Source of the DNA: Limnochorda sp. L945t | Lineage (GTDB): Bacteria > Bacillota > Limnochordia > Limnochordales > Geochordaceae | NCBI RefSeq assembly: GCF_035593305.1 | Contig: NZ_CP141615.1 | Coordinates: 2,139,722-2,203,721, forward strand | Direction: 5' to 3' | Length of the DNA stretch: 64,000 nt | Shown: positions 1-64,000 of the stretch, piece after piece | Numbering within the stretch: position 1 is the first letter of the stretch | Layout: the number at the start of each line of letters is the position of its first letter | Translations under genes and position numbers: made by a program | Notes under the pieces: model-generated | Told to the model about the DNA's origin: nothing | Databases searched by the model: none | What the model saw: only the letters and a program-made list of their open reading frames with translations

Positions 1-239
1 CGCAGCACCTGGAAGGCGTACTCCCGAGCGAAGGCTTCCCGGACGTCCTCCACGACCGCCTTGCTCGCTCCGCTGCGCCTGGCCTTTTCGGCGATCGCCT
101 GGAGATCCTCTCCCTGGCCCACGTCGGCGATCATCGCGACCACGTCGCAACCATAGGTCTCCCGCAGCCAGGGGATCATCACCGACGTATCCAGTCCCCC
201 GGAGTAAGCCAGCACCACCTTGTGCACCTGTCCTGCCAT
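1..239 (-). CDS. argG: Argininosuccinate synthase, N-terminal part (runs off the window)
   Basis: Condenses citrulline and aspartate with ATP to argininosuccinate, the penultimate step of arginine synthesis, in the cytoplasm. Only the first 79 or so residues are present. They begin [20 protein letters not shown], which holds the N-type ATP pyrophosphatase signature (AYSGGLDTS), and continue into a typical [13 protein letters not shown] stretch. The ATG at 239 has a GGAGGGG purine run about 11 bases upstream. It lies 34 bp downstream of carB on the same strand and is the last visible gene of the arginine operon. The missing part lies left of base 1. Identity is secure; completeness cannot be judged. 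Confidence 0.93.
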
Positions 240-273
240 CGCCACTGCCACCCCTCCCCGCTCCCAAGGCTCT

Positions 274-3200
274 TCAAGTACGCTGAAGCCCCGTCACGGC
301 GGGGCTCCCCGCCCGCCTCGGCAGGCGGGCCGTGTAATCCTGCAGGGCCACCGGGCTCGGTACCTCCCCGGCCTGCAGCGCCACCAGGGCCTCGGCCAGC
401 GCCCCGGCGAGATCCAGCGACGTGAAGCACGGCACCTTGAACTCCACCGCGGCCCGGCGCAGCTTGAAACCGCTCCGCTGCGGGATCCGACCTCGGGTCG
501 GCGTGTTGACCACCAGGTCGACCTGTCCCGCCCGTACCAGATCCACCACGTCGGGGTGGCCTTCGCCGATCTTGTGGACGAAGTCGGCAGGGATGCCCTG
601 CGCCTCCAGGAACCGGCGAGTCCCCTCCGTCGCCACGATGCGGTATCCCGCCTCCACCAGCCTTCGCACGATGGGCAGCGCCTCTTCCTTGTCCTTGTCG
701 GCCAGCGTGACGAGCGCCTTGCCACCCGAGGCCCGCACCTGCAGCCCCGCCGCCACCAGCGCCTTGTACAGCGCCCACGGGTAGGTCCCGTTGAGGCCCA
801 GCACCTCGCCCGTCGACTTCATCTCGGGCCCCAGGAAGACGTCCACGTCGTCCAGCTTGTCGAAGGAGAAGACCGGCGCCTTGACCGCCACGTAGGGAGG
901 CGGCGTATCGGGGCCGTAGATCAGCCCGTCGGGCCATCCCAGGCGCTCCAGGCTCTCGCCCATGATGACCTGGGTGGCAAGCGCCACCAGCGGCACGCCG
1001 GTCACCTTGCTGATGAACGGCACCGTGCGGCTCGCACGGGGGTTGGCCTCCAGCACGTAGATGCGGCCCTGGCTGATGACGAACTGCACGTTGAGCAACC
1101 CCCGCACGCCCAGCGCCAGCGCCAGCTCCCGGGTGTGAGCCGCGATGGCCGACGCCTGCTCGGGCGTGACGTGGACCGGGGGAAAGACGGCGGTGGAATC
1201 GCCCGAGTGGATCCCGGCCCGCTCGATGTGCTCCATGATGGCGGGGATCACGACCCGGGTGCCGTCGGAGACCGCGTCCACCTCGATCTCCCGGCCCGGC
1301 AGGTAGCGGTCGAGGAGCACCGGGTGGTCGGGGCTGACCCGGACCGCCATCTGCATGTACTCCAGGAGTTCGTCCTCGCTGTGGCAGATCTCCATGGCGC
1401 GGCCGCCGAGGACGTACGAGGGCCGGACCATGAGCGGATAGCCGATCTTGTTGGCGACCCCCAGGGCTTCCTCCACGCTGGAGGCGCTGGCTCCCTCTGC
1501 CTGGGCGATGCCGAGGGCCGCCACGAGCTCGGCGAAGCGCCGGCGGTCCTCGGCCAGGTCGATGGCCTCCGCGCTGGTGCCCAGCACCGGCACCCCCGCC
1601 TCGGAGAGCGGCTTGGCCAGGTTGATGGCCGTCTGCCCTCCGAACTGCACGATGACGCCGAGCGCCCGCTCCCGGCGCACCACCTCCAGCACGTCCTCCA
1701 GGGTCAGCGGCTCGAAGTAGAGGCGATCCGAGGTGTCGAAGTCGGTGCTGACCGTCTCGGGGTTGTTGTTGACGATGACCGCCTCGTACCCCAGGCGCTG
1801 CAAGGCCCAGACCGAGTGCACCGAGCAGTAGTCGAACTCGATCCCCTGCCCGATCCGGATGGGCCCGGCGCCCAACACGACGACGCGGGGCCGGCGCCCC
1901 TCGCTCACCTCGTCCTCCTGTTCGTAGGTGGAGTAGAAGTACCCCGTGCGGGCCTCGAACTCTGCGGCGCACGTGTCGACGCTCTTGAAAACGGGCCGTA
2001 CCCCGGCCCGCTCTCTCGACTCCCGCACCTCTTTCTCCGTGCAGCCCACGAGAGCGGCCAGCCTCCGGTCGGAGAAGCCCATCCGCTTGTACAGCCGTAG
2101 CGCGCCCGGCAGCAGGCCGGGCTCCTCTTCGAGCGCATGCTCCGCCTGCACGAGCTCGTGCAAGACCGCCAGGAAGTACGGCGCCACCCCGGAGAGCTGG
2201 TGCATCTCCTCGATCCCGAAGCCGCGCCGCAACCCCTCGGCGAGCGCCCACAGTCGCCGGTCGTCGGCCGCTTGCACGAGCCGCCGCAGGTCGCCGTCGG
2301 TCATCCGGGCGATCTCCGGGTGGTACAGCCCGTCGTACCCGGCCTCGAGCGAGCGGACCGCCTTCTGGAGCGCCCCGGCGAAGGTGCGGTCGATGGCCAT
2401 CACCTCGCCCGTTGCCTTCATCTGGGTGCCCAGGCTCCGGTCCGCCAGCGGGAACTTGTCGAAGGGCCACCGGGGGATCTTGACCACCACGTAGTCCAGC
2501 ACGGGCTCGAACGCGGCCGTCGTGGCGCCGGTCACCGCATTGGGGATCTCGTCGAGGGTGAGCCCGACGGCGATCTTGGCCGCCACCCGGGCGATGGGGT
2601 ACCCGGTCGCCTTGGAAGCGAGGGCCGAGGAACGGCTCACCCGAGGATTGACCTCGATGACGTAGTAGCGCCCGGATCCGTCAGGAGCCAGCGCGAACTG
2701 CACGTTGCACCCGCCCTGGATGCCGAGCGCCCGGATGATCTTGAGCGAGGCCGTTCGCAGCGCCTGGTACTCGCGATCGGTGAGGGTCTGGCTGGGAGCC
2801 ACCACGATGCTGTCGCCCGTGTGGATCCCCATGGGGTCGAAGTTCTCCATGTTGCAGACGGTGATGCAGTTGTCGGCGCCGTCTCGCATCACCTCGTACT
2901 CGATCTCTTTCCAGCCCACGACGCTCTTCTCGACGAGCACCTGGCCGATGAGGCTGCGCTTGAGGCCTCGCGTCACCACCTGCTGCAGCTGCTCGGGCCG
3001 CCGGGCAACGCCTCCGCCCGTCCCCCCCAGCGTGTAGGCCGGGCGCACGATGACCGGGTAGCCGATCTCCTCCGCAAAGGCCAGCGCCTGTTCTACGGAG
3101 GTGACGATACGGCTTTCCGGGACGCTCTCCCCGATGGCCAGCATGGTGGTCTTGAACTGTTCCCGGTCCTCGGCCCGCTCGATGGCCGCAAGGGGCGTGC

Positions 3201-3549
3201 CCAACAGCTCGACGCCGAGGCGGTCGAGCACGCCGCGGCGGGCGAGTTCGAACGCCAGGTTGAGGCCCGTCTGGCCGCCGAGGGTCGGAAGCAGGCCGTC
3301 GGGGCGTTCTTGCTCCAGGATCCGCTCCAGGACTTCGGCCACCAGCGGCTCCAGGTAGATGCGATCCGCCATGTGCTCGTCGGTCATGATGGTGGCGGGG
3401 TTGGAATTGACGAGCACCACCTCCAGGCCCTCTTCCCGCAGGGCCCGGCACGCCTGGGTACCGGCGTAGTCGAACTCGGCCGCCTGCCCGATCACGATGG
3501 GCCCCGAGCCGATGACCATCACTTTGTGGAGATCCGTGCGCTTCGGCAT
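274..3549 (-). CDS. carB: Carbamoyl-phosphate synthase large subunit
   Basis: Makes carbamoyl phosphate from bicarbonate, ATP and ammonia delivered by the small subunit, feeding both arginine and pyrimidine synthesis. At 1091 residues it has the full family length and the internal duplication. The first half opens with [17 protein letters not shown] near residue 14 and the second with [17 protein letters not shown] near residue 570. ATP-grasp motifs occur in each half, and a C-terminal MGS-like allosteric domain follows ([16 protein letters not shown]). It follows argD by 19 bp. The glutaminase subunit carA, often next to carB in Firmicutes arginine operons, is not in the window. Start ATG at 3549 opens directly into the first Rossmann strand, so it is well placed. 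Confidence 0.97.
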
Positions 3550-3568
3550 GACGTGCGGGCTTGCCTCT

Positions 3569-4810
3569 TTACCCCTTTTCCCCGGCCGCTTCCAGGATGG
3601 CGGCCCCGAGAATGTCCACGGCCTCGTCGATCTCGGCCGGACCGACCACGAGCGGCGGGAGCATCCGGACGGTGGTGGGCCCCACCGCGTTGACCAAGAG
3701 CCCGCGCCGCAGGGCGGCCTCTACCACGGCGGCGGCCGGTACGTCCGTCTCCACGCCGACCATCAGGCCCAGGCCGCGGATCTGGCGCACGTGCCCGGTA
3801 CGGGAGGACATGGACTGCAACTTCCCGCTCAGGTAGCGCCCCATCGCGTCGGCACGGCCGACCAGCCCCTCCTCCTCGATGACCTGCAGCGTCGCCAGGG
3901 CCGTGGCCGCCACCAGGGGGTTGCCTCCGAACGTGGAGGCGTGCTGGCCGGCCTGCAGCACGGAGGCCGCCGGTTCCCGGGCGAGCAGGGCGCCGATGGG
4001 CGTGCCCCCTCCGAGTGCCTTGGCCAGGGCGACCGCATCGGGGACGATCCCGAAGTGCTCGAAGGCGAACAGCCGCCCCGTACGGCCCAACCCCGTCTGG
4101 ACCTCGTCCAGGATCAGGAGCGCCCCGGCCCTGTCCGCGATCTCCCGGGCCGCCCGCAGGAAGGCCGGATCCGCAGGGTACACCCCGCCCTCGCCCTGGA
4201 CCGGCTCCAGCAGGATGGCCGCCGTGGACGGGCCCACGGCCCCGGCAAGGGCGGCGGCGTCGTTGAAGGGCACGGTGCGGAAGCCCGGCACCAGAGGCTC
4301 GAAGGGCTCCTGGTACTTGCGCTGCCCCGTGGCCGACAACGCGCCCAGGGTACGCCCGTGGAACGAGCGCTCGGCGGTCACGATCTCGAAGCGGCCGCTT
4401 TCACCCCGCTCCCGGGCCCAGCGCCGGGCCAGTTTGATGGCCGCCTCCACCGCTTCCGCGCCGCTGTTGCAGAAGAAGGCCCGGTCGAAGGGGGAGCGCC
4501 GGACGAGCCACTCGGCCAACCGGGCCTGCGGCTCGGTATAGAAGAGGTTGGAAGTGTGCCACAGTTGCCCGGCCTGCCGGGTCAGGGCGTGTACCACCCG
4601 GGGATGGCAGTGTCCCACCGCGAGCACGCCGATGCCGGCGATGAAATCGAGGTAGGCTCGGCCCTCCGTATCCCAGACCCGGCAGCCCTGCCCCCGGGCC
4701 AGCGCCACCCGCTGGCGCCGGTAAACGGGGATGAGGCACCGATCGGCCAGCTCCATGATCGGCTGGCCCGTGCTCCCCTCGCCGATCGTTGTGCCCTCGG
4801 GCACGCCCAC
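3569..4810 (-). CDS. argD: Acetylornithine aminotransferase
   Basis: PLP enzyme of aminotransferase subgroup II. It transaminates N-acetylglutamate semialdehyde with glutamate to N-acetylornithine and may also serve lysine synthesis. The cofactor region [14 protein letters not shown] and the Schiff-base lysine in [13 protein letters not shown] are present, and 413 residues is normal. The frame opens with GTG 3 bp after the argB stop. An internal ATG ([11 protein letters not shown], at 4756) lies nearer the usual family start and the first 18 residues look dispensable, so the start is uncertain. OAT/GABA aminotransferases are close paralogs, but the operon context argues strongly for ArgD. Confidence 0.94.
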
Positions 4811-4813
4811 TTC

Positions 4814-5695
4814 TCAGCTCACCACCATCGTGCCGATGCCGCGATCCGTGAAGATCTCGAGCAGCAGGGAGTGGGAGACGCGCCCGTCGATGATGTGGGT
4901 CCTGGGCACTCCTGCTTCCAGGGCGCGAATGCAGGCCTCGACCTTGGGGACCATCCCGCCGGCGATGCTGCCCTCCTCCATCATCCGGCGCGCTCGCTGC
5001 ACCTGGAGCGCGGAGATGAGGGAGGCGGGGTTGCCGGGCTCTTCGAGGATCCCCTCCACGTCGGTGAGGATGATGAGCTTGTCGGCCCGGAGCGCCGCCG
5101 CCAGCTCGCCGGCCACGCTGTCGGCGTTGATGTTGTAGCTCTCGCCCTGGTAGCCGGCCCCGATGGGCGCCACCACCGGGATGTAGCCGTTCTCGGCGAG
5201 CTCCTGGACGAGCTCGGGGTGGATCCGTTCCACGTCGCCCACGAAGCCCAGGTCGACGGTCTCCCCGGTCGGAGCCCGCTCGAGGCGCTTGCGGGCCACG
5301 ATGAGGTTGCCGTCGTGCCCGGAGAGCCCCACCGCTTTGCCCCCGAAGCGGTTGATGGTGGAGACGATGTCGGTGTTGATGATCCCCATCATCACCATCC
5401 GTACGATCCGCATCGTCTCCGCGTCGGTGACGCGGCGCCCGTTGACGAACTGGGGCTCTCTCCCCACGGCCCGCATCGTCTCGGTGATGGCCGGGCCACC
5501 CCCGTGGACGAGCACCGGCTTGACCCCGACGTAGCGAAGCAGGATGACGTCCAGCGCGATGTCGCGCTGGACGTCCTGATCGGGCATGGCGCTCCCGCCG
5601 TACTTGATGACGAACGTCTTGCCGAAGAAGGTGCGGATGTAGGGCAGGGATTCGACCAGCACCGAAGCTTTCTGGATGGTTTGTTCCAAGGTCAC
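4814..5695 (-). CDS. argB: Acetylglutamate kinase
   Basis: Phosphorylates N-acetylglutamate to the gamma-acyl phosphate, the second arginine-specific step. The protein has 293 residues, the usual length. It shows the amino-acid kinase N-terminus FVIKYGGSAMPD near residue 28, the glycine-rich VLVHGGGPAI loop and VPIGAGYQGESYNINAD later. Start is GTG at 5695, 60 bp after argJ. The N-terminal helix before the first strand resembles that of arginine-inhibited ArgB proteins, so feedback inhibition by arginine is plausible but is inference. Confidence 0.96.
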   Translation of the reverse strand: MTLEQTIQKASVLVESLPYIRTFFGKTFVIKYGGSAMPDQDVQRDIALDVILLRYVGVKPVLVHGGGPAITETMRAVGREPQFVNGRRVTDAETMRIVRMVMMGIINTDIVSTINRFGGKAVGLSGHDGNLIVARKRLERAPTGETVDLGFVGDVERIHPELVQELAENGYIPVVAPIGAGYQGESYNINADSVAGELAAALRADKLIILTDVEGILEEPGNPASLISALQVQRARRMMEEGSIAGGMVPKVEACIRALEAGVPRTHIIDGRVSHSLLLEIFTDRGIGTMVVS

Positions 5696-5755
5696 CCGTC
5701 GTCAGACCCCCCGCTGCCGCCACCCGGGACCTGCGTCCATCTCGCCCTGTCCCCG

Positions 5756-7087
5756 TCAGGAGCGGTAGCTTGAGTTGATGCGGACGTATTCTTCGCTCAA
5801 GTCGCAGGACCAGGCGGTCGCCTCTGCCCGCCCCCCCGTGCCCAGGTCGATGGCCAGGTGCACCTCGTCTCGCCCCAACGCCTCCCTGACGGCCTGCTCC
5901 GAGAAGGGCCACTCCCGGCCCTCCCGGGCCACCAGGATCGACCCGATCCAGATCGAGAAGCCCCCGGGATCCATCTCCGCTCCCGAGTACCCGGCGGCGG
6001 CCGCGATGCGTCCCCAGTTGGGGTCCTGGCCGTGCACCGCCGCCTTGACCAGGGTGGAACCGGCGACGGCGCGCGCACAAAGGCGCGCCTCGTGCTCCGT
6101 ACGGGCTCCCCGCACCCGGACTTCGACGAGGCGCGTCGCCCCTTCCCCGTCCCGCGCGATTTCCTTCGCCAGATACGTGGCGACCTGCCGGACTCCTTCC
6201 GAAAAGCGATCGAAATCCTCCGTGCCCGGGGCCAACGGCGCTCCTCCCGCCTTCCCGCTCGCCAGCAACACCGCCATGTCGTTGGTGCTGGTGTCGCCGT
6301 CGACGGTGATGAGGTTGAACGACGCGTCGGTCGCCCGGCGCAGTACCTCGTGGAGCGGGCCTGCCTCCACGGGCGCATCGGTGGTGAGGAAAGCGAGCAT
6401 CGTCGCCATGTTGGGGTGAATCATCCCGGAGCCCTTGGCCATCCCGCCGATCCGCACGACGCGGCCGCCCGTGAGCGGCACCTCGAGGTGCGTCTGCTTC
6501 ACCCGCCGGTCGGTGGTGAGAATGGCCCGAGCCGCCGCCTCCGCCCCGAAGGGCGAGAGCTCCGAGCAAGCCCGCCGGATCCCCTCCCGCACCGCGTCCA
6601 TGGGAAGGGGGACGCCGATGACCCCGGTGGAAGCCACCAGCACCTGGTCGGGCTGCAGCCCCAGCAGCCCCGCGCACTCGACGGCCATGGCCCGTGCGTC
6701 CGCAAGCCCCCGCTCGCCCGTGCAAGCGTTGGCGTTGCCGCTGTTGATGACCACGGCCTGCACCCGGTGCGCCGACCGCTCCAGGTGCTCCCGGGTCACG
6801 ATCAGGGGAGCCGCTTTCACCCGGTTGGTCGTGAACACCGCCGCCGCCGAGCAGGGATCCGGCGCGAAGAGGACCGCCAGATCCGGCCGTTGACGCTTGA
6901 TACCCCCGTGCACCCCGGCCGCCTCGAAACCTTCGGGGAAGGTCACCCCCTCCCTCTGCGCCGGCGCGGGCTCATCCGGCTCCCCCCGTTCGGCCATCCC
7001 GGACTGCGCAACCGGACGGGGCGGCGCCGTCACCGGCGCACCCAGCGCCGCGCCGTCTGTGGCGAAATCCCCAGCCATCGACCCCAC
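5756..7087 (-). CDS. argJ: Bifunctional ornithine acetyltransferase / N-acetylglutamate synthase
   Basis: Recycles the acetyl group from N-acetylornithine to glutamate, and in bifunctional members also acetylates glutamate from acetyl-CoA. The precursor cleaves itself at the Thr in NMATMLAF, seen here after GSGMIHP; that Thr becomes the nucleophile. VINSGNANACTG and the C-terminal DLSEEYVRINSSY are family signatures. At 443 residues it is about 40 longer than usual because of a Pro/Ala-rich N-terminus. The GTG at 7087 has a GGAAGGGAG site about 9 bases upstream; ATG at 7078 or an internal MAERGEPDEP are alternatives. Presence of ArgJ implies the cyclic route of ornithine synthesis. Confidence 0.95.
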   Translation of the reverse strand: MGSMAGDFATDGAALGAPVTAPPRPVAQSGMAERGEPDEPAPAQREGVTFPEGFEAAGVHGGIKRQRPDLAVLFAPDPCSAAAVFTTNRVKAAPLIVTREHLERSAHRVQAVVINSGNANACTGERGLADARAMAVECAGLLGLQPDQVLVASTGVIGVPLPMDAVREGIRRACSELSPFGAEAAARAILTTDRRVKQTHLEVPLTGGRVVRIGGMAKGSGMIHPNMATMLAFLTTDAPVEAGPLHEVLRRATDASFNLITVDGDTSTNDMAVLLASGKAGGAPLAPGTEDFDRFSEGVRQVATYLAKEIARDGEGATRLVEVRVRGARTEHEARLCARAVAGSTLVKAAVHGQDPNWGRIAAAAGYSGAEMDPGGFSIWIGSILVAREGREWPFSEQAVREALGRDEVHLAIDLGTGGRAEATAWSCDLSEEYVRINSSYRS

Positions 7088-7123
7088 CGCCAGCGACTCC
7101 CTTCCGGGCAGCGCGCCGCGCCC

Positions 7124-8233
7124 TCACGGATAGAGGGGCACGACCTCGAGCCCTTCGCGCTCGTCCCAGCCCATGAGCACGTTGACGTTTTGAACGGCCT
7201 GGCCCGCGGCCCCCTTCACCAGGTTGTCGATGGCGGCCATCGCCACCACGACCCCGGCGACCGGATCCCACCGTATGGCCAGGTCGCAAAAGTTGGAACC
7301 CTGCACCGCCTTGGTCTGGGGCAGCTCCGGCGGCTCCAGCACCCTCACCCATGGGTGCGAGGCGTAAAAGCGCCGGTACCGCTCCAGGAGCTCCTCGTCG
7401 GGCATCTCCCTCGCCGGGCGTGCCACGCAGGTCGCCAGGATCCCCCTGCTCGCCGGTACCAGGTGAGGGATGAACGTGAGCACCGGCGCGCTCTTGCCGG
7501 GCGGCACGAGCCGGCCCAGCACCGCGGCCATCTCGGGCGCGTGCCGGTGTCCCGGTACCCCGTACGGCCGCACGTTTTCGGTGGCGCCCGGAAAGTGGTA
7601 AGCCGGGCCGGGCTGGCTCCCTGCGCCGGAAATCCCCGACGTGGCCGACACCACGATGGGAGCGTCCGGGTCCAGCAGCGCCTCGCGCGCAAGCGGCGCC
7701 AGCGCCAGCAGCGCCGCCGTCGGATAACACCCCGGGTTGCCTACCAGCCGCGCATGCGCCAGCTCGTCTCGGAAGAGCTCCGGGATGCCGTACACCGAGG
7801 AAGCCAGCCACTCGGGATGCGGGTGAGACTTGCCGTACACCCGCCGGTACGTCTCCTCGTCCCTGAACCGGAAATCGGCGGAGAGGTCGACCACGGCCGC
7901 TCCGGATTCGAGGAACAGGGGCGCCTGCTCGGCCGCCACGCCCGCGGGGGTGGCGAAGAAGACGACGTCCGCCTGTCCTGCCAGGGCAGCCGGCTCTTCC
8001 ACCGGGGCAAAGGAGGCGGAGACCACCCCGCGCAGCGAGGGATAGACGGATGCGACGGGCTCGCCCGTATGAGAGCGAGAGAATATCCACTTCAGCTCGA
8101 GACGCGGATGGCGGGCGAGCAACCGGAGCAGCTCCAGCGCGGAGTAGCCGGACCCCCCGACGATGCCCGCCGATACCCTTCGCGACCGGGGATGCGAAAC
8201 CCCACCCACGGGGCCGAGGCCGTCGTGCTGCAT
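7124..8233 (-). CDS. argC: N-acetyl-gamma-glutamyl-phosphate reductase
   Basis: NADPH-dependent reduction of N-acetylglutamyl phosphate to the semialdehyde. AGIVGGSGYSALELLRLL near residue 21 is the dinucleotide-binding start, and the catalytic cysteine lies in LVGNPGCYPTAALLAL. HTGEPVASVYPSLRG is typical of the group. This is the first gene of the arginine operon, with 36 bp to argJ. The ATG at 8233 has no visible Shine-Dalgarno site and directly abuts a 6-bp perfect hairpin. The first 18 residues are not conserved, so an internal start (for example GTG near 8214) is possible. Confidence 0.95.
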   Translation of the reverse strand: MQHDGLGPVGGVSHPRSRRVSAGIVGGSGYSALELLRLLARHPRLELKWIFSRSHTGEPVASVYPSLRGVVSASFAPVEEPAALAGQADVVFFATPAGVAAEQAPLFLESGAAVVDLSADFRFRDEETYRRVYGKSHPHPEWLASSVYGIPELFRDELAHARLVGNPGCYPTAALLALAPLAREALLDPDAPIVVSATSGISGAGSQPGPAYHFPGATENVRPYGVPGHRHAPEMAAVLGRLVPPGKSAPVLTFIPHLVPASRGILATCVARPAREMPDEELLERYRRFYASHPWVRVLEPPELPQTKAVQGSNFCDLAIRWDPVAGVVVAMAAIDNLVKGAAGQAVQNVNVLMGWDEREGLEVVPLYP

Positions 8234-8266
8234 GGGCGCATTATCGCGCCCGGTGGATATATATGC
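8234..8266 (-). promoter_or_regulatory. Hairpin and AT-rich element upstream of argC
   Basis: In the gap between murA and argC, GGGCGC-N6-GCGCCC forms a perfect 6-bp stem at 8234-8251, ending one base before the argC start codon. The only AT-rich patch (GCATATATATCC on the minus strand, 8255-8266) lies just upstream. It could be a -10 element, an ArgR half-site or both. No clear -35 is visible. The regulatory role is inferred from position. Confidence 0.35.
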
Positions 8267-8281
8267 AACCCCACCCGGGCA

Positions 8282-9643
8282 TCAATCGTACCGGATATCC
8301 GCGCCCAGGGAGGCCAGCTTCTCGACCATACGGGCGTAACCCCGGCGCACGTGGCGGAAACCGTCGACCGTGGTCTCGCCGGTCGCGCTCAGCCCGGCGA
8401 TGACCAGCGCCGCCCCCGTCCGGAGGTCCGTGGCGGTGACCGGCGCGCCGCTCAACTGCGGCACGCCCATGATCACGGCCGTCCTGCTCTCCGTCTTGAT
8501 CTGGGCGCCCATCCGCTTGAGCTCGTCGATGTGGCGGAAGCGGTCCTCGAAGACGCGCTCCGTGACGATGCTCGTACCCTCCGCGGTCAGCAAGAAGGCC
8601 GAGAGCTGCGGCTGCAGGTCGGTGGGAAAACCCGGATAGGGCAGCGTCTTCACCGAAATGGCGGAGGGCCGGCGGCGCAGGGAGGCCCGCAGGCTGTCGA
8701 GCCCGACCTCGATCTGCACTCCGGCCTCCTCCAGCTTGGCGAGCAACGACTCGAGGTGCTTGGGGATCACGTTTTCCAGCACGATCTCGCCGCGACTGGC
8801 CAGCGAGGCGAGCAGGTAAGTGCCCGCCTCGATCCGGTCGGGGATGATCGTGTACGAGGTCGCATGCAGCGGGAGCCCTCCCTGGATGCGCACCAGATCG
8901 GTGCCGGCCCCTACGACCCGCGCCCCCATGCCCACCAGGAAGTTGGCCAGGTCGACGACCTCCGGCTCTTTGGCGGCGTTGTAGATCACGGTCGTGCCGG
9001 AGGCGGCGGTCGCAGCCATCATGAGGTTTTCGGTAGCCCCTACGCTCGGGAAGTCCAGGTAGATCTCGCTGCCGACCAGCTTGCGGGCCTGCGCGATGAC
9101 GTAGCCCCGCTCCACCCGCACCTCGGCCCCCAGCTCGGCCAGCCCCTTGAGGTGCAGGTCGATGGGACGGGGTCCGATGTCGCACCCGCCCGGCAGGGGC
9201 ACGACGGCGCGGCCGTTACGGGCGATGAGGGCTCCCAGGAAGAGGGAGGAAGCGCGGACGCGCTTGGCCTGGTCGTACGGCACCTCGTCCGCTATCGGGC
9301 CTGCCGCTCCCACCCGCACCGTGCCCTCGGCGCGATCGAGGGTGGCGCCCAGCTGCTCGAGGATCTGCACGACCACGTCGACGTCGACGATGTCCGGCAC
9401 CTGGGCCAGCTCCGAGACGCCGTCGCGTGCCAGCAGGCAGGCGGGCAACAGGGCGACCGCGGCATTCTTGGCGCCGCTCACCCTGAGCCGCCCCGACAGC
9501 GGGCGTCCACCCCGGATGCGCACCCTGTCACTGGGCGCCTGCCCGGTCTCTCCCCACAGCAGGGGCGGCGGGTCCTCCGGTTTGCGGGTCACGTGAAGCT
9601 CTGCGCTCGCCAACTGCACACCTCGAGTACCAGCGATGCTCAT
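8282..9643 (-). CDS. murA: UDP-N-acetylglucosamine 1-carboxyvinyltransferase
   Basis: First committed step of peptidoglycan synthesis: transfers enolpyruvate from PEP to UDP-GlcNAc. The catalytic lysine sits in VSGAKNAAVAL and the fosfomycin-target cysteine in LPGGCDIGPRP, where many homologs have GGCxIG. The body matches the duplicated EPSP-synthase-like fold. ATG at 9643 is preferred because AAGGA lies 9 bases upstream; the open frame extends to 9706. About 50 residues precede the conserved start of the fold, more than usual. It stands upstream of argC on the same strand, with about 48 bp between. Confidence 0.96.
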   Translation of the reverse strand: MSIAGTRGVQLASAELHVTRKPEDPPPLLWGETGQAPSDRVRIRGGRPLSGRLRVSGAKNAAVALLPACLLARDGVSELAQVPDIVDVDVVVQILEQLGATLDRAEGTVRVGAAGPIADEVPYDQAKRVRASSLFLGALIARNGRAVVPLPGGCDIGPRPIDLHLKGLAELGAEVRVERGYVIAQARKLVGSEIYLDFPSVGATENLMMAATAASGTTVIYNAAKEPEVVDLANFLVGMGARVVGAGTDLVRIQGGLPLHATSYTIIPDRIEAGTYLLASLASRGEIVLENVIPKHLESLLAKLEEAGVQIEVGLDSLRASLRRRPSAISVKTLPYPGFPTDLQPQLSAFLLTAEGTSIVTERVFEDRFRHIDELKRMGAQIKTESRTAVIMGVPQLSGAPVTATDLRTGAALVIAGLSATGETTVDGFRHVRRGYARMVEKLASLGADIRYD

Positions 9644-9719
9644 ACCATCGTTTCCTTCGCCGGTCGACGGGCCCACCCTGCCGGGACCGGGTGGAGCCCT
9701 TTCCAAGACCTTGCGGTAT

Positions 9720-10352
9720 CTACGCGGGGCGGCGCGCCCGTAGCACCCGGTACCCGCTCCCCCGCTCCACCGTCTCCACGGGCCCCACCCATTGCTCCAA
9801 GGCCCTCGCCAGGCTCTCGGCGCCCTGCCGGGTCCGGATCACGACCCAGAAGCTACCCCCCGGCACCAGTACGCCCTGGCTCGCTTGCCGCATCCATGTA
9901 TAGATCACGTGGCGGCCGGCCCGGACCGGGGGGTTGGTGACCACCGCCCCCGCGCTCGCGCCGCCGAGGGCGCTCAACCCATCCCCGATGAGCACGGGCA
10001 CCTCCAGCCCGTTGCGCAGAGCGTTGCGGCGGGCAAGCCCTGCCGCCCGCTCGTTGATCTCCACCATGAGCACCTGCAACTGCGGGTACCGGGCCTTGAT
10101 CATGAGGCCCAAAGCGCCGTATCCAGCGCCCACGTCGACGACCGTGGCGGCGCCCTGCGGGTCGAACGCCTCCGCCAGGAGCCGGGTGCCCGGGTCCACC
10201 CGCCGGAAGGAGAAGACGGCCCTGTCGGTCTTGAGCCAAAGCCGGGCTTGCCCGGCGGAAAAGGGTACCTCCCGGATCTCGTGCGGCGCCTGGGGGCGGC
10301 GGGTGAAGTAATGCTCGCCCCGCCCGCCGCAACCGCCCGGCGGCTCCGTCAT
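9720..10352 (-). CDS. RsmC-like class I SAM-dependent methyltransferase
   Basis: A 210-residue methyltransferase of the RsmC/RlmG (MTS) group. Motif I is VVDVGAGYGALGLMI and the catalytic motif is VVTNPPVRAGRHV, the NPP form used for exocyclic amino groups of guanine in rRNA. The opening EHYFTRRPQAPHE is typical of the single-domain Firmicutes versions, in which the N-terminal half of E. coli RsmC is absent. The ATG at 10352 overlaps the stop of the upstream exonuclease gene (ATGA), implying translational coupling. The exact target base cannot be read from sequence. Confidence 0.85.
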   Translation of the reverse strand: MTEPPGGCGGRGEHYFTRRPQAPHEIREVPFSAGQARLWLKTDRAVFSFRRVDPGTRLLAEAFDPQGAATVVDVGAGYGALGLMIKARYPQLQVLMVEINERAAGLARRNALRNGLEVPVLIGDGLSALGGASAGAVVTNPPVRAGRHVIYTWMRQASQGVLVPGGSFWVVIRTRQGAESLARALEQWVGPVETVERGSGYRVLRARRPA

Positions 10353-11263
10353 GCCGGCCTCACGCTCGTCGGAGCGGCACGCCCGAGCAAGAGCGCGTAA
10401 ACCCGGATCATCGCCGCCACGTCCTCCAGGTTGTGGACCAGTACGGGATCGATCCACCGGCCGTCTCTCGTCTCGACGAAGTGGCGGTAGTATTCGGGCA
10501 CCAGGGACGACGGCAGATCCCCGGCTCGCCGATCGCCCGTGAGCAGCCTGTCCACGCTGGCCAGCCGTGCGTCAGGAAGGACGGCGCGCAGGCGCCGGCG
10601 CACCTCTCCCAAGAGATCGAAGACCCACGGCCCGGGCTGCTCTGCTTCCTGTACGCCTTCGTCCATCCCGTGAAAGGCGAGCCGCATTTGCAGGAACGGG
10701 AGGTCGAAGCTCTTGCCGTTGTACGTGACCAGCGCCGTGGCCCTGCCGACCTCCTGCCGGACCGCCGCCAGCACGGCCGGCTCTTCGTCGAAGTCTCGCG
10801 CCAACAGCTGCACGACCCGCCAGCAGCCTCCGTCCCACCAGGCCAGCCCGGCCAGGAACAACGGAAAGACCGGCGCCAGCCCCATGGTCTCGATGTCCAG
10901 GAAGAGCAGCTCCTCGGGCGCGAAGAGGTGCAGGAGCTCTCCGTCGCGAAGCTTGCGCCGCCGCAAGCCCGGCACATAGCGGGCCCGCAGCTCGTCCCAC
11001 GCCTGGCGGGCGTCCTCGCCGTACCTCGGGTGGGCCTGGAGCTGTAAGAGGTCGGCGTACCCCCTCTGCCGGAGCCACTCCTGCCGTACCGGGCCCACCC
11101 CGCGCACCAGGGTGAGCCGGCCCTGCCATCCCTCCGGACGGGGGCCCTGCAGCCCGTCCCAGGGAGCCGGCGCGGCTGCCGGAGGAAGGATGCCGTCCCA
11201 CCGCCACACCGCCCCGGGCGCCCCTAGAGGCCGCCACTCGACCCCTTGGTGGAAATGCACCAC
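10349..11263 (-). CDS. YprB-like RNase-H-fold 3'-5' exonuclease
   Basis: A 304-residue protein whose second half is a DEDD-type nuclease domain. FLDIETMGLAP (metal-binding D and E), then TYNGKSFDLPFLQMRLAF, and HNLEDVAAM near the C-terminus match the RNase_H_2 / YprB family. The N-terminal 110 residues include LTLVRGVGPVRQEWLRQRG, a helix-hairpin-helix-like segment that could bind nucleic acid. It overlaps the RsmC-like gene by 4 bp. The substrate is unknown; family members act as single-strand exonucleases or remain uncharacterised. Confidence 0.8.
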   Translation of the reverse strand: MVHFHQGVEWRPLGAPGAVWRWDGILPPAAAPAPWDGLQGPRPEGWQGRLTLVRGVGPVRQEWLRQRGYADLLQLQAHPRYGEDARQAWDELRARYVPGLRRRKLRDGELLHLFAPEELLFLDIETMGLAPVFPLFLAGLAWWDGGCWRVVQLLARDFDEEPAVLAAVRQEVGRATALVTYNGKSFDLPFLQMRLAFHGMDEGVQEAEQPGPWVFDLLGEVRRRLRAVLPDARLASVDRLLTGDRRAGDLPSSLVPEYYRHFVETRDGRWIDPVLVHNLEDVAAMIRVYALLLGRAAPTSVRPA

Positions 11264-11299
11264 GGCCCGTCCCCTCGCCGCTCGGTGCCGGGCGCCGCC

Positions 11300-12781
11300 T
11301 TACGGCTGGCCCGCCGGCGGCCCCTCCTGCCCGATGCGGGCCAGCGCCTCCCGCGCCTTGGCGAAATCCGGCCGCAGCGCGAGCGCCTGCCCGAACAGCC
11401 GGCGTGCCTCGTCCACGCGTTGCATCTGCAGGTGGACCATGCCCAGATGATAGAGGATCTCGGCCTGAGCCTGGGGGTCCTCCCCGGAGGCGGCCACGGC
11501 TCTCTCCAGCTGCTGGCGGGCCTCGTCGAGGCGGCGCATCTGGAAGAGGACCCACCCGTACGTATCCAGCACCGAAGCGTCCGGGTGCTCCCCGGACAGC
11601 TCCAGCGCACGCTGGGCGAGCTTGAGAGCCTCCGGCAGGTTGACCTGGAACTCCGCGTAGGCGTACGCGAGGTTGTTGTACCCGATGGGCGAGTCGGGTG
11701 AGAGCTGGATGACCTGGTCGAACTCGCTGGCCGCGGTGAGCCAGTCGCCCGTCTCCATGGCCGCGTTGCCGAGGCGGTTGTGTGCGTCGATGTTGTAAGG
11801 GTCGATGCGCACGAGCTCGCGAAAACGCGCGAGCGCTTCCTCGTATCTGCCCGCCGCCGCCAGGGCCCGGCCCTCCTCGGTGAGCGCCCCGATGCGCTCC
11901 AGCGTCGACGTGTCCGGTCGGACGACGCTACCGGCCTCCGTCCCCAGCCTGGCCGACGAGAAGCGGACCCGGTGGCTCGCCCTCGAGGCCGGCGACGACG
12001 AGCGCTCCGATACCACCACCGCTTCTCCGATCCACCAGCGGCCCGACGGGAGCCGCACCAGCACCAGCTTGCCACCGGGGCCGAGCGCAGGCGCCTCGTA
12101 CTCGACGGCGCTGCGTGCCGCTCCCGTATCGAAGCGGACGGCCTTGACGATGGTCTGGGGGGACTGGCCGGGCGAAAGCGCCGACGCCTGCAGGATGAGC
12201 CCTGTCTCGAGGTCGACCACGAGCTCGGCGCGGCGCCCCGTGCTCCCCTCGACGAGGGTGGCGCGCATCGCCGGGCGGCCTACCGTCTTGAGCTCACCCG
12301 ACAGCTCCAGCCGGGAACCCTCCGGAAGGGGACGGAAGACGGCGAAGAAGAGGCGGAGCGCCTCGAGGAACGGGAAGCCCTGGTAGTCGTACGCGACCTT
12401 GGGCCCGGGCCCCTGGACGTCGAGCTGCACCAGGTTGCGCCACGCAGTTCCCGAGGCGAGGCCCCTGCTGTGCCCGTCGTCGGCCGGCCGCCAGGAGAAG
12501 ACGTCGGGAGGGAAGCCGGTCAGCTCGAAAGTAGTGGCAGACCTGCTCTGTGCGCCGCCCGAGCCGCCGGTGCTCTCCACGGAGACCTGCATCACGAAGC
12601 GGTCGGGCCAGCTCATGGCGTCGGCCATGCGCAACGCCAGCGTACCCGGGCCTACGGGCCGGGCCGGCGTCTGGGCCGGGGCGGCCCGCCCTGCCCCGGC
12701 CGATACGACCAGGGCTGCGATCATCACCACGGCCCGGAGAAGCACCCCGAGCACCGATCCCTCGGCCCTGTTGGCCCGCAT
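11300..12781 (-). CDS. Secreted tetratricopeptide-repeat protein
   Basis: About 493 residues. A basic N-terminus is followed by a hydrophobic stretch (VLLRAVVMIAALVVSAGAG) and APAQ, a probable Sec signal peptide. Residues about 40-290 form a beta-rich region resembling lipoprotein-carrier or MucB-type folds (speculative). Residues about 310-480 hold four or five TPR units, such as AGRYEEALARFRELVRIDP and RVDEARRLFGQALALRPDF. ATG at 12781 has GGGGG 9 bases upstream. A longer start at 12862, also with a good GGGAGG site, would overlap rnhC and bury the signal peptide. Function unknown; TPRs suggest a protein scaffold at the cell surface. Confidence 0.75.
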   Translation of the reverse strand: MRANRAEGSVLGVLLRAVVMIAALVVSAGAGRAAPAQTPARPVGPGTLALRMADAMSWPDRFVMQVSVESTGGSGGAQSRSATTFELTGFPPDVFSWRPADDGHSRGLASGTAWRNLVQLDVQGPGPKVAYDYQGFPFLEALRLFFAVFRPLPEGSRLELSGELKTVGRPAMRATLVEGSTGRRAELVVDLETGLILQASALSPGQSPQTIVKAVRFDTGAARSAVEYEAPALGPGGKLVLVRLPSGRWWIGEAVVVSERSSSPASRASHRVRFSSARLGTEAGSVVRPDTSTLERIGALTEEGRALAAAGRYEEALARFRELVRIDPYNIDAHNRLGNAAMETGDWLTAASEFDQVIQLSPDSPIGYNNLAYAYAEFQVNLPEALKLAQRALELSGEHPDASVLDTYGWVLFQMRRLDEARQQLERAVAASGEDPQAQAEILYHLGMVHLQMQRVDEARRLFGQALALRPDFAKAREALARIGQEGPPAGQP

Positions 12782-12818
12782 CCCGTGCTGCCCCCTGCCA
12801 CCGGCGCGCGTCTGTTCG

Positions 12819-13541
12819 CTACCCGGCTCCCTCTTCGGTGTGGTGTATCGGGGCTCCTGCATCGCCTGCCACCCTCCCGGTGGTCGCGAAATGGAGCTTC
12901 GCCACGCTGCCCAAGAGCTCGACCCCGCCGCGCTCCACCAGCTCCCGGGCCACGGGTTCCACGTGGGTGGCCCCTTTGGGGAGCTTCACGCCCACCCGCT
13001 CGGAAAGTCGTTCCAGTTCTTCCAGGAAGCGGGCCCGCGCCAGGATGGAGGCGGCCGCCACCGCCAGGTCGGCTTCGGCCCTCGGCGCCTGTCGCAGCTC
13101 CACCGCGGTGCCCCGCCGCATCAGCGCGCCGGCCAGCCGGTGGGGATCCGAGGCGAACTGGTCGGCGATCACCAGGCCCACCGGGGCTCGGGCCAGCAGG
13201 TTCTCGAGGGCACGCGCATGGGCCCAGGCGAGGAGGCGGTTGACGTTGCGTATCCGGGCGTAGAGCTCGTTGTACCGGGCGGGACCGATGACGACGACCT
13301 CGTGCGGCACCATCCCCGCGAGCTCGGCGGCCAGGCGCAGGCAGCTCCCGTCGGAGACCCGCTTGGAGTCCCTGACGCCCATCCTCGCCAGTTGCCGTTC
13401 GACGGCGCCGTTGAGCACGGCCACCGCGGCAGCCACGAGCGGGCCGAAGTAGTCGCCCTTGCCTGACTCGTCGAGCCCGATGCGCGGCGTGAAGAGGGCC
13501 TCTCTCTCCCCCTGCCGGCCGCCCGGCGAGCGCGTCGTCAC
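12819..13541 (-). CDS. rnhC: Ribonuclease HIII, catalytic domain only
   Basis: Cleaves the RNA strand of RNA-DNA hybrids. IGLDESGKGDYFGPLV close to the N-terminus is the type-III signature, as opposed to the AGxDEAGRG of RNase HII. KRVSDG, ADLAVAAASILARARFLEEL and the final KLHFATTG also fit. At 240 residues it lacks the TBP-like N-terminal substrate-binding domain of Bacillus RnhC (about 310 residues). The GTG at 13541 overlaps the deoC stop (GTGA), and no start further upstream in this frame restores such a domain; the frame there runs inside deoC. Confidence 0.88.
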   Translation of the reverse strand: MTTRSPGGRQGEREALFTPRIGLDESGKGDYFGPLVAAAVAVLNGAVERQLARMGVRDSKRVSDGSCLRLAAELAGMVPHEVVVIGPARYNELYARIRNVNRLLAWAHARALENLLARAPVGLVIADQFASDPHRLAGALMRRGTAVELRQAPRAEADLAVAAASILARARFLEELERLSERVGVKLPKGATHVEPVARELVERGGVELLGSVAKLHFATTGRVAGDAGAPIHHTEEGAG

Positions 13542-14230
13542 CGCAGCCCTCGCATCTCGCGGAGGATGGCGACACCGCTGCTGGTCCCGATCCGGGTCGC
13601 GCCGGCCTCCACCATCTGCAACGCAGCTTCGGCCGTGCGGATCCCCCCGGATGCCTTGACTCCGGCCCGTCCGGCCACCGCTTCGGCCAGCAGCCGCACG
13701 TCGTCCACCGTGGCGCCGCCCGGCCCGAAGCCCGTGGACGTCTTGACGAAGTGCGCCCCCTCTCGCACGGCCACCAGGGCCGCCCGGCGCTTCCACTCCG
13801 CCGACGGCAGGAGGCCCGTCTCCAGGATGACCTTGAGGATCACGTCGCCGCCGATGGCCCGGGCCACCGCCCGGATCGCCTCGGCGTACCCGCCCTCGTC
13901 CCCGGCGAGCAAGAGCCCTGCCGGGGCCACCATGTCGACTTCCCGCGCCCCCGCCGCCACCGCCTCGACCGCCTCGACCACCCGGGTGAGCACCGTAGTG
14001 GCCCCGAGCGGAAAGCCGACGACCACCGCGACCTTGACCGGGTGGCCCTCGAGCGCCCGCACCGCCCGGCGGACGTAGAGCGGGTTGACGCAGACGGCCC
14101 CGAACCCCCACTCCACCGCCTCCCGGCAGAGGCCTTCCACGTCCTCCGGGCGGGCCTCGGGCTTCAGCAAAGTGTGGTCGATCATGCGGGCCATGGCTTC
14201 CGGCGTTACCTCACGAGCCAACGGTGACAT
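13538..14230 (-). CDS. deoC: Deoxyribose-phosphate aldolase
   Basis: Class I aldolase splitting deoxyribose 5-phosphate into glyceraldehyde 3-phosphate and acetaldehyde in nucleoside catabolism. IDHTLLKPEA near the start, VGFPLGATT, the Schiff-base lysine region DVILKVILETG and VKTSTGFGPGGAT plus KASGGIRT are all present. Start choice is open. ATG at 14230 sits directly on an AGGAG. A TTG three codons later (14221) has that AGGAG at an ideal 9-base spacing and may be the true start. It overlaps the end of the EamA gene and is coupled to rnhC. Confidence 0.94.
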   Translation of the reverse strand: MSPLAREVTPEAMARMIDHTLLKPEARPEDVEGLCREAVEWGFGAVCVNPLYVRRAVRALEGHPVKVAVVVGFPLGATTVLTRVVEAVEAVAAGAREVDMVAPAGLLLAGDEGGYAEAIRAVARAIGGDVILKVILETGLLPSAEWKRRAALVAVREGAHFVKTSTGFGPGGATVDDVRLLAEAVAGRAGVKASGGIRTAEAALQMVEAGATRIGTSSGVAILREMRGLR

Positions 14231-15197
14231 CTCCTGCCTGCACCTCCCCCGGCGCGCCCACGCGGGAGCGCCTGGTGAACAGGTAAATCCCACCCAGGAT
14301 CATCGCCGCGCCGACCCAGTGCAGCGCCGATGGCCACTCACCGAACAGGGCCAGCGCCAGGACCGACGCCCCCACGGGCTCTCCCAGCACGGCCGTGGCC
14401 ACGACCGAGGCCCCCAGCCGTCCCACCACGGCGTTGAGAGCCGAATGCCCGATCAGGGTGGGCACGGCGGCGATACCGGCTCCCAGCCACATCTCCCGCG
14501 CGGGCCACCCCGCCACGGGCACGCCCAGCCCCCAGGCCACCCCCAGCAAGGTGGCAGCCCCGGCGCCGTAGACGACGCCCAGGTATTCGAGCAGCGGTAC
14601 GTGCGGCCTCAGGCGCTGTCCCACCAGCAGGTACACGCTCACCAGCACGGCGGCCGCCAGGGCCAGGGCGTCCCCGGCCAGGCTGTGCGACGACCACATC
14701 GCTTCGGCGGGCTGCGGCCCCAGGCGTCCCGGCGCCAGGGCGTCGGCGCCGGCAACGGCCGCGCTCCCCGCCAGGGCCACGCCGAGAGCCGCCGCCTGGC
14801 CGCGGCCGATCCGCTCCCGCCACAACAGCCACGCCAGCAGCACCACCCAGAGCGGCTGGGTGGTGACCAGCACCGTCGAGCTCAGGACCGAGGTCATGCC
14901 CAGGGAGGCGAACCAGATGGACCAGTGGGCGGCCAGGCTGACGCCCGCCAGGGCGGCCCACCTCCACCATCCCCGGGGCGGCGGGCTTGCGCCGGACGAG
15001 GAGCGTGCGCCCCGCCCCAGGAGCTTCTGGCCCCCCAGCACCAGCCCCAGCGCCGCGGCGGCGAAGGCGAGACGGTAAAAGGCCAGCACCACCGGCGGCA
15101 GCTCCGAGAGGCGCACCCAGATGGCCGCCGACGAGACCGCGGCCACCCCCACCGCCAGCAAAGGGTAGGCCCGGCGATCGGAAGCGTCCCCGGTCAT
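14211..15197 (-). CDS. EamA-family (drug/metabolite) transporter
   Basis: A 328-residue inner-membrane protein with two EamA repeats of five helices each. The first repeat spans about residues 10-140 and includes LAAHWSIWFASLGMTSV; the second begins near residue 165. The C-terminal GEWPSALHWVGAAMILGGIYL is typical. Members export amino acids or metabolites or import nucleotide-sugar-like solutes; the substrate cannot be read. ATG at 15197 overlaps the M16 peptidase stop by 4 bp (ATGA). The tail overlaps the probable deoC start. Confidence 0.87.
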   Translation of the reverse strand: MTGDASDRRAYPLLAVGVAAVSSAAIWVRLSELPPVVLAFYRLAFAAAALGLVLGGQKLLGRGARSSSGASPPPRGWWRWAALAGVSLAAHWSIWFASLGMTSVLSSTVLVTTQPLWVVLLAWLLWRERIGRGQAAALGVALAGSAAVAGADALAPGRLGPQPAEAMWSSHSLAGDALALAAAVLVSVYLLVGQRLRPHVPLLEYLGVVYGAGAATLLGVAWGLGVPVAGWPAREMWLGAGIAAVPTLIGHSALNAVVGRLGASVVATAVLGEPVGASVLALALFGEWPSALHWVGAAMILGGIYLFTRRSRVGAPGEVQAGDVTVGS

Positions 15198-16567
15198 GGC
15201 CGGACTGCGCCGTCTTCGGCGGAAGGCCTCTCGGGCCCTGGCCCCCAACCGCCGTTACCGCTCCGGGCGGGCAAGACGACGGAGACCGCCAGGCGCGACG
15301 GATGGACGTGCTCCCGGAAGATGCCGGTGACCTCCTCGTGGTCGAGCTCCTGGAGCACCTCGAGGTAGACCTGGGGAGTCACCCCACGAAAGTGCAGGTT
15401 GACGAGCGCGTTGGCCACCATCTCGGGGCTGTCCATGGAGGCGACGAAGTCGCCGATCTCCTTGCGCCGCAGCCTTTCGAAGGCGTCCCGGTCGATGCCC
15501 TGGTCCACCGCCCTATCCAGGATGGCCCGCAACCGGGCCTCGAGGGCGTCCGGGTCGGGCGTCTCGCCGCCCATGACGGTGTGGGCGAACCGGGTGTCGC
15601 TCATGTAGCGGGCCGAGAACGCGTCGTCGATGAGGCCCGATTCGTACAGCTCGGTAAAGGCCTGCGACGCCCTCCCCAGCACCGCGTCGAGCGCCAGCGA
15701 GATGGCCAGGTCGCGGCGCACCAGCTCCCGGCCGTAGTACCGCCGGGGCACGTCCTTGATCCCCAGGGCGAGGCGCGGCCTCGAAACCGGCAGCTGCGCC
15801 TCGATCCGCACCTGGCGGACGCCGTCCGGCTCCTGGGGGTCGAACCGGCGCACCACCTGGCCGTCGTCCCCAGGAGGTACGCGCTCGGCGGCGAGGCGGG
15901 CCACGGCATCGGGGTCCACCTCGCCGGCCACGGCGAGCACCGCGTTGGACGGGCGGTAGAAGGTGGAATGGCACAGGTAGAGCTCGGGCACCCCGATGCG
16001 TCGGATCGACTCCACCGTCCCGCCGATCTCCTCCCGCACCGGGTGGACGTGGTACAGGGCCCGCATGAGGTCGATGAGCAGCACCCGGGTCGGGTCGTCC
16101 TCGTACATGCGCAGCTCCTGCTCGATGATCCCCTGCTCCTTGCGCACCGAGGCCTCGCTGAAGTAGGGCTCCTGCACGAAGCGCAACAGCAGGTCGAGGG
16201 ACTCCTCGAAGTGCTCGACGGTCGAGAACAGGTACGCCGTCAGCGTATAGGAGGTGTACGCGTTGGCCGACGCGCCGAGGCGGGCGAAGTCGGCGAAGAC
16301 GTCCCCCTTCTCCTTCTCGAAGAGCTTGTGCTCCAGGAAGTGGGCGATGCCCTCCGGCACGTCCACCGGCGCGTCTTTCCCCGGCGGCGTGAACCGGCTG
16401 TCGATGGAACCGTAGCGCACCGCGAACACCGCGTACCGCTGCCGGAAATGGGGCTTCGGCACGGTAAGGACGACGAACCCCGAGTCGAACCGGGCCACGT
16501 GGAGCCGATCGCCCACGAGGTCGCGCACGCGCTGCTCAGCGAGCCGCACTCCCGGGCTGCCCTGCAT
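15194..16567 (-). CDS. M16 zinc peptidase, YmfH-like (catalytic partner)
   Basis: Insulinase-family metallopeptidase of 457 residues. The inverted zinc motif is intact: H76-F-L-E79-H80, with a third ligand expected in EQGIIEQELRM about 70 residues on. The domain pair (active half, then inactive half) is typical of YmfH. In Bacillus the ymfF-ymfH pair lies together, as here; M16 pairs usually act as heterodimers, one subunit with the zinc site and one without. Its ATG lies inside the end of the preceding M16 gene (32-bp overlap), so the two are translated together. Confidence 0.88.
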   Translation of the reverse strand: MQGSPGVRLAEQRVRDLVGDRLHVARFDSGFVVLTVPKPHFRQRYAVFAVRYGSIDSRFTPPGKDAPVDVPEGIAHFLEHKLFEKEKGDVFADFARLGASANAYTSYTLTAYLFSTVEHFEESLDLLLRFVQEPYFSEASVRKEQGIIEQELRMYEDDPTRVLLIDLMRALYHVHPVREEIGGTVESIRRIGVPELYLCHSTFYRPSNAVLAVAGEVDPDAVARLAAERVPPGDDGQVVRRFDPQEPDGVRQVRIEAQLPVSRPRLALGIKDVPRRYYGRELVRRDLAISLALDAVLGRASQAFTELYESGLIDDAFSARYMSDTRFAHTVMGGETPDPDALEARLRAILDRAVDQGIDRDAFERLRRKEIGDFVASMDSPEMVANALVNLHFRGVTPQVYLEVLQELDHEEVTGIFREHVHPSRLAVSVVLPARSGNGGWGPGPERPSAEDGAVRP

Positions 16568-17981
16568 CGTGCCGGCTCCCTCCTTCCGCCATCGCGGCCT
16601 GCTCGGCCGCCTGGTCCCGAGCCTGGCGGCCCGTCAGGAAGTAAAAGGTGTCGGGCGTGACGGTCGTCGCGACCTCCACGATCTCCTCGCGCCCGGTGCG
16701 GCGCACGTCCTCGATGAGCTCCGAGAAGGGGCGCTGGCGGCCCATGAGCAGGCCGTCGAGGTAGTGATCCGTGAGCGCCCCGGGATCGTCCTCGCTCGTC
16801 CGCCACCGCCGCACCAACGCCCGCCGGGTCGCCTCCAGCTCCTCGTCGGAGATCTCGCCGGCCGCCATGGCCGCCAGCTGCTGCTCGATGATGGCCATCG
16901 CTCGCTCCCGGTGCCTGGGGTCGATGCCGGCGCTCACGACCAGCGCCCCCACGCTCGAGTCGACGCGGCTGTACGCGAAGTAGGCGAGCGAGTGCCGCTC
17001 CCTCACGTGGATGAACAGCTTGGAGTGAGGAAAGCCGCCCAGCACCCCGTTGTAGGCCACCAGCGCCGGGTATCGCGGCGAGTCGAACAGCACCGGCGTG
17101 CGGTATCCCAGGGCCAGGACGGCCTGTTTGACCTCTTCGGTCTCCGTCACGCTGCGCACGCCCCGGCCGTCCGGACGGCCAGCCCCTCCCGCCGCAGGCT
17201 CCCGGCTCCCGCCGTGGCCCTCCTCGACCCCCGCTGTCCCTCGCAAGGGCACCCCCAGGTCGTGCAGCACCTTCTCGGCGAGCTCGGCCACGGTGTCCGC
17301 CGGCAGGCTCGACACGACGACGAGGTCGAGCGGGCGCGCCAGCACCCGTTCGCGGTAGTGGCGGTACAGCGTGGCCGGATCGAGGCGGGGCAGGTCCTCC
17401 AGCCGCCCGAGGCGGTGCAACGCCTCGGGCGTGCCGGCGAACATCTCCTCGAACAGCCGGAAAACGGCGTACTGTCGCTTATTGTTGATGATCCCCTCGA
17501 TCCGCCGACGCAGGATGTCCCGCTCCTGGAGGACGTACTCCGGCACGAAGCTCTCGCTCTGCGTCGCCGGGTCGAGCAGGGTCTCGAACATGATCCCGAG
17601 CAGCCCTTCCAGCTGCCGGCTCCCTTTGCCCTCCCCCGGCAAACAGGCGTCGGCGACGGTCTCGCCGCGTACCTCCACGGTCTGGGTGCGCCCCACCTTG
17701 CCGACGTCCACGCTCAACCTGGCGCCGTACATCCCCTCGAGACGACGGGTGATGGCCTGGAGGGTGGGCAGCGTGCGGGTACCCCTGCGAAGCACGAACG
17801 GCACCAGCGCGTTGGCCGTGACGTCCTGGACACGGAGCGGAAGCGGCACGACCAGCCGGGCGCTTTCGACCTTGAACTTGCGCGTGGTCAGCACGTGCAC
17901 CGAGACGCCCGCGACCCGCCGCGTCTCGAACCACCGGCTCTCCCCGTCCTGCCCGGTCATGACCGCGCCACCGTCCTCCAT
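16536..17981 (-). CDS. M16 peptidase homolog lacking the zinc motif, YmfF-like
   Basis: A 481-residue insulinase-family protein that shows no HxxEH. It has the substrate-side R/Y region (RERHSLAYFAYSRVDSS) characteristic of non-catalytic M16 partners. It is expected to pair with the zinc-bearing protein encoded next. The first possible ATG (17981) directly follows the U-tract of a terminator and has no Shine-Dalgarno site. An ATG at 17960 has GGAGG 14 bases upstream. Residues about 252-277 are a Gly-rich linker between the two halves. Confidence 0.82.
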   Translation of the reverse strand: MEDGGAVMTGQDGESRWFETRRVAGVSVHVLTTRKFKVESARLVVPLPLRVQDVTANALVPFVLRRGTRTLPTLQAITRRLEGMYGARLSVDVGKVGRTQTVEVRGETVADACLPGEGKGSRQLEGLLGIMFETLLDPATQSESFVPEYVLQERDILRRRIEGIINNKRQYAVFRLFEEMFAGTPEALHRLGRLEDLPRLDPATLYRHYRERVLARPLDLVVVSSLPADTVAELAEKVLHDLGVPLRGTAGVEEGHGGSREPAAGGAGRPDGRGVRSVTETEEVKQAVLALGYRTPVLFDSPRYPALVAYNGVLGGFPHSKLFIHVRERHSLAYFAYSRVDSSVGALVVSAGIDPRHRERAMAIIEQQLAAMAAGEISDEELEATRRALVRRWRTSEDDPGALTDHYLDGLLMGRQRPFSELIEDVRRTGREEIVEVATTVTPDTFYFLTGRQARDQAAEQAAMAEGGSRHDAGQPGSAAR

Positions 17982-17983
17982 GG

Positions 17984-18012
17984 AAAAAGCGTGCCGGCCT
18001 CCGGGCCGGCAC
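17984..18012 (-). terminator. Rho-independent terminator at the end of the helicase gene
   Basis: On the minus strand a perfect 9-bp GC-rich stem (arms 17991-17999 and 18004-18012, 4-base loop) is followed by GCTTTTT. This is a textbook intrinsic terminator for the helicase transcript. It ends only two bases before the first ATG of the M16 gene. Confidence 0.75.
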
Positions 18013-18013
18013 C

Positions 18014-18037
18014 GCCTGGGAGCCGTAGCTCCCAGGC
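18014..18037. repeat. Second hairpin next to the terminator
   Basis: A perfect 10-bp inverted repeat (G-CCTGGGAGC, CGTA loop, GCTCCCAGG-C) lies two bases from the terminator stem. It has no U-run on the minus strand and a modest T-rich stretch on the plus strand. It could stabilise the 3' end of the helicase mRNA or act as a tandem terminator. Confidence 0.5.
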
Positions 18038-18077
18038 TCCATTCTGTTTCGTCGCACCCCGGGTGATACCTTCCCGC

Positions 18078-20189
18078 CTACAAGACCACGGCTACCTCGT
18101 CCCGGTCGGCGGCCCGGATCGCCTCCGCCACCGCCGCTTCGAGGAAGGGATCGCCCTCGGCCGCCGTCCGGACCTGGCGCAACAGGTCGATGCCCCGCCG
18201 CACGGCGAAGACGAAGTCGCCCTCGTCCACGGCGCCCAGCTTGAGGCACTCGTCCAGCCCCTTGCCGTGAACCCAGGCCGCCACCGCGTTCATGAGGTGG
18301 GGCGCGAAACGCACCGTAGTATAGCCCAGGTGGCGCAGTTCCGCGTGGGAGATCGCCCGCATCGCCTGGTGCACCGGCCCGAGGGCGAAGGGCAGACGGG
18401 CCGGCACGAACTCGCTGCGTCGAGGCTCGTAGTCGACCGCCACTGCCAGCGCCAGGAGCTCGGCCGGCCCCAACGACCGCAGGAAGCCGTCTGCCAGGAG
18501 TTCGGTGACGAGGAGCTCCTGCACGTGGACGTGACAGGCCATCTCCCCTCGAGAGGTGAGCTCCCGCCCTCGCAGGTAGTCGAGCGCCTCCAGCACCCGG
18601 GTGCGCCGGCGGAAGTTTTGCTCGAACTGCTCGGGTCCCGGATAGGACTCGAGCTCCTTGCGCAGCCTCTCGAGGGCCCGGCGAGCCTTGCGCTGGGCCT
18701 TGCCAGGAGGCCTGCCGTCCTGGCTTTCGGCCCGGCGGGCGAGCTTGGCCATCTCCGACTCGAGGCGCTGGCGAGCCCGGCCCGCCTGGAAAGCCGCGAA
18801 GTTGCGCCGCAGCACGGCTTCCGCCTCGCCGGGGCGGGGGAACCGGCGCAGCAAGTTGAGGACCGTGTTGTACGAGAGCGTGAACTGGCTGCGCAGCGGC
18901 TCGACGTCGGCCTCGTCCAGGCTGGGCAGGGCATCGATGGAAAGGTCGTTGAGGTCGACCGCCGCATAGACGTACCCTCGCTCGTCGATGCCGCGGCGGC
19001 CGGCCCGACCCGCCATCTGGAAGTACTCCCGGTTGCTCAGGGGGCGGTACTGGACCCCGTCGTACTTCTGCAGGGCACCGAAGAAGACGGTGCGGCAAGG
19101 GAAGTTGACCCCCACCGCGAAGGTCTCGGTGCAGAAGAGCACCCGGATGAGCCTGCGCTCGAAGAGTTCCTCGACGACGTCCTTGATGGCCGGCAGGAGC
19201 CCTGCGTGGTGAAACCCGATGCCCCGTTCCCAGAGGCCGAAATAGGCTTGCGCCCTTGCCACGGCGCTGTCGGGATAGGGCCGGAGCGTCTCGTCGATGA
19301 CGCGGCGGACCTCTTGCCTGTCCTGCGCGGACAGGTAGTCCTCCACCCTGGCGAGCTCGTGGGCGTAGTACTCCGTGAGCCGCCGGCTGAAGAAGAAGAA
19401 GAGCGCCGGCAGCCGATCGGGCCCGGCTCGCTGCAACAGCTCCAGCGGCTCCACCGGCGGGTAGTGCAGCCGGGGCCCGTGCCCGTTCATCCGCCGCCCC
19501 GCGGGCCAGTAGCCGCCCCGGGCCTCCAGCTTGCGGGCGTGGCGCTCCAGCCGCTCCCGGGTGCACAGCCCCAGGGTCGGCTCGAACAGATGATGCTCCA
19601 GAGGCACGGCGCGCTCGAAGGACGTCACGACGTGAACGTGGCGTCCCTGCACCGTCTCGAGCCACTCGGCCAGCTCCTGCGCGTTGGGAATGGTGGCCGA
19701 AAGCCCCAGAAACTGCACGTCGGGGGGAAGGAAGAGCAGGCTCTCCTCCCACACCGATCCCCGCTCGGGGTCGTCGATGTAGTGGATCTCGTCGAAGATG
19801 ACCCAGCGCACGCCTGCGAGCCGGTGGCTCTCCAGGTGCAAGAGGTTGCGGAAGACCTCGGTGGTCATGATGGTGACGGGCGCGTCCGGGTTGATGACGA
19901 CGTCGCCCGTCAGGATGCCGACCGCCTCCGGCCCCAGCAGGCGCTTGAACTCCTTGAACTTCTGGTTGGACAGCGCTTTGATGGGGGCCGTGTAGACGAC
20001 CCGGTGGCCCTGCGCGTGGGAACGTTCGATGAGGTAGTCCGCCACGAGCGTCTTGCCGGTGCCCGTGGGGGCCACCACCAGGGTGGACCACCCGGCCTCG
20101 ACGGCGGCCACGGCCTCCTGCTGGAACGGATCCAGCTGGAACCCCCGGTAGGTGGCAGGGGCCTGCTGGATGAGCGACGTGCGGTCCAC
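18078..20189 (-). CDS. Ski2/Mtr4-like DEAD/DExH-box RNA helicase
   Basis: About 703 residues. Motif I is VVAPTGTGKTLVADY, motif II VIFDEIHYID (DEIH), motif III LSATIPNAQ. The helicase C-terminal domain has GIGFHHAGLLPAIK, TETFAVGVNFPC and YFQMAGRAGRRGID, diagnostic of the Ski2-like family. The C-terminal third matches the DSHCT winged-helix and helical region of Mtr4-type enzymes. In bacteria these proteins are presumed to act in RNA turnover or ribosome work; no partner is encoded nearby. GTG at 20189, five bases after the PgpA stop, is the most likely start, since the frame further upstream is non-conserved and overlaps PgpA. Confidence 0.9.
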   Translation of the reverse strand: MDRTSLIQQAPATYRGFQLDPFQQEAVAAVEAGWSTLVVAPTGTGKTLVADYLIERSHAQGHRVVYTAPIKALSNQKFKEFKRLLGPEAVGILTGDVVINPDAPVTIMTTEVFRNLLHLESHRLAGVRWVIFDEIHYIDDPERGSVWEESLLFLPPDVQFLGLSATIPNAQELAEWLETVQGRHVHVVTSFERAVPLEHHLFEPTLGLCTRERLERHARKLEARGGYWPAGRRMNGHGPRLHYPPVEPLELLQRAGPDRLPALFFFFSRRLTEYYAHELARVEDYLSAQDRQEVRRVIDETLRPYPDSAVARAQAYFGLWERGIGFHHAGLLPAIKDVVEELFERRLIRVLFCTETFAVGVNFPCRTVFFGALQKYDGVQYRPLSNREYFQMAGRAGRRGIDERGYVYAAVDLNDLSIDALPSLDEADVEPLRSQFTLSYNTVLNLLRRFPRPGEAEAVLRRNFAAFQAGRARQRLESEMAKLARRAESQDGRPPGKAQRKARRALERLRKELESYPGPEQFEQNFRRRTRVLEALDYLRGRELTSRGEMACHVHVQELLVTELLADGFLRSLGPAELLALAVAVDYEPRRSEFVPARLPFALGPVHQAMRAISHAELRHLGYTTVRFAPHLMNAVAAWVHGKGLDECLKLGAVDEGDFVFAVRRGIDLLRQVRTAAEGDPFLEAAVAEAIRAADRDEVAVVL

Positions 20190-20194
20190 GACCT

Positions 20195-20734
20195 TCAGCG
20201 CGCGCCCTCCGGTGGGGCCGCCGCCTGGCGCGCATCCGCGGCCCGGTGGGCGATGCGGGCGCAAGCCGCCGCGACGATGGCCGCGAGGATGTCGTCGACG
20301 AACGTGTGCACCCGGGGCCCGTCGCCGGGCAACGCCTGCAGCAGCTCTGCCGGGCGCTCCTCGTCGAGGTAGCCGAAGTTGGACAGCCCGATGCTTCCGT
20401 ACACGTTGACGATGCTCAGCGCAAGCACCCTGTCGACCCCGTACAGCTCTCGCTCTTCCCTCAAGATCGTGGCCAGGGGCTCGTCCAGGCGGCCCTCCTC
20501 CGCCATGACGTCGAGCGTCACGCCCGTGAGGATGGCGTACTGGACCTCCCTCTTCTCCACCACGTGATCCACGCTCTCCCGGCACATCTCCAGCGTCAGG
20601 TCGGGCACGTACGGCTTTTGCAGCCGGAAGACCAGCCGCACGAGCGGGTCGAAGTCGACCCCCCGCAGAGCCAGGAGCGCCCGGGCCGTGCCGGGAAGCC
20701 GCTTGTGCGTCCTTCCCGTCCGATCCTGTGACAT
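20195..20734 (-). CDS. Phosphatidylglycerophosphatase A-family protein (YutG-like)
   Basis: A 179-residue protein of the PgpA fold. The acidic signature VHTFVDDILAAIVAAACARIAH near the C-terminus provides metal-binding aspartates. The middle part (LTGVTLDVMAEEG, SIVNVYGSIGLSNFGYLD) matches the soluble YutG subgroup of Firmicutes rather than membrane-bound PgpA. Members of this subgroup are linked to phosphatidylglycerophosphate or alpha-ribazole-phosphate hydrolysis, so the substrate is open. ATG at 20734 has GAGG 4 bases upstream and a TATAAT box about 85 bp upstream. Confidence 0.83.
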   Translation of the reverse strand: MSQDRTGRTHKRLPGTARALLALRGVDFDPLVRLVFRLQKPYVPDLTLEMCRESVDHVVEKREVQYAILTGVTLDVMAEEGRLDEPLATILREERELYGVDRVLALSIVNVYGSIGLSNFGYLDEERPAELLQALPGDGPRVHTFVDDILAAIVAAACARIAHRAADARQAAAPPEGAR

Positions 20735-20814
20735 CGCGCCTCATCGTATCACACCGGCGCCGGCCGCGAAAGAGAAAGGGATCGGGAGGCCGTGGCCGAA
20801 TCGGGAGAGCGAAG

Positions 20815-20820
20815 ATTATA
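20815..20820 (-). promoter_or_regulatory. Probable -10 box for the PgpA/helicase transcript
   Basis: A perfect TATAAT on the minus strand lies in the divergent gap upstream of the PgpA-like gene. The -35 position carries only a poor match (GGTCAA, 17-base spacing). It faces the strong plus-strand promoter, whose -35 overlaps this region. Confidence 0.45.
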
Positions 20821-20837
20821 AGTAACCGTTTGTATTC

Positions 20838-20866
20838 TTGACCCGTGACCACAAGCACTTTATACT
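20838..20866 (+). promoter_or_regulatory. Sigma-A-type promoter of the respiratory cluster
   Basis: TTGACC, a 17-base spacer and TATACT form the best sigma-A promoter in the window. Transcription would begin near 20873, leaving a leader of about 90 bases before the copper-protein start at 20964. It probably drives the copper gene and, by readthrough, the whole quinol oxidase block. Confidence 0.7.
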
Positions 20867-20963
20867 GCCGGTGGGTTGCAAACGGGGGTGGACCGCGCAA
20901 CCCTTTCTTGCCCGACGCCATCATTGCCCCGACCGGGGACGGAAGGTGGGTTCGTGGGGGTCG

Positions 20964-21473
20964 ATGAAGCGCAGAGGTTGGGTATCTCGCTTCACGGTGC
21001 TAGGCGTGCTCCTGGTAGCTCTTGCGGTGCTGGCCGCGGCGTGCGGAGGCGGGGGCGGCACTCCCTCCTCTTCCAGTTCTTCGGCGCCGACGACGTCCGG
21101 CTCCTCTCAGACGGCGTCTCCGACGCCGCCGGCCGAGACGGCCAGCCCGTCCGGCAGCACGGCCGCCTCGGGCGGTTCGTCCGGCTCTTCGATCGAGGTC
21201 GTGGCCACGGACGAGGGCGGCCAGTTCAAGTTCATCCCCGCCGATATCGAGGCAAAGCCCGGCCAGCCCATCACGGTGAAAGTCGTCAACAAGGGCCCGA
21301 GCGCCCACGACTGGGCCGTGCCCGACCTGAAGGTGGAGACGGGCCAGCTCCAGACGGGCCAGGAAAAGACGCTCACGTTCCAGGCCCCGTCGAAACCGGG
21401 CGAGTACAACATCATGTGCACGGTCCCCGGCCACGCCCAGCTGGGCATGACCGGCAAGCTCATCGTGCGCTGA
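20964..21473 (+). CDS. Lipid-anchored blue copper protein (cupredoxin)
   Basis: A 169-residue lipoprotein. The signal peptide ends in LAAAC (C27 is the lipid-modified residue). A Ser/Thr/Pro/Gly-rich tether of about 50 residues leads to a cupredoxin domain (about 77-169). Type 1 copper ligands are visible: H115 in SAHDW, then C152, H157 and M162 in MCTVPGHAQLGM. It is outside the membrane and, standing first in the quinol oxidase block, is a likely acceptor of electrons from the diheme cytochrome c and donor to a terminal oxidase. ATG at 20964 follows GGGGG; the open frame reaches back to the promoter but that part lacks a signal peptide. Confidence 0.88.
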   Translation: MKRRGWVSRFTVLGVLLVALAVLAAACGGGGGTPSSSSSSAPTTSGSSQTASPTPPAETASPSGSTAASGGSSGSSIEVVATDEGGQFKFIPADIEAKPGQPITVKVVNKGPSAHDWAVPDLKVETGQLQTGQEKTLTFQAPSKPGEYNIMCTVPGHAQLGMTGKLIVR

Positions 21474-21619
21474 CGCTCGTCGCTTCCGCTGCCGTGCGTC
21501 TGCGAGCAACCGAGTCCGCGAGAGCGGCTGCCCCGGCCCGTGTCGTGGCGTGCTCCCGAGCTTGCCGGCCACGGTCCGGGGCCTCCGGCTCCGGCGCGTG
21601 AGGGGTAGGGAAACGGCCC

Positions 21620-22393
21620 ATGGGTGCCATCATCCGGTGGGTGAAGTCCACCCGCCTGTTTCGCTCCATCTACCGGGAAGGGTATCCGACGACGCCCCGT
21701 ACCCGGGTCGCGGTCATCCTCAACAGCCTGGCCCTGCACCTGCACCCGGTACGCGTGCCCCGGCGGGCTACCCGGGTCACGTACACGTGGGGGCTGGGTG
21801 GGCTCTCGGTTTACATGTTCGTCCTTCTGACCATTACCGGGGTCTTCCTGATGTGGTACTACATCCCCAGCACGCAGGACGCCTACTGGTCCATCCGCTT
21901 CATCGAAAGCGAGGTCACCTTCGGGCAGTTCATGCGCAACCTGCACCGCTGGGCGGCCCACGGCATGGTGATCATCGTCTTCCTGCACATGTGCCGGGTC
22001 TTCTACACGGGCGCCTACAAGCCGCCGCGGGAGTTCAACTGGGTCATCGGGGTGGCGCTGCTCACCATCACCTTCCTGCTGAGCTTCACCGGCTACCTGT
22101 TGCCCTGGGATCAGCTCGCCTACTGGGCCATCACCGTCGGCACCAACATGGGGGGCGCGACGCCGTTCATCGGCGATCAGGTCCGGCGCATGCTGCTGGG
22201 CGGTCTCGATATCGGGCAGGCGACGCTGGTGCGCTGGTACACCCTGCACGTGATCTTCCTGCCGCTCCTGACCATCGTGCTCATGTCGCTCCACTTCTGG
22301 CGAGTCCGCAAGGACGGCAACATCTCGACCCCGGTGCTCGAGGACGAGCCCGAGCCGCCGGGCTATCCCCCGGTCATCGAGCAGGAGGGGTGA
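21620..22393 (+). CDS. petB: Cytochrome b6-type subunit of quinol oxidoreductase
   Basis: N-terminal half of split cytochrome b, 257 residues and four helices. Haem ligands are H109 and H123 in helix B and H210 and H225 in helix D, the 14/15 spacing of b6-type proteins. It oxidises menaquinol at the Qo site together with subunit IV and the Rieske protein. The position that carries a covalent-haem cysteine in Bacillus and chloroplast b6 (YC-LGG) reads YTWGLGG here, so no covalent haem ci is predicted. The N-terminal 50 residues are basic. It begins 146 bp after the copper protein; no terminator is visible between them. Confidence 0.94.
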   Translation: MGAIIRWVKSTRLFRSIYREGYPTTPRTRVAVILNSLALHLHPVRVPRRATRVTYTWGLGGLSVYMFVLLTITGVFLMWYYIPSTQDAYWSIRFIESEVTFGQFMRNLHRWAAHGMVIIVFLHMCRVFYTGAYKPPREFNWVIGVALLTITFLLSFTGYLLPWDQLAYWAITVGTNMGGATPFIGDQVRRMLLGGLDIGQATLVRWYTLHVIFLPLLTIVLMSLHFWRVRKDGNISTPVLEDEPEPPGYPPVIEQEG

Positions 22394-22405
22394 GGGAGCG
22401 TCGCC

Positions 22406-23239
22406 ATGACCACGGCACAACCGCAAGAAGATCGAGCTGCGTCTCGCGTCGCGGTCCTGGAGTCCGCGGCCGCCCCGTCCCCGGCGGCGAGGCCCAGGCC
22501 GTCCCAGGAAAACCCGGACGAGAAGGTGCACACCTGGCCGTACCTGGTGCGCATCGAGTTCGTGGGGGCGCTGTTGTACCTCTTCCTGCTCTCCCTCATG
22601 TCCGTGTTCGTCGACGCGCCCCTCGCCTCCCTCGCCAACCCCGACGTCACGCCCAACCCGGCCAAGGCGCCGTGGTATTTCCTGGGCCTGCAGGAGCTGC
22701 TGCTCCACATGGACAAGGCGCTGGCCGGAGTCATCGTGCCCGGGGCCGTGCTCGTGCTCCTGGCGGCCATCCCCTACGTCGACCACCGCCGCAAGGGCAC
22801 GGGGATCTGGTTTTACAGCCCCAAGGGCGTCCCCATCGCCCTGTTCAGCTTCGCCTACACGTCGGTCTGGAACGTCGGGCTCATCCTGGTCGACCAGTTC
22901 CTCATGGTGCCCGGCGAGCAGGGCGGGCACGGCATCGGGCCCATCATCCGGTACTGGTTGCACTCCTTGCGCCAGGGAGGCGGCTACGGTTTCCTGACGG
23001 ACAGCGTCGTCAACGGCATCGCCGGCTGGATCGTCCCGATCTTCATCATGCTCTTGATCCCGACGTCCCTGGCGCTCATCGTCCGGCGGCGGTGGCAGGC
23101 GGACACCCGGGAAGTCCTCATCGGGTTGTTCACCTTCTTCGTCGCCTCGTTCGTGGTGCTCACCGTCGTGGGCACGGCCTTCCGCGGCGAGGGGATGAAC
23201 CTCATGTGGCCGTGGCAGGTCAAACAGGCCAACCACTGA
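22406..23239 (+). CDS. petD: Subunit IV-type cytochrome b C-terminal half
   Basis: A 277-residue membrane protein corresponding to helices E-H of cytochrome b. The Qo-site motif is [13 protein letters not shown], the APWY variant seen in several non-proteobacterial lineages in place of PEWY. There is a Pro/Ala-rich cytoplasmic N-terminus (about 1-40) and an extra C-terminal hydrophobic section ending GMNLMWPW. Compared with chloroplast subunit IV (160 residues, three helices) it has about two additional helices. It follows petB by 12 bp and forms the second half of the quinol-oxidising core. Confidence 0.9.
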
Positions 23240-23270
23240 CCCGCTACGGAAGACGGGGGAGCGATAGGGC

Positions 23271-23849
23271 ATGGCAACCGAAGAGCAACCGGCCAGGAAG
23301 GCGAAAGCTTCGGCCGACGGTCGCGAGGCCGGCGCGCCCGGCGCGGCCAGACGGTCGCTGCCGCCGGTCGAACGGGTCGAGAGCCCGGAAGTGAAGCGCC
23401 GCATCTTCATGCGGTGGGTGATGTGGGGTTCGGCTTTCCTCTTCTTCGCCCAGAGCGCGGCCGCCAGCCTGGCCATGTTCTGGCCGCGCAAGGTCGTCGG
23501 CTTCGGCACCAAGATGGACGTCGGGCCGGTCAGCGCCTTTCCGGTCAACTCGGTGACCAAGTTCGCGCAGGGCAAGTTCTGGCTTTCCCGAACGCCGCAG
23601 GGGGCCATCGCTCTCTACTGGCGCTGCACCCACCTCGGCTGCACCGTGCCCTGGCGGGAGGACGAACAGCTCTTCCACTGCCCCTGCCACGGCTCCATCT
23701 ACGAGCGTAACGGGCAGAACATCGCAGGGCCGGCGCCTCGCCCGCTCGACTACATGACCGTCGAGGTCGTCAACGGGCACCTCGTGGTCAATACCGGTGA
23801 GATCCACGAACGGGCCGTGGCGCTGCCGCAGCACATGACCCCGGTTTGA
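23271..23849 (+). CDS. petC: Rieske iron-sulfur protein
   Basis: A 192-residue protein with one N-terminal transmembrane helix (about 47-70) after a 45-residue charged cytoplasmic tail. The [2Fe-2S] binding boxes are C119-T-H-L-G-C124 and C137-P-C-H140-G-S; the disulfide cysteines C124 and C139 are present. It takes the first electron from quinol at the Qo site and passes it to the cytochrome c. It follows petD by 31 bp with a GGGGGAG-type site. The order b6-subIV-Rieske differs from the Rieske-first order of Bacillus and heliobacteria. Confidence 0.94.
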   Translation: MATEEQPARKAKASADGREAGAPGAARRSLPPVERVESPEVKRRIFMRWVMWGSAFLFFAQSAAASLAMFWPRKVVGFGTKMDVGPVSAFPVNSVTKFAQGKFWLSRTPQGAIALYWRCTHLGCTVPWREDEQLFHCPCHGSIYERNGQNIAGPAPRPLDYMTVEVVNGHLVVNTGEIHERAVALPQHMTPV

Positions 23850-23884
23850 GCCGCTGGGTCCGGCGCATGGGGGAGGGAACGGGC

Positions 23885-23986
23885 GTGGAGGTCCCGGAGT
23901 CGGTCGAGCTCTTGCTGGTCTTCTTGCTGGTCGTCGTGGCCGAGACGGCGCTCTACTTCATCGACCGCTGGATCCATGACGAGTAG
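23885..23986 (+). CDS. 33-residue single-helix membrane peptide, candidate complex subunit
   Basis: A short frame between the Rieske and cytochrome c genes. The GTG start has GGAGG at an 8-base spacing. An in-frame ATG at 23867 would add six residues but has no site. The product is one hydrophobic helix (ELLLVFLLVVVAETALYFI) flanked by acidic residues at the front and DRWIHDE at the end. Length, position and design resemble the small PetG/L/M/N subunits of b6f complexes, though I see no sequence homology. Predicted to be a structural subunit of the complex; unproven. Confidence 0.6.
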   Translation: MEVPESVELLLVFLLVVVAETALYFIDRWIHDE

Positions 23987-24013
23987 GGCCACACGGAAGG
24001 GAGCCTCCCGGCG

Positions 24014-24856
24014 TTGAAGGGCCGAACGTACATCGTCGTCACGGTGCTCAGCTGGGCTCTCGTGGTCCTCTGGGGAGCCTACTGGGCGCGGGAGAATTCC
24101 CGCATGGCCGCTACGGCGGCTACCTTCAAGGCGCAGCTGATCGATCAGGGCGCGACCATCTACGCGCAAAATTGCGTCATCTGCCACGGCCCGCTGGGCG
24201 AGGGCGTCGTCGGTCCCAGCCTCAACCGGGACGCGTTGCGGGGCGACCCCGAGAACGATGCGGACACCTACCGGTTCGTCTACGATACGGTGAGCCGCGG
24301 GCGGCCCGGCTCGGTGGTGACCCGGTGGCAGATGCTGCCCAACGGAGAGCTGGCGTCGTTCAGCCAGATGCCGTCATGGAGCAGCGAGAACGGCGGCCCT
24401 CTCAACGAGCAGGAGCTGCGGGCCGTCACGTATTTCATCATGGCCGGCAACTGGAACGACGTCAACTTGCGCATCCCGCAGGCCAAGCTCGAAGGCCCGC
24501 TGCCCAAAGCCGAGGGCGTGCCCCCTGAGGTTCAGCAGCAGGCGGAGCAGGTGATCCGGCAGAAGCTGTGCCTCACCTGTCACACCATCGGCCAGGTCGG
24601 AGGGCACATCGGGCCCGACCTCACCCACGTCGGCTCGTGGGGCGTCGACCAGGCGTTCTTGAAGGAGTGGATCAAGAACCCGCCGGCCAAGCAGCACCGG
24701 GCGCCGGTCTGGTTCTCCAACAGCGCCGGGATCGACCCGAAGACCGGTCAGCCCTCGGGCACCCGGATCGAGTACGGGCCGACGACCATGCCCGTGCTCG
24801 GGTTGACCGACCAGGAGCTGGAGGTCGTCACCCGCTATCTCATGGGGCTGAAGTGA
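24014..24856 (+). CDS. Membrane-anchored diheme cytochrome c of the quinol oxidase
   Basis: A 280-residue protein with an uncleaved N-terminal anchor (about 5-25) and two class I c domains. CVICH lies near residue 54 and CLTCH near 184; likely Met ligands are in SQMPSW and TTMPVLG. A diheme cytochrome c ending the b6/subunit IV operon recalls the heliobacterial PetA, not the monoheme QcrC fusion of Bacillus. It would accept electrons from the Rieske protein and pass them on, probably to the copper protein. TTG start at 24014 with GGAAGGGAG about 10 bases upstream. Confidence 0.88.
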   Translation: MKGRTYIVVTVLSWALVVLWGAYWARENSRMAATAATFKAQLIDQGATIYAQNCVICHGPLGEGVVGPSLNRDALRGDPENDADTYRFVYDTVSRGRPGSVVTRWQMLPNGELASFSQMPSWSSENGGPLNEQELRAVTYFIMAGNWNDVNLRIPQAKLEGPLPKAEGVPPEVQQQAEQVIRQKLCLTCHTIGQVGGHIGPDLTHVGSWGVDQAFLKEWIKNPPAKQHRAPVWFSNSAGIDPKTGQPSGTRIEYGPTTMPVLGLTDQELEVVTRYLMGLK

Positions 24857-24862
24857 GCGAGC

Positions 24863-25459
24863 ATGAAGGGGTGGGTCGTGGCGGGCGCAGGCGCTGCGGC
24901 CCTGGCGGGCGGAGCCGCTTTCCGGGCGGCCGCCTCCACGGGCGAGCCGGGCTACCGCATGGCGGGGACCATCCTGCTGGTGGCGACCGGGTGGTTGCTG
25001 ACGCTGGCCCTGGAGGGGCAGCAGGTGGCGGCCGGGCTGCGTGCCCTCGAAGAGCGGCTTTCGGCGGCCAGCCAGAAGTACGGCCTGGCGCTCGAGCGCC
25101 TGCCGGACAGATGGGCGGCCCGGCAGCGCTGGGCGGCCGGGTACGTCGTGGAGGGGCCCGGCAAGCTGATGGTCGTGGCGGCCTGCCCGGTCTCGCACGC
25201 GGCGTGGAGGGGGCTTGCGGCTCGGGCCGTCGACGCCTGTGCCAGGAGCGCCCGGGACACGGCGCGATCGCTGCAGCGCCGGCGCCAGGCCGAGCAGTCC
25301 CGCAGCCCGGTCGCCTACGCCCTGGTCGTCTTGCTGCGCCGGCGGGCCAGCGCGGCGGACGCCGACAGGCTCCGCAAGCTCGGATGCGGCCTCGCCAATC
25401 CCGAGCACCTGCCGGCCGTGCTCGAGCCGCTCGCGCGGCCCGAGATCGAAGGAGCGTGA
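24863..25459 (+). CDS. Unrecognised membrane-associated protein of the respiratory block
   Basis: 198 residues, no family recognised. Two short hydrophobic segments (about 4-25 and 34-51) could be transmembrane helices. The rest is a basic, Ala/Arg-rich soluble region with an AAGYVVEGPGKLMVVAACPV strand-rich patch near residue 95 and a coiled-coil-like helix (residues about 115-145). Only two cysteines, at VAACP and LGCG, so it is unlikely to bind a cluster itself. It sits 6 bp after the cytochrome c gene and 6 bp before the polyferredoxin gene, so it is surely co-expressed. A role in assembling or anchoring the ferredoxin is a guess. Confidence 0.6.
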   Translation: MKGWVVAGAGAAALAGGAAFRAAASTGEPGYRMAGTILLVATGWLLTLALEGQQVAAGLRALEERLSAASQKYGLALERLPDRWAARQRWAAGYVVEGPGKLMVVAACPVSHAAWRGLAARAVDACARSARDTARSLQRRRQAEQSRSPVAYALVVLLRRRASAADADRLRKLGCGLANPEHLPAVLEPLARPEIEGA

Positions 25460-25465
25460 GGGCGA

Positions 25466-25906
25466 GTGGCCCATTACATCACCGATAAGTGCATCGGGTG
25501 CACGGCGTGCGTCAACGTCTGCCCCGTCGACTGCATCACGGGGCAACGGGACCATCTCCACGTCATCGACGCCGGCCAGTGCATCGACTGCCACGCCTGT
25601 GCCTACATCTGCCCGGTGGAGGCGATCGTGGACCGGTGGGGCCGCACCATCCCCCGCATCAAGAAGCGGGCCGATTGGCCCAAGCCGGTCATCGACCCGG
25701 TGCTCTGCTCGGGATGCAACTTCTGTGTGGACGTGTGTCCGGAGAGCTGCCTGAGCCTGGAGGGCGGGGGCCCCTTCGAAGGAGTGGCCGTGCTCGCCGA
25801 TCCGAAGGCCTGCGTCGGCTGCGGGCTGTGTGAGGACGTCTGCGCCAAGGGGGCCATCGTAGTTCCGCCGCCCAAGGTCCTCGAGGAGGCAGGGATTCCG
25901 GCCTGA
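25466..25906 (+). CDS. Polyferredoxin with four [4Fe-4S] binding motifs
   Basis: A 146-residue soluble iron-sulfur protein, GTG start. Cysteine sets fall at C9-12-15-19, C39-42-45-49, C81-84-87-91 and C116-119-122-126, two tandem bacterial-ferredoxin units, each followed by Pro except the last (CA). An Arg/Lys-rich linker (about 57-72) joins the halves. No signal peptide, so it is cytoplasmic. A ferredoxin in the same transcript as a quinol:cytochrome c oxidoreductase is unusual. It could deliver low-potential electrons to the quinone pool through an unknown partner, or belong to the two unrecognised membrane proteins beside it. Confidence 0.88.
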   Translation: MAHYITDKCIGCTACVNVCPVDCITGQRDHLHVIDAGQCIDCHACAYICPVEAIVDRWGRTIPRIKKRADWPKPVIDPVLCSGCNFCVDVCPESCLSLEGGGPFEGVAVLADPKACVGCGLCEDVCAKGAIVVPPPKVLEEAGIPA

Positions 25907-25932
25907 GGGACGACACCCGCACCCTTCGATGG

Positions 25933-26175
25933 ATGGGGACGCTGGCGGCGCTGCTCACCGTGGCAGCCGCCGGCGCCAACGTGGTCTGGTTCGCCCGGCA
26001 CGGCGTGGGCCCTCTCGCGCTCCTCGTGGCCGCGGGGCCGCTGTGGTTGGGCGTGGCCGCCTTCATCGGGGCCGTGACCGGCGGCGGATGGCTCCTCGGC
26101 CGGCTGGCCGGCGGGCACCGGCGCCGGGAGGCCCAGCCGGATCCCGCGCATCCGCGCCAGAACGAGAGCCAGTGA
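25933..26175 (+). CDS. Small two-helix membrane protein
   Basis: 80 residues: two hydrophobic segments (about 3-20 and 27-58, the latter Gly-rich) and a short charged C-terminal tail (GHRRREAQPDPAH). It follows the polyferredoxin by 26 bp and closes the block. No in-frame start exists further upstream. No family recognised. It may be a membrane docking partner for the ferredoxin, but only context supports that. Confidence 0.55.
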   Translation: MGTLAALLTVAAAGANVVWFARHGVGPLALLVAAGPLWLGVAAFIGAVTGGGWLLGRLAGGHRRREAQPDPAHPRQNESQ

Positions 26176-26280
26176 GTTTTTTCCCGTAGGATCAGGGGCA
26201 ACCGTCCCTTACTGGGCGCTCCCGGCAGCCGTAAGCTCTTGGTAGGAACTATTCTCTTCGGCTCAGGGGGCGCATGGTCG

Positions 26281-26547
26281 ATGGCAGCCGTCAGGACCCG
26301 GTCCACGTACCAGCTTCACGTGGAGCTGGGCGGGTTGACGTTGATGGAGCTCGTCGACGAGGTGGCCGAGCAGGCGCTGCTCGCCCTACCGGAGAGCGAA
26401 CGCAGGCGCTACCTCCCCGAGGTGCGCGCCCGGGTCGAGCAGGTGCTGCGCCGCCACATCGTGGCGTACGATACCTGCGGCCTCGGGTCGCTGTGCCAGG
26501 ACGGCGAGCCCTTCGACCCCTGGCCGGCCGGCGAGCATCAGGGATAG
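26281..26547 (+). CDS. Small conserved-looking cytoplasmic protein, function unknown
   Basis: 88 residues, mostly helical, no membrane segment. ATG at 26281 has AGGGGG about 10 bases upstream; an in-frame TTG at 26239 is a weaker start. Features are a helix ELVDEVAEQALLALPESERRRYLP, a second helix with RVEQVLRRHIVAY, and a C-terminal CGLGSLCQDGEPFDPW that carries two cysteines. About 105 bp of spacer separates it from the respiratory block, so it may have its own promoter. Its last 10 bp overlap the end of the convergent glutamate dehydrogenase gene. Confidence 0.55.
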   Translation: MAAVRTRSTYQLHVELGGLTLMELVDEVAEQALLALPESERRRYLPEVRARVEQVLRRHIVAYDTCGLGSLCQDGEPFDPWPAGEHQG

Positions 26548-27830
26548 ACGCCCCGAAGGCGCGTCGCTTCGGCGACGCGCTGGATCGCCAGCACCATCGC
26601 GCCGGTGCGGAGATCGGTCCCGTACCGGCGCGCGGTCTCCCAGACGTCGGCGAAACTCTGGCGCATCCGCCGGCTCAGCTCCTGCTCCACCTGCTCCTCC
26701 GGCCAGAAAAACTCCTGGAGGCCCTGGATCCACTCGAAGTAGGAGACCGTCACGCCCCCGGCGTTGGCCAGGATGTCCGGTACCACGGTGATGCCCCGCC
26801 GGGCCAGGATGGCGTCCGCCTCCGGCGTGATGGGCCCGTTGGCCCCCTCGGCGATGAGCCGGGCCTGGACGTCGCCGGCGTTCTCCGCCGTGATGGCCTC
26901 CTCGAGCGCGGCGGGGACCAGGACGTCGCAGGGTTCCACGAGCACGCGATCCGGGCCGCCCGCCGCCTCGGCGCCCGGGAATCCCATCACGTGCCCGTGC
27001 TGGCGCTTGTATGCCACCAGCTCCCGCACCGGCAGCCCCGCGGGGTTGCGGATGGTGCCCGAGGAGTCGCTGACGGCTACGATCCGCGCCCCCATCGCCT
27101 CCAGCGAGAGGGCCGAGTAGCGGCCGACGTTGCCGAACCCCTGAATCGCCACCCGAGCTCCTTCGAGCCGCAGGCCGATGCGCCGGGCCGCCTCTTCGAC
27201 GGCGATGGCGCAGCCTCGGCCGGTGGCCTGCTCCCGGCCCAGCGACCCCCCGACCGCGATGGGCTTGCCCGTGACCACGGCCGGCACCGGGCGCCCCTGT
27301 TGCATGCTGTAGGTGTCCATGATCCACGCCATGACCTGTGGGTTGGTGTAGACGTCGGGAGCCGGGATGTCCCGGTCGGGCCCGATGATGACGCTGATCT
27401 CAGCCGTGTAGCGCCGGGTCAGCTGTTCGAGCTCCCGGGGGGAAAGGGTCCGGGGGTCGCAGATGACCCCCCCTTTGCCGCCCCCGAACGGCAGGTTCAT
27501 CACGGCGCACTTCCACGTCATCCACATGGCGAGGGCAGTGACCTCTTCCAGGGTCACGCCGGGGTGGTAACGGATGCCCCCCTTGGCAGGCCCCCGGGCC
27601 AGGTTGTGCTGCACCCGGTACCCGGTGAACACTTCGATCCGCCCGTCGTCCATCCGCACCGGGACGGAAACCGTGAGGCTCCGCTTCGGTGTCTTGAGGA
27701 TCTTCACGAGCCCTTCGTCGATACCGGCCAGGGCAGCGGCCTTCTCGAGCTGCTCCAGGGCCATCTCCAGAGGCGAGCCCTTGTGCGCCTGGTGCGCGAG
27801 GGTAGCCATGCCGGATCCCGCATCCGCCAT
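26538..27830 (-). CDS. Glutamate dehydrogenase (paralog 1)
   Basis: Interconverts glutamate with 2-oxoglutarate and ammonia using NAD(P). PAKGGIRYHPGVTLEEV and FGGGKGGV frame the substrate site, with the catalytic lysine in MTWKCAVMNLPFGG. The nucleotide fold is VAIQGFGNVGRYSALSL, and the C-terminal region PDILANAGGVTVSYFEW is conserved. About 430 residues from the ATG at 27830; the frame extends to a TTG at 27872. A second paralog lies at 57.9-59.2 kb; the pair share the hexameric GluDH-I architecture. Coenzyme preference cannot be called with confidence. Confidence 0.93.
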   Translation of the reverse strand: MADAGSGMATLAHQAHKGSPLEMALEQLEKAAALAGIDEGLVKILKTPKRSLTVSVPVRMDDGRIEVFTGYRVQHNLARGPAKGGIRYHPGVTLEEVTALAMWMTWKCAVMNLPFGGGKGGVICDPRTLSPRELEQLTRRYTAEISVIIGPDRDIPAPDVYTNPQVMAWIMDTYSMQQGRPVPAVVTGKPIAVGGSLGREQATGRGCAIAVEEAARRIGLRLEGARVAIQGFGNVGRYSALSLEAMGARIVAVSDSSGTIRNPAGLPVRELVAYKRQHGHVMGFPGAEAAGGPDRVLVEPCDVLVPAALEEAITAENAGDVQARLIAEGANGPITPEADAILARRGITVVPDILANAGGVTVSYFEWIQGLQEFFWPEEQVEQELSRRMRQSFADVWETARRYGTDLRTGAMVLAIQRVAEATRLRGVYP

Positions 27831-27943
27831 CTTGTCCAACGCTCCCGCCCGGTGAGAATATGTTGACCGCAACAGTACGACTCGACGGGCCGACCTCCTG
27901 CACGCGCTCCCGGGTCGACGCGTGTATACCTGAGGCGGATACT

Positions 27944-29185
27944 ATGATGTCCCCGGAGAAAAGGAGCGAGACGCCGACGCACGACCGGCCGGGAGGAGCG
28001 GGTTTTTATGCAGCGCTCGACGACGTCGCCCGCTCCCTGGGGCTTGCCGCCCTGGGAGTGGTCGAGGCGGAGCCCCAGGCGGACCTGGCAGGGACGTTGC
28101 GGGAGCGCCAGCAGGACGGCACGTATCCCCTCTTTTGCCCCGGGGACGTGCAGCTTCGCACCGAGCCCGAGCGGTGGCTGCCCGGCTGCCGCAGCCTCTG
28201 GGTCGCCGCCCTGCCCTACCGGCCGCCCGCCGCTGTGAGGTTGCCCCGGCCGAGGCCGCAAGGGGCGCGGCCTGGCGGGCCCGCCGGGCGGATCGCGGCC
28301 TACGCGCTTGCCGAGGATTACCACCACGCCATGCGCCGCCGGCTGCGCACCCTCGTGCGCTGGGCCTCCAGGCGAACGGGCCTGCCTCGGCGCCGTCACT
28401 TCCGTATCCTCGTCGACACCGGCCCGCCGGTAGAACGGCACCTGTGGCGGCTGTCGGGCGCCGGCTGGATCGGCAAGAACACGTGCGCCTACGTGCCGGG
28501 CGGCGGCTCGTGGGTGGTGCTCGGGGTCGTCGCCACGACCCTGCCGCCGCCCCCCGAAGCAGGCGCAGCGGCCACGCCGGGCCTTCCCGAGCGACGGGCG
28601 GCCCCGCAACTGTCCGACCCCTGCGCCGGCTGCAATCGCTGCGTGCAAGCCTGTCCCACGGGGGCCCTGCGGCCCTACGTGATGGACCCCCGGCGGTGCA
28701 TCGCTCAGTTCTCCCAGCGCCCGGGCCCCTTGCGGGTCGAGCAGGAGGGCAGGCAGCTCCACGGGTGGCTGTTCGGGTGCGACGTCTGCCAGATGGTTTG
28801 CCCTCACAACGCCCCGGACCGGGCGCCACTCGCCTTCGCCTCTTCCCTCGCCCTCGAGCCGGCGCCGGGCGCCTCCGGCACGCTGCCGCTGGCCGAAGTG
28901 CTGGCCATGACGCCCGCCGCCTTCCGTGCCCGGTACGGAGCCACGGCCGTGGCCTGGCGCAGCCTCTCGTTGCTGCAGCGCAACGCAGCCTTCGTGGCCG
29001 GCCAGGCGCTCAGGCGAGCGGGCCGGAAGGAGGAGGGCCGGATCTTGCAGGAGCTCCTCGCGCGTCTGGCGGAGGCACACCCCTCGCCCGCGGTGCGCCA
29101 TGCCTGCGCCGCAGCCCTCGGGCGCCCATCCGATCAAGCGTCCGGCGCGCCGCAGCCGTCCGGGTCGTCCTCCTCGTCGGCCTGA
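27944..29185 (+). CDS. queG: Epoxyqueuosine reductase
   Basis: Last step of queuosine synthesis in tRNA: reduces epoxyqueuosine using cobalamin and two [4Fe-4S] clusters. LVDTGPPVERHLWRLSGAG carries the catalytic aspartate, GWIGKNTC follows, and the cluster motifs are CAGCNRCVQACPTGAL and CDVCQMVCPHN. A HEAT-like C-terminal region (AFVAGQALRRAGR) is as in QueG. ATG at 27944 has GAGG 8 bases upstream. The final 52 bp overlap the 3' end of the convergent Lon-type gene and encode a Ser/Pro-rich tail that looks like a by-product of that overlap. No other que genes are in the window. Confidence 0.93.
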   Translation: MMSPEKRSETPTHDRPGGAGFYAALDDVARSLGLAALGVVEAEPQADLAGTLRERQQDGTYPLFCPGDVQLRTEPERWLPGCRSLWVAALPYRPPAAVRLPRPRPQGARPGGPAGRIAAYALAEDYHHAMRRRLRTLVRWASRRTGLPRRRHFRILVDTGPPVERHLWRLSGAGWIGKNTCAYVPGGGSWVVLGVVATTLPPPPEAGAAATPGLPERRAAPQLSDPCAGCNRCVQACPTGALRPYVMDPRRCIAQFSQRPGPLRVEQEGRQLHGWLFGCDVCQMVCPHNAPDRAPLAFASSLALEPAPGASGTLPLAEVLAMTPAAFRARYGATAVAWRSLSLLQRNAAFVAGQALRRAGRKEEGRILQELLARLAEAHPSPAVRHACAAALGRPSDQASGAPQPSGSSSSSA

Positions 29186-31593
29186 CCGCCGCCGGCACCC
29201 CTTCCGAACTCCGCCATCCTGCGGGACATCGCCTCGAGCTGCCGCCAGACGCGCCCGTTGAAGCTCTCTTCGGGATACAGCCCGTCGGGCCCCGGCTGCC
29301 CGGCCTCCATGCCCGTCAGGATCTCCAGGCCCTCGTCGATGGTGCTGACGGCATAGATGTGGAAGCTCCCCTTGCGAACGGCCTCCAGCACCTCGTCCTT
29401 GAGGATCAGGTGGACGACGTTTTGCTTCGGGATGATGACGCCCTGGCGCCCGGTGAGGCCCTTGATGCGGCAGAGGTCGAAAAACCCCTCGATCTTGCGG
29501 TTGATGGCGCCCACCGGCTGGATCTCGCCTTTCTGGTTGACCGACCCGGTCACCGCGATGCCCTGGCGCAGGGGCACCCCAGCCAGGCTCGAGAGCAGCG
29601 CGTAGAGTTCGGCGCTCGACGCCGAGTCGCCGTCGATCTCCTCGTACAGCTGCTCGAACGCCAGGCTCGCCGACAAGGCGAGCGGCATCCCGATGGGGTA
29701 CTTGTCGGCCAGGTATCCCGCCAGGATGAGCACGCCCTTGTCGTGGATGCGGCCGGACAGCTCCACCTCGCGCTCGATGTTGATCACGCCCCGGTCGCCG
29801 ATGGCGACTGACGCCGTGATCCGGGTCGGCTTGGCGAAGGAGTGGTCCCCCAGCTCGATGACCGACAGCCCGTTGACCTGGCCGACCTTCTCCCCGTCCA
29901 CGTCGACCAGGATCTGGCCCTCCGCCAGGAGTTGCTGCAGCTTCTCCTCCACCCGGTTGGACCGGTACTCCTTCTCTCGAATCGCCCGGTCCACGTGCGC
30001 GGCCCGCACGACCGGGGCTCCGTCCGCGTCGGCCCAGGCTGACGCCTCGTAAACCACCTCCACGATCTCGTTGAAGCGGGTGGACAGCCGCTGCTTGTGC
30101 TCAGCCATCCGCGCCGAGTACTCGATGATCCGGGCGATGGCGTCGCGGTGGAACGGCCGCAGGTTGTCTCGCCGGCACACGGCGGCCACGAACTGCGCGT
30201 ACTTGAGCGCGTGCTCGTCGTCCAGGGGCATCTCCACGTCGAAGTCCGCCAGCACCTTGAAATACTTGCGGAACTCCTCGTCCATGTACAACAGCAGGTG
30301 GTAGAGGTAGGGGCTCCCGACCAGGATCACCTTCACCCGCACCGGGATGGGCTGCGGCTTGAGGGTCGAGACCGGGAGCATCCCCATCTGCTCCGCCACG
30401 CTCTCCACCCGCACCTCGCCGCTCTTGAGGGCCCGCTTGAGGCCGTCCCAGGACCACGGGCTCTTGAGGACGTCCTGGGCCTGCAGGATGAGGTAGCCGC
30501 CGTTGGCCTGGTGAAGCGCCCCCGCCTTGATCATGGTGAAATCGGTGACCATGGCTCCAAACTCGTGCCGGTACTCCAGCTTGCCGAACAGATTGGCAAA
30601 CGTCGGGTTGGCCTCGATGACCACGGGCGCCCCCTGGGTGGCATGGTTGTCCACCAGCAAATTGACCTTGTAGCGAACGAAGCTGCGTCGCGACCTTCGC
30701 CGCATCCATGGGACGGGGGCCTCGGCCTCCTCGTCGTCCTTGAACTCGTCGATGTTTTCGATGATGTCTTTCTCCACGGCCGTCAGGTACTCGATGACCC
30801 CCGGTACCGAGGCATACTTCTCCCTCAGCTCGGCCATGGGCTGGCTCACCGCGGCCAGGGCAACCTGCCGCTCGAGCTCCCGCACCCGCTCCTTGGCCTG
30901 CTTCTCCAGGGCCCGGATGCGCCGGGTCACGTCGGCCATGTGCGAGTGAATCTCCTTGTTGGCCGCCTCCAGGGCCTTGCGCCGCTCCTCGGGCAGGGCC
31001 TCGAACTCCTCCTGGGTAATCGGCCGGCCGTCCACCAGGGGAACCGTCGCAAAGCCCGTGCTCGTGCGTCGCAGCGCGAAGCCGTGTTCGGAGGCGACCT
31101 TCTCGGCCTCGTCGATGAGGGCCTGGCTCTGCTCCTGGAACTCCCGGATGACCGCGTCCCGTTGCTTCTCGTAGTCGTCAGAGTCGAAGCGGCGAGGCAC
31201 CTCCACTTTCAACTCCTCGACCAGCTCGTCCATGTCCTGGGCCAGCTTCGACCCCATCCCCGGCGGCAGGTTGAGCGCCAGAGGCTCGTCCGGGTTTTCG
31301 AAGTTGTACAGGTAGATCCAGTCGTCCGGCACGGGCTCGCGCCGGGCCACCTCGTGGATCAGCCGCCGGGCGTAAGTGTTCTTGCCCGTGCCGGTCGGGC
31401 CCGCCATGAAGATGTTGTATCCGGGGTGTTTGACCCGCAGCCCGAACTCCATGGCCCGAACGGCCCGCTCCTGCCCGATGATGCCCTGGAGGGGCTCGAT
31501 CTCCTCCGTGGTCTCGGCGGGTATGCGGCTGGGAGAAAAGTGGAGCCGTAGATCCTCCGGCCGGAGCTCGTATGGTGCGGGGATGGACTTCAA
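29134..31593 (-). CDS. LonB-type ATP-dependent protease
   Basis: About 819 residues, COG1067-type. An AAA module with Walker A GPTGTGKN (65-72) is interrupted by a long charged coiled-coil insertion (about 150-300). A Lon proteolytic domain follows: catalytic S657 in GDSAS and K700 in AINRK, exactly the 43-residue spacing of the S16 Ser-Lys dyad. These proteins differ from LonA by lacking its N-terminal domain; substrates are little known. TTG at 31593 with AAGGGAG about 11 bases upstream starts right before the conserved KSIPAPYELRPEDL. The acidic tail overlaps the end of queG. Confidence 0.9.
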   Translation of the reverse strand: MKSIPAPYELRPEDLRLHFSPSRIPAETTEEIEPLQGIIGQERAVRAMEFGLRVKHPGYNIFMAGPTGTGKNTYARRLIHEVARREPVPDDWIYLYNFENPDEPLALNLPPGMGSKLAQDMDELVEELKVEVPRRFDSDDYEKQRDAVIREFQEQSQALIDEAEKVASEHGFALRRTSTGFATVPLVDGRPITQEEFEALPEERRKALEAANKEIHSHMADVTRRIRALEKQAKERVRELERQVALAAVSQPMAELREKYASVPGVIEYLTAVEKDIIENIDEFKDDEEAEAPVPWMRRRSRRSFVRYKVNLLVDNHATQGAPVVIEANPTFANLFGKLEYRHEFGAMVTDFTMIKAGALHQANGGYLILQAQDVLKSPWSWDGLKRALKSGEVRVESVAEQMGMLPVSTLKPQPIPVRVKVILVGSPYLYHLLLYMDEEFRKYFKVLADFDVEMPLDDEHALKYAQFVAAVCRRDNLRPFHRDAIARIIEYSARMAEHKQRLSTRFNEIVEVVYEASAWADADGAPVVRAAHVDRAIREKEYRSNRVEEKLQQLLAEGQILVDVDGEKVGQVNGLSVIELGDHSFAKPTRITASVAIGDRGVINIEREVELSGRIHDKGVLILAGYLADKYPIGMPLALSASLAFEQLYEEIDGDSASSAELYALLSSLAGVPLRQGIAVTGSVNQKGEIQPVGAINRKIEGFFDLCRIKGLTGRQGVIIPKQNVVHLILKDEVLEAVRKGSFHIYAVSTIDEGLEILTGMEAGQPGPDGLYPEESFNGRVWRQLEAMSRRMAEFGRGAGGGQADEEDDPDGCGAPDA

Positions 31594-31648
31594 CTTCGGA
31601 GCACTCTCCCTTCTTCCGTCGAGGGCCGGGCGGGAGCCAGTGGTGAGT

Positions 31649-32467
31649 TCACTGCAACGTCTCGTCTTCCTCCAGCCGCCCTGCGGGCACTCCCATGGGC
31701 ACCCTGCCCGCCAGCACCGAGGCGACCGATCGGTAGGCGGCCCCACCCGGGTGGTCCGGAGCGATCTCCCACACCGCCCGGTGCTGGGCGGCCGCCTCGG
31801 CAAAGCGGATGCTCTTCTTGACGGGCCACTCGAAGATCCGGTAGCGAGCGCCGAAGGCCGACCGGACGGCCTCCAACGCCTCCCGGGCATGCCGGGTCCG
31901 CCCGTCGTACATCGTCGGCAGGATGCCGGCCACCGTCAGCCGGGTGTTGGCCTGCACGCGCACCCGCCCGAGCGCCCGGAGCACCAAGGAGAGCACCCGC
32001 ACCGCCAGGTACTCGCAGGCGACCGGGATCAGCACCTCGTCGGCCGCCACCAGCGCGTTTTGGGTGAGGATGCCGAGCGACGGCTGGGTATCCACCAGCA
32101 CGTAGTCGTACCGGTCCCGCAGCTCGGCCAGTAAGCGCAAGAGCCTTCGTTCCGGCGCCATCTGGTTGACGAGCTCGAGCTCCGCCAGCGACAGCTCGAT
32201 CCCCGCCGGCAAGAGGTCGGCCCCCTGGCAGCCTTCCACCAGGATCGGCCCGGCAGGCGTGCGCGACAGGAGCCCGTGATAGACGTTGGGGCTCCTGTCC
32301 GGCGCCACGCCGCACCAGGCCGAAAGCGCCGCCTGGGGGTCCAGGTCGACCCACAGCACCCGCATGCCCAGCTCGGCCAGGGCAGCGCCCAGGTGGAAGA
32401 CCGAGGTGGTCTTGGCCACCCCGCCCTTCTGGTTGACCACCACGATCACGTGCCCGGCCGGCGCCAC
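31649..32467 (-). CDS. ParA/Soj-family ATPase without a ParB partner
   Basis: 272 residues with the deviant Walker A KGGVAKTT (K14 signature lysine, K19) and the Walker B-like VLWVDLDPQ and YDYVLVDTQPSL. The family positions chromosomes, plasmids or protein complexes on the nucleoid. No ParB or parS-like array is visible, and the neighbours are a LonB protease downstream and a divergent regulator. It may be an orphan MinD/ParA-like positioning protein. GTG start at 32467 follows GGGGAG closely. The C-terminal 35 residues are Pro/Gly-rich and not family-typical. Confidence 0.85.
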   Translation of the reverse strand: MAPAGHVIVVVNQKGGVAKTTSVFHLGAALAELGMRVLWVDLDPQAALSAWCGVAPDRSPNVYHGLLSRTPAGPILVEGCQGADLLPAGIELSLAELELVNQMAPERRLLRLLAELRDRYDYVLVDTQPSLGILTQNALVAADEVLIPVACEYLAVRVLSLVLRALGRVRVQANTRLTVAGILPTMYDGRTRHAREALEAVRSAFGARYRIFEWPVKKSIRFAEAAAQHRAVWEIAPDHPGGAAYRSVASVLAGRVPMGVPAGRLEEDETLQ

Positions 32468-32584
32468 GAAGCTCCCCTCGTCCCCTCTCCCGCCGATGGA
32501 GCCTTGTTTCGAGGCTGCGGGAGCAGCCCCTCCCGGCCACCGAACGGGTGCTCTTCGTCCTCTGTGCGCACCCCTTCCATGTCC

Positions 32585-32598
32585 AACGTCCCGACGTT
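32585..32598. promoter_or_regulatory. Short dyad upstream of the ArsR/SufR-like regulator
   Basis: AACGT-CCCG-ACGTT, a perfect 5-bp inverted repeat, ends 18 bases before the -35 of the regulator promoter. A further ACGTT (32621-32625) overlaps the -35/spacer. It could be an autoregulatory operator; support is positional only. Confidence 0.3.
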
Positions 32599-32615
32599 CC
32601 GTGGCATTCGTCCGG

Positions 32616-32645
32616 TTGACACGTTGGAAACCCGGCCGCTACACT
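32616..32645 (+). promoter_or_regulatory. Sigma-A-type promoter of the ArsR/SufR-like regulator
   Basis: A perfect TTGACA is followed by an 18-base spacer and TACACT. The predicted start of transcription is near 32652, about 30 bases before the ATG at 32683. Confidence 0.6.
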
Positions 32646-32682
32646 GAGGCCGACAACAGGTACCAGAAGGTGACGATCGCGG

Positions 32683-33480
32683 ATGCCCACGACACAACCC
32701 ACCGATATCGCGGCCGTGCTCGCAGACCCGACCCGTTTCGCGATTTACGAGAAGCTGGCGAGTAACCGGCCGAAGAGCTTCACGGTGCAGGAGATCGCCG
32801 AGGAGTTTTCGCTGCATCCCAACGTGGCCCGCACGCACCTCAGCCGGCTCGAGGAGATCGGCCTGGTCTCCTTGGCGCTCGAGAAGAGCGGCCGGGGAGG
32901 GCGGCCGGGCAAGCGGTACTCGGCGTCCGACGAGCCGGTGACGCTGCAGTTCCCGCGCCGCGACTGGATGCTCCTGGCCCGCCTCCTGGTGGAGACCCTC
33001 GAGCGTCTCGGGCCGGAGGCTCTCCATGCCGCCGAGTCCGTGGCCTACCAGGAGGGCTTACGCGAGGGGCAGGAGTGGCGGGTGCGCCAGCTCACCTCGG
33101 GCCAGCAGGCGCGCTCCGTTGCGGCGGCCGCGGCTCACGTCGCGGGGGAGGCCAACGGGCATTCGCCCGCCGGCGAGTGGCTCAAAGGCATCCCGGTAGA
33201 GAGCCTGGCCGGCAAGCTGGAGGATGCGGCGGGCACCAGCGAGGTGTGGCGCCGGCAGGACGGTTCGCTCGGCTTGCGCTTCACGACCTGTCCCTTCCGG
33301 GAGCTCGCCTGCGAGCACGTCGACAGCGTCTGCTCCATCCACAGGGCCCTGCTCCGGGGCATCCTCGAGGGCATCGTGGGCCCGGTCGTGTTGCAGCAAC
33401 AGAGCAACCAGCTGCTCGACGGGCAGGCCAGCTGCGACTACGTCATCGCTCCTGCGCCGGCGGTGGCCCGTACGGCCTGA
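32683..33480 (+). CDS. ArsR/SufR-like winged-helix regulator with a C-terminal cysteine cluster
   Basis: 265 residues. The N-terminal winged helix-turn-helix (about 10-65) reads FTVQEIAEEFSLHPNVARTHLSRLEEIGLV. A helical middle section leads to a V4R/COG2345-like ligand domain with the sequence TTCPFRELAC. Cysteines C203, C210 and C217 are spaced 7-7 and C251 follows, as if to bind an Fe-S cluster or metal. SufR-type regulators use such a cluster to sense iron-sulfur status, though the spacing here is different. ATG at 32683 has GAAGGTGA 9 bases upstream. It is transcribed away from the ParA gene. Confidence 0.78.
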   Translation: MPTTQPTDIAAVLADPTRFAIYEKLASNRPKSFTVQEIAEEFSLHPNVARTHLSRLEEIGLVSLALEKSGRGGRPGKRYSASDEPVTLQFPRRDWMLLARLLVETLERLGPEALHAAESVAYQEGLREGQEWRVRQLTSGQQARSVAAAAAHVAGEANGHSPAGEWLKGIPVESLAGKLEDAAGTSEVWRRQDGSLGLRFTTCPFRELACEHVDSVCSIHRALLRGILEGIVGPVVLQQQSNQLLDGQASCDYVIAPAPAVARTA

Positions 33481-34042
33481 GGTAGGCGCGCAGGGCCGCC
33501 CGGAGCGCGGGGGCCAGCGCGACCGCGGCCAGGGCCGACGTGCTCACCTGGACGGCGTCGGTCACGAGCTCGACCGGGACGGCGCCCGGCCCGAGCAGCG
33601 CCCATGCAGCGACCGCGTAGGCCGCCATCATCCAGAGCGCGCCCGGCACGATGGCGAGGAGGTCCCGGCCCCACGGGCCCGGGCGGGCGAGGGCACCCAC
33701 CAAGACGCCCTCCACCGCCTTGATGATCAGGGTGAGGGGGGCCCAGGCGCCGAAGCCCTGCAGCAGGTCAGCCAGGGCCGCGCCCAGCGCGCCCGCCCCC
33801 CCGATCCATCGCCCGCCGACCAGCGCGCCCGCGTAGATGACGGCCTCGCCGAGGTTGAAGTACTGCCCCCCCGCGGAGACCGGCACCTTCAGGTAGAGCG
33901 TCGCGGCCAGGGTCAGCGCGGCGGCCAGCGCCCCGAAGGCAACCTGCTTGCCGGGCGAGAGCATGGGAAGGGCCGGCGACCCCTCGACCCGGGGCACCGT
34001 TCGGGGCCGTCCCGTGCCGGGCGGATCACTCCTCGACGTCAT
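33443..34042 (-). CDS. ECF transporter S component (substrate-specific subunit)
   Basis: A 199-residue membrane protein with six predicted helices from about residue 32. GQYFNLGEAVIYAGALVGG followed by AGALGAALADLLQGF is typical of the group that includes HmpT, ThiW and related vitamin or precursor binders. The S unit captures a vitamin-like solute and works with a shared EcfT/EcfA module, not present here. ATG at 34042 has GGAGG 6 bases upstream. It overlaps the end of copZ by 17 bp, and its own last 38 bp overlap the end of the regulator gene. No riboswitch was spotted upstream, so the substrate is unknown. Confidence 0.78.
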   Translation of the reverse strand: MTSRSDPPGTGRPRTVPRVEGSPALPMLSPGKQVAFGALAAALTLAATLYLKVPVSAGGQYFNLGEAVIYAGALVGGRWIGGAGALGAALADLLQGFGAWAPLTLIIKAVEGVLVGALARPGPWGRDLLAIVPGALWMMAAYAVAAWALLGPGAVPVELVTDAVQVSTSALAAVALAPALRAALRAYLRPYGPPPAQER

Positions 34043-34235
34043 AGCCTGCCTCCTCGATGGCTTCCCGGATGGCCTTCAGCGTGGTCCTGCCCGGGTCGAA
34101 CGCCACGGTCACCCGCTTGGCGGCCAGGTCCACCTCGACCGACCGGATGCCGCCGAGCTTGCCGACCGACTCGCTGATGGCCCGGCGGCAGTGCTCGCAC
34201 GATACCCCCGGTACCCGCAACACCTGCGTCTGCAT
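34026..34235 (-). CDS. Heavy-metal-associated (CopZ-like) protein
   Basis: A 69-residue ferredoxin-like HMA domain. The metal site is GVSCEHCRRAI (C13, C16), the copper-chaperone form CxxC, and the length is that of free-standing CopZ. It would bind Cu(I) and hand it to a P-type ATPase or cupro-enzyme. No copper ATPase or CsoR lies nearby, though the blue copper protein at 21 kb is a possible client in the cell. AGGAGGGGG upstream of the ATG at 34235. Overlaps the S-component gene. Confidence 0.88.
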   Translation of the reverse strand: MQTQVLRVPGVSCEHCRRAISESVGKLGGIRSVEVDLAAKRVTVAFDPGRTTLKAIREAIEEAGYDVEE

Positions 34236-34263
34236 GGCCTGCGTACCCCCTCCTCTCCGGCGG

Positions 34264-34286
34264 ACGGGCAGATACCCCCTGCCCGT
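34264..34286. repeat. Inverted repeat between the aldolase and copZ genes
   Basis: An 8-bp perfect stem (ACGGGCAG / CTGCCCGT) with a 7-base loop lies downstream of the aldolase stop and upstream of the copZ ribosome site. No U-tract follows on the minus strand, so it may be a weak terminator or an mRNA-stability element. Confidence 0.4.
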
Positions 34287-34302
34287 GTCGCCTTCAAGGA
34301 TT

Positions 34303-35328
34303 TTACTTCATCGACGTGTCCGTTGCGTACGAAGCATACCATGTGGGGGTAATTTGCCGGGCCAACGCATCCAGAGCCGGCCGGGCCTTTTCGTGCCACG
34401 GCCTGCCGAAGCGCCGGGCGACCAGCGCGAGCTTGGCCAGGTTACCTGCGGCGACGCTCTCGAGGATATCCCGCCGGCGCGCCCGATCCTTCTCGGCCAG
34501 CGCCACCTTCCAAACGGCCCTCCCGGCCATGTAGCCGCTTGCTCCGGCCCGGGCGGCGATCTCGACCTCGATCGCGAAGTCCTCGTAGTCGACCCCTTCG
34601 GAAAGGATGACCCACGGCACCTGCGAAGCCCTGTCAAGCCTGCGGCACGCCTCGAGCAGTCGCTCGGGGTCTTTTTCGTAGCGGAGATCCCCGGGAAACT
34701 CCGCCTTGAATACGTCCATGCCGAGCGGGGTCAGATCCTCCGCCGTGCGCACCACCACGTCCGCCTTGGTGCGGGCGAACTCGGGGCTCGACTTGCTCAC
34801 CCCAGGGTCCACGGGGAACGAAATGGCCTCCACCACGCACAACAGGTCGATCCGCCGGCACTGCTCGGCGACCTGCTCCACCAGCTCTCGCTGCGCCGCC
34901 GCCGAGGGGGCGTCGGGGTGGTAGTAGACCAGGAGCTTCAACCCGGAGGCGCCCATCCGCTTGACCTTCTCCACGCTCCATCCCGGCAGGATCTCGGCCC
35001 GGCGCTCCTGCTCGCCGCCGGAGTAGCCGGTCTTCTCCAGCGCCACCAGGAACCCGACGTGGCCCGGAAGGCTCCCCGTGACGATCGCCTGGGCCGCGCC
35101 GAACTCCGGGTCGAGCAGCACCCCGCTGGCGTGGGGCGCCAGGGCCCGGCACAGATCCATCTTGAAGTCGACGAGTTGCTGGTCGTCCACCGCCTCCGGA
35201 TGGTCCGGACGAAGGAGCTTGCGCAAGCCTCCCCGGTGGTCCATCGCCGCCAGGAGGATGAACCCATCGGGCGTGCTGATCTGCTGCAAACCCCGGAGCT
35301 TGCCGACGGATAAGCTCATCATGGTCAT
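34303..35328 (-). CDS. LacD-type tagatose-1,6-bisphosphate aldolase family protein
   Basis: 341 residues, class I aldolase barrel. LLAAMDHRGGLRKLL near residue 25, GLKLLVYYHPDAP with the probable Schiff-base lysine, CVVEAISFPVD and DVFKAEFPGDL fit the LacD family. It would split tagatose 1,6-bisphosphate, or a related sugar or sulfo-sugar phosphate, to triose phosphates; related enzymes include 6-deoxy-6-sulfofructose-1-phosphate aldolase (YihT). No other tagatose or lactose genes are nearby. ATG at 35328 follows AAGGGAAGG and overlaps the galU stop by 4 bp. Confidence 0.8.
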   Translation of the reverse strand: MTMMSLSVGKLRGLQQISTPDGFILLAAMDHRGGLRKLLRPDHPEAVDDQQLVDFKMDLCRALAPHASGVLLDPEFGAAQAIVTGSLPGHVGFLVALEKTGYSGGEQERRAEILPGWSVEKVKRMGASGLKLLVYYHPDAPSAAAQRELVEQVAEQCRRIDLLCVVEAISFPVDPGVSKSSPEFARTKADVVVRTAEDLTPLGMDVFKAEFPGDLRYEKDPERLLEACRRLDRASQVPWVILSEGVDYEDFAIEVEIAARAGASGYMAGRAVWKVALAEKDRARRRDILESVAAGNLAKLALVARRFGRPWHEKARPALDALARQITPTWYASYATDTSMK

Positions 35329-36236
35329 GCCTTCCCTTCGCTGACGCCGGACGCCACCGCGGGCCCGCCCGGCCGGTGGATCAGTTGCTCCAGATACGAC
35401 CGGAACGCAGGGCCCAGGTCTGGTCGCTCCAGGGCCAGCTCCACCGTCGCCTCGAGGAAGCCCAGTTTGTCCCCTACGTCGTAGCGGCGCCCTTCGAACC
35501 AGTAGGCGTAGACGGGCCGTACCTGCCCCAGCTGCCGGATGGCGTCGGTGAGCTGGATCTCCCCACCCGCTCCAGGTGGGGTCTGCTCCAGGATGGGGAA
35601 GATCTCGGGCTCCAGGATGTAGCGCCCCAATACCGCGAGCCTCGAGGGCGCCCGGGCAGGCGCCGGCTTCTCGATGAAGTCTCGTACCGCGAAAAGCCGC
35701 GGCTCGATTGGCTCCGGAGCGATGATGCCGTAACGGCTCACGTCCGGGGCCGGCACTTCCTGCACCCCCAGCACCGAGCCGTCCAGACGCTCGTAGACCT
35801 CCATGAGCTGGCGCAGCGCAGGCACCTCGGAGCGCACCACGTCGTCGCCCAGCAGCACGGCGAACGGCTCCGACCCGATGAACTTGCGGGCGCACCAGAC
35901 GGCGTGCCCCAGCCCGCGCGGCTCTTTCTGGCGAACGTAGTGGATGTCCACCATGTCCGAGACGTCCTGCACCAGCTTGAGCAGGTCCTCCCGGTGAGTC
36001 CCGTTGAGCGCCACCTCGAGCTCCACGGAACGGTCGAAGTGGTCCTCGATCGCCCGCTTGTTGCGCCCCGTGATGATCAGGATATCCTCGATCCCGGACG
36101 CTACCGCCTCTTCGACGATGTACTGGATGGTAGGCTTGTCCACCAGCGGCAGCATCTCCTTGGGCTGCGCCTTGGTGGCCGGCAAAAAGCGCGTCCCGAG
36201 GCCCGCCGCCGGAATGACCGCCTTCTTGACCCGCAC
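35325..36236 (-). CDS. galU: UTP-glucose-1-phosphate uridylyltransferase
   Basis: Makes UDP-glucose from UTP and glucose 1-phosphate for glycolipid, exopolysaccharide or galactose metabolism. AVIPAAGLGTRFLPATKAQPKEMLPL is condensed here as the nucleotide-binding loop GLGTRFLP, followed by KEMLPLVDKPTIQYI. Also visible are LGHAVWCARKFIG and the sugar-binding GGEIQLTDAI. About 303 residues from a GTG at 36236, four bases after the dipeptidase stop. The frame continues upstream through the dipeptidase end but is not conserved there. Confidence 0.95.
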   Translation of the reverse strand: MRVKKAVIPAAGLGTRFLPATKAQPKEMLPLVDKPTIQYIVEEAVASGIEDILIITGRNKRAIEDHFDRSVELEVALNGTHREDLLKLVQDVSDMVDIHYVRQKEPRGLGHAVWCARKFIGSEPFAVLLGDDVVRSEVPALRQLMEVYERLDGSVLGVQEVPAPDVSRYGIIAPEPIEPRLFAVRDFIEKPAPARAPSRLAVLGRYILEPEIFPILEQTPPGAGGEIQLTDAIRQLGQVRPVYAYWFEGRRYDVGDKLGFLEATVELALERPDLGPAFRSYLEQLIHRPGGPAVASGVSEGKA

Positions 36237-36240
36237 CTGC

Positions 36241-37287
36241 TCATCCGCTCCCCGGCGCGCCCCGGCCGTCCCCCAGCACAGTACGGAACAGGCGCGCGAA
36301 GTTCTCCCCCAGGATCTTTCGGATGGACCCGTCATCATACCCCCGCCGGACGAGCGCCTCGGTCAGGGCCGGCAGCCGTGAGGGATCCTCCAGCCCCTGA
36401 GGCGTGACCGAAATCCCGTCGAAGTCGGATCCGAGACCCACGTGATCGGGCCCTACCAGCTCCACCAGGTAGTCGATGTGCCGCACCGCATCGTCGAGGG
36501 TAGCAGGGCCATCCCTGCGCAGGAAGCCCGGGTAGAAGTTGATGCCGATCACGCCGCCCTTTCGCGCCAGCGCGCGGATCTGGTCGTCGGCCAGGTTGCG
36601 GGGATGATCGCACAGAGCCCGGGCGTTGGAGTGCGACGCCATCACCGGGGCGCGGCTGACCTCCATGACGTCCCAGAAGCCGGCCGGCGCGAGGTGGGAG
36701 ACGTCCACCACCATGCCCAGGCGGTTCATCTCCTCCACGACCTCCACCCCGAAGGCCGTCAGCCCGGCACCCCGCCTCTCCCCCACCCCGTCGGCCAGCT
36801 CGTTGCGCACGTTCCAGGTGAGCCCGGCGGCCCGTACGCCGAGGCGGTAGAAGGTGCGGAGCATGGAGATCTGACCCGCCAGGACCTCGCACCCCTCCAG
36901 GCTCACGATCACGCCGATCGCGCGGCGCGCCACGGCATCGTCGATGTCGGAGGCCCGGCGAACCAGGAGAAGGTCGTCGGGAGCCAGGGCCTTCTCCGCG
37001 TAAAGGGCATCCAAGATGGCGAGGGCCCGCAGCGCGTTGAACGGGGTCGGCACCTCGGGCGACACGAAGAGGGTGAACACCTGGACCCGCACTCCTCCGG
37101 CCCGCAGGCGCTGCAGGTCGACGTGCCCGCCCTTGCCCGAGTCGACGAGGTGGCGCTTGCCCTGGAGCACGTCGATGGCGATCGTATCTGCGTGAGCGTC
37201 GAAGACGAGCGCCTGCTCGTGCAGCCGCTTCGCGCGGGCCGCGACCTCCTCGGGGGCGGCCGCTCCCCCAGCGGCCCCTGCACTCAT
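36241..37287 (-). CDS. M19 (renal-type) membrane dipeptidase family protein
   Basis: A dizinc TIM-barrel peptidase of about 348 residues. Metal ligands are visible as H and D in FDAHADT, E in SLEGCE, and H in VDVSHLAP and ASHSNAR; GLGSDFDGI is the C-terminal signature. Bacterial members hydrolyse dipeptides, including D-amino-acid and dehydropeptides. There is no signal peptide, so it is probably cytoplasmic. ATG at 37287 has GGTGGGG 8 bases upstream; a second ATG at 37311 is possible. It leads the dipeptidase-galU-aldolase operon. Confidence 0.9.
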   Translation of the reverse strand: MSAGAAGGAAAPEEVAARAKRLHEQALVFDAHADTIAIDVLQGKRHLVDSGKGGHVDLQRLRAGGVRVQVFTLFVSPEVPTPFNALRALAILDALYAEKALAPDDLLLVRRASDIDDAVARRAIGVIVSLEGCEVLAGQISMLRTFYRLGVRAAGLTWNVRNELADGVGERRGAGLTAFGVEVVEEMNRLGMVVDVSHLAPAGFWDVMEVSRAPVMASHSNARALCDHPRNLADDQIRALARKGGVIGINFYPGFLRRDGPATLDDAVRHIDYLVELVGPDHVGLGSDFDGISVTPQGLEDPSRLPALTEALVRRGYDDGSIRKILGENFARLFRTVLGDGRGAPGSG

Positions 37288-37900
37288 GCACCTCGCCCCA
37301 CCTTTGCTCATCCTCGCCGGCGCTCCTCGAGCCGCCGTGCGCGGCAATCCCGGGCAGGAGACATATTTCCCGGAGCGCGCGGCTGCTCCTGCCCGTGCCG
37401 GCGCACCCCGACATTCTAAAACCGCTTACAAGGTCGCTCGGGTTCGCCCGGCGACGAACCAGGGAGGCTGGAGTCACGGGCCGCCCCCCTCGATGGAAAA
37501 CGGGGCGATTTCCCGGTCGCCTTCCCGAGAACCGGATGGTATGGTACGGGTGCAGGGCCTCGATCGTCGGTGGCCTTCCCGGAAGTCCGGAGAGGCTGGG
37601 CCGCCCTGAGGGACGACGAGCGCGGTTGCGGTGGGTTGTCCGGGGAGAGACGGCGCAACGGTGCCCGGGCGGTACGACGAGGAGGCGGGCCGACCTGAAG
37701 GCGGCTCGAGCTTTCGGGCGTTGTTCCGGGAGAGCGGGTGCCGGCAGGTGGGTACCGCAGTCCGGTCGCACCACGCAGGGTGCCGGAGCGGCCGAAGACC
37801 CCCGGATCGCCCGGCGAAACAGCCTCCTCGCCTGGATCCAGCGGACGCCAGCCCTGGCTAGCCAACCGGGAGGCGCAGGCGTCGAGGCCCTGGGATTTTC
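37288..37900. other. Non-coding gap between hpt and the dipeptidase gene
   Basis: About 610 bp with no frame I would call a gene; open frames here are Arg/Gly/Pro-rich and have no ribosome site. A TAGAAT on the minus strand near 37408-37413 could be the -10 of the dipeptidase operon, though no good -35 accompanies it. On the plus strand at 37748-37761 the sequence AGGTGGGTACCGCAG resembles the T-box core with one extra G, but no plus-strand gene follows. The stretch also holds several GC-rich inverted segments that I could not fit to a known riboswitch. Confidence 0.4.
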
Positions 37901-38449
37901 TCACGGGGTGCGGGCCAGCGCAGCCAGGTACGGCAGGTGGCGAAAGTCCTCCCGCCAGTCGAGCCCGTAGCCCACCAGGAACTCGTCCGGCATCGCAAAG
38001 CCCCGGTAGCGGATGGGAAGTTCCACGAGCCGCCGCGCCCGGTTGTCCAGCAGGGTGCAGACGTAGAGGCTCGCCGGCTGGCGCCGTTCCAGCATCAGCA
38101 AGAGGTAGCGCAACGTGAGCCCCGTGTCGATGACGTCCTCGATCATCAGGACGTGGCGCCCCGTGATGGGGATGTCGAGGTCCTTGGTAATACGTACCAC
38201 GCCGGTTTGCTCCGACTCCTGGCCGTACCGGGAGATGGCGAGGAAGTCCAGGTGGATGGGGATGCGGATGGATCGGGTCAGGTCGGCGACGAAGTAGATG
38301 GCTCCCTTGAGCACGCTGACCAGGATCGGATGCAAGCCCTCGTAGTCCCGGCTGATCTCCTCTCCCAGTTGCTGGACCCTCCGCCGGATGGCCTCCTCGC
38401 TGTAGACGACCCGGCCGATGCTCGCGGGAGGTTGCTGCGTGGACGTCAC
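37901..38449 (-). CDS. hpt: Hypoxanthine phosphoribosyltransferase
   Basis: Salvages hypoxanthine and guanine with PRPP to IMP and GMP. The PRPP loop is VLMIEDVIDTGLTL, preceded by VSVLKGAIYFVADL; DEFLVGYGLDW near the end is family-specific. 182 residues is the normal length. The GTG at 38449 overlaps the stop of the upstream fusion-protein gene (GTGA), so the two are translationally coupled, an arrangement that suggests a shared role or at least shared control. Confidence 0.94.
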   Translation of the reverse strand: MTSTQQPPASIGRVVYSEEAIRRRVQQLGEEISRDYEGLHPILVSVLKGAIYFVADLTRSIRIPIHLDFLAISRYGQESEQTGVVRITKDLDIPITGRHVLMIEDVIDTGLTLRYLLLMLERRQPASLYVCTLLDNRARRLVELPIRYRGFAMPDEFLVGYGLDWREDFRHLPYLAALARTP

Positions 38450-39825
38450 CGGGCGCCTTCACCCTCCTGATGCCCCGGCCTCTCGGACACGGGTAGAGTC
38501 GCCAGGGCCGCCTCCTCTTCTTCCCTTGCCTCTTGGGCCCTCTTCCGGGAGGCGGCGCTCGTGCTGCGCCGGGTCCCGGTCGATCGCCTGCGCCTGGGAC
38601 GACGCCTGGCGGCGGCCCCGGTCCTGGACCGGGAGGGCGCCCCTGGTTCGCCGGCGGCGGCCACCTCCGGCGACGCCTCTCCCTGCGCGGCCCCGGCGGC
38701 AGCAGGCAGGGCCGTCGCCGCGGCGGCCGTCCCGGACGGGACGGTGGGCGGAGCCGGCGCGCTCGGGGCGACCGATACCGGCGGCGTGGCCGCCGCCTGA
38801 GCCAAGGGCTCCTTGCCGAACTTGTGCAGCAAGCGCTCGAAGTCACGCCCGTAGAAGATCTTGATGTTGACGTCCGGATACAGCTGCTTGAGCAGGCGGA
38901 GCTTGCGGTTCTTGCGCGTGACCAAGCTCTGCTTCATCGTAGTGAGCTCTACGTACAACTGGTACTCCGGCAGGTAGAAGTCCGGAGTGAACGCGCTGGT
39001 GATCCGGCCCTGCTCGTCCCACTCCAGAGGAAAGGTGATGGGCTCGTACTCCCACCGTACCTGGTAGAAGTCCAGCATCCTGGCGAACTCTTCCTCGCTC
39101 GGGTGGGCGAAGGCCGGCCGGCCGGCGCCGGCAGGGCGGTCATGGCGAATCGGCAACGGCCGCCCCTGGGGCGAGAGCGTCACGGCCGTCCCCTCGACCA
39201 CCGGGGCGAGACCGTCGTGGGCCAGGCCGGCCGCGGCCGGCAACTGAGCCACTCGCGGAGGCGACCCGGCTGGCCGGGGGTGAACCGCATCCGCGACGGC
39301 CGGCGTCGGAGCCGGCGCAGGAGGACGCTCGACCGACGGGCGACGCCGCCGAGCTCGCCGCCCGCCACGCAGCGCCGCCACGATGATGGACGCGGCCTTC
39401 TCCGCGGGCACCCTGTCGGTGTTGATGACCAGGTCGAACCGGCCGGGAGCCTCGGCCCGCTCCCATCCCGAAAGGCGGGCCTTTTCGTCCAGCTCCCGCT
39501 CCTCCGCGGCCGCCAGCCCGGCGGCCATGACCTCGTCGACTCCCTGCTCCACGGCGATGCGCCGCACTCGCGTCTGCCACGAGGCGGTCAGCAGCACGCG
39601 CAGGAGCCGGGCACCGCTCTCCGCGGGAGTCTCCTGGCTTCCCGGCAGGGGCCACCCGAGATGGATGGCGCTCTCGGCAGGCCGTCCCTGACCGGGGATG
39701 GCCTGGAAACGCCCGGCCTCGATGCGCCACCCGGTCCGGGCGGCTATCACCGCCGCCGTGCGCTCCACCAGGGAGCCTCGCAACCCTGCCAGCAGGACAG
39801 ATGTCACCGTCTGCTTCAACTCCAT
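38446..39825 (-). CDS. Fusion of a cytidylate-kinase-like domain and a PD-(D/E)XK-like domain
   Basis: About 459 residues in four parts. Residues 1-155 resemble cytidylate-kinase-like proteins: helix RVRRIAVEQGVDEVMAAGL, then DLVINTDRVPAEKAASIIV. The P-loop is degenerate, however (LLAGLRGSLVE, with no GxxGxGK/S). Residues 156-235 are a Pro/Ala linker. Residues 236-335 look like a PD-(D/E)XK nuclease fold: WEYEPITFPLEW, then FTPDFYLPEYQLYVELTT (D282, E293; no lysine follows E293). Residues 340-459 are a disordered Ala/Pro then Arg-rich tail suited to nucleic-acid binding. ATG at 39825 or GTG at 39840. Function unknown; coupled to hpt. Confidence 0.62.
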   Translation of the reverse strand: MELKQTVTSVLLAGLRGSLVERTAAVIAARTGWRIEAGRFQAIPGQGRPAESAIHLGWPLPGSQETPAESGARLLRVLLTASWQTRVRRIAVEQGVDEVMAAGLAAAEERELDEKARLSGWERAEAPGRFDLVINTDRVPAEKAASIIVAALRGGRRARRRRPSVERPPAPAPTPAVADAVHPRPAGSPPRVAQLPAAAGLAHDGLAPVVEGTAVTLSPQGRPLPIRHDRPAGAGRPAFAHPSEEEFARMLDFYQVRWEYEPITFPLEWDEQGRITSAFTPDFYLPEYQLYVELTTMKQSLVTRKNRKLRLLKQLYPDVNIKIFYGRDFERLLHKFGKEPLAQAAATPPVSVAPSAPAPPTVPSGTAAAATALPAAAGAAQGEASPEVAAAGEPGAPSRSRTGAAARRRPRRRRSTGTRRSTSAASRKRAQEAREEEEAALATLPVSERPGHQEGEGAR

Positions 39826-39956
39826 CCCATGATAACACACGCCGACAGGTACTCCGAGAGTTTGTTAGAATGAAACCACTCACCGACGGCTCGCGTCGTG
39901 AGGCCCGGGGCAGCGGGCAGGGCACGACGCGTTTTGGGAGAGGGTTGGCAAGGCGT

Positions 39957-41705
39957 ATGACGTTGCCGAGCACCGGACAGCCACCCCGGCTTCTGTCGGA
40001 CTCTCCCCGGCAAGCCATTCGCGACCTGGTCGTCTACGCTCGCTCCGGGCCGCCGGCGAAGGAGCTGCGCCAGGCCTTCGCGGAGTTCTTCGGGCCGGAC
40101 GTGGAGACAAGGGAGCTACCCGGAGGCTCTACGGGCGCCCTGTTCATCGAGTGGTTCCTCTTCGACCGGCCGATGGGCAGCGGGGACACCCCCGCCCAGC
40201 AGTACGCGCTGGCCTCTCCCACGTTGAGCGGAGACGAGCGCCGGGCTTACCTCGAGCTCTGCGACACGGTACCCGGCTTCTTCGAGGTGGTCGGTTTCGG
40301 CGCGGGCGGCATGTGGTTGACGGTTTTCCCTGCGCCCGGACGGCGCCATGCCGGAGAGGCGAGCCGCGAGGCGATCTGGGTCGAGGAGCCGGCGGCCTCG
40401 CGGCGGCTGAGCCGTGGCGACGTCATCTGGACGCGGCTTTTGCGATGGCGCGGGCGGTGGCACCTGGCGACGTGCTGTTTCGTCCTGCCCCCGTCGGCCC
40501 GGGATCTGCTGGGGCCGCTCGAGGCGTTGCGTCCTCGCTACTCCGAGCGGGCGTGGCGGCACCTGATGGCCCGTCTCGAGCCGGAGCTGTTCCGGGACCT
40601 CATCCTCAACACCGACGAGGGCATCCTCGTGGCGCCGCCTGACGCGCTGCCCCTGACCGAGACGGAGCGCCGGTTCTACCTCGCCCAGGGAGACCGGCTC
40701 GTGCGGTCGGGGCAGCTGCGGGCCGCTCTCCATTACTTCTGGCGCATCCTGGCCGACCGTCCCCTCGATCTCGACGCCCGGCTGGGAGTCGCCCGGGTGC
40801 GCCTGCTCCAGGGGCGAAACAGCTCGGCCGAGAAGGCGCTGCGCTCCGTGTTGCGCCAGTACCCGGATCACGCCGAGGCGCTGAGCACCCTGGGCCGGCT
40901 GCTCGAGGCCCGCGGCTCGGTGGACGAGGCCGAGGCGCTCCTGCGCCGCCTCAAGCGCATCGGCGAGGCGGACCCCGAGGCCCTGTTCAGCCTCGGGCGC
41001 ATCGCGCTGCAGCGCGGGCGGCTGCGCCAGGCCGTGGATCAGTTCCAGCGCGCGGTGGACCGGGTCAGTCCCCGCAGTCGTCGCGGGGCCGCGCGCAGGG
41101 AGTCGGCCCTGCTGCTCGACGCCGGCTGGCAACTGCTTCGAGCGGGGCGGGTCCAGGAGGCGCGCGGCTTTTTCCATCACGTCTGCGCGGTCTCTCACTC
41201 CAAGGGCGAGCAGGCGTCCGCCTGGCACGGGCTCGGCCAGGCGCTGAGCCGGCAGGGCCACTGGCTCGAGGGAGCGGCGGCGCTGTTGCAGGCGCTGCGC
41301 CTCGGCATCGACCGGCCCAAGCTATGGGCGGAGGTGGGCCGGCTGTACGGGCGCGCCGGCCGCCTGAAGGAGGCGGAGCTCGCCTACCAGGCTTCGGTGG
41401 AGCGCCTCCCGGGGTACGTGGAGGGGATCGTGGGCCTCGCCTCGGTGCTGCTGCGGCAGGGCCGGGTCGCCGAGGCCATGCGCCTCGCGCACCGGGCCGG
41501 CGCCATTGCGCCGGATGACTCCCGGGTCTGGAGGGTGATCGGAGGCTGCTGGCTGCGGCTCGGTCACGCGGGGAAGGCCATCGAGGCGCTCGACCGGGCC
41601 CTGGCGCTCAACCCCCGGGACATCAACGCCCGCGGCCTCAAGCGCCGGGCGCTCTCGGCCCTGGGGCAGAAGGCCCCGGCGGGGCAGGGTGGCTCCGGGG
41701 GGTAG
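39957..41705 (+). CDS. Tetratricopeptide-repeat protein with an unrecognised N-terminal domain
   Basis: About 582 residues. The first 250 form an unrecognised globular region with many Trp and Arg residues (for example WTRLLRWRGRWHLATCCFVLPP). From about residue 255 there are eight or so TPR-like units, including ALHYFWRILADRPLDLDARLGVARV and KAIEALDRALALNPRDINARG. No signal peptide, so probably cytoplasmic. ATG at 39957 is preferred; the frame continues upstream to 39801, through a TTAGAATGAA that may be the -10 region. Its last 68 bp overlap the end of the convergent gene on the minus strand. Confidence 0.7.
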   Translation: MTLPSTGQPPRLLSDSPRQAIRDLVVYARSGPPAKELRQAFAEFFGPDVETRELPGGSTGALFIEWFLFDRPMGSGDTPAQQYALASPTLSGDERRAYLELCDTVPGFFEVVGFGAGGMWLTVFPAPGRRHAGEASREAIWVEEPAASRRLSRGDVIWTRLLRWRGRWHLATCCFVLPPSARDLLGPLEALRPRYSERAWRHLMARLEPELFRDLILNTDEGILVAPPDALPLTETERRFYLAQGDRLVRSGQLRAALHYFWRILADRPLDLDARLGVARVRLLQGRNSSAEKALRSVLRQYPDHAEALSTLGRLLEARGSVDEAEALLRRLKRIGEADPEALFSLGRIALQRGRLRQAVDQFQRAVDRVSPRSRRGAARRESALLLDAGWQLLRAGRVQEARGFFHHVCAVSHSKGEQASAWHGLGQALSRQGHWLEGAAALLQALRLGIDRPKLWAEVGRLYGRAGRLKEAELAYQASVERLPGYVEGIVGLASVLLRQGRVAEAMRLAHRAGAIAPDDSRVWRVIGGCWLRLGHAGKAIEALDRALALNPRDINARGLKRRALSALGQKAPAGQGGSGG

Positions 41706-41973
41706 CGAAGCGAGCGATCAGGTCCGCGATCATCGCCTGGGTGCGCTCCACGGCGTCGTCCCGCATGGCGTGGAAATGCGGGGCTTCTTCCAGCTTCGTA
41801 TCGATGTTGGCAAGCATCATGGCTTCCACCCGCCGCAGGAACGCTTCCAGCGCCGGCGGCGACACCGGCTCGCCGAGCTCTCCCTGCGCTGCCATGCGGA
41901 CGAACGCCTCCAGGTCGAGAGGCTGCTCGGCCGATAGCTGCGTGTAACGCTCCCACAGGTCGTCAGGCGTCAT
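41638..41973 (-). CDS. Small hypothetical protein
   Basis: 111 residues, not recognised. The helical N-terminal 85 residues are plausible protein (MTPDDLWERYTQLSAEQPLD and VEAMMLANIDTKLEEAPHF). The last 25 are Pro/Ala/Gly-rich and fall in the 68-bp overlap with the convergent TPR gene. ATG at 41973 has GAGG 7 bases upstream; the frame reaches 42000. A TATACT on the minus strand near 42049-42054 could be its -10 box. Confidence 0.5.
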   Translation of the reverse strand: MTPDDLWERYTQLSAEQPLDLEAFVRMAAQGELGEPVSPPALEAFLRRVEAMMLANIDTKLEEAPHFHAMRDDAVERTQAMIADLIARFATPRSHPAPPGPSAPGPRAPGA

Positions 41974-42079
41974 GGGACTCCCTCGTTCGTCGGGGTGCAC
42001 GCGGGGTGCCGCCCAACTTTAGTGTGCCGATCCGGGGCCGGGCAGTGATAGTATAACGTTCGGGAACTGCCAGAGGGGC

Positions 42080-43471
42080 ATGGACCCGGCGGGGCGGCCC
42101 CCGGCGGACGACGAGCTGAGGAGGAGCCCTTTGGAGCTGCAGGCTCGCATCGGCCAGCGCATTCGCCGCCGTCGCGAGGAGCTCGGGATGACCCAGCAAG
42201 AGCTGGCGGGTCCGGAGCTCACCCGCGGTTTCATCAGCCAGCTCGAAAAGGGTATCGTCCTGCCCTCCCTCAAGTCGCTCGAGTTGATCGCCGCCCGGCT
42301 CTACAAGCCGGTGGCCTATTTCCTCGAAGAGACGCCGGCGTCGCTGCCGTCCGAAGAGCAGGCGTCTCGCGCGATCCTTGCCCGGGCTCTCGAGGTAGCG
42401 GCGTGCGCCGGGGCGAGGCGGGCTGAGGAGCTGCTGGGCGAGCTCTCCCCCGTCTCTATCGACGGCCAGGCGGGCAACGGTACGTGGAGCGCCCTGGAGG
42501 CCGCCGTGCTGGCGGTGCGCGTGCTTTCGTCCCTCGAGAAGAGCGGGACCGACGCGCCCGAGCAGTGGCAGCGCGCCCTGGCCGGCCTGCGGGCCTCGCC
42601 GGGATGGACCCGGGAGGCAGGGTACGCGCTCGCAGCCAGGGGCCTCGTGCTGGCACGGCAGGGCAGGTGGGCCGACTCCGTGCCGCCGCTGGAGGAGGCG
42701 GCACGCCTGCTGGCCGGGAGCGAGGGGCAGGAGACCTGCCTGGTCCAGCGGGTCACGACCTGCCTTGCCATCGCATACGCTCGGTCGGGCCAGGAGCAGC
42801 GAGCCGCCCCGATGCTCCGGCAGGCTCTCGAGGAGCAGCGTGCGAGCCGCTCCGCGTTCATGCCGGTCCAGGTGTTGCTCGCCCTCGCCCGGTGTGCGGC
42901 GAGCGTGCACGCATGGGACGAGGCGGCGGAGCTGGTGGAGAGGGCGCAATCGGTGGCGCGCGCCATCGGGGCGACGTCCGATCTGGCCGAAGTCTGGGAG
43001 GCCAGGGCGGAGCTCGCCCGGGAGACGGGCAGGCTTTCGGAGGCGGCTCAGGCCCTGTCGGAGAGCGCCCGGCTGTGGGGGGAGACGGGCCGGGCCTCGG
43101 ACCAGGGCCGGGTACTGGCGCGGCTGAGCGAGATCCTGGAGGCTTCCGGCCGGGTGCCGGAGGCGCTGCAGCAGGCCGAGCACGCCCTGGCGGTCGTGGA
43201 CCGGGGAGTCGAGCGCGTCCGCCTCCTGGCCCGAATGGGCCGGCTCATGGCCCGAGAAGGCCGCGAGGACGAGGCCGAGGGATACATCGACGAGGCGCTC
43301 CACCTTCTGCAAGGTCACCAGGGCGATCCGGGGCTCGTACGGGAGATGGCGCTCGCCTGCTCCGAGGTGGGGCGCGTCCTGCGATCCCATGGGGATCACG
43401 AACGAGCCGGCGAATTACTGGCCCGTGCCGTCGAGCTCTACCAGCAGGCCGGGCCGGTACGGGGGGATTGA
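42080..43471 (+). CDS. XRE-family regulator with TPR domain
   Basis: 463 residues. An XRE helix-turn-helix lies at about 20-85: IGQRIRRRREELGMTQQELAG then FISQLEKG. The remainder is an all-helical TPR array of about nine repeats with several LARETGRLSEAAQALSES-like units. The layout is that of RNPP regulators (PlcR, Rgg, NprR), which bind signal peptides in the TPR groove; a peptide ligand here is inference. ATG at 42080 has only a close GAGGGG. A TTG at 42131 has AGGAGG at 6 bases and starts right before the conserved region, so it may be the real start. GTATAAC at 42049 could be part of its promoter. Confidence 0.8.
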   Translation: MDPAGRPPADDELRRSPLELQARIGQRIRRRREELGMTQQELAGPELTRGFISQLEKGIVLPSLKSLELIAARLYKPVAYFLEETPASLPSEEQASRAILARALEVAACAGARRAEELLGELSPVSIDGQAGNGTWSALEAAVLAVRVLSSLEKSGTDAPEQWQRALAGLRASPGWTREAGYALAARGLVLARQGRWADSVPPLEEAARLLAGSEGQETCLVQRVTTCLAIAYARSGQEQRAAPMLRQALEEQRASRSAFMPVQVLLALARCAASVHAWDEAAELVERAQSVARAIGATSDLAEVWEARAELARETGRLSEAAQALSESARLWGETGRASDQGRVLARLSEILEASGRVPEALQQAEHALAVVDRGVERVRLLARMGRLMAREGREDEAEGYIDEALHLLQGHQGDPGLVREMALACSEVGRVLRSHGDHERAGELLARAVELYQQAGPVRGD

Positions 43472-43474
43472 CCG

Positions 43475-44086
43475 GTGCAGTGGGGATGGCAGCGGCATCA
43501 TGCGTGCCGGCTGTGCGGCGCGGTCATGCAGGTGGAAACCGTGGACTACACCGCACCGGACGGCCATGGTCGCTTCGTGACGTACCACCGGGTGAGGCAC
43601 TACTTCTGCCCTAACGGGTGCACCACGGGGTTTTACGACTTCCGTCGGGCCCACGTGGACGCCGGGCCGGCACACGGGCCGGCATCCGGAGCGCCGGCGC
43701 CCCGGCCGGCTCGCGCCGGCAGGCGCGCGCTCGGCTTCCTCGTACGGGGGTATACGGCCGTCGGCCTGCTGCTGCTGTACGTCCTCTTCATGTACGCGGT
43801 CGGGGCCATGGCCATGCCCGCCGCGGCTCGGGTCGGGCTGTGGCTGGTCATCACGGGGGCGTTCGCCGGGATCGGGGCGTTGCTCGTGCTGCCGCCCAGG
43901 ACCGCACCGGCGGCATCCCGGGTGGCGCAGGAGCAGGCGGCTCGGGCTGCGGGCGTCGCCGGAAGGCAACCTGCCGGAGCCGCCCCGCAGGCGGAGCCGG
44001 CCCGTCCGGAGCAGGCCCGGGCTGCCGGTGGCCGCCGGCCGGTCGCCGCCACGGCCCGCAAGCCGGGTTCAGATGTTGGAGCGTGA
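43475..44086 (+). CDS. Zinc-ribbon membrane protein
   Basis: 203 residues, GTG start 3 bp after the XRE-TPR gene, so one transcript. The N-terminal 60 residues hold a zinc-ribbon-like set, C11-x-x-C14 and C46-x-x-x-C50. Two transmembrane helices follow (about 85-110 and 115-135). The last 60 residues are an Ala/Pro/Arg-rich tail. I do not recognise the family. Pairing with an RNPP-like regulator suggests a membrane sensor or effector controlled by it. The final 18 bp overlap the end of the short-chain dehydrogenase gene. Confidence 0.6.
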   Translation: MQWGWQRHHACRLCGAVMQVETVDYTAPDGHGRFVTYHRVRHYFCPNGCTTGFYDFRRAHVDAGPAHGPASGAPAPRPARAGRRALGFLVRGYTAVGLLLLYVLFMYAVGAMAMPAAARVGLWLVITGAFAGIGALLVLPPRTAPAASRVAQEQAARAAGVAGRQPAGAAPQAEPARPEQARAAGGRRPVAATARKPGSDVGA

Positions 44087-44839
44087 CTGGCCCCCGTCCA
44101 CCGGCAGGCAGGCCCCGACGATCCACCGGGCACGGGGCGAGACCAGGAAAGCCACCACGTCGGCCACCTCTTCGGGCCGGCCGAACCGTCCGGCCGGTAT
44201 CTCCGTCTCGACGAACCGGCGGATGCCCTCGGGATCGGCTTTCTGACGCCGATCCCAGGAGCCGCCCGGGAACCAAATCGAGCCCGGCGCCACGCAGTTG
44301 ATCCGGATCCCCTTGGGGATGAGCTCCCGGGCGAGCTGTCGGCCGATGCTGATCTCGGCCGCCTTCGCGGCGTTGTACGCAGGCCGGCCGCCGCTTTCCC
44401 GCCCCCAGATGGAGGCGATGAGCACGACGGAGCCGCCGCCCCGCCGGATCATGTAGGGCGCGGCCAGCCGCACCGCACGGGCCGCCGAGACGGCGTTGAG
44501 CTCGAAGGCGTTGCGCCACTCGTCGTCCGTCGTCTCGAAGAGCCCCGCTCCCCCGGCCCCGCCGGCGTTGTATACGAGGATGTCGAGCCCGCCCAGCTGA
44601 TCCACGGTGCTCTGAAGCGCCCGTTGCATCTGCACGGGGTCGGTGGCGTCTGCCGGGATCGCCACCACTCGCGAGGCGCCGCTTTCGAGCGACCGGCGGG
44701 CCTCCTCGAGGCCCGGTGCCCGGCGGGCCATCAAGGCCACATGACAACCCTCGCGTTGCAGCGCCGTGGCGATGGCCAGGCCGATGCCCCGGCTGGCGCC
44801 CACCACCAGGGCGACCTTCCCTGCGATGTCCAGATCCAT
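44069..44839 (-). CDS. Short-chain dehydrogenase/reductase
   Basis: 256-residue classical SDR. Cofactor loop VVGASRGIGLAIA, then LVYNAGGAGG (NAG motif), catalytic Ser in VLIASIWG and Tyr/Lys in AYNAAKAAE. The residue after the second beta strand is ARRAPG, where a basic patch often signals NADPH preference. C-terminal VDGG is as in FabG-like enzymes. ATG at 44839 has AAGGAG about 11 bases upstream. It stands alone, so the substrate is unknown; an acyl-carrier-protein reductase or sugar/alcohol dehydrogenase would both fit. Confidence 0.87.
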   Translation of the reverse strand: MDLDIAGKVALVVGASRGIGLAIATALQREGCHVALMARRAPGLEEARRSLESGASRVVAIPADATDPVQMQRALQSTVDQLGGLDILVYNAGGAGGAGLFETTDDEWRNAFELNAVSAARAVRLAAPYMIRRGGGSVVLIASIWGRESGGRPAYNAAKAAEISIGRQLARELIPKGIRINCVAPGSIWFPGGSWDRRQKADPEGIRRFVETEIPAGRFGRPEEVADVVAFLVSPRARWIVGACLPVDGGQSRSNI

Positions 44840-44975
44840 GGAGGCTCTCGCTCCTTCCCGGACCGGCCGTCCTCGTGCTCCGGGCCCTGGCGTCGGCGCC
44901 TGTCCTCCCCCTCCGCGCGGCATGAGCTCTCGCCTTCCCGGGCAAGCTCTGGCCGGAGGGAGGTGCACCCCCACG

Positions 44976-45119
44976 ATGTGGTGGCGTAGAGCTGCTGCCC
45001 TCGCTCTCGCGGCCGGGGCCGTCCGGCTCTGGATGCGCCCCAAGGCCCGGGGCCGCCACGATCGCACCGTCGAACGGCCGAGTTTTCCCCGGCGAGTCCT
45101 GAGCCTGCTCGGCATGTGA
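44976..45119 (+). CDS. Possible 47-residue single-helix membrane protein
   Basis: The 300-bp gap between the short-chain dehydrogenase and the M42 genes contains one small plus-strand frame. It encodes a basic N-terminus (MWWRR), a short Ala-rich hydrophobic stretch, and an Arg-rich tail ending RRVLSLLGM. A GGAGGGAGG lies about 12 bases upstream, rather far. The layout recalls very short DUF3918-like proteins of Firmicutes, but the match is loose. It may not be a gene; apart from it I see nothing in the gap. Confidence 0.3.
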   Translation: MWWRRAAALALAAGAVRLWMRPKARGRHDRTVERPSFPRRVLSLLGM

Positions 45120-45139
45120 GGGCGACCGGACGGCAACCT

Positions 45140-46189
45140 TTACAGTGGGATCTCGTCCTGCAGAAGCTGTACCAGCAACCTGACCGTCGCCTCCGCGTCC
45201 CCGAGATCCACGACCTCGCCCGGCGTGTGGACGTAGCGGGTCGGGATCGAGAGGACCGCCGACGGTACGCCGTCCCGGCTGGTATGGATGGGCCCGGCGT
45301 CGGTGCCCCCGAAGTCCAGTACTTCCATCTGGTAGGGAATGCCGTGCTGCCGGGCTCGCTCCACCAGCAACTGCCTCAGCCCCGGATGGGTGATGACCGA
45401 TCGGTCCTTGACCTTGATGGCAACTCCCTGCCCGAGGCTGACGGCCATCGTCCGGGCCTTGGGAGTGTCCCCCGTCGCCGTCACGTCCACGGCCAGCGCC
45501 ACGTCCGGGGCCACCCGGAAGGCCGCAGGCCTGGCTCCCCGGCTCCCCACTTCCTCCTGCACCGTGAAGACGGCGGTGACCTCGTGGCATGGCCGCTCCA
45601 ATCGCGCCAGCGCCTCGATGACCGCTCCACAGCCTGCCCGGTCGTCCATGGCCTTGCCGGCCAGGCGCCGCCCGCCGTCCAGGCGCTCGGCCGTCCGGTG
45701 GTAGGTGGCCATGGCGCCCACCGACACCTTCTCCCTGGCCCTCTCTGCGTTGGGCGCCCCGATGTCGATGAACATGCGCTCGAGCTTGAGATCCTTGATC
45801 TCCTCGAGGTGCTCCGCGTCGACCACGCCCACGGTGCCGTCCTGAAACACCACCCGCTGGCCGAGCAGCACCGCGGGCGAGACGCCCCCGACCGCCGCAA
45901 AACGCAGGAAGCCCCGCTCGTCGATGTGGGTCACGACGACCCCGATCTCGTCCATGTGGGCCGCCAGCATGACTTTGCGGGGACGCCCGGAACATCCGCC
46001 GTCTCGGGGGCGCTTGACGGCGTACAGGTTGCCGAGGGCATCCTCCCATACCTCATCGGCCAGGGGCTCGACCTGGGCGCGGATCTCCCGGCGCACCGGC
46101 GCCTCGTGCCCGGAAGGCCCCGTGAGGTTGGCCAGCCGCTCGATGCGGTCGACGAGAGCGAGGGAAGTCACGTCGTTCGCCATCTCCAT
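45140..46189 (-). CDS. M42-family aminopeptidase (copy 1)
   Basis: A 349-residue TET/FrvX/glutamyl-aminopeptidase-like enzyme that forms dodecameric dizinc cages in characterised members. Metal ligands by family comparison are H in LAAHMDEIG, the bridging D in GKAMDDRAG, E-E in VQEEVGSRG, D in AVDVTATGD and H in RYVHTPGE. It trims amino acids from small peptides in the cytoplasm. It is the last of three tandem paralogs, 4 bp after copy 2. ATG at 46189; MANDV two codons on is an alternative. It resembles copy 3 more than copy 2 in the VDVT and YxHTP motifs. Confidence 0.92.
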   Translation of the reverse strand: MEMANDVTSLALVDRIERLANLTGPSGHEAPVRREIRAQVEPLADEVWEDALGNLYAVKRPRDGGCSGRPRKVMLAAHMDEIGVVVTHIDERGFLRFAAVGGVSPAVLLGQRVVFQDGTVGVVDAEHLEEIKDLKLERMFIDIGAPNAERAREKVSVGAMATYHRTAERLDGGRRLAGKAMDDRAGCGAVIEALARLERPCHEVTAVFTVQEEVGSRGARPAAFRVAPDVALAVDVTATGDTPKARTMAVSLGQGVAIKVKDRSVITHPGLRQLLVERARQHGIPYQMEVLDFGGTDAGPIHTSRDGVPSAVLSIPTRYVHTPGEVVDLGDAEATVRLLVQLLQDEIPL

Positions 46190-46192
46190 GCA

Positions 46193-47374
46193 TCATCCCC
46201 GCCGTGAGAAGTCGCGCAACCACGCGCGTTCGCGCATGCGCTGCTCGTGGCCGTTTTGCCACACCGAGGCCAGTGGAGCGTTATGCGGCAGTTGCTCGAG
46301 GAAAGCCGACACGAGACGGATGGCCGCCTGTAGATCCCCCAGGTCGGCCACCGCGGCCGGGCCGTGGATGTAGCGGCACGGCACCGACACCGAGGCGGAC
46401 GGGACGCCCCAGCGGCTGACGTGGATGGGCCCGGCGTCGTTGCCGCCGGCGGTCGTCCGGCGCCACTGGTAAGGGATCCCCTGGCGCTCCGCCACGGCCA
46501 CGAGTTGTTCCACGAGGGCCGGATGGGCGATGGAGGTGTGATCCATGACGCTCAGCGCCGCGCCCTCGCCCAGCCGGGTCGCCTCCTGGTGGGGTTCGCT
46601 CGCAGGGATGTCGGCGCAGGTGGTGCCCTCCAGCACGAGCGCCAGGTCCGGCGCCACCCGGTAAGCGCTGATGGCCGCTCCCCGGGTGCCCACCTCTTCC
46701 TGGACCGTGAAAACGGCGGCGACGTCCACCGGGTAGGCGCGCTCGAGCACGCCCAGCAAGACGGTGCACCCTACCCGGTCGTCGAGCGCCTTGCCTCGCA
46801 CCCGGCGAGGCGTCATCCTCACGAACGGCGTGGCGAAGACCGCCCAGTCCCCCACCTTGACCGCGCGCTCGGCTTGCTCGCGCGAATCGGCCCCGATGTC
46901 GATGACGAGGTTGGAGGCGTCCTCCACGCGGCGACGCTCCTCGGGTTTCTGCAGGTGGATGGGTCGCGCACCGATCACCCCGGGCACCCGCTTGAGACCT
47001 ATGTGCACCTGCCGGCCCGGGAGCACCCGGTCGTCGATCCCGCCGACCTTCTTGAAGCGCAGGGTCCCGTCCGGCTCGACGGAGGAGACGAGCAACCCCA
47101 CCTCGTCCATGTGCGCCGCCAGCATCACCAGCGGGGCCGGGCCCGGCTCTCCGCCACCGGCGGATGGCGCTTGGGCCCGCTTGATGACCACGACGTTGCC
47201 CATGGTGTCCGTCTCGAGCAGGTCCCCCGGGCGCAACCGGGCCCGGACCTGCTCGACGATGGCCCGCCGGACCTCGTCCTCGGCCCCGGAGACCCCCGCC
47301 GCTTCGGAAAGGCGCCGCAGCGTCTCGACCAGGCTCTCCGGCGGCAACAGGGACGTGCCTTCCTCACCTGCCAA
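46193..47374 (-). CDS. M42-family aminopeptidase (copy 2)
   Basis: About 393 residues. Ligand positions are LAAHMDEVG, GKALDDRVG, VQEEVGTRG, LEGTTCADIP (Glu replacing the Asp of copies 1 and 3, a known M42 variant) and RYIHGPAA (Gly in place of Thr after His). It is longer than copy 1 because of an N-terminal extension and a C-terminal tail (HEQRMRERAWLRDFSRRG). Start is TTG at 47374 with GGGGG 9 bases upstream, overlapping copy 3 by 11 bp; another TTG at 47347 with GAGGAAGG is possible. The Glu/Gly differences suggest a different substrate preference within a mixed complex. Confidence 0.9.
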   Translation of the reverse strand: MAGEEGTSLLPPESLVETLRRLSEAAGVSGAEDEVRRAIVEQVRARLRPGDLLETDTMGNVVVIKRAQAPSAGGGEPGPAPLVMLAAHMDEVGLLVSSVEPDGTLRFKKVGGIDDRVLPGRQVHIGLKRVPGVIGARPIHLQKPEERRRVEDASNLVIDIGADSREQAERAVKVGDWAVFATPFVRMTPRRVRGKALDDRVGCTVLLGVLERAYPVDVAAVFTVQEEVGTRGAAISAYRVAPDLALVLEGTTCADIPASEPHQEATRLGEGAALSVMDHTSIAHPALVEQLVAVAERQGIPYQWRRTTAGGNDAGPIHVSRWGVPSASVSVPCRYIHGPAAVADLGDLQAAIRLVSAFLEQLPHNAPLASVWQNGHEQRMRERAWLRDFSRRG

Positions 47375-48485
47375 CCGTCGCCACCCCCCAGTCCGAGAGC
47401 GCGCCGAGCAAGCCGGCGTCGAGGCCTGCGGCAAAGTGCGCCAGGAGGCGCCCCGTTTCGCGGATGTCCCGCAGGTCCACCACCTCGACCGGCGTGTGCA
47501 TGTAGCGGAGCGGTACGGAGACGAGCGCGGTCGGGATACCGGCCCGGGCCACCTGGATGGCCCACGCATCGGTGCCGGAGCGACCCGGCACCACCTCGAT
47601 CTGGAACGGCACGCCGTGCAACCGGGCCGTCTGGTGCAGGCGCTCCACGATGCGAGGATGCATGTTGGCCCCCCAGGCGATCGCCGGCCCCTTGCCCAGC
47701 TCCGTCACGTCCGGTTCACCGACCATCCGCTGGCGGGCGAAGGTGACGTCGACGGCCACCGCCAGATCGGGCTCCAGGCCGAACGCGCTCACCTCGGCGC
47801 CTCGCAGGCCCACCTCTTCCTGAACCGTTGCGACCGCCAGCACGTCGGCAGCATGGCGCAACTCCGACAGCCGCTGCATCGCCTCCATCAGCACCGCCAC
47901 GCTGGCCCGGTTGTCCAGGGCCTTGCCGGCGACCCGGTCGCTAAGCAGCGTCACCGGCCGGGCATCGACGCTCACGATGTCGCCGACCTGGATGCGGCTC
48001 CTGGCCTCCTCCTCGTCGAGGCCGCAGTCGACGAAGAGGTCCTCCCAGCGCGGAAACTCCTTGCGCTCCTCAGGGGTGGTTAGGTGCGGTGGCTTGAGAC
48101 CCACCACCCCGGGCACCGGCCCGCCGGCCGCGTGTACCGTGACGCTCTGGCCCATCAACGTCTGGACGTTGACCCCACCCATCGGGCTCACGCGCAAGAA
48201 GCCGCCCTTGTCGATCCGGGACACGACCATCCCGATCTCGTCCATGTGGGCGGCCAGCATGACCCGGGGCGCCCGGACGCCGGCGGGGGGTTGTCCCCGG
48301 CGCAGCGCGATGCAGTTGCCCAGGCGGTCCGTGCGCACTTCGTCGGCCCAGGCCTGCATCTCTCCCGCAATCAGGCGAGCCACCTCGCCTTCGTGCCCCG
48401 AGACGCCGGTGGCCGCCGAAAGCCGCATGAGGCGCTCGGCGAGAGGGTCGGACTGCGCCTGCTCGGTCCCTGTTTCCACGACCAT
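47364..48485 (-). CDS. M42-family aminopeptidase (copy 3)
   Basis: 373 residues, first gene of the three-gene array. Ligand motifs are LAAHMDEIG, GKALDNRAS (DN instead of DD), VQEEVGLRG, AVDVTFARQ and RYMHTPVE. The fold and the apical PDZ-like insertion (about 95-190) are present. The array reads copy 3, copy 2, copy 1 in transcription order with overlaps or 4-bp gaps, so one mRNA should give all three. ATG/GTG region at 48485 reads MVVETGTEQ; no strong site is seen. Related archaeal TET paralogs can co-assemble into mixed dodecamers. Confidence 0.91.
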   Translation of the reverse strand: MVVETGTEQAQSDPLAERLMRLSAATGVSGHEGEVARLIAGEMQAWADEVRTDRLGNCIALRRGQPPAGVRAPRVMLAAHMDEIGMVVSRIDKGGFLRVSPMGGVNVQTLMGQSVTVHAAGGPVPGVVGLKPPHLTTPEERKEFPRWEDLFVDCGLDEEEARSRIQVGDIVSVDARPVTLLSDRVAGKALDNRASVAVLMEAMQRLSELRHAADVLAVATVQEEVGLRGAEVSAFGLEPDLAVAVDVTFARQRMVGEPDVTELGKGPAIAWGANMHPRIVERLHQTARLHGVPFQIEVVPGRSGTDAWAIQVARAGIPTALVSVPLRYMHTPVEVVDLRDIRETGRLLAHFAAGLDAGLLGALSDWGVATVGR

Positions 48486-48544
48486 CTCCCGGTATCGAGC
48501 CTCCTTCGACCTGCTCTCTCATCGCCCGGCGCGTCGCCCGAAGC

Positions 48545-49078
48545 TCACAGGTGGATGCGGACCCCGTATCGGAAGTTGCCCTGGCCTTCCCATCCCTGGG
48601 TATCCCAGGCCACCTGGTACTCCAGGAAGAAGATCTCGAACTGCCCGCCGATCCCGACGAAGGGCCGCAGTGCGGACGAGCCGGCGCTCGGGTCTCGGGA
48701 GAGCCGGTACGAGGCGCCTGCCGCTGCGTACAGCTGCCACTCGTAGAAGTCACGAGTGGAGATCAGTACCAGCCCTGCCTGGACGTAGCTTGCCCGCTCA
48801 TTCCCCTCCTGTTTCGAATCCAGCAGCACCGTGGCCGCCATCGTGGGACGGAGGTAGATCCTCGCCCCGCCCCCGAGGTTGAACACCTCGACCGAAAGGC
48901 GCGCAGGCGCCGGCGGCGGCTCCTGCGCGGCTCGGGCCGGGGCGGGCAGAGCCCACGTCAGGGCAAGGATCCCCGGCACCACCCACCTGGAGATCGCCCG
49001 GGCCCACGTCGCCTGCGGTAGACCCCGGCCGCCGCCCACGGGGAGGAGTTGGCGGGGACGGCTGTGAATGAAACGCAT
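48545..49078 (-). CDS. Secreted barrel-like protein
   Basis: 177 residues. ATG at 49078 has AAAGGAG at an ideal 8-base spacing. A Sec signal peptide is likely (basic start, WVVPGILALTWALPAPARA, cut after ARA). The mature part alternates polar and hydrophobic residues in short strands (ARIYLRPTMAATVLL, YEWQLYAAAGASYRL, FEIFFLEYQVAW) and ends FRYGVRIHL. This looks like a small eight-stranded outer-membrane-type barrel, odd for a Gram-positive-type lineage. It may instead be a soluble secreted beta protein. It has 59 bp to the M42 array downstream. Confidence 0.55.
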   Translation of the reverse strand: MRFIHSRPRQLLPVGGGRGLPQATWARAISRWVVPGILALTWALPAPARAAQEPPPAPARLSVEVFNLGGGARIYLRPTMAATVLLDSKQEGNERASYVQAGLVLISTRDFYEWQLYAAAGASYRLSRDPSAGSSALRPFVGIGGQFEIFFLEYQVAWDTQGWEGQGNFRYGVRIHL

Positions 49079-49173
49079 CCTGACGGCTCCTTTCAAAGGA
49101 TAAAGCTTCTCAGCCGGCCGTGCACACCCTTCTCTTCCATCGACCGGCAACGGAAAGGAATGGACGACATCCG

Positions 49174-50496
49174 GTGGCACACGCCGACATCCTGGCCGGG
49201 CCCGTGAGCGAGGCCCTTTACCGGCGCGCACTCGAGGCGATCACCGGGGGAGTCAACAGCCCCTCGCGGGGAATGGAGGCCCTGGGCGGGGGAGCTCCGC
49301 CCTTCATCGAGCGGGCAGAGGGCGCCTACCTGTACGACGTGGACGGGCGCGCGTACATCGACTACGTACAGGCGTTCGGCGCGCTCATCCTCGGGCACGC
49401 CCGCCCGGAGATGCTGCGGGCGCTGGACGAAGCATCCCGCCGCGGCCTCCTCTTCGGGGCCTGTCATCCCGGAGAGGTCCAGCTGGCGGAGCGGCTGCGG
49501 CAGCTGTTTCCCGTCTGCGAAAAGGTACGCTTCACGGCCTCGGGTACCGAGGCGGTCATGACCGCGGTGCGCCTGGCCCGGGCGGCCACCGGGCGGCGGG
49601 TGCTGGTGAAGTTCGAGGGCAGCTATCACGGCCACTTCGACGCCGTACTGGTGGGAGCCGGTTCCGGCGCTTCGACGCTCGGGCTCGACGAGAGCGCCGG
49701 CATCCCGGAGGGCATCAAGGCGGACGTCGTCACCCTGCCGTACAACGACGCGCCGGCGGCCGAGCGGTGGTTGGAGGCCCATGGCCGGGATGCCGCCTGC
49801 GTGCTCGTGGAGCCCATCGTGGGCAACTTCGGCCTGGTGGAGCCGGTGCCCGGCTTTCTCGAGCGGGTGGCCCGGGCGGCTCGAGCGGTAGGGGCGCTCG
49901 TGATCTTCGACGAGGTCATCACCGCCTTTCGTTTCCGGCCGGGGCCCGTTTACGTGGAGCTGGGCGTCGAGCCCGACATCGTCACCTTCGGCAAGATCCT
50001 CGGAGGGGGCCTGCCCATCGGCGGGTACGGGGCGCGCCGGCACATCATGGAGCTCGTGGCTCCGGCCGGCCCCGTCTACCAGGATGGAACCTGGGCCGGC
50101 CACCCCCTGTCGGTGGCGTGCGCGCTGGCCACGCTGGACCTCATCGGGCAGGACGCCGGCCTCTACCGCCGCCTGGACGACCTGGGGCGAGCCCTGGCAG
50201 CCGGCGTACGGGACGGCGCCGCGCGGCGGGGCGTACCCCTGGTGGTCCACCAGCGCTGCGGGGCCGTGAGCCTCTTCTTCACCTCCGAGCCCGACGTCCG
50301 GGACTTCTCTGGCGTGCGGCGCACGGACGCCCGGGCCTTCGCGCGGTTCGTGCGAGCCATGCTGCGCCAGGGCATCCTGCTGCCCCCATCGCCCTACGAG
50401 GTGTGGTTCCTCTCGGCCGCGCATACCGAACGGGAGGTCGAACGCACCATCCGGGCGGTCGACGCGGCGCTCGAGGCCGTGCTCGACGGCTCGTGA
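49174..50496 (+). CDS. hemL: Glutamate-1-semialdehyde 2,1-aminomutase
   Basis: PLP enzyme making 5-aminolevulinate in the C5 haem/tetrapyrrole route. ITGGVNSPSRGMEALGGG at the start, FEGSYHGHFDA, IFDEVITAFRF and the PLP lysine in TFGKILGGGLPIGGYG are all present. 440 residues from GTG at 49174, the usual length; the frame runs back to a GTG at 49120. The other hem genes are not in the window. It is divergent from the barrel-like gene and convergent with the serine hydrolase, with only 18 bp between stops. Confidence 0.93.
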   Translation: MAHADILAGPVSEALYRRALEAITGGVNSPSRGMEALGGGAPPFIERAEGAYLYDVDGRAYIDYVQAFGALILGHARPEMLRALDEASRRGLLFGACHPGEVQLAERLRQLFPVCEKVRFTASGTEAVMTAVRLARAATGRRVLVKFEGSYHGHFDAVLVGAGSGASTLGLDESAGIPEGIKADVVTLPYNDAPAAERWLEAHGRDAACVLVEPIVGNFGLVEPVPGFLERVARAARAVGALVIFDEVITAFRFRPGPVYVELGVEPDIVTFGKILGGGLPIGGYGARRHIMELVAPAGPVYQDGTWAGHPLSVACALATLDLIGQDAGLYRRLDDLGRALAAGVRDGAARRGVPLVVHQRCGAVSLFFTSEPDVRDFSGVRRTDARAFARFVRAMLRQGILLPPSPYEVWFLSAAHTEREVERTIRAVDAALEAVLDGS

Positions 50497-50514
50497 GGCG
50501 GGCGCCGGCGCCCG

Positions 50515-51480
50515 TCACGCTGCGGAGGCCTCGCCGACGAAGTAGCGGTAGACCACCAGCCCTGCCCGGCCCAGCACCACTTCCGCTTCGTTTTCCGGGT
50601 GGAAGCGAAGGTCCCGGCAGTCGCGGCTCATCAAGGCGATGGCGTACGCCCCCGCCGGCGTCCAGACGATGCCCACGTCGTTACGCACGCCGCGGATGCT
50701 GCCGCTCTTGCTGCCCACGACGGCGCCGACCGGCTCCCGGTCCTCCACGCTGTCGGGGTCGAAGGGCAGGTAGCGCCCGATGGAGGGAAGATGCTGCTGG
50801 CGGGTCAGGATGTCCAGGATCTCCCAATGGTCGCCTTCCGAGAGGCCGGGGACGGCTGCCCGGTGAAGGAGGGCGAGCAGGCGGGCCATGTCTTCCGGCG
50901 AGGTCGTGCTTCGCAGGCCCTTGCGCTGCAGCGGGCCGTATTGCTCCGGCCGTACCTGGAGCTTGCCGGCGAGCAACGTCTGCTCCAGGCCCAGCTGCGC
51001 CGCGAAGGCGTTGACCGGCTCCGGCCCGCCGATGCGGTCGATCAGCATGTTGGTGGCCGTGTTGTCACTGACGGAAATCATGAGCACCGCCAGGTCGCGG
51101 ACGGAGAGCTCCAGACCCGGGGTGAGATCCTTGAGCACGCCCGATCCCCCGACCTGATCCTCGGCCGTGAGCCGGATCCGATCTCCCAGGCTCAACCTCC
51201 CGGCTCTCGCCTGCCGCCACACCTCGCACAGGATCGGGAGCTTGATGACGCTCGCAGCCGCAAAGGGCTCACGCGCGCGGTAGCGCAGCGGCTCGGCGCC
51301 ATCGCGCGGCTGGTCGGCGCGGCCCGGGCGACGCCCCTCGCCCAGCGCCCGGAGCGCCGGGACGTGCGCCCACGCCGGGCTCTCGCCCGGCGCACCGAGC
51401 CATGATGCGGCGACCCCGATCGTCCCGCTGAAGGAGGCCTCGAGCGCCTCCAGCTGCTGGATGGCATCTTGCCTCGTCAC
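50515..51480 (-). CDS. Class A beta-lactamase-fold serine hydrolase
   Basis: 321 residues. The acylation motif is S77-V-I-K80, the second S138-D139-N140, and the third KSG in GSKSGSIRG. The omega loop, however, reads RPEQYGPLQRKGLRSTTSP. The expected ExxLN is not intact: a Glu lies near the place of E166, but the Asn is replaced by Gly. No signal peptide is visible, so it may stay in the cytoplasm. It is probably a penicillin-recognising hydrolase or amidase/esterase of the beta-lactamase2 family rather than a resistance enzyme. GTG at 51480 has AGGAG 8 bases upstream. Confidence 0.8.
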   Translation of the reverse strand: MTRQDAIQQLEALEASFSGTIGVAASWLGAPGESPAWAHVPALRALGEGRRPGRADQPRDGAEPLRYRAREPFAAASVIKLPILCEVWRQARAGRLSLGDRIRLTAEDQVGGSGVLKDLTPGLELSVRDLAVLMISVSDNTATNMLIDRIGGPEPVNAFAAQLGLEQTLLAGKLQVRPEQYGPLQRKGLRSTTSPEDMARLLALLHRAAVPGLSEGDHWEILDILTRQQHLPSIGRYLPFDPDSVEDREPVGAVVGSKSGSIRGVRNDVGIVWTPAGAYAIALMSRDCRDLRFHPENEAEVVLGRAGLVVYRYFVGEASAA

Positions 51481-51552
51481 CGCCGGCTCTCCTCCCGTCC
51501 TCCATGCGGACCCCGACCAGGCGCACCGGTTGCGGGACCCTTTGGCGCTCTC

Positions 51553-52257
51553 CTAGTCGGCCGTGCCCAAGTCTGCCTCCCGCTGCCGCCCGGACCGCGG
51601 GTCCGCCTCCGCCAGGCGCTGCAGCAGCCGCACCAGGTAGGGGCTCCGCTCATCGGAGGCGTAGGCCCCTGCCAGCCGCCACACCAGCGGGTAGTGACCG
51701 TAAAGGGCGAGCGCCCCCAGGATCTCACCCCGGAGCACCTCGTCGGCCGCGGCGAAGCAGTCGACCAGGCGAGCCACCCCCGCCTCCCCGCCCAGCCGGG
51801 CGACGGCTCCGGCGACGCAGAGCCGTACCTCTTCGCAGGGATCCTCCAGAAGCGCAGGCACCCGTTGCTGCAACGAGGGAAGCACCTCGTTGCCGGGATG
51901 ATCGTCGTACCAGCGCTGGGCGCTCTCCGCCGCCAGCGCCCGGATCTCCGGCTCGGCGTCGGCCACGGCCTCCGCCAGGAGCTCCGGGGCCCACGGGTCA
52001 TCCACGCCGGCCAGCGCCATCGTGACGAAACGCCGGATACGCCGGTCCGGGTCGCCCAGGAGACGGCCTGCCCTCTCCCGGTCTTCGGCGATGAGCCTTA
52101 CGAGCAGCTCGGGGAGGGCATCCCATCCTTCGTAAGCGGTGTCCGAGGCCGCTTGGATGGCCACTCTCAGGAGATCCCCGCGAGGGCCGGCTCGTGGCAG
52201 TGGGTGCGGTTGCATCGGTGGAACGGCCATGGCTGCGTCGCTCGAGGCATCGCTCAA
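51553..52257 (-). CDS. HEAT-repeat protein
   Basis: About 234 residues, all helical. HEAT/PBS-lyase-type repeats run from about residue 40: GDPDRRIRRFVTMALAGVDD, AEPEIRALAAESAQRWYDD, CEEVRLCVAGAVARLGGEAG. These pack into a curved surface for protein binding; no catalytic motif is seen. TTG at 52257 has a perfect AGGAGG at 8 bases and is preferred over ATG at 52230 and over the long upstream frame. The C-terminus ends shortly before the serine hydrolase gene, and both probably share a transcript. Partner unknown. Confidence 0.7.
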   Translation of the reverse strand: MSDASSDAAMAVPPMQPHPLPRAGPRGDLLRVAIQAASDTAYEGWDALPELLVRLIAEDRERAGRLLGDPDRRIRRFVTMALAGVDDPWAPELLAEAVADAEPEIRALAAESAQRWYDDHPGNEVLPSLQQRVPALLEDPCEEVRLCVAGAVARLGGEAGVARLVDCFAAADEVLRGEILGALALYGHYPLVWRLAGAYASDERSPYLVRLLQRLAEADPRSGRQREADLGTAD

Positions 52258-52482
52258 CGGACGGGCCTCCTCTCCCGGTGACGCTCGGGCGCCGGCCGGG
52301 CTGCCGCATGCAACAAACGGCCGCCGGAAGGCCCTCGCAGCCCCCGGCGACCGTGCCTGCAAGCCTCTCCCGCCGACTGCGCCGGCCCGAGGGACGATGC
52401 GGGCCGGCGCCCGCCGCGACCTGGACTTTCGACGCATGGCGGGACCGGCCCTCTGGGACTGAAGTCCTGCTCTTCCCGCCGT

Positions 52483-54777
<2,295 letters not shown>

Positions 54778-54925
54778 GGGCTTGCTGACCACCTTTCTCC
54801 ATCGCGACGAAACGGTCTTACCGGCCTTGCGCGCAGAGTACGGTATCCATTACGCATACAGGGACTTTCGACGGAGGGCCGGCCACCTCCTGGAAAGCCG
54901 GCCGATGGGAGGAGGGAAAAGGCGG

Positions 54926-55783
54926 TCAGTCTTCGGTGTGATGGTCGAGCGTGCCCGTGCGACGGACGTAAGCTTCAGCTGCCAGGAAGACGGCGACGCC
55001 GGCAAGACCCCACCCCGAGCCGCTGGCGAGCAGCCGCCCGAGGAGCTCGCCGTCCGGCAGCCGGCTCAGCCACGCGCTCCACTGCCACGAGCCTTCCACC
55101 AGCCATCGCCGCGTCGCCTCGAGCCAGTAGGTCTGGGGTAACACGGCGGCTACCCCTTGTAGCCAGCGGGGCAACACGTCGGGCGGGAAGACCGCGCCGG
55201 CCGCCAGAAAGATACTGCCTGCGACGGCCTCGGAGTAAAACTCGCCCCGGCGAGCCGCCAACAGTAGCACGCCCGACAGCCCGATACCCATCGCCGCCGT
55301 GGCGCCCACCCCGGCCGCGAGCGCGGCGAGCCCCGCCGGTGTCTGGAGGCCGTGCACCCATACCGGGGCACCGAGCGCGACCCTGACGAAGACCAGGATG
55401 ACCCCCACCGACAACAGAGCGAGCGCCAGCTTGGCCACCGCCCGCCCGAGCAGGTACCAGACGAGGCTGCGCGAGGCCAGGTAGATGTAGCGGATGGTGC
55501 TGTAAAACTCCCGATCCTCGATGACGCACCACGAGGTGCCGGCGAGCACGTACTGCACGACGGTGAAGAACGCCCCGCCCACCATGAGGGAGCCGAAGTA
55601 GCCCGTGGTGGTGTCGTGCGCGATGACCCAGTACATGACCACCAGGATCAGGCTCTGCGCCAGCGGCCGCAGGATGGCGTAGCCGGCGAAGAGCCACGGG
55701 TCGGCCCAGTTGCTGTCGACTTTCCAGCCGAGCCACACGCCGCCCAGTATCGTGTGGGCCACGCTCCGACGTCTCACTGCCAC
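54926..55783 (-). CDS. ABC-2-type transporter permease (subunit A)
   Basis: 285 residues, six predicted helices, ABC-2 membrane fold. PLAQSLILVVMYWVIAHD and YFGSLMVGGAFFTVVQYV near the N-terminus, an Ala/Gly-rich middle and the AAVLPQTYWLEATRRWLV segment are typical of two-component antibiotic or lipid exporters. It overlaps the next permease gene by 10 bp and is the last gene of the three-gene ABC operon. The substrate is not evident; no immunity or peptide gene lies nearby. Confidence 0.83.
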   Translation of the reverse strand: MAVRRRSVAHTILGGVWLGWKVDSNWADPWLFAGYAILRPLAQSLILVVMYWVIAHDTTTGYFGSLMVGGAFFTVVQYVLAGTSWCVIEDREFYSTIRYIYLASRSLVWYLLGRAVAKLALALLSVGVILVFVRVALGAPVWVHGLQTPAGLAALAAGVGATAAMGIGLSGVLLLAARRGEFYSEAVAGSIFLAAGAVFPPDVLPRWLQGVAAVLPQTYWLEATRRWLVEGSWQWSAWLSRLPDGELLGRLLASGSGWGLAGVAVFLAAEAYVRRTGTLDHHTED

Positions 55784-56643
55784 CGGAGCGTCAGCCTCCC
55801 CTCACGCCGCGCGAGCCGCTCCATCACCCGCAGCAGCCACCACGCCGCAAGCAGGAAGACGATGGCCAGCACTGCCAGGATCGCCAGCTCCACGCGCAGG
55901 GGCAACAGCGCCATGGCCGCCTCCGGGCCGTAGAGGCCCTGGCGCATCGCGTCCATCCCCAGCGTCAGCGGCACGATCGAGGCCGCCACGCTCACCCAAA
56001 AGCCCAGCGCCCGCACCGGGAAGAAAAACCCCGACAACAGGTAGACCGGCTCCTGCATCAAGTTGGAGAGGTGCCACGCCTCGCGGCCGTGCAGCAGGAA
56101 GGCAGACGACAGGGACATCCCCAGGCCGTACAGGCCCACCATGCTGACGACGAAGGCCGCTGCCACGCCGGCCGGATCGACGGCCACCAGCGGGATCCGG
56201 AACCACGCGACGGCCACCGCCACGATGACCACCGCGCGGATGGTGGTCATGAACAGCCCGCCCGTCGCCATCCCCGCCAGGATGGCCATCATGGGGGCCG
56301 GCGCCACGATGTAGGCCTCGAGGTTGCCGCTTTGCTTCTCCCAAAACAACTGACTCGCCATGCTCCACAGCACGTTGAGCCAGTAAGCGGTCATGGCTCC
56401 GCCGATGGTCACGAAGCCCAGGTACGCCTCGGGAGCCCGGAGCGAACGGTAGACGAACACGTACGCGGCCGTCCCCAGCACGGGCAGCGCCACGTCGAAC
56501 AGGATCCACGAAAGGTCCCGGTTGGCGGCCACCACCCGGACGTAAGCCCGCGCCCAAAAGGCCCGTAAGGCCCGCGCCCCGCTCCTCGCAATCCCCCGGC
56601 CGGCGCGTCTGCCGGGCCCCGTCGAGGCGTCGGACGGCCCCAT
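55774..56643 (-). CDS. ABC-2-type transporter permease (subunit B)
   Basis: 289 residues with a basic, Gly/Arg-rich N-terminus (about 1-30) and six predicted helices. LSWILFDVALPVLGTAAYVFVYRSL and the amphipathic FWEKQSGNLEAYIVAPAPM elbow segment are characteristic of ABC-2 permeases. Its stop and the ATPase stop region are coupled: the start at 56643 overlaps the end of the ATPase gene. The two permeases are distinct in sequence, so the exporter is a heterodimer in the membrane. Confidence 0.84.
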   Translation of the reverse strand: MGPSDASTGPGRRAGRGIARSGARALRAFWARAYVRVVAANRDLSWILFDVALPVLGTAAYVFVYRSLRAPEAYLGFVTIGGAMTAYWLNVLWSMASQLFWEKQSGNLEAYIVAPAPMMAILAGMATGGLFMTTIRAVVIVAVAVAWFRIPLVAVDPAGVAAAFVVSMVGLYGLGMSLSSAFLLHGREAWHLSNLMQEPVYLLSGFFFPVRALGFWVSVAASIVPLTLGMDAMRQGLYGPEAAMALLPLRVELAILAVLAIVFLLAAWWLLRVMERLARREGRLTLRWQ

Positions 56644-57755
56644 CAGCTTTCCCCTGCCCCGTTGGATCCCTCGTCCAGCCTGCGCCCCACGAGCTTCAAG
56701 AAGACGTCTTCCAGGGTCGGTTCGGGCTTGTGCAGCTCCAGCACCCGGCCCCCGGTCGACTCGATGGCGCCCAGCACGCCTCCTACCCCCGCGTCGTCGG
56801 CGAGCAGGAGGAACAGCTCGACCGAGCCGTCCGAAGGGCGTAACCGCGCGGACACCTGCCGCACGCCAGGCTGCCCGGACAGGATGGTCTCCAGACGGCG
56901 GACCGCCCCGTCTCGCTCGCCGTCTCCCGCCGCCGGCGGAAGGGTGGTGCGCAAGCGCAGCATGACGTCGGTGGCCAGCAGCCGCTTGAGGGCAGCCGGC
57001 GTATCACAGGCCACGATGCGGCCCCGGTCGATCACGGCCACCCGGTCGCACAGCTCGTCGGCCTCGAGCATGTAGTGCGTGGTCAGCAACACGGTGCGCC
57101 CGGGGCGGGTACTCACCCACTCGCGAACGTGGGCTCGGATGGTACGGGCCACCTCGACGTCGAGCCCCAGGGTGGGCTCATCGAGGAAGAGCACGTCGGG
57201 GTCGGACACGAAACCCCTGGCAACGTTGAGCCGCTGCCGGAAGCCGGTGGAAAGCCGGCTCATCCGGGTGTCCCGGTACTCCCACAGCCCGAAGGCACGC
57301 AAGAGCTCGTCGATGCGGCCCCGCGCCTCGCGGGAGGGGATCCCGTGGAGCTGCGAGAACAGCCACAGGTTTTCCCGCACCGTCAGGATCCCGTACCCCG
57401 ATACCTCCCCACCGGAGACCACCCCGACCCGCTCCCGCACGGCCACCGGATCGGTGACCACGTCGAGCCCGAGCACCCGGGCCTCTCCGCTGGTGGGCAG
57501 CAGCAACGTCGCCAGCACTTTGATGAGGGTCGTCTTGCCGGCGCCGTTGGGCCCCAACAGCCCGAAGACCTCACCGGTGTGAACGGTGAGGTTCACCCGG
57601 TCCAGGGCCTGGATTTGCTGCCGGACCGGCCCTCCTTCGCCTCGCCGGCTGCCCGGCCATCGCACCACCCGGCCCTTGCCCTCGCTCACCCGCGTGAACA
57701 CCCGGCAGAGCGCCCGGGTCTCGATGGCGTAGGGGGTCTCCGTCGATCTTGCCAC
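56643..57755 (-). CDS. ABC transporter ATPase
   Basis: About 370 residues. Walker A GPNGAGKTT near 68-76, signature LSTGFRQRLNVARGF (LSTG in place of LSGG), Walker B VLFLDEPTLGLD and switch His in LLTTHYMLEADEL. A C-terminal 90-residue domain follows, as in DrrA-type export ATPases. An unusual Arg/Gly-rich insertion occupies residues about 24-46. GTG at 57755 with GGGGG 6 bases upstream is preferred; the frame extends to 57863 through a large palindrome. Drives the two downstream permeases. Confidence 0.88.
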   Translation of the reverse strand: MARSTETPYAIETRALCRVFTRVSEGKGRVVRWPGSRRGEGGPVRQQIQALDRVNLTVHTGEVFGLLGPNGAGKTTLIKVLATLLLPTSGEARVLGLDVVTDPVAVRERVGVVSGGEVSGYGILTVRENLWLFSQLHGIPSREARGRIDELLRAFGLWEYRDTRMSRLSTGFRQRLNVARGFVSDPDVLFLDEPTLGLDVEVARTIRAHVREWVSTRPGRTVLLTTHYMLEADELCDRVAVIDRGRIVACDTPAALKRLLATDVMLRLRTTLPPAAGDGERDGAVRRLETILSGQPGVRQVSARLRPSDGSVELFLLLADDAGVGGVLGAIESTGGRVLELHKPEPTLEDVFLKLVGRRLDEGSNGAGES

Positions 57756-57784
57756 GCCTCGCCCCCGGCCGTGTTCTGCGCGAA

Positions 57785-57813
57785 CCGGCCAACCGAAGGG
57801 TTCGGTTGGCCGG
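57785..57813. promoter_or_regulatory. 13-bp perfect palindrome upstream of the ABC exporter operon
   Basis: CCGGCCAACCGAA, a GGG loop and TTCGGTTGGCCGG form a 29-bp structure with no mismatch, 30 bp upstream of the ATPase start and 78 bp downstream of the glutamate dehydrogenase 2 stop. No U-tract follows on either strand. It could be an operator for the exporter, or the terminator stem of the dehydrogenase transcript. Confidence 0.5.
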
Positions 57814-57890
57814 CCGATCATCCTGCTCTGCGAAAAGCCCCTCCGCCCCCGGGACCGGGCCATCCGCGGGCGCCGCTTCGGCTCTCTCTC

Positions 57891-59246
57891 CTACGCCATG
57901 GCCTCGACGGGCGCCCGGCGCCGCTCCAGGCTCTCCACGACCCGGTGGAGCGCCAGTACGAAGGCGGCCAGCCTCAGGTCGATCCCGTACTGCTCGGCGG
58001 TGTGGCAGACGTCATCCATGGCGCGGGCCATGATCTGCTCCAGGCGCTCGTTGACCTGACCCACGCCCCAGACCTCACCCCGCAGGTTTTGCACCCACTC
58101 GAAGTAGGAGACCACCACACCGCCCGCGTTGGCGAGGATATCGGGGACGACGGTCACGCCCCGTTCGAGCAGGACCCGGTGCGCACCCGACGTGGTGGGC
58201 CCGTTGGCGCCCTCCACGATCATCCGCGCGCGCACCTGGGAAGCGTTGCGGCTCGTGATCTGGTTCTCGATGGCCGCCGGGATGAGCACGTCAACGTCCA
58301 GAGCCAGGAGCTCCGCATTGGTCAGGTGCTGGATGCCGGGCGCCCGGTAGGTCGCCAGGAGCCCGCCCGACTCCCGGAGGTGGCGCTCCACGTCGTCCAG
58401 GTCCAGCCCTCCGGGCCGGTAGACGGCGCCGGAGATGTCGCTGATCGCCTCGACCTTCAAGCCGGCATCGGCCAGGATACGGGCCGCCCAGCGCCCCACG
58501 TTGCCGAACCCTTGCACGGCCAGTCTCGTGCTCGAAGGCCGCCAGCCCAGGCGCTCGAGCATGCGCATGGTGACGATGGCCACCCCGCGCCCGGTGGCCT
58601 CCCGCCGGCCGACGGTACCCCCGACCGCCACCGGCTTACCGGTCACGATCGCGGGTACGGGGCGCCCCAGGGCCGAGCTGGCCGTGTCCATGATCCAGGC
58701 CATGATCTGCTCGTTGGTGTTGACGTCCGGTGCCGGGATGTCCGTCTGCGGCCCCCAGTTGGGGAGCATCAGCAGCGTGTAACCCCGGGTCAACCGCTCG
58801 AGCTCCCCCTGGGAGAGCTCGGTGGCGTCTACCTCCACGCCGCCCTTCGCGCCGCCGAACGGCACGTCCACGACGGCACACTTCCACGTCATCAGTGCGG
58901 CAAGACCCCGGACCTCCTCGATGCCGACCTCCGGGTGATATCGGATCCCGCCCTTGTACGGCCCGCGGGCGTTGCAGTGCTGCACGCGATAACCCTTGAA
59001 GACCCGCCATCGGCCATTGTCCATCCGAACGGGCACGTGCACGGTCACCTCGCGGTCCGGCACGGAAAGCCTCGCCACGAAGTCGGACGGCACCCCGAGC
59101 ACGCCCGCCGCCCGCTGCACCATGAAATCGGCCAGCCCTACCAGACCCACGTCCTCGGTCTGTGGCTGACCGACTCCCAACGGCTGCCCGGCAGATCGGG
59201 TGGTCACACCCACCTTCTCATCCACGGGCCCATCCCCGCCCTCCAT
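57891..59246 (-). CDS. Glutamate dehydrogenase (paralog 2)
   Basis: About 451 residues, same family as the copy at 26.5 kb. GPYKGGIRYHPEVGIEEV, MTWKCAVVDVPFGGAKGG and LAVQGFGNVGRWAARIL cover the substrate and NAD(P) sites. It differs from paralog 1 in a 40-residue polar N-terminus and by LNW-type loop changes (LMLPNWGPQTDIPAPD versus ISVIIGPDRDIPAPD). ATG at 59246 has AGGAG 7 bases upstream; ATG at 59252 is too close to it. A TGTATA-N10-TATACA dyad lies 27 bp upstream, so expression is probably controlled. Two paralogs may split catabolic and anabolic roles. Confidence 0.93.
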   Translation of the reverse strand: MEGGDGPVDEKVGVTTRSAGQPLGVGQPQTEDVGLVGLADFMVQRAAGVLGVPSDFVARLSVPDREVTVHVPVRMDNGRWRVFKGYRVQHCNARGPYKGGIRYHPEVGIEEVRGLAALMTWKCAVVDVPFGGAKGGVEVDATELSQGELERLTRGYTLLMLPNWGPQTDIPAPDVNTNEQIMAWIMDTASSALGRPVPAIVTGKPVAVGGTVGRREATGRGVAIVTMRMLERLGWRPSSTRLAVQGFGNVGRWAARILADAGLKVEAISDISGAVYRPGGLDLDDVERHLRESGGLLATYRAPGIQHLTNAELLALDVDVLIPAAIENQITSRNASQVRARMIVEGANGPTTSGAHRVLLERGVTVVPDILANAGGVVVSYFEWVQNLRGEVWGVGQVNERLEQIMARAMDDVCHTAEQYGIDLRLAAFVLALHRVVESLERRRAPVEAMA

Positions 59247-59272
59247 CGGCATGCTCCTGCCGCATTCATGCA

Positions 59273-59294
59273 TGTATAGTGTACCCGGTATACA
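59273..59294. promoter_or_regulatory. Operator-like dyad upstream of glutamate dehydrogenase 2
   Basis: TGTATA, ten bases, TATACA: a perfect 6-6 inverted repeat in an otherwise GC-rich gap, 27 bp before the start codon. On the minus strand the same bases hold TACACT/TATACA, possible -10 hexamers, so a bound dimeric regulator would block transcription. GntR- or MarR-type sites have this form. Confidence 0.5.
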
Positions 59295-59347
59295 GCGCCT
59301 CCGGCCACTCGCGCACACCCGTGCCCGCCGCAGGCGCACGTGAAGGC

Positions 59348-60304
59348 TCAGCCACCCGCCGGTTTTCTCCCGGGCTTCTTGGCGCGGCTTGGCTTTGCTC
59401 CGGTTTGCTCCGTCTTGCGGCCCTGACCCGTTGCCACAAGAGGAGCCGCCTCTCCCCCCTCCTGGTGAGAGTCCTCCCCCATGGCCCACCGCCGGGCCTT
59501 CTCGATCTCCGCGGCGTAGTCGTCCTCCTGGGCCACCGGGGTCTCGATGATCACGGGAAGAGCCTGGAAGAAGGGATCCCGGAGCATCTCCACCAGCAAG
59601 GCACCCATCCGCCCCTGCCCCAGCAAGGCGTGCCGGTCCACCTGCTCCCCGGCCCCGCCCTTGGAGTCGTTGAAGTGCACGACCCGCAAGTACCCGGCAA
59701 ACTCCGGGCGACGCACCTCGGCCGCGAACCGCTCGTAGGCCCCCGGCTCCAGCATCCCCGAAGCGAACGCGTGGCAGCTGTCCAGGCAGAAGCCGACCCG
59801 TCGCCGGCTCTCCAGTGCTTCATGGATGGAGAGGAGCTCGTCCACCGTGCGGCCGATCTCGCTTCCCTGGCCCGCAGTGTTCTCCAGGAGCAGCTGGCAC
59901 CGCCCCTGGAAGCGGCGCATGACCTCGTCGACCGCCTCCACCATCCGCCGCCGCCCGATCTCCCATCCCTCTCCCATGTGGCGCCCGCAGTGGACCACCA
60001 GCCATGGCGTCCCGTACGCTTCGCAGATCTCGAGCTCGTTGACGATGGAGGCGATGGTCGTCTCCCGCAGCGCGGGGTCCGCGGTGGAGAGGTTGGTGAC
60101 GTAGGCGGAGTGCCCTACCGTCACGAGCCCTCGCTCCCGGGCCAGCCGGCCCTCTTTCTCCCAGGCGTGGCGATCGACCGCCTTGATGCGGTAGCTGCGG
60201 GGGTTCTTGGGAAAGTACTGGAACGCGTCGGCGCCGAGCCGCCCGGCATTGTCCACGGCACGGGAAAAGCCGGCTCCGGTACTGAGGTGGCACCCGATGA
60301 TCAC
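59348..60304 (-). CDS. nfo: Endonuclease IV
   Basis: AP endonuclease with a trinuclear zinc site on a TIM barrel. The signatures are LLLENTAGQGSEIG, CLDSCHAFASGM and VHFNDSKGGAGEQVDRH, with further ligands in VGHSAYVTN and VHCGRH. It cleaves 5' of abasic sites in base-excision repair. The core is about 280 residues; the last 35 form a Lys/Arg/Gly-rich tail (GRKTEQTGAKPSRAKKPGR) not needed for the barrel. ATG at 60304; the nearest gene upstream is the metallophosphoesterase, 30 bp away, so the two may share a transcript. Confidence 0.94.
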   Translation of the reverse strand: MIIGCHLSTGAGFSRAVDNAGRLGADAFQYFPKNPRSYRIKAVDRHAWEKEGRLARERGLVTVGHSAYVTNLSTADPALRETTIASIVNELEICEAYGTPWLVVHCGRHMGEGWEIGRRRMVEAVDEVMRRFQGRCQLLLENTAGQGSEIGRTVDELLSIHEALESRRRVGFCLDSCHAFASGMLEPGAYERFAAEVRRPEFAGYLRVVHFNDSKGGAGEQVDRHALLGQGRMGALLVEMLRDPFFQALPVIIETPVAQEDDYAAEIEKARRWAMGEDSHQEGGEAAPLVATGQGRKTEQTGAKPSRAKKPGRKPAGG

Positions 60305-60334
60305 GGCTGTCGCTGTGGCCTCCTGCCCAGGGGA

Positions 60335-61333
60335 TCATGTCGCATGGGAGACCATCAGGTCAACGACGGTCAGCTCGGGGGGACACCGTAACCTCACCGG
60401 CACGCCGATGGTGCCCAGGCCCCGGTTGACGTACAGCCACGCTGACCCGACCCGGTGCAGCCCTTCCACGTAGCGGTGGTGGTGGACCCACCGGGCCCAG
60501 ACAGGGCCCAACAGCGGCAGCACCACCTGGCCGCCGTGCGTGTCTCCTGCCAGGACCAGCGCCCCATGGGTGCACCCTTCGTCGTGGTCGACGACGTGGT
60601 AGGTGTGCGCGGCGATCAGCCGTGCGGTAGCCACGGGCCCCGACCCGGCGTCCTCCGGCCCGTCCCACCCGGACAGGGCCGTCCCCTGCACCCAGCGTCC
60701 TGCCTCGTCGTCCCACCGCGCCTGCGCCACCGGCGCTCGCTCGATCGCCTGGCGGCACCGATCGAGGCGCAGGTCCGGCGTGTCGACTCCTACGAGCTGG
60801 AGGCTCAGGCCACGGGAGACGAGCTCCACCCGCCGGTTGACCAGGACCCACCCGCCCCGGGCCTCGAGGCGCTCGCGAAGCGGCCCCATGAGGTCCGAGC
60901 GGTCGTGGTCGTGATTGCCCCACACCACGACGGTCCTGGCAAGCGCCGCCAGCTCCTCCACGAAACGCTCGGCCACGCCCGGGCGGGACGCGCCGTCCAC
61001 CAGATCCCCCGTCACCACCGCCAGCTGGGGCCGCAGCTCGGCCAGGGCCTCCAGGGCCAGCCGGTGGGACCGGCCTGGCCTGCGATGCAGGTGCAGATCC
61101 GAGAGCTGGACGACCCGCAAAGCGACCCGACCCGTCGGGCGGCCCTCTTCGTGGCCCCCTTCCCCGGGCGGGAGCGGCCCTTTCCCCGGGGGTACCGGCC
61201 AGAGCCCGTCGGAGCTCACCGTGAACGAGAGGTGCCGGGTCACCAGGCGTGATGCCTCCCACAGCCCGGCCCCCCAGGCCGCGGCGAAAGCGGCCGCGGC
61301 GGCGCCGGCCACCGCCTCCGGCCAGGACGCCAT
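60335..61333 (-). CDS. Membrane-anchored metallophosphoesterase (YaeI/YkuE-like)
   Basis: 332 residues. One N-terminal hydrophobic segment (about 6-22), then a calcineurin-like domain. Metal ligands are seen in VVQLSDLHLH, VVTGDLVDG, VVWGNHDHDRS, LAGDTHGGQ and the final NRGLGTIGVPVRL. The GDTHGGQ form is typical of the YaeI/YkuE group, some of which hydrolyse UDP-diacylglucosamine-like or other phospho-lipid substrates; the substrate here is unassigned. ATG at 61333 overlaps the TRAP permease stop by one base (TGATG). It may have been placed in this transcript by chance. Confidence 0.86.
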   Translation of the reverse strand: MASWPEAVAGAAAAAFAAAWGAGLWEASRLVTRHLSFTVSSDGLWPVPPGKGPLPPGEGGHEEGRPTGRVALRVVQLSDLHLHRRPGRSHRLALEALAELRPQLAVVTGDLVDGASRPGVAERFVEELAALARTVVVWGNHDHDRSDLMGPLRERLEARGGWVLVNRRVELVSRGLSLQLVGVDTPDLRLDRCRQAIERAPVAQARWDDEAGRWVQGTALSGWDGPEDAGSGPVATARLIAAHTYHVVDHDEGCTHGALVLAGDTHGGQVVLPLLGPVWARWVHHHRYVEGLHRVGSAWLYVNRGLGTIGVPVRLRCPPELTVVDLMVSHAT

Positions 61334-63321
61334 CACCGCGCCGCGGCCACGGACCGGGACCCATACCCTCTCGTCGCCAGCCACTGCCGGGCCACGACCG
61401 CCGCCATCAAGCCCACCCCTATGAGATCCGTTACGAGGCCGGGGTCGATCATCATGACCCCTCCGGCCAACAGCATCACGCGCTCGACGACGGTGAGATG
61501 CGTCCTCATGAAGCCCCCGAGCGCCACGGCCACGGCGAACATTCCGGCCAGCGACGTGAAGGTCATCTGCAGGACCTGGAGCAGGTGCACGTCCTGCAGC
61601 AGCAGCACCGGGGACATGACGAAGATGTACGGCACCAAGAACGCGCCCACCGCAAGGCGCGTGGCGATCACGCCCGTTCGCATCGGGTTGCTGCCGGCAA
61701 TGCCCGAGCCTGCGTACGCGGCCAGCGCCACGGGCGGCGTGATGTCGGCCACGACCCCGAAGTAGAAGACGAACATGTGGGCCGCCAGGAGCGGCACGCC
61801 CAACCGCAGCAGGGCCGGAGCGGCGATGGTGGAGGTGATGACGTAGTTGGCGGTGGTCGGCACCCCCATGCCGAGGATGAGCGACGTCACCATCGTGGAC
61901 AGCATGGTCAACAGCAAGTTGCCTCGCGCCAGTTCGACCAGGCCGCTCGCCAGCTTGAGCCCGAGCCCGGTCAGCGTGACGACGCCGATGATGATGCCCG
62001 CCGCCGCCGTGGCCATGACCACGCCCAGCGCCCCTTTGGCGCCTTGCTCGAGCGCTGCCACGAAATCGCGCCAGCTCATCCGGGTCGAGGGATGCACCAT
62101 CGAGGCGCCGATGGCGAGGACGATCCCGTAGAAGGCCGCCTTCATGGGGGTGCTGCCCTCGAGCAACAGCCAGATGATGCCGACGAGCGGCAGGAAGAGA
62201 TGTCCTCGGCTTGCGAGCACGCTCCAGAATCCGGGAAGGTCTTTGCGCGGCAGGCCGCGCAAGCCGAGGCGCTTGGCCTCGTAGTGCACCGCGATGAAGA
62301 TGCCGGTGAAGTAAAGGAGCGCCGGCACCGCGGCCGACTTGGCCACCTCGATGTACGGGATCCCGGTGAACTCGGCCATGAGGAACGCGGCCGCTCCCAT
62401 GACGGGCGGCATGATCTGGCCCCCGGTGGAGGCCGCCGCTTCCACCGCTGCGGCGAACTCCGGCCGGTAGCCCAGGCGCTTCATCATGGGGATGGTAAAG
62501 CTGCCCGACCCCACCGTGTTGGCGACGGAGCTGCCCGAGATGGTTCCCTCCAGGGCGCTGGTGATCACCGCCACCTTGGCCGGCCCTCCGGAGGCCCATC
62601 CCGCGACCGCGTTGGCGAGATCGATGAAAAACCGGCCGATCCCGGTCTTCTCGAGGAAAGCCCCGAAGAGGATGAACAGGAAGATGAACGTCGACGACAC
62701 CCCGAGCGGAATCCCGAAGATCCCCTCCGTCGTGAAGTACAGGTGGCTCGCCACCTGGGTGAGCGAGAACCCCCGGTGGGCGAAGAAGCCCGGCAGGTGG
62801 CGACCGGCCAGGGCGTAGGCGATGAACCCCATCCCGATGATCACGATGGGCCAGCCCACCACCCGGCGGGTCGCCTCCAGCACGAGCACGAGCGCCGCCA
62901 GCGCCACCACGATGTCGACCCGGGTCGGCATGGCCGCGCGCAGCACGATCTCCTGGTAAAAGACGACCAGATAGAGCGACGAGGCCGCCGCCGCCAGCGC
63001 GAGCGCCACGTCCCACCAGACGAGCCGCGTGCGGTCACCGCTGCGGCGAGCCGGGTAGAGGAGGTAGACCAGGGCCATCCCGAAGGCGAGGTGAACGGCC
63101 CGCTGGATCCGTGCGTCGAAGACTCCAAAGGCGGCCGTGTAGAGCTGGAACACCGAGAACGCAATGGCTAGCAGCGCCACGGCCGCCCCGACCGGCCCCC
63201 GCAGCCTCCGGTAGGCAGACTCCCGGTCGTATCGCGCCAGTACCTCGTCGATGTCGATGCGTTCTTCTGCGGCGTCGCTGCCTGAGCCCGCCGCGGTCGC
63301 GCCGCCTCTAAGTTCCGCCAT
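61333..63321 (-). CDS. TRAP transporter fused permease (DctQM type, TAXI family)
   Basis: 662 residues, about 16-18 helices. Roughly the first 180 residues are the small DctQ-like part and the rest the large DctM-like transport unit. LEGTISGSSVANTVGSGSFTIPMMKRLGY and GGQIMPPVMGAAAFLMAEFTG are abridged here as SGSSVANTVGSG and QIMPPVMGAAAF, both family hallmarks; LGMGVPTTANYVI and DITPPVALAAYAGSGIA belong to the second half. Fused QM permeases go with TAXI solute-binding proteins and use an ion gradient to import carboxylates. The gene overlaps DUF1850 by 14 bp. Confidence 0.92.
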   Translation of the reverse strand: MAELRGGATAAGSGSDAAEERIDIDEVLARYDRESAYRRLRGPVGAAVALLAIAFSVFQLYTAAFGVFDARIQRAVHLAFGMALVYLLYPARRSGDRTRLVWWDVALALAAAASSLYLVVFYQEIVLRAAMPTRVDIVVALAALVLVLEATRRVVGWPIVIIGMGFIAYALAGRHLPGFFAHRGFSLTQVASHLYFTTEGIFGIPLGVSSTFIFLFILFGAFLEKTGIGRFFIDLANAVAGWASGGPAKVAVITSALEGTISGSSVANTVGSGSFTIPMMKRLGYRPEFAAAVEAAASTGGQIMPPVMGAAAFLMAEFTGIPYIEVAKSAAVPALLYFTGIFIAVHYEAKRLGLRGLPRKDLPGFWSVLASRGHLFLPLVGIIWLLLEGSTPMKAAFYGIVLAIGASMVHPSTRMSWRDFVAALEQGAKGALGVVMATAAAGIIIGVVTLTGLGLKLASGLVELARGNLLLTMLSTMVTSLILGMGVPTTANYVITSTIAAPALLRLGVPLLAAHMFVFYFGVVADITPPVALAAYAGSGIAGSNPMRTGVIATRLAVGAFLVPYIFVMSPVLLLQDVHLLQVLQMTFTSLAGMFAVAVALGGFMRTHLTVVERVMLLAGGVMMIDPGLVTDLIGVGLMAAVVARQWLATRGYGSRSVAAAR

Positions 63322-63901
63322 GCTCCTCCCCTACCCCCACGATCTCCAGCTCCAGGGCCGCGCCCGGCCCTGCCAGCCGGCTCAAGGGATACGCCTGCCC
63401 GTTCACCCACAGCTGGTGTTCCGTCCAGGGCCACGTCCGCACGACGAGGTGCGGGATCACCCGGTGCAGGCCGTCCAGCACCAGGATCGCCTGTCCGTCC
63501 CGCCACTCCAACCGGCCCTCGGGCGGGAGCCCGGCCCCGAGCGAGGAATACTCGGTGCGGTAGAGCACGATCCCGTCGTCCCACCGGAAATACTCCCGCA
63601 CCCGGGTCTTCTCCACCGAGTGGCGATACTCGATCGAAAACGCCGCATCCGGATGGTCCGGTGACAGCCGCAGCAGCAAGGCGCCCGACGCGGCGTCCCG
63701 GACCTCCACCCAAACCGCCTCGCCCGCCGGAACTTCGCCGGCGACACCGCCCGGTGCTGCCAGCACGACCGACGCGGCCAGCGCGATCGCGAGCCCTCCG
63801 GCCCGGGCCGCCCCGGCGAGCATCTGAGCGCATCGCGGCACGGCGGGCCGGCACCCCCCACGGAGCGCCCGCCCGCCGGCCGCCCGGGCCTCGGCCGTCA
63901 C
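63308..63901 (-). CDS. DUF1850 protein of the TRAP-TAXI transporter
   Basis: 197 residues. An N-terminal hydrophobic segment (GGLAIALAASVVLAAPGG, about 35-52) is a signal or anchor. The rest is a small beta-rich domain with FSIEYRHSVEKTRVREYF, the SIEYxHSVExT signature of DUF1850, which occurs almost only between TAXI binding protein and fused TRAP permease genes, as here. Its molecular job is unknown; outside-facing assembly or coupling is plausible. GTG at 63901 with AGGG about 9 bases upstream; ATG at 63823 lacks a site. Confidence 0.85.
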   Translation of the reverse strand: MTAEARAAGGRALRGGCRPAVPRCAQMLAGAARAGGLAIALAASVVLAAPGGVAGEVPAGEAVWVEVRDAASGALLLRLSPDHPDAAFSIEYRHSVEKTRVREYFRWDDGIVLYRTEYSSLGAGLPPEGRLEWRDGQAILVLDGLHRVIPHLVVRTWPWTEHQLWVNGQAYPLSRLAGPGAALELEIVGVGEEHGGT

Positions 63902-63935
63902 CCGTCGAAGCCCTGCCGTCGACGCTGCCCTCCCG

Positions 63936-64000
63936 TCAGCCTCCGGCCTGCTGGTAGAAACGGGCCGCGCCCGGATGGAGGTCCAGCGACATGCCGTCCC
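63936..64000 (-). CDS. TAXI-family TRAP solute-binding protein, C-terminal end
   Basis: Only the last 20 or so codons are inside the window. They read MSLDLHPGAARFYQQAGG before a TGA at 63938-63936. The LHPGAxxYY-like end is characteristic of TAXI binding proteins, and the neighbours (DUF1850 and fused permease) confirm the identity. It captures the substrate outside the membrane. The rest lies right of base 64000. Confidence 0.8.
   Translation of the reverse strand, partial: DGMSLDLHPGAARFYQQAGG

Follow-up and report, generated by a model that had tools for sequence, protein, structure and literature searches.

We identified a 33-codon open frame in the window (the whole stretch of 64,000 nucleotides that was analysed) as the gene of a one-helix membrane protein, situated between the Rieske and cytochrome c genes of a bc-type gene cluster. 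That the frame is a real gene is virtually certain. Its product is probably a stoichiometric one-helix subunit of the Rieske/cytochrome b6 complex, a membership to which its genomic linkage points: the gene accompanies those of cytochrome b6, Rieske and cytochrome c in deep-branching Bacillota and in many Chloroflexota. The peptide represents a new family of one-helix proteins, within a class, the supernumerary Rieske/cytochrome b subunits, that is already known.

The frame starts with GTG, ends with TAG and encodes MEVPESVELLLVFLLVVVAETALYFIDRWIHDE (Table 1). It occupies a 164-base gap between the Rieske stop at 23849 and the TTG start of the cytochrome c gene at 24014, and a ribosome-binding-like site was found ahead of it in 21 of the 25 homologues checked. 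The preliminary description of this locus, made from the DNA letters, had listed a 33-residue frame with GGAGG at 8 bases and one helix between these two genes, and was right in each of these points. Upstream the frame stays open as far as a TTG at 23846; GTG 23885 is likely the true start because in the two nearest relatives (G001 and G002), too, conservation sets in at GTG-GAA-GTC. The cluster on the + strand is composed, in order, of genes for a cupredoxin-like protein, cytochrome b6, subunit IV, Rieske, the 33-codon frame and the diheme cytochrome c, and continues with those for a 198-residue protein, a polyferredoxin-like protein and an 80-residue two-helix frame. The 198-residue protein, encoded between the cytochrome c and ferredoxin genes, is 28-43% identical across the clusters of relatives and is another uncharacterised component of the bc cluster. 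Limnochordia and Symbiobacterium-like loci keep the polyferredoxin-like gene within their bc clusters, at 57-69% identity, which suggests a functional tie between ferredoxin and the bc complex. The two-helix frame marks the end of the cluster and, among the named loci compared, was seen only in the nearest relative (L074).

Table 1. Features of the peptide gene and the surrounding bc cluster in the window.
Feature	Position	Strand	Basis
Cytochrome b6-type subunit	21620..22393	+	Pfam PF00033, E 4e-50
Subunit IV-type (cytochrome b C-terminal) subunit	22406..23239	+	Pfam PF00032, E 2e-7
Rieske iron-sulfur subunit, directly 5' of the peptide gene	23271..23849	+	Pfam PF00355, E 2e-8
GGAGG ribosome-binding-like site, 8 bases before GTG	23872..23876	+	Sequence; similar site in homologues
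One-helix membrane protein gene, 33 codons	23885..23986	+	Frame; same-slot homologues in all close relatives; pN/pS 0.17
Predicted hydrophobic helix, about residues 9-27 of the peptide	23909..23965	+	Alignment of 49 members; E5/E8 before, R28 after
Membrane-anchored diheme cytochrome c, directly 3' of the peptide gene	24014..24856	+	Pfam PF00034/PF13442, two heme motifs
198-residue protein	24863..25459	+	No Pfam family
Polyferredoxin-like protein	25466..25906	+	
80-residue two-helix frame	25933..26175	+	

The short length of the frame and the lack of a database family would fit a spurious frame, yet the frame is conserved over two phyla and the peptide gene is under purifying selection. Ten independent pairs of relatives show 101 synonymous differences at 264 sites versus 52 non-synonymous differences at 800 sites, giving a pooled pN/pS of 0.17 (Fisher 5e-32). 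The comparison proposed in the preliminary description thus came out with synonymous change in excess. Furthermore, wherever a close relative has the flanking genes, the frame stands unbroken in the same slot; loss or breakage of the frame beside intact flanking genes, set beforehand as the outcome that would speak against the candidate subunit, was not seen. These conservation tests refute a spurious frame, to which we assign next to no chance.

The distribution of the peptide in Bacillota follows that of one type of Rieske protein. When 61 related genomes were searched with the single peptide sequence, it was present in 13, exactly those that encode a Rieske protein closely homologous to that of the window, and in all 13 its gene lies directly after the Rieske gene; the 48 genomes without a close Rieske homologue gave no credible match. 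This single-sequence search matched only the slot between Rieske and cytochrome c, with E-values down to 2e-9. A profile built from the 13 sequences was run on a phylum sample of 398 genomes, where its matches reach E 1e-23. Rieske homologues at E<=1e-54 occur in 12 of the 398 genomes (the next best is at 4e-29), and all 12 encode the peptide between Rieske and cytochrome c, while no peptide was found in the other genomes of this sample. Among the 12 are Symbiobacterium-like and Thermaerobacter-like genomes with quite diverged sequences, e.g. MFEVLESVELLAVMIVIFLCLVAVDTVERFTGRPLEKSGEDD. Weak profile matches in G353 and in G406, the latter being the one unlinked match of similar strength in the 398-genome sample, lack the family signature and were dismissed as chance. 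Finally, a Rieske profile scan of named genomes returned 80 loci. The 20 named Bacillota loci in which the Rieske gene lies in a bc cluster, a set that overlaps in part with the 61- and 398-genome sets and includes Symbiobacteriaceae and Thermaerobacter MAGs, all have the peptide directly downstream of Rieske; in the nearest relative, Limnochordaceae bacterium Bu05, the Rieske protein is 98% identical and the peptide identical. Six other loci (L089, L097, L100, L101, L105 and L114) carry a Rieske gene of the same type, with neither cytochrome b6 genes in the fetched flanks nor the peptide.

The anatomy of the family was derived from an alignment of 49 members. Its signature consists of V-x-[ED]-x-x-E-[LV], a hydrophobic helix and then Q-[RK]. 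Position 5 is acidic in all members, position 8 is Glu in 94% and position 9 Leu in 86%; at position 28, 91% have Arg or Lys, in many cases with Gln just before it. The N flank contains 109 acidic versus 4 basic residues and the C flank 57 basic versus 28 acidic ones. Given this charge bias and the positive-inside rule, the N-terminus is predicted to be outside and the C-terminus inside. A periodicity of the conserved positions along one face of the helix was not significant in the same alignment (p 0.18). Members measure from 33 to about 80 residues, and those of Thermomicrobiales and Symbiobacterium-like genomes have longer N- or C-terminal extensions with the core unchanged.

No family in Pfam or NCBIfam matches the peptide, and the PDB chains contain no relative (the best hit, at E 0.07, is a permease). 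Likening the frame to PetG, PetL, PetM and PetN of the chloroplast and cyanobacterial b6f complexes, as the preliminary description did, holds as an analogy of size and topology: both cases comprise a single helix in about 30-40 residues, the company of cytochrome b6, subunit IV and Rieske, and, judged by charge bias, an N-terminus outside and a basic C-terminus inside. The likeness does not extend to sequence. Probabilities obtained with hhalign against PetG, PetL and PetN were 0.9%, 0.6% and 0.6%; of the three, it was the PetG sequences that had been checked against PDB entries. Likewise, the Pfam models of b6f small subunits (PetG/L/M/N) matched none of 23 members; for PetM, this Pfam search was the comparison made. 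The b6f complex also has four small peptides versus the one found here, and the peptide differs in the conserved acidic pair [ED]xxE at its outer end and in being encoded within the bc operon. Divergent membership in the PetG (or PetL/PetN) family might be suspected from the similar length, the one helix, the same predicted topology and a cytochrome b split, b6f-like, into b6 and subunit IV. However, with profile probabilities below 1%, no Pfam match and an acidic pair that is absent from PetG, we rejected homology to PetG, PetL or PetN and regard such a kinship as very improbable.

The peptide was scanned for in two phyla, Bacillota and Chloroflexota, and in the latter 28 of 301 genomes carry it at E<=1e-4. 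In several named Chloroflexota loci a same-strand copy of the peptide gene follows cytochrome c or precedes cytochrome b6, and in Thermomicrobiales it follows tandem plastocyanin genes in the bc cluster; no peptide was seen in the distant Anaerolineae-type clusters among the named loci. The earlier proposal of a bc/b6f-complex subunit gains support from this linkage, which reaches Symbiobacterium-like and Thermaerobacter-like genomes as well as Chloroflexota and from which we infer the subunit status itself. Many other Chloroflexota copies are unlinked from bc genes and lie amid unrelated ones, adjoining bactofilin-like, ComEC-like, transporter-like or nuoN-like genes (named by inspecting translations, with no family search). 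Such neighbours could be taken to mean that the peptide is part of another membrane complex or a small membrane protein on its own, for instance one that bridges to a terminal oxidase, its bc linkage being a matter of co-regulation. We consider this quite unlikely: the unlinked neighbours vary by genome and point to no alternative partner, Bacillota copies are always within the bc cluster, and in Chloroflexota the peptide still goes with the cytochrome b6 type. There, it is found in 16 of the 23 genomes whose cytochrome b6 most resembles that of the window (E<=1e-98) versus 12 of the 278 others (Fisher 4e-14, in a test that ignores phylogeny). Some Chloroflexota genomes with a window-type cytochrome b6 have no detectable peptide. 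Cytochrome b6 at E<=1e-66 is present in 25 of the 28 peptide-bearing genomes; the three exceptions (G590, G618 and G741) may be incomplete assemblies, since their peptides closely resemble those of genomes with the cytochrome. At three loci (L189, L202 and L211) the unlinked peptide gene lies beside a bactofilin-like gene (start MFKK.EE.EWTRF), and some of these neighbourhoods have a ComEC-like gene nearby on the opposite strand.

Among the named Chloroflexota loci, cytochrome c usually has two N-terminal helices where the cluster lacks a linked peptide and one where the peptide is linked. Diheme cytochromes c with two helices, and no linked peptide in the cluster, were recorded at L254-L259, L261-L267, L269 and L272; a one-helix cytochrome c goes with a linked peptide, with L112 as an exception. 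Replacement of the peptide by a second cytochrome c helix, or its fusion as that helix, was rejected because most of the sampled two-helix genomes encode the peptide elsewhere. A frame in G573 (L216) that fuses cytochrome c and peptide is uninformative, as the join spans a run of unknown bases. A comparable case is cytochrome c1 of Aquifex aeolicus, whose extra N-terminal helix has been interpreted as a supernumerary component in fused form (PMC10041115). The likeness lies in the supernumerary helix, and several Chloroflexota of our set have a two-helix cytochrome c; in Aquifex, however, the helix is fused to the cytochrome and not separate, whereas most of the sampled two-helix Chloroflexota still encode a separate peptide.

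By analogy, the nearest documented parallel to the peptide is subunit IV (fbcQ) of Rhodobacter sphaeroides, the helix of which lies across the anchors of Rieske and cytochrome c1 and the presence of which increases activity about threefold; mitochondrial QCR9/UQCR10 has a similar place (PMC10041115). Both belong to a Rieske/cytochrome b complex as supernumerary subunits with one helix, as the peptide would, and the gene of Rhodobacter subunit IV stands apart from the main operon, as the unlinked Chloroflexota copies do from the bc genes. Subunit IV differs in its 124 residues with a soluble domain, and neither it nor QCR9/UQCR10 gave a sequence match to the peptide in Pfam, NCBIfam or the PDB chains. 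The premise of the preliminary description, that no small subunit is established for Firmicutes complexes, agrees with our literature searches on such subunits in the bc complexes of Firmicutes or Chloroflexota, where nothing relevant was found beyond the Rhodobacter paper (PMC10041115).

The gene is linked to and co-inherited with those of the core subunits, as expected for this functional class. We propose that the peptide would be a stoichiometric supernumerary helix of a Rieske/cytochrome b6 complex that oxidises menaquinol and includes a diheme cytochrome c, and that it would be present in the purified complex. It would cross the membrane once, from an N-terminus outside to a C-terminus inside, and would brace the cytochrome b core and the one-helix anchors of Rieske and cytochrome c, the two subunits encoded on either side of it. 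In doing so it may stabilise the complex or tune quinol oxidation, like Rhodobacter subunit IV and mitochondrial QCR9/UQCR10. At one locus (L075) the five genes for b6, subunit IV, Rieske, peptide and cytochrome c are all in one frame, and their products were folded as one read-through chain with the stops read as Gly; the result (pTM 0.47, mean pLDDT 62) is too poor to show any docking site.

Alternatively, the peptide could be a dedicated assembly or maturation factor, co-transcribed with the complex and absent from the finished enzyme, that guides, for example, the anchors of Rieske or cytochrome c into the membrane. The linkage, selection and co-occurrence data also fit such a factor, and the unlinked genes of many Chloroflexota would suit a protein made without a fixed ratio. 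On the other hand, the length and single helix match those of known stoichiometric one-helix subunits, most members have no soluble domain, and the gene is kept beside structural genes in every Bacillota locus; we therefore regard an assembly role as unlikely. Going further than a bracing subunit, one could imagine an ancient and hitherto unrecognised subunit family of menaquinol:cytochrome c oxidoreductases in Bacillota and Chloroflexota, in which the outer acidic pair joins the reaction itself, e.g. in proton release or in Rieske movement near the quinol-oxidation site. We put this forward as a doubtful extension.

Small subunits of bc/b6f complexes are treated as lineage-specific additions. 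With a conserved one-helix subunit common to two deep bacterial phyla, a core respiratory enzyme would gain a further component. If the peptide is a subunit, this would point to several independent origins of supernumerary helices, and structures or reconstitutions of these complexes would have to include it. The peptide is also an example of how family databases miss membrane subunits of 30-50 residues.
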